Assembly: GCA_003229235.1 (NCBI GenBank)
Contig: QIIH01000461.1
Span: 1 to 11,129 of the forward strand
Direction: 5' to 3'
Length of the DNA stretch: 11,129 nucleotides
Origin: Flavobacteriales bacterium
Lineage (GTDB): Bacteria > Bacteroidota > Bacteroidia > Flavobacteriales > Flavobacteriaceae
The first letter of the stretch is position 1, and every line of letters begins with the position of its first letter. The notes under the pieces are model-generated. The model saw only the letters and a list, made by a program, of their open reading frames with translations. It did not search any database and had not been told where the DNA came from. Both the position numbers and the translations under genes were made by a program. Positions 1 through 11,129 of the stretch are shown here, piece after piece.

Positions 1-53
1 CGTTATAAAACGTTTGTTGTAAACAATAATGTAGATTAAGGCTGGAACGGGTC

Positions 54-1469
54 TTATTTCCCTATACAAAAATTTGCAAAAATATTACCTAGAAGCTCAT
101 CGTTGGTGATCTCTCCGGTGATTTCTCCTAAGTGATAAAGAGCCTGTCTAAGGTCTATTGCGAGCAAATCTCCACTAAGTTGTGCGTCGATGCCTTGTCT
201 TACCTTGATGATTTCTTCTAAGGCCTTTGTGAGTGCATCATAATGACGACTGTTGGTCACTATACTTTGGTCGTTCTTAAGCGCCCCAGTATTTACAAAA
301 TCGAGTAGCTTGTCTTGAAGTTTTTGTACTCCCATCCCAGATTTTGCAGAGAGTAGGAGGGTGCTGCATTTAGGATGATTTTGAGCCACTTCTTGTATAA
401 AAATACCTAAGGCTTTTGCATCATCTTTATTGATAAGATCTGCCTTATTGGCAACAAGCAACATTGGTTTTAAAGGGTTTTTATGCACCAATTTTGCCAC
501 ATCTTGCGCATAGGCTTCCTTTTGGCTCCAAATACGCGCTGCCTCTTGCATTACAATCACAACTTTGGCTTGAGCAATTTTTTCGAAAGTCTTTTTAATA
601 CCAATAGATTCTACAGCATCTACGGTGTCTCTAATCCCTGCAGTATCTATAAACCTAAAGTTAAGGCCTCCTATAGAAATCTCGTCTTCTATAGTATCTC
701 GCGTTGTACCAGCTATTTCTGATACTATCGCACGATCTTCGTTAAGAATCGCATTTAAAAGTGTCGATTTACCCACATTGGGTTGGCCTACGATCGCAAC
801 TGGAATTCCGTTTTTTATAACATTTCCTATCGCAAAAGAATCAATGAGTTTTTTAAGAACATCTTGAAGTTCAATTATAAGTTTCTCAAATGCTTCTCTG
901 TCTGCAAAGGCAACGTCTTCTTCGGCAAAATCTAATTCTAGTTCTATTAGCGAAGCAAAATCTAAGAGTTCTTGTCTAAATTTTGCAATCTGGTTTGTAA
1001 AGCCGCCTCTCATCTGTTGAATCGCTACTTGATGTGCGGCCTCACTGTCACTTGCAATTAAATCTGCTACAGCTTCGGCCTGTGAAAGGTCCATTTTACC
1101 ATTTGTAAAGGCGCGAAGGGTAAATTCTCCAGGCTTGGCCATACGAGCGCCTCGATTTAATAGCAGTTTAATTAATTCCTGTTGAATAAAAGGACTGCCA
1201 TGACAAGAAAACTCTACCACATCTTCGCCAGTATAACTGGTGGGATTCTTAAATAATGTAGCTAAAACCTGATCCAGGGTACGAGAATCCTCCTTTATAT
1301 ATCCTAAATGAACTGTATGTGTGGCCTGATTTAATAGTGATTTATCTGAGACAGACTCAAATACCTTATCGGCTATTTGGAAAGCCTTGGGGCCAGACAA
1401 TCTAATGATTGCAATGGCTCCTGCTCCTGCCGGGGTTGCTAATGCTACTATAGTATCGCCGTGAATCAT
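54..1469 (-). CDS. mnmE: tRNA modification GTPase MnmE (TrmE)
   Basis: MnmE is a GTPase that with MnmG installs the (carboxymethyl)aminomethyl group at C5 of wobble uridine 34 in certain tRNAs, in the cytosol. The 471-residue length is normal for the family. The folate-binding N-terminal domain covers about residues 1-120 and a helical domain follows. The G domain (about 220-385) is inserted in it, with G1 GQPNVGKS at 228-235, G2 TTRDT at 255-259, G3 DTAG at 275-278, G4 NKAD at 341-344 and SAK at 374-376. The protein ends in the family signature FCIGK with the conserved Cys468. The start MIHGDTIVALATPAG matches the family N-terminus. The gene is divergent from the two small membrane-protein genes to its right. 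All key residues are present and it appears intact. Confidence 0.98.
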   Translation of the reverse strand: MIHGDTIVALATPAGAGAIAIIRLSGPKAFQIADKVFESVSDKSLLNQATHTVHLGYIKEDSRTLDQVLATLFKNPTSYTGEDVVEFSCHGSPFIQQELIKLLLNRGARMAKPGEFTLRAFTNGKMDLSQAEAVADLIASDSEAAHQVAIQQMRGGFTNQIAKFRQELLDFASLIELELDFAEEDVAFADREAFEKLIIELQDVLKKLIDSFAIGNVIKNGIPVAIVGQPNVGKSTLLNAILNEDRAIVSEIAGTTRDTIEDEISIGGLNFRFIDTAGIRDTVDAVESIGIKKTFEKIAQAKVVIVMQEAARIWSQKEAYAQDVAKLVHKNPLKPMLLVANKADLINKDDAKALGIFIQEVAQNHPKCSTLLLSAKSGMGVQKLQDKLLDFVNTGALKNDQSIVTNSRHYDALTKALEEIIKVRQGIDAQLSGDLLAIDLRQALYHLGEITGEITNDELLGNIFANFCIGK

Positions 1470-1473
1470 GCAA

Positions 1474-1501
1474 CAAAAATAAGCATTTACATAACATCCA
1501 A
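1474..1501 (-). promoter_or_regulatory. Probable mnmE promoter, almost at the start codon
   Basis: On the minus strand a perfect Bacteroidetes -7 box TATTTTTG (TAnnTTTG) lies at 1474-1481. A -33 TTG lies at 1499-1501, 17 nt upstream. The G of the -7 box is only 4 nt before the mnmE ATG, so the predicted transcript would begin at or very near the start codon. The assignment rests on motif match only. Confidence 0.45.
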
Positions 1502-1550
1502 CTGTAACATTATTAATGAGCTCTCGACTAATATATTAAAAGCTTGTGCT

Positions 1551-1691
1551 ATGAAAGTTTTAACTATAAATCGAGAGACCAATATCGCAATTATTAAAAC
1601 CAAGAAGTTATGGGCAACCTTACTTCTTGCAGTGGCAATCATGTGTATGGCGGGGTATGTGTTAGGAACGATTTTAGTTAGATTATTTTAA
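1551..1691 (+). CDS. Possible 46-residue single-pass membrane peptide
   Basis: The ORF starts with ATG at 1551, follows the GC-poor mnmE promoter region and encodes 46 residues. An N-terminal cytoplasmic stretch contains KTKK, followed by one hydrophobic segment at about residues 20-42 (LWATLLLAVAIMCMAGYVLG) and a short basic-aromatic tail ending VRLF. The frame stays open 30 codons further upstream into the mnmE start, but the ATG at 1551 leaves a normal leader. The gene ends 31 nt before the DUF4870 gene on the same strand, so the two may be co-transcribed. I do not recognise a family. The membrane segment followed by positive charge and the placement support a real gene, but a chance ORF cannot be excluded at this length. 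Confidence 0.45.
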   Translation: MKVLTINRETNIAIIKTKKLWATLLLAVAIMCMAGYVLGTILVRLF

Positions 1692-1722
1692 TAGTAATAG
1701 TATAAAACCAAACAAAACGACA

Positions 1723-2088
1723 ATGGAAGTAATAAATAGACCAAATGCGAAAAGTGCGAATAATCAATTATTAGTAATAATGCATTTGTCACAATTGCTC
1801 AATTATATTACTGGTTTTGGAGGCCTTGTGGTTCCACTTATTATCTGGCTAACCAATCGAGACAAAGTGTTGGAGATGGACGAACAGGGTAAGGAAGTTG
1901 TTAATTTTCAGATAAGTACCATGATATACGCTTTGATTTCTATTCCCTGTATCTTGTTTTTCGGTTTAGGCATCTTAATGCTAATCGCGATTGGAATATT
2001 GGCCTTTATCTTACCAATAATCGGTGCCATTAAGGCCAGTAAGAACGAATACTTCGAATATCCGTTCACGATTCGAATAATCAAATAA
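1723..2088 (+). CDS. DUF4870 domain membrane protein
   Basis: This 121-residue protein has the DUF4870 (Tic20-like) layout. A helix starts with HLSQ at 21-24, then GFGGLVVPLIIWLTNRDK at 31-48, the conserved acidic/NFQ stretch (EMDEQGKEVVNFQIS, 51-65), and two more hydrophobic segments at about 66-103. The C-terminus FEYPFTIRII also fits the family. The membrane topology is about three to four helices. The molecular function of the family is not established, and nothing in the neighbourhood assigns one. The gene ends 20 nt before a strong terminator hairpin shared with the converging dnaN gene. The start ATG at 1723 follows an A-rich leader without a Shine-Dalgarno motif, which is usual in this phylum. 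Confidence 0.88.
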   Translation: MEVINRPNAKSANNQLLVIMHLSQLLNYITGFGGLVVPLIIWLTNRDKVLEMDEQGKEVVNFQISTMIYALISIPCILFFGLGILMLIAIGILAFILPIIGAIKASKNEYFEYPFTIRIIK

Positions 2089-2108
2089 CAAGAATTAGAT
2101 ATATAAAT

Positions 2109-2138
2109 AAAAAGCCACTCTGTAAAGAGTGGCTTTTT
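2109..2138. terminator. Bidirectional intrinsic terminator between DUF4870 and dnaN
   Basis: A perfect 13-bp stem AAAAAGCCACTCT (2109-2121) pairs with AGAGTGGCTTTTT (2126-2138) around the loop GTAA. It has an A-tract on the left and a T-tract on the right, so it can act in both directions. It sits 20 nt behind the DUF4870 stop and 20 nt behind the dnaN stop, as expected for two converging genes. Confidence 0.92.
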
Positions 2139-2158
2139 TAATTAACACAGTTATGCTG

Positions 2159-3277
2159 CTAACTATTAAGCATAACAGGCATAACAAGCATCGTAATATG
2201 TTCGCCTTCGTCTAAGCCATCTACTGGGGTTAAAATTCCAGCGCGGTTGGGTAAAGACATTTCTAAAGAAACTTCTGAAGCATTTAAATTACTAAGCATC
2301 TCTGAAAGGAATCGAGAGTTAAATCCTATTTGCATATCGTCGCCTTGATAATCACAAGTAAGGCGCTCTTCTGCTTTATTGCTATAATCGATGTCTTCGG
2401 CAGAAATATTAAGTTCGGCTCCAGCTATCTTTAAGCGAATTTGATGAGTTGTTTTGTTTGAGAAAATAGAAACCCGACGAACCGAATTTAGCAATTGGTT
2501 TCTGTCTATGGTTAATTTGTTAGGGTTTTCCTTCGGGATTACCGCTTCGTAGTTTGGGTACTTCCCGTCAATTAAACGACAAACCAATTCTATATTCTCA
2601 AAGCTAAACTTAGCGTTAGCTTCGTTATAGGCAATTGTAACTTCTTCTTCACTTCCTGCCAAGATCGATTTGATCAAGTTAAGTGGTTTTTTAGGCATGA
2701 TAAATTCGGCAGCCTCGTTGGCTGCTAAATCTTCTCTAGTATATTTTACCAGCTTGTGTGCATCGGTTGCAACAAAGGTGAGGCTATCTGTAGTAAACTG
2801 AAAAAACACGCCACTCATTACAGGCCGAAGATCGTCGTTACCGCTAGCAAAAATTGTCTTAGAGATTGCGTTAGATAACACATCACCTATTAAGACTGTA
2901 GTACTAGTATCAGTTAATTCGATAGCCGAAGGGAAATCTTGACCATCGGCGTACGCCAAGGCATATTTACCGTGGTTAGAACTAATCTCTATAGTGTTGT
3001 TGTCTTCAACAGTAAAAGTTAAAGGTTGCTCAGGAAACGTCTTTAAAGTGTCTAAGAGCAAGCGGGCTGGAACACATACGCTTCCTTTCTCACTACTCTC
3101 TACGTTTAATTTGGCAATGATCGTTGTTTCTAGATCCGAAGCGCTTACGTTTAGTGTACTTCCGTCTAAATCGAACAAGAAGTTGTCTAGAATGGGCAAC
3201 GTATTGTTGCTATTAATAATACCACCTAAAACTTGAAGTTGCTTAAGAAGATATGTGCTTGATACGATAAATTTCAT
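2159..3277 (-). CDS. dnaN: DNA polymerase III beta subunit (sliding clamp)
   Basis: DnaN forms the dimeric ring that holds DNA polymerase III and other replication and repair enzymes on DNA. The 372-residue length is normal, and three repeated clamp folds are expected at about 1-120, 125-245 and 246-372. Family signatures visible are the N-terminal MKFIVSS...LLKQLQVLGGII, the LPILDNFLF segment, VPARLLLDTLK, the mid-domain FVATDAHKLVKY, RLIDGKYPNYEAVIP, and the C-terminal segment TMLVMPVMLNS that contributes to the partner-binding pocket. The gene is not next to dnaA here; it lies 95 nt downstream of the Gld gene on the same strand. It has its own -7 box, and its end is covered by the two-way terminator at 2109-2138. 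Confidence 0.98.
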   Translation of the reverse strand: MKFIVSSTYLLKQLQVLGGIINSNNTLPILDNFLFDLDGSTLNVSASDLETTIIAKLNVESSEKGSVCVPARLLLDTLKTFPEQPLTFTVEDNNTIEISSNHGKYALAYADGQDFPSAIELTDTSTTVLIGDVLSNAISKTIFASGNDDLRPVMSGVFFQFTTDSLTFVATDAHKLVKYTREDLAANEAAEFIMPKKPLNLIKSILAGSEEEVTIAYNEANAKFSFENIELVCRLIDGKYPNYEAVIPKENPNKLTIDRNQLLNSVRRVSIFSNKTTHQIRLKIAGAELNISAEDIDYSNKAEERLTCDYQGDDMQIGFNSRFLSEMLSNLNASEVSLEMSLPNRAGILTPVDGLDEGEHITMLVMPVMLNS

Positions 3278-3325
3278 GTAGTTATTCGCAATTTAAATCG
3301 GGTTTGTCCCCTATGAATGCTCTTA

Positions 3326-3333
3326 CAAATATA
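3326..3333 (-). promoter_or_regulatory. Probable dnaN -7 box
   Basis: TATATTTG on the minus strand is a perfect TAnnTTTG match. It would place the transcript start about 40 nt before the dnaN ATG. At the -33 position only a degenerate TTT-rich stretch is seen. I see no terminator between the upstream Gld gene and this site, so read-through from the operon is also possible. Confidence 0.45.
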
Positions 3334-3372
3334 TCGTAATAAGACAGAAGGCTAAAACTATTTTATTAACAA

Positions 3373-5787
3373 CTAACGGGCGTATTTTCGCCGACGGTAC
3401 CAAGTAAAAAAGAAACCAAAAATAGCCAATGCACCTAGCGGTAACAGTATATTCAGGGCCTGCCATTTGCTTCGTTGCTCTATAGATACCTGAGGATCTA
3501 AAAAGGCAACCGTAATTTCTTTCGAACGAATGTTTATAAGTCCATCATCTTCTAAAAGATAATTTACTGTATTGAGCAAAAATTCCTTGTTTCCATAAAA
3601 AATGTTTGTCCATTTATCAAAACCTAATTCTAGTGGCCGTTTGCCTTGCAGTTGATTTTTAATAACATCGCCGTCGCTTATTACCACAATCTTACTCTTT
3701 TCGCCTTCGTCACGATGCGTTGTGCTGGTAAATGGTTTCACTCTATTGTTGTAAACCGAGGTAAAAGATCCTTCTAATAGTACCGCAAGCGGAACATTCG
3801 GGTTTGGAAACTCTTCCGGTTTTGGCCCTTGATCTACAATTTCCATATACCCCTGAATTGCATCGAGTTTAACCAAATACGGAGTTCCGTTAACTCGAGA
3901 GATCTGCGAACTTTCTAGCAAAATGGTCTTTGTAACGTTATTAGCAAGGGTATCTATTTGATTTGCAAATTCGAACTTAACAGTCTCGATGTTTGTTGTA
4001 ATTGGATGATTGTTTTTTCCTACAACTATAGGTGTATAAAACCATGGATATTCCTCGTATTGGGTATCGTTTTCCTGTCCTGTGGCGAGCACCAAAGGAG
4101 CTGAATACATATCTTGAACGAGGCTTGGATTGATTCTCAGACCATATTTAAAAAATAAATCGTTCAGATTTAAATCACGAGGAATTGCAAGAGTTTCTCC
4201 ACTTGCAAACAGACTGTCTGTTTCTATTTGTACAGCATCTATTAACCAGATCGATTTACCTCCAGCCATTGTGTATTGGTCTAATACGTATTTTTCTTGA
4301 TCGCTATACGGTATCGTGGGTTTGGCATTTATAACCAAATCAAAAGTCTTTAACTCGTCTAAAGTTTTTTGAGGATTGTTTGATACAGAATCTAAGGTGA
4401 ATGCAGCGATATAATAATACTCACGAAGGCTGCCAAAGAAATTGGCAATGTAAGCGTCGTCTAATTGTCCATTCCCTTTTAAAACAGCTACTTTTTTAGC
4501 CTTCGGATTCACCAATTTGCTAAAACCATCGGCAAAGGCATATTCCAAATTTTGAACGCTATTGGTCACCCGATCTTGCATGGTGGTTCCCAATTGATTT
4601 TTAAGCAGGTTTATTTTTACCGTTTTGTCTTGATAATAGGCCAGCGCCCATGGATACACCAATACTTGATTGGTTTGCCCACCATTTCTTACTGTAGCCT
4701 GTGCGGGAAGTATACCTAAATTTGCTAATTCTTGCTGTATTTGCTCTGGATTTTCTTCGCCATCTAAAGGATTTACAAACTCAAATGTAATCTGGGTATT
4801 TAAAGAGTTAAATTCGTTTAAGAGCTGTTTGGTTTCGGTTTGGAGGCGCTTAAACTCTGCTGGGAATTCTCCCTCCAAAAAGACAGTAATTATAATGGGT
4901 TTGTCTATGTTTTTAACAAGATCCTTCGATACTTCACTTAAACTAAAGCGTTGGTCTGCCGTAAGGTCTAAACGCTTGTAGACAGAAGTAAATCCGAAAT
5001 ACATAACCAGAACAACCAAAAACAACCTAATAGCCTTCTTTCTAGGATCTTTAGATACAGCTTGTCTTTGTCTAATTCTGCCAGGAATTAGTTCTAAAAA
5101 TAAGCCAGTGAGCATAATAAAATACAGTAAATCTCGTGTATCGATTACACCGCGGCCCACCGAATCAAAGTGGTATTTCATGCCAATGGTTTCCAACCAG
5201 GAGGCACTAGTGCCTAAGAGTCCGCTGCGAGCTATTCCTTCAAAACCAAAATACATAAAGAAGCAACCTAAACTGCCTATCATAAAGGCAACAATTTGGT
5301 TTTTACTTAGCGCACTTGTAAGCAAGCCAATTGCTGTAAACCCACTAGCTAAAAAGATCAAGCCAATGTAGGAACCTACAATACTACCAAAATCTAAAGT
5401 GCTTTCAGGAGTTTTTAATGTGCTTAATGTGAGTAAATACAACAATGTAGGAACAATAGCTAGTACGATTAATAGCAAGGACCCTAAGTATTTTCCAGCT
5501 ACAAGTTGCCAGATTTTTATGGGACTAGTAAGCAAAAGTTCGATAGTGCCAGTTCGCTTTTCTTCGCTAAAACTCCGCATAGTTAAGGCAGGTATCAAAA
5601 AGATAAGAACCCACGGTGCCAGCGTAAAGAACGCAGATAAATCGGCGAAGCCAGCATTGAGAATATTGTAATCGCCTTCAAAAACCCAGAGAAAAAGACC
5701 GCAAATAATTAAAAAGACCGCAATTACCAAATACCCAATTGGGCTTTGAAAAAACGATGCTATTTCTCTTTTAATTATTGCAAGCAT
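3373..5787 (-). CDS. GldF-GldG fusion: gliding-motility ABC transporter permease plus extracytoplasmic subunit
   Basis: GldF and GldG, with the ATPase GldA (not in this window), form an ABC-type complex linked to flavobacterial gliding; the transported substrate is unknown. Residues 1-231 are an ABC-2/GldF permease: N-terminal KREIASFFQSPIGYL, the RSFSEEKRTGTIELLLTSP signature at 71-89, about six membrane helices, and the HFDSVGRGVIDTRDLLYF segment at 206-223. A basic linker (about 232-252) then runs straight into GldG: a membrane anchor at 252-268, YKRLDLTADQRFSLSE at 270-285, a roughly 500-residue periplasmic region, and a final helix at about 776-797 followed by a positive cytoplasmic tail. 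GldF (about 240 residues) and GldG (about 560) are usually separate genes; here no stop and no usable start codon separates them. The start ATG overlaps the stop of the upstream gene as TAATG. A natural fusion is favoured over a sequencing frameshift. Confidence 0.9.
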   Translation of the reverse strand: MLAIIKREIASFFQSPIGYLVIAVFLIICGLFLWVFEGDYNILNAGFADLSAFFTLAPWVLIFLIPALTMRSFSEEKRTGTIELLLTSPIKIWQLVAGKYLGSLLLIVLAIVPTLLYLLTLSTLKTPESTLDFGSIVGSYIGLIFLASGFTAIGLLTSALSKNQIVAFMIGSLGCFFMYFGFEGIARSGLLGTSASWLETIGMKYHFDSVGRGVIDTRDLLYFIMLTGLFLELIPGRIRQRQAVSKDPRKKAIRLFLVVLVMYFGFTSVYKRLDLTADQRFSLSEVSKDLVKNIDKPIIITVFLEGEFPAEFKRLQTETKQLLNEFNSLNTQITFEFVNPLDGEENPEQIQQELANLGILPAQATVRNGGQTNQVLVYPWALAYYQDKTVKINLLKNQLGTTMQDRVTNSVQNLEYAFADGFSKLVNPKAKKVAVLKGNGQLDDAYIANFFGSLREYYYIAAFTLDSVSNNPQKTLDELKTFDLVINAKPTIPYSDQEKYVLDQYTMAGGKSIWLIDAVQIETDSLFASGETLAIPRDLNLNDLFFKYGLRINPSLVQDMYSAPLVLATGQENDTQYEEYPWFYTPIVVGKNNHPITTNIETVKFEFANQIDTLANNVTKTILLESSQISRVNGTPYLVKLDAIQGYMEIVDQGPKPEEFPNPNVPLAVLLEGSFTSVYNNRVKPFTSTTHRDEGEKSKIVVISDGDVIKNQLQGKRPLELGFDKWTNIFYGNKEFLLNTVNYLLEDDGLINIRSKEITVAFLDPQVSIEQRSKWQALNILLPLGALAIFGFFFTWYRRRKYAR

Positions 5788-6089
5788 TAGACTAAGGTAT
5801 GTAGTGTATCTACACTCCAGGCTTCTGGAGCATTGTTAAATAAAACTTTTGTGGCTTTCCAAACACGACCAAACAATTCGCTTTTACGATATTGTTGTAA
5901 ATGAGCATCACTTTGCCATTTGCTGTAGGTAAAAAAAATATGTTGCTTGTTTTGGTCTTGATACAATTCTAAAAATTCGCATCCGTCTACCGCCCGTATT
6001 TGCGCTTTCACTTCTTTAAAGTTGTTTTTAAAAGTGCTAATGTGCTCGGGTTTAAATTCCATTTTTACGATACGGGTCAATTGCTGCAT
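5787..6089 (-). CDS. Antibiotic biosynthesis monooxygenase (ABM) fold protein
   Basis: This 100-residue protein has the dimeric alpha/beta ABM ferredoxin-like fold. The opening strand is LTRIVKMEFKPEH, followed by a helix with FKEVKAQIRAVDGCEFLELYQD, a strand pattern HIFFTYSKWQSDAHLQQYRKS (the W..D..L..Y..S spacing is typical), and a C-terminal helix with FGRVWKATKVLF. Members include quinol and heme monooxygenases and proteins with no known reaction, so the substrate cannot be assigned. The gene lies 4 nt behind the SAM hydrolase gene, and its TAA overlaps the ATG of the Gld gene by one base, which implies co-transcription and probable translational coupling. A role in gliding or in supporting the Gld complex is only an inference from this linkage. 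Confidence 0.85.
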   Translation of the reverse strand: MQQLTRIVKMEFKPEHISTFKNNFKEVKAQIRAVDGCEFLELYQDQNKQHIFFTYSKWQSDAHLQQYRKSELFGRVWKATKVLFNNAPEAWSVDTLHTLV

Positions 6090-6093
6090 ATAC

Positions 6094-6924
6094 TTATGTG
6101 AACTTAACGGTTATCGAGTCTCTGTATTGTAGTCCAAAAAGTGTAGCTGCACTACCAACAGTACTCGGATTGCTTTTATAGATTGCTAATTCTAAATAAC
6201 CAGACGAATTCCAAAGGGCGAGTTTTTTGCCATCTTCTTCGCGTTTCTCTCGGGCGATATCAAAATTAATGGCGTCGCTATAATTATCGAATACCTCTGT
6301 AAAGCGTACTGTTCTTGCCGAAACATTATATTTCCTTCCTTTACCGATGCTATCAAAAAAGGCCTTGGTAATATTGCTTATCACATTGCCGTAATTGTCA
6401 ATATAAATCACATTCCCTACTATTTGATTTCCTTCATCATTTACTACTGGTGTAATCCCTACAAGTTGCTTTATATCGACAATCTCTTTCCCGATAATCT
6501 CTAAAGTTCCGCCACGGGCGATATGACACGCTACATGCACAAAAACCTCAAGTACAGGAAAATTACTTTTTACGCGATCATGAATATTGATCTCTACAAT
6601 TTTGGTAGGTTTTAACTCTGTGGTGATCATCGAAATAAGCCCATTGTTGGCGCAAATAAAATAATGCCCATCCAAAAGCAGGGCAATATGTTTGTTCTCG
6701 GCGTTGCGTTCAGAATCGATTCCAATGATGTGAATGGTACCTTTTGGAAAACTTTTGTAAGCATTCTGAATGATGTACGCAGCTTCTGTAATATGAAAAG
6801 GAGAGATGGAATGAGAGATATCCACAATTTTAATCGACTCGAGTTCGCTATAAATTCCTCCCTTAACAGCGCCTGCGAAATGATCTTTTTCTCCAAAATC
6901 GGTCGTTAGCGTAATAATCGGCAT
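6094..6924 (-). CDS. SAM hydrolase / SAM hydroxide adenosyltransferase (DUF62) family protein
   Basis: Family members split S-adenosylmethionine into adenosine and methionine with water; related enzymes are fluorinases and chlorinases. The 276-residue length is normal. Visible landmarks are TLTTDFGEKDHFAGAVKG at 6-22 with Asp9, VDISHSI at 34-40, IGID with Asp70, the nucleotide-loop counterpart ANNGLIS at 92-98, VACHIARGG with His134, YIDNYGNVISNI at 174-185, and the C-terminal NSSGYLELAI and GSAATLFGL. The family catalytic set is Asp-Arg-His; Asp70 and His134 are present, but the position seven residues after the Asp is Asn77, not Arg, and the usual PDNG reads ANNG. This is the first gene of the operon leading into the ABM protein and GldFG. 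It is divergent from phoH. Confidence 0.92.
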   Translation of the reverse strand: MPIITLTTDFGEKDHFAGAVKGGIYSELESIKIVDISHSISPFHITEAAYIIQNAYKSFPKGTIHIIGIDSERNAENKHIALLLDGHYFICANNGLISMITTELKPTKIVEINIHDRVKSNFPVLEVFVHVACHIARGGTLEIIGKEIVDIKQLVGITPVVNDEGNQIVGNVIYIDNYGNVISNITKAFFDSIGKGRKYNVSARTVRFTEVFDNYSDAINFDIAREKREEDGKKLALWNSSGYLELAIYKSNPSTVGSAATLFGLQYRDSITVKFT

Positions 6925-6960
6925 CAGAGAATTGTTGATATTTTGTTAATTTAAGTACCG

Positions 6961-6989
6961 TAAAAATACAGTACTTTTGCTTTAAACAA
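6961..6989 (-). promoter_or_regulatory. Possible promoter of the SAM hydrolase-ABM-gldFG operon
   Basis: On the minus strand TATTTTTA (6961-6968) differs from TAnnTTTG at the last base, and a TTG lies at 6987-6989, 18 nt upstream. It would give a leader of about 30 nt. It overlaps the oppositely directed phoH -7 box, so the two promoters would share DNA and could interfere. Confidence 0.35.
6972..6979 (+). promoter_or_regulatory. Probable phoH-purC -7 box
   Basis: TACTTTTG is a perfect TAnnTTTG match, followed by C as often seen in flavobacteria. The nearest upstream TTG (6943-6945) is 26 nt away, longer than usual. It predicts a transcript starting near 6986 with a leader of about 210 nt that would contain the whole palindromic element A. 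Confidence 0.45.
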
Positions 6990-6992
6990 AAC

Positions 6993-7152
6993 GAACTCGT
7001 TTAAACTTTTTCTATTCCCTAAAAAATGACTGAAATTTGTCCATATTTTGTTACTTTTCTTATACATATCGCTGCTATGTACTTCAAAAAGTGCCTCATC
7101 TGAACAAGTTCCCTTTCATTTTCGGTTAAATACAAAAAGTTTAAACGAGTTC
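6993..7152 (+). repeat. Palindromic repeat element, copy A, in the phoH leader
   Basis: This is an approximately 160-nt near-palindrome. The outer arms are GAACTCGTTTAAACTTTTT (6993-7011) and its reverse complement with one extra T (7134-7152). Its core, 7006-7139, aligns with the reverse complement of copy B with about 17 differences by hand count. The first 55 nt are almost identical, including AAAATGACTGAAATTTGT at 7023-7040. The right inner arm (7101-7122) is eroded relative to copy B, so the middle stem is imperfect. The tip pairs ACATATC (7064-7070) with GCTATGT (7074-7080). It sits between the phoH -7 box and the phoH start and has no coding appearance. Confidence 0.85.
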
Positions 7153-7198
7153 AACTACATATTTATAAGTTTATTACCACCTAAAAAAAACCCTGCTT

Positions 7199-8152
7199 TT
7201 GAACGAACTTATCATCGAAATTACCCAATTGAATCCTCGTGAATTATTTGGACAACAAAACGCCAATATCGAACTCCTAAAAAAGTATTTCCCTAAACTA
7301 AAAATCGTGGCAAGAGGAAGCAAAATGAAGGTTTATGGCGAACCAGAATTGCTCGAAGAATTTGACAAACGTTTTACAATGATCATGGATCATTATCTTG
7401 AATACAATAAGCTTGACGAGAATTCGATAGAGCGAGTACTTACTAGTAACTCTAAAGAAGATTACAAGACTTCTGCTAAAAGCGGTGATGTACTGCTACA
7501 TGGCGTTAACGGAAAATTAATTAAAGCACAGACTGTAAACCAACGTAAATTGGTAGAATCTATGTGCAAAAACGACATGGTTTTTGCTGTTGGCCCAGCT
7601 GGTACTGGTAAAACCTATACAGGAGTTGCTTTGGCCGTAAGAGCACTTAAGCAAAAAGAAGTAAAGCGAATTATTCTCACAAGACCGGCTGTTGAGGCTG
7701 GAGAGAATCTTGGGTTTTTACCAGGGGATTTAAAAGAGAAGCTCGATCCTTATATGCAGCCACTATATGATGCGTTACGAGATATGATTCCGAACGAAAC
7801 TTTAGAGTCATATATAGAGAAAGGCTCTATACAAATTGCACCTATGGCCTTTATGCGTGGCCGAACTTTAGACAATGCATTTGTGATTTTAGATGAGGCA
7901 CAAAACACAACCCACGCACAAATGAAGATGTTTTTAACCCGTATGGGTAAAAATGCAAAATTCATGATTACTGGCGATCCAGGGCAAATAGATTTGCCTA
8001 GACGTGTTACTTCTGGACTAAAAGAAGCTTTATTAGTATTAAAGAACGTCGAGGGTGTTGGGATTATCCACTTAGACGACAAAGACGTAATACGTCACAA
8101 ATTGGTTAGGGAAGTAATCGCAGCTTATAAATCTATAGAGAACAGAGATTAA
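7199..8152 (+). CDS. phoH: PhoH family ATPase
   Basis: PhoH-like proteins are P-loop ATPases of the superfamily 1 helicase fold, often linked to RNA metabolism; the precise role is not settled. The 317-residue length is typical. An N-terminal RNA-binding-like region covers about 1-95. The ATPase core has Walker A GPAGTGKT at 132-139, [17 protein letters not shown] at 161-177, Walker B FVILDEAQ at 228-235 and the sensor [10 protein letters not shown] at 256-265. The start is TTG at 7199: the family N-terminus (NELIIEI...[10 protein letters not shown]) begins exactly there, no ATG lies upstream in frame, and the first internal ATG (residue 43) would remove conserved residues. The stop lies 1 nt before purC (TAAGATG), so the two form an operon. 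The long leader carries repeat element A. Confidence 0.95.
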
Positions 8153-8153
8153 G

Positions 8154-9107
8154 ATGAGTAATACCCTTACCCAGACCAACTTTAATTTTCCTGGCCAAAA
8201 AAGTGTTTACCATGGCAAAGTACGCGAGGTTTATACATTAGAAAACGACATTTTGCTTATGGTAGCAACAGATCGCCTTAGTGCTTTTGATGTAGTGATG
8301 CCAAAAGGAGTTCCTTTTAAGGGACAGATACTGAATCAGATTGCTACCAAAATGATGCAACTTACTCAAGAGATTGTTCCTAATTGGTTATTGGCTACAC
8401 CAGATCCCAATGTAGCGATAGGAGTGGCTTGTGAACCCTTTAAGGTAGAGATGGTTATTCGTGGTTATATGAGTGGTCACGCGGCTCGTGAGTATAAAGC
8501 TGGCAAACGTATATTATGCGGAGTTGATATGCCCGATGGAATGAAGCAGAATGATGCTTTTCCTATGCCTATAATTACACCTGCAACAAAGGCCGAACAG
8601 GGCGATCATGACGAAGACATTTCGCGAGAGGATATTCTTAAAAGAGGTATTGTTTCTGTCGACGACTACATGGTACTAGAGGATTATACAAAAAAACTTT
8701 TTAAACGCGGAACAGAGATAGCAGCGGCTCAGGGTTTAATTTTAGTTGATACTAAATACGAATTTGGTAAAACCAAAGAGGGCAAAATAGTATTGATAGA
8801 CGAAATTCACACTCCAGATTCGTCACGTTACTTTTATGCAGAAGGCTATCAAGAACGCCAACAAAACGACGAATCTCAAAAACAATTGTCTAAAGAGTTT
8901 GTGCGACAATGGCTTATTCAAAATGGTTTTCAGGGTTTAGAGGGGCAGCAATTACCAGAAATGAGTGATGGTTATATCGAGACAGTGTCCCACCGCTATA
9001 TTGAGCTTTACGAAAATATTACTGGCGATGCTTTTATTAAAGCCGATGTTTCTGAGATAGAATCACGAATAGAGAACAACGTTTTGTCTTATTTAAAAAC
9101 GCTCTAG
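8154..9107 (+). CDS. purC: Phosphoribosylaminoimidazole-succinocarboxamide synthase (SAICAR synthase)
   Basis: PurC joins aspartate to CAIR with ATP to give SAICAR in de novo purine synthesis. At 317 residues it belongs to the longer, yeast-like class rather than the roughly 240-residue Escherichia coli class. Signatures are GKVREVY at 21-27, [13 protein letters not shown] at 38-50, [17 protein letters not shown] at 98-114, [17 protein letters not shown] at 141-157, LVDTKYEFG at 197-205 and [13 protein letters not shown] at 214-226. It follows phoH with a 1-nt gap and is probably translated by coupling. Its stop TAG is 31 nt from the degraded DUF1304-like remnant and 62 nt from repeat element B, with no other terminator visible, so element B may form the 3' hairpin of the transcript. 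Confidence 0.98.
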
Positions 9108-9138
9108 TAACACTAATGCTATCGCAACTAGGGCTAGG

Positions 9139-9393
9139 TCCCTTGGTGGTTCAGGCGAACATTTCGAAATGAAGTGATCTTGATTTTTTGTTTTTAACCG
9201 AAAATGACTGAAATTTGTACAGATGAGGCACTTTTCGTAAGGCATAGCAGAGCTACGCATAAGAAAAGTAACAAAATATGGACAAATTTCAGTCATTTTT
9301 TAGGAAATAGAAAAAGGCAAGATGACTTCAATACAAAAAGTAAAGATGCAAGACTGCAACCAGACCAATAAAAATATTCTTTAAGATTTCCAT
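9139..9393 (-). pseudogene. Broken DUF1304-like membrane protein gene, split by repeat element B
   Basis: An ATG at 9391-9393, 7 nt behind the lipid A deacylase stop and on the same strand, opens a 21-codon ORF ending at 9328. It contains FIGLVAVLHLYFLY, which resembles the first helix of DUF1304 proteins (GLVAxxHLYxLY-LEMF-W pattern, from memory). Beyond element B, at 9139-9168, the same phase reads FEMFA-stop-TTKG, resembling the family continuation EMFAW-TTKGP with the Trp codon TGG changed to TGA. Removing about 162 nt (9169-9330) restores a continuous frame. After TTKGP the similarity ends and purC is reached, so the rest of the gene is lost. The N-terminal half is the stronger evidence; the second half is short and could be chance. 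Confidence 0.5.
9170..9330 (-). repeat. Palindromic repeat element, copy B, behind purC
   Basis: This is a 161-nt near-palindrome, inverted relative to copy A. Outer arms TGAAGTGATCTTG (9170-9182) and CAAGATGACTTCA (9318-9330) pair at 12 of 13 positions. Inner arms AAAATGACTGAAATTTGT (9201-9218) and ACAAATTTCAGTCATTTT (9282-9299) pair perfectly over 18 bp. The tip GCATAGC-AGA-GCTACGC (9242-9258) closes the hairpin with one G-T wobble, and CACTTTTC/GAAAAGTaA stretches bridge tip and inner arms. The fold therefore runs nearly end to end. It lacks a transposase and contains only an incidental ORF. It may also act as a terminator for phoH-purC. Confidence 0.88.
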
Positions 9394-9400
9394 TGTTCAG

Positions 9401-10663
9401 TTATTTACCCTTTGTTGGGAGTTTATACACATACCCTAAACTTAATTCTGAAAAATCTGCTTGGCCTAAATTTGCGGTAATATGAGCCGCTAAAAATACA
9501 TTGTGAACCGGTGCAGCATCTGTCCCAAAAAGGTAGTATTTTAATCCGAGTTGGGTCGCTATTCGCTTTTTTAGCTCATACTTAGTGTTAAATTCGCCTA
9601 GCATCCATCCTTCTGGAATATCACGTGGCGTATTGTCCCAACCTTCGTTTATTCGCCAGTCAATTTGATACCCAGGCTTGTGAAAATTATAGCCTAATTG
9701 GAATTCTAATGCGATATGATTCATTAATATTTCGCCATTTATGGTAAGGGCAAAATTAGTAGCATAGCGCCAAGGATTTTCCTTAAAACGTTCAAATTCT
9801 CGACCATCCTGAACTAACGATTCGTTGTCCTTAACATAATCGTAGTAGTGCTCGTAAAAGCGATACGTAAAGCCTATACCAAACTTGAATGTATTATTGT
9901 AAACCCAACCATATTCCCCAGCGATTGTGTAAACATTCTTTTTGTCATTAAATGATAATGCCAATACGTTTAATCCATGACCGTAGCGTAGGCTTACATA
10001 TCTGTAAACCGATCGCTCAAAATCATTGTCCATGGTTTCGTTGTCAGGGGCTTCGTATTTAGGATTATGTATCAAAGCAGAAACGCTCATTAGGGCCGAG
10101 TTAAATCCTTGATTGAGCAAGCGGCTATGCCCATTAGAATGATGTGCATAGCCCACACCAACACGCCAATCAATATTTCGAGATTGGTAAACATTATAAT
10201 AAAAATTCAATTTAAAGGCCCAAGTAAAATCTGTAGTAACCGCTTGGTTTTGAGGATTAGTTACGGCATCATATTCCTCGGTAAAATACGAGCCTCCAAT
10301 TCCGACAAGAGCGGTTAGATTTTGTTTTTTTAGCAGATTAAATTCTATATACGGGAGTAAGGTAAAGCCCAGGCCCAAACTATCTATATTGCCAAAATCG
10401 GTAATGCTAAAACTAAGCCCAGTTTTTGGCCGCTTAAGCCTATAGGCCCATTCCTGAGGGTTGTAATCGTGCTTTCGTCCTATGCTAAAAACCAGTTGTT
10501 TTTGCAGACTGGTATCGGGAAATCCGTCATTAGATTCGAAGGTTTGCCCAATCATAAATTCTGGCATAAGAGTTTCAGAATTTTCCTTCCAGTTATTTTC
10601 TTGCTGCCCATGAGTATTCAGAAATGCAATAATGATCAATAGACTGCTAAAAATATACCTCAT
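9401..10663 (-). CDS. Acyloxyacyl hydrolase / PagL-like lipid A 3-O-deacylase
   Basis: PagL-type enzymes are outer-membrane beta-barrels that remove the 3-O-linked acyl chain of lipid A. Residues 1-20 form a signal peptide (hydrophobic FSSLLIIIAFL, probable cleavage after THGQ). The region 35-200 has alternating barrel strands and the PagL motif GYAHHSNGH at 171-179, in which His174 and Ser176 match the catalytic His-x-Ser. The usual catalytic Glu twelve residues after the Ser would fall near 188, where the sequence reads GFNSA with Asn188. A second half (about 215-420) adds further barrel-like strands, making it much longer than Pseudomonas PagL (about 170 residues), as is common for Bacteroidetes members. 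The end lies 7 nt before the ATG of the broken DUF1304-like gene, suggesting a former operon. Activity is inferred, not certain. Confidence 0.82.
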   Translation of the reverse strand: MRYIFSSLLIIIAFLNTHGQQENNWKENSETLMPEFMIGQTFESNDGFPDTSLQKQLVFSIGRKHDYNPQEWAYRLKRPKTGLSFSITDFGNIDSLGLGFTLLPYIEFNLLKKQNLTALVGIGGSYFTEEYDAVTNPQNQAVTTDFTWAFKLNFYYNVYQSRNIDWRVGVGYAHHSNGHSRLLNQGFNSALMSVSALIHNPKYEAPDNETMDNDFERSVYRYVSLRYGHGLNVLALSFNDKKNVYTIAGEYGWVYNNTFKFGIGFTYRFYEHYYDYVKDNESLVQDGREFERFKENPWRYATNFALTINGEILMNHIALEFQLGYNFHKPGYQIDWRINEGWDNTPRDIPEGWMLGEFNTKYELKKRIATQLGLKYYLFGTDAAPVHNVFLAAHITANLGQADFSELSLGYVYKLPTKGK

Positions 10664-10686
10664 TGTTTGGTCAGGTTAAGAAGTGT

Positions 10687-10715
10687 CAAATTAGGTTTTT
10701 ACTTGGGAATATCAA
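10687..10715 (-). promoter_or_regulatory. Possible promoter of the lipid A deacylase gene
   Basis: On the minus strand a TTG (10713-10715) is followed after 19 nt by TAATTTG (10687-10693), a -7 box one base shorter than TAnnTTTG. It would give a leader of about 20 nt. Motif evidence only. For the divergent symporter gene I see only a weak TAACTTTA at 10744-10751. Confidence 0.3.
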
Positions 10716-10788
10716 AACGGCTATTAAAATGATAGGGGCTCTTTAACTTTAAAATATTAGTTATAAATTACCGCTCAAATCATCTAAA

Positions 10789-11129
10789 ATGCAGCAGCTA
10801 GAATCTTTCTTTTCTTGGGCCTCGGGATTTGTTTGGGGCTTGCCAATGGTATTATTATTAATAGGAGGAGGAATCTATCTTCTGGTGCTTTCTAAATTTG
10901 TACCATTTCGATATTTACGTCATGCGATAAGCGTGCTACGTGGAAAATACGACGATCCTAACGACCCAGGGCAAATAAATCACTTTGAAGCATTAACAAC
11001 GGCTTTATCTGCTACTGTTGGGATGGGTAACATTGCAGGAGTTGCTGTAGCTATAGCTATTGGCGGCCCTGGAGCAGTGTTTTGGATGTGGGTGAGTGCC
11101 GTAGTAGGGATGTCTACAAAGTTTTTTAC
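10789..11129 (+). CDS. Alanine/glycine:cation symporter (AGCS family), N-terminal part
   Basis: The gene runs off the right edge of the window after 113 codons. AGCS proteins import alanine or glycine with Na+ or H+ across the inner membrane. The visible part begins MQQLESFFSWASGFVWGLP, followed by a first helix (about 18-35, PMVLLLIGGGIYLLVLS), a basic loop, and the family signature TALSATVGMGNIAGVAVAIA at about 70-89, continuing GGPGAVFWMWVSAVVGMSTKF. This loop-and-helix signature is diagnostic of the family. The start ATG at 10789 is preceded by an in-frame stop at 10750 with no other candidate between. It is divergent from the lipid A deacylase gene and is not evidently linked to it. Confidence 0.93.
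   Translation, partial: MQQLESFFSWASGFVWGLPMVLLLIGGGIYLLVLSKFVPFRYLRHAISVLRGKYDDPNDPGQINHFEALTTALSATVGMGNIAGVAVAIAIGGPGAVFWMWVSAVVGMSTKFF

Follow-up and report, generated by a model that had tools for sequence, protein, structure and literature searches.

The window analysed here, a stretch of 11,129 nucleotides, is contig C11 of a 2.27-Mb assembly in 511 contigs (G000). It carries SAM-HAT, phoH, purC, a PagL-like gene and one ABC-transporter gene, together with two further genes that we take to be mnmE-like and dnaN-like. Relatives, and the named matches of a transposase encoded on contig C305 of the same assembly, point to a flavobacterial host, and the bacterial family whose genomes were searched is presumably Flavobacteriaceae. 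Two short related elements lie between these genes. Copy A (160 bp, 6993-7152, plus strand) occupies the space between SAM-HAT and phoH, which are divergent, and defines the family and its orientation; copy B (159 bp, 9171-9329, minus strand) lies in reverse orientation between purC and the PagL-like gene, which converge. Both were delimited by a search for further copies in the genome and by their ends, and copy A also by an empty site; neither contains an open reading frame of ≥80 amino acids. Just upstream of copy A, at 6972-6979 on the plus strand, the sequence reads TACTTTTG, a candidate promoter-like box that resembles the Bacteroidetes -7 box TAnnTTTG. Copy A separates this box from phoH and, if the putative box is used, would belong to the phoH leader. 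At the corresponding empty site, TACTTTTG is kept in two of three congeners (G001 and G003) and G002 has TACATTTG.

Copy A is closed by a left terminal inverted repeat, GAACTCGTTTAAACTTTTT (6993-7011, plus strand), and a right repeat that is its exact complement (7134-7152, minus strand), so the self-complementarity claimed for these arms by the first-pass annotation holds with perfect pairing. Between them lies a core (7012-7133, plus strand) that alignment and folding characterize as an imperfect palindrome. AAC stands on either side (6990-6992 and 7153-7155), identified as a target duplication from the single AAC of the empty sites and from comparison of the flanks. The arms of copy B at 9171-9189 (plus strand; the right end in family orientation) and 9311-9329 (minus strand; the left end), placed by end comparison, are also complementary, but imperfectly, with 3 mismatches in 14 between GAAGTGATCTTGAT and GAAGTCATCTTGCC. 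They had been drawn out to 9170 and 9330; T9170 and A9330 instead belong to the AAT target duplication at 9168-9170 and 9330-9332, as read from the sequence and its flanks. At the tip of the hairpin, the first stem pair is indeed A-T in copy A and G-C in copy B, and the G-T wobble of copy B is A-T in copy A, as first described, but the same stem of copy A also contains a T/C mismatch that had been passed over.

Outer arms as terminal inverted repeats of a MITE family

Searching the host genome with copy A returned 14 copies, 12 of them full length and 2 cut by contig ends, and in the complete ones the paired outer arms match fully or nearly. Among 90 extracted copies or fragments, the end repeats match at ≥10 of 14 bases in 81, which is above chance. 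The arms fall into two recurrent types, RTTTAAAC and ATCTTGAC (in the host genome GAACTCGTTTAAAC and GAAGTCATCTTGAC), termed A-type and B-type after the two copies in the window, and the termini are GAA...TTC. The arms of copies A and B had been called unrelated in sequence, but both types begin GAASTC and intermediates connect them: GAACTCATCTTGAC, found on C261 and C283 of the host genome, and GAACTCATTTTAAC, found at L139 and L063. A single constant outer arm, named beforehand as the observation that would speak against a variable self-paired stem, is not what the copies share, but their recurrence in two types goes part of the way towards it. Two single end-like repeats of the host genome, one of A type and one of B type, have no close partner (L020, C208:848-869; L192, C175:3612-3630) and are possible remnants.

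Exact 3-bp direct repeats stand outside the arms in 75 of 118 copies from the host and other genomes of the family, one site being counted twice, against a mean of 12.7 and a maximum of 22 with shuffled flanks. In all three congeners (G001, G002 and G003) copy A is missing from its site, where the sequence reads ACAAAACTAAGTATT, with a single AAC and without any palindrome; the arms of copy A thus belong to the element and not to the target. For copy B, no readable empty site was found in the genus, and the downstream gene order differs. Insertion into pre-existing palindromes such as terminators would make the arms target DNA and would account for their being unlike in the two copies; we found no evidence in its favour, the three empty sites refute it for copy A, and the flanks outside the duplication, in 118 copies, show no excess of palindromy over shuffled ones (3.35 versus 3.33 matches), so that we give this explanation practically no credence. 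Creation of the arms at insertion, also proposed at first, is refuted: arms of the same types appear again at unrelated sites, and full-length IS5-family elements have them too. A 160-bp family of miniature inverted-repeat transposable elements (MITEs), whose insertion duplicates 3 bp of AT-rich target, has these outer arms as its terminal inverted repeats. One locus of genome G142 (L270, C1:2436166-2436523) holds two tandem copies, 24 bases apart, with unlike end types.

IS5-family elements carry the same kind of ends

A 929-bp element at C305:4758-5686 of the host genome has the ends GAACTCATTTAAAACTTTT and GAAGTGATTTAAACTTTTT and encodes a 287-amino-acid transposase that passes the NCBIfam cut-off for IS5 (NF033580, 116.7 bits versus 110) and matches the DDE transposase models PF13340 and PF01609 above their gathering scores. 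This insertion sequence (IS) copy has no exact 3-bp target duplication, its flanks being TAT and ATA. Related transposases were found at 53 loci in one scan of named genomes, including Aquimarina, Sinomicrobium, Allomuricauda, Zobellia, Flagellimonas, Parapedobacter, flavobacteria and others. From 80 loci with related transposases came 30 distinct elements, 902-931 bp long, with such end pairs, mostly GAAGTGATTTAAAC or GAACTCATTTARAC; exact 3-bp repeats flank 17 of the 30. Exact B-type ends on both sides occur on one IS only (L224), whose transposase frame is broken, and close B-type variants are found on the ISs at L103 and L096. G142 contains ISs of either end type, A or B, as well as MITE copies of both types; no IS other than an A-type one was seen in the host genome, despite its B-type MITE copies. 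Matches between copy A and the transposase loci comprise 19-24 nucleotides of the ends at L089, L104 and L115 and one spot of 34 nucleotides at L097; similarity to the autonomous ISs is confined to the ends.

We consider it very likely that copies A and B are copies of one non-autonomous mobile element whose ends are recognised by IS5-family transposases, which would act on the terminal inverted repeats in trans and so mobilise it. A survey of 397 genomes of the bacterial family detected the element in 49 at E 1e-6 and, at E 1e-30, the transposase in 14, six having both; the element is thus held by 6/14 transposase genomes against 49/397 overall (Fisher P = 0.004), or by 5/13 when the host genome is excluded (P = 0.013). 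At E 1e-30, no transposase of the C305 group was detected in 43 of the 49 element genomes, including G009 with about 11 element copies; in such genomes the element must be served by a different transposase or by one since lost.

End type changes while the core persists

On a tree of the core (113 copies, 9 without assigned type), end type changes at least seven times, and a tree with all A-type copies in one clade is rejected (p-AU 0.0001; log-likelihood lower by 192). The core divides into two groups: one, of 31 copies, has only A-type ends (28, and 3 without type), and the other, of 82 copies, combines 23 A-type with 53 B-type. Stepwise change is possible because intermediates such as ATTTTAAC exist, and the switch may be due to recombination or to mutations that adapt the ends to the available enzyme. 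Both end types occur on IS5-family elements, and we infer that the MITE changes its ends to follow whichever transposase is available. The flavobacteria have here a widespread mobile element with a persistent core and a changing end type, a case relevant to the question of how MITEs outlast their parent transposases. A diverged copy in G009 (L297, C33:16230-16389) has the ends GAGACTGTTTAAAA, which resemble the end of ISPg4 as printed in one account (GAGACTGTTGCA; PMC4596501) and are possibly a third type.

Why the two arms of a copy match

Positions 4 and 6 are alike at both ends in 89/107 MITEs versus 7/30 ISs. Because the IS ends are unlike at these positions in the other 23/30, the IS5 enzyme seems to tolerate mismatch between ends. 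Rare end variants common to both ends number 21 cases in 100 copies, against a mean of 2.5 and a maximum of 11 when shuffled within type; several of the 21 come from related copies and five from one diverged copy, and those at L249, L260 and L261 are in single copies. The inner arm of copy B is an exact complement at positions left unpaired in other aligned copies. Correction of one arm by the other in quasi-palindromes is documented in Escherichia coli in the account of PMC7202029. Since the IS itself mostly has unlike ends, arm-to-arm copying within the palindrome probably keeps the same variant on both arms in part, and enzyme selection for like ends is an alternative cause that may apply. 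The complementarity of the arms, which shows no strand signature, is explained by transposase recognition, probably with copying between arms in addition.

A paired core with a strand-specific wobble bias

The hairpin was analysed in an alignment of 66 complete copies with a structure of 56 pairs, 37 in the core and 19 in the arms. Paired cells make up 92.5% of this structure against 83.2% after shuffling, and 94% in the arms. Double changes occur at 23/37 core pairs and 7/19 arm pairs, and none of 500 shuffles reaches the total of 30/56, a count that, as the covariation tool warns, relatedness can inflate. RNAalifold predicted no pairs in the 66 copies with default scoring, and the hairpin appears with RIBOSUM scoring; Rfam gave no match in the window at the gathering score. 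The core tree requires at least 96 changes between Watson-Crick types, 62 of them at core pairs. At 8-13% divergence, 17 double changes are kept in the core versus about 2.3 expected; among copies at ≤4% divergence there are 0 double and 18 single changes in the core, and 2 double and 10 single in the arms.

Departures from pairing on one side were counted in 49 independent nearest comparisons drawn from 113 distinct copies, at 54 pairs common to the folds of both strands. Read on the plus strand, core departures are A.C in 84 cases versus G.U in 29, that is, rich in G.U on the minus strand, and arm departures are A.C in 29 versus G.U in 27 (core versus arms, Fisher P = 0.005). A minus-strand reading is opposed by two conserved pairs, at columns 38/135 and 77/95, which are G.U when read on the plus strand. 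With a structure derived from the plus strand, which favours G.U and includes these two pairs, the core gives 85 versus 41 (P = 0.048 against the arms), and with one derived from the minus strand 116 versus 32. Counted by columns with the two contrary pairs left out, the ratio is 15 versus 5 in G142 (P = 0.04) and 18 versus 3 elsewhere (P = 0.0015). In the core, G to A (37) and T to C (47) exceed C to T (17) and A to G (12), and arm departures are spread evenly over the four transition types (15, 14, 15 and 12). A single mutational bias does not explain the wobble bias, because both routes contribute and the unpaired core columns have no excess of G to A (29 versus 81 C to T, as raw counts uncorrected for composition). 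The minus strand also folds more stably in 109/113 copies (41/43 in G142 and 68/70 elsewhere), a proportion that partly reflects shared ancestry.

In the core, compensatory changes maintain pairing, and the wobble bias is in favour of the minus strand. Folding has often led palindromic MITEs to be described as RNA-like, although it is a property of every inverted repeat; in the present family RNA-likeness can be tested, the ends providing an internal control without sign of single-strand selection and the core departing from pairing in a strand-specific manner. Selected RNA structure, the remaining option of the first-pass annotation, accordingly fares differently in the two parts, failing for the strand-neutral arms, which are transposon ends, and surviving for the core, with its compensatory changes and strand-specific wobble bias. 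The proposal that the outer arms are kept as the stem of a structured RNA with a freely varying closing helix would suit the high proportion of paired arm cells, the double changes at arm pairs and their occurrence even between close copies. It is largely refuted, and to our minds very improbable, given that the ends are mainly of two recurrent types that also stand about 900 bp apart on IS5-family elements, that exact 3-bp target duplications begin at the arm ends, and that arm departures and transitions are balanced between strands.

Template switching in a quasi-palindrome could instead have produced the covariation of core and arms entirely, with no selection on a hairpin. Such switching, of the kind documented in E. 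coli as described in PMC7202029, fits the exactly complementary inner arm of copy B, the matched rare variants in single copies and the double changes between the arms of close copies. Acting alone, it predicts no wobble strand bias, which the core has through both transition routes, and the core shows no double changes among the closest copies, where few are expected by chance. We regard it as an unlikely complete explanation, though one to be taken seriously. Selection of the core as a hairpin in one strand, either as RNA or as single-stranded DNA, is the reading that we moderately favour from these patterns.

Comparison with known palindromic elements

At 159-160 bp, non-coding and well under 500 bp, with terminal inverted repeats, target duplication and, for copy A, an empty site, the element has the features of a type II MITE and is a new member of the IS5-related, palindromic kind. 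In type II MITEs as characterized in PMC10969869, only the terminal repeats are in common with an autonomous IS, as here; unlike them, this family has a core conserved across genera and an end type that changes on the core tree. The IS5-related MITEs described from Porphyromonas gingivalis (BrickBuilt, MITEPgRS and MITE239/700) are similar in having a Bacteroidetes host, no transposase, ends that match resident IS5-family elements, and filled and empty sites that together reveal the target duplication; going by their description, they differ in their ends, in the 23-nucleotide tandem repeats of BrickBuilt and in a duplication of variable length against 3 bp here (PMC4596501).

Enterobacterial ERIC (IRU, RU-1) elements, at about 127 bp, are likewise bounded by terminal repeats, present in many hosts and transcribed into hairpins, and their effect on mRNA is said to depend on orientation; as described in PMC2229807, they are set apart by other hosts and by 5'-TA termini, against GAA...TTC here, and an ERIC identity was rejected on the termini. 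The Correia (NEMIS) elements of Neisseria resemble the present family, by their description in the same source, in terminal repeats, target duplication, hairpin and proposed effects at the RNA level, and differ in TA termini and hosts (PMC2229807). A literature search covering sources other than subscription papers and ISfinder found no description of the 160-bp element. REP and BIME sequences are not known to have terminal repeats or target duplication. Identity with them was rejected: the present element measures 160 bp and has terminal repeats and a 3-bp duplication, against the 20-40-bp palindrome associated with the RAYT transposase in the account of PMC3733652.

Distribution and neighbouring genes

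G142 holds at least about 49 element copies among the matches listed. BLAST gave no match in 15 genomes of other families of the order, and a covariance model with strict filters found the element in 5 of 395 genomes drawn from the phylum, all five from the same family, a draw that thus includes members of that family. The plasmid and phage records searched contained no match to copy A, and viral contigs none to one exact 24-base pattern. A structured cargo with a functional one-strand hairpin, spread through dozens of flavobacterial genera by swapping ends to suit the IS5-type transposase of the host, is a picture that we offer only tentatively.

Neighbouring genes, called by a simple open-frame rule, were scored for 58/66 copies of the cross-genus set, in which L181/L187 and L065/L154 share neighbours: both neighbours are on the minus strand in 28, both on the plus strand in 9, divergent in 18 and convergent in 3. 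The left element end faces a gene start in 46/58 of these copies (alignment A1), versus 17/38 in G142. The corresponding neighbour counts in G142 (38/40 copies scored) are 9, 14, 8 and 7, and same-strand neighbours of the ISs number 8 versus 7 (22/30 scored). Bias in orientation and proximity to start codons were therefore rejected as a general property, being present in the cross-genus set and absent from G142. Retention of older copies was rejected as a cause of the bias, the ratio of minus to plus being 8:4 without and 20:5 with target duplication (57/58 rows), and so was a shared regulated neighbour, since related neighbours form 12 small clusters among the 66 copies, none larger than three.

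These counts also weigh on the idea that copies are kept because the hairpin of the minus strand acts in cis, as an mRNA leader controlling neighbouring genes. The gene starts beside the left end, the excess of minus over plus neighbours in the cross-genus set and the position of copy A between the promoter-like box and phoH are in keeping with such a role; the lack of bias in G142, a bias no stronger in copies without duplication than in those with it, and the few neighbours common to different genomes argue against it, and we judge it distinctly improbable. What we favour for the core is selection for pairing in one strand, whether as RNA or as single-stranded DNA. Some intergenic regions hold the element in different genomes with differing orientations: L139, L173 and L185 adjoin what we take to be a folK-like gene, and L134 and L178 lie between genes that are presumably leucine dehydrogenase-like and nusB-like. 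Both groups of sites look as if they had been hit independently.
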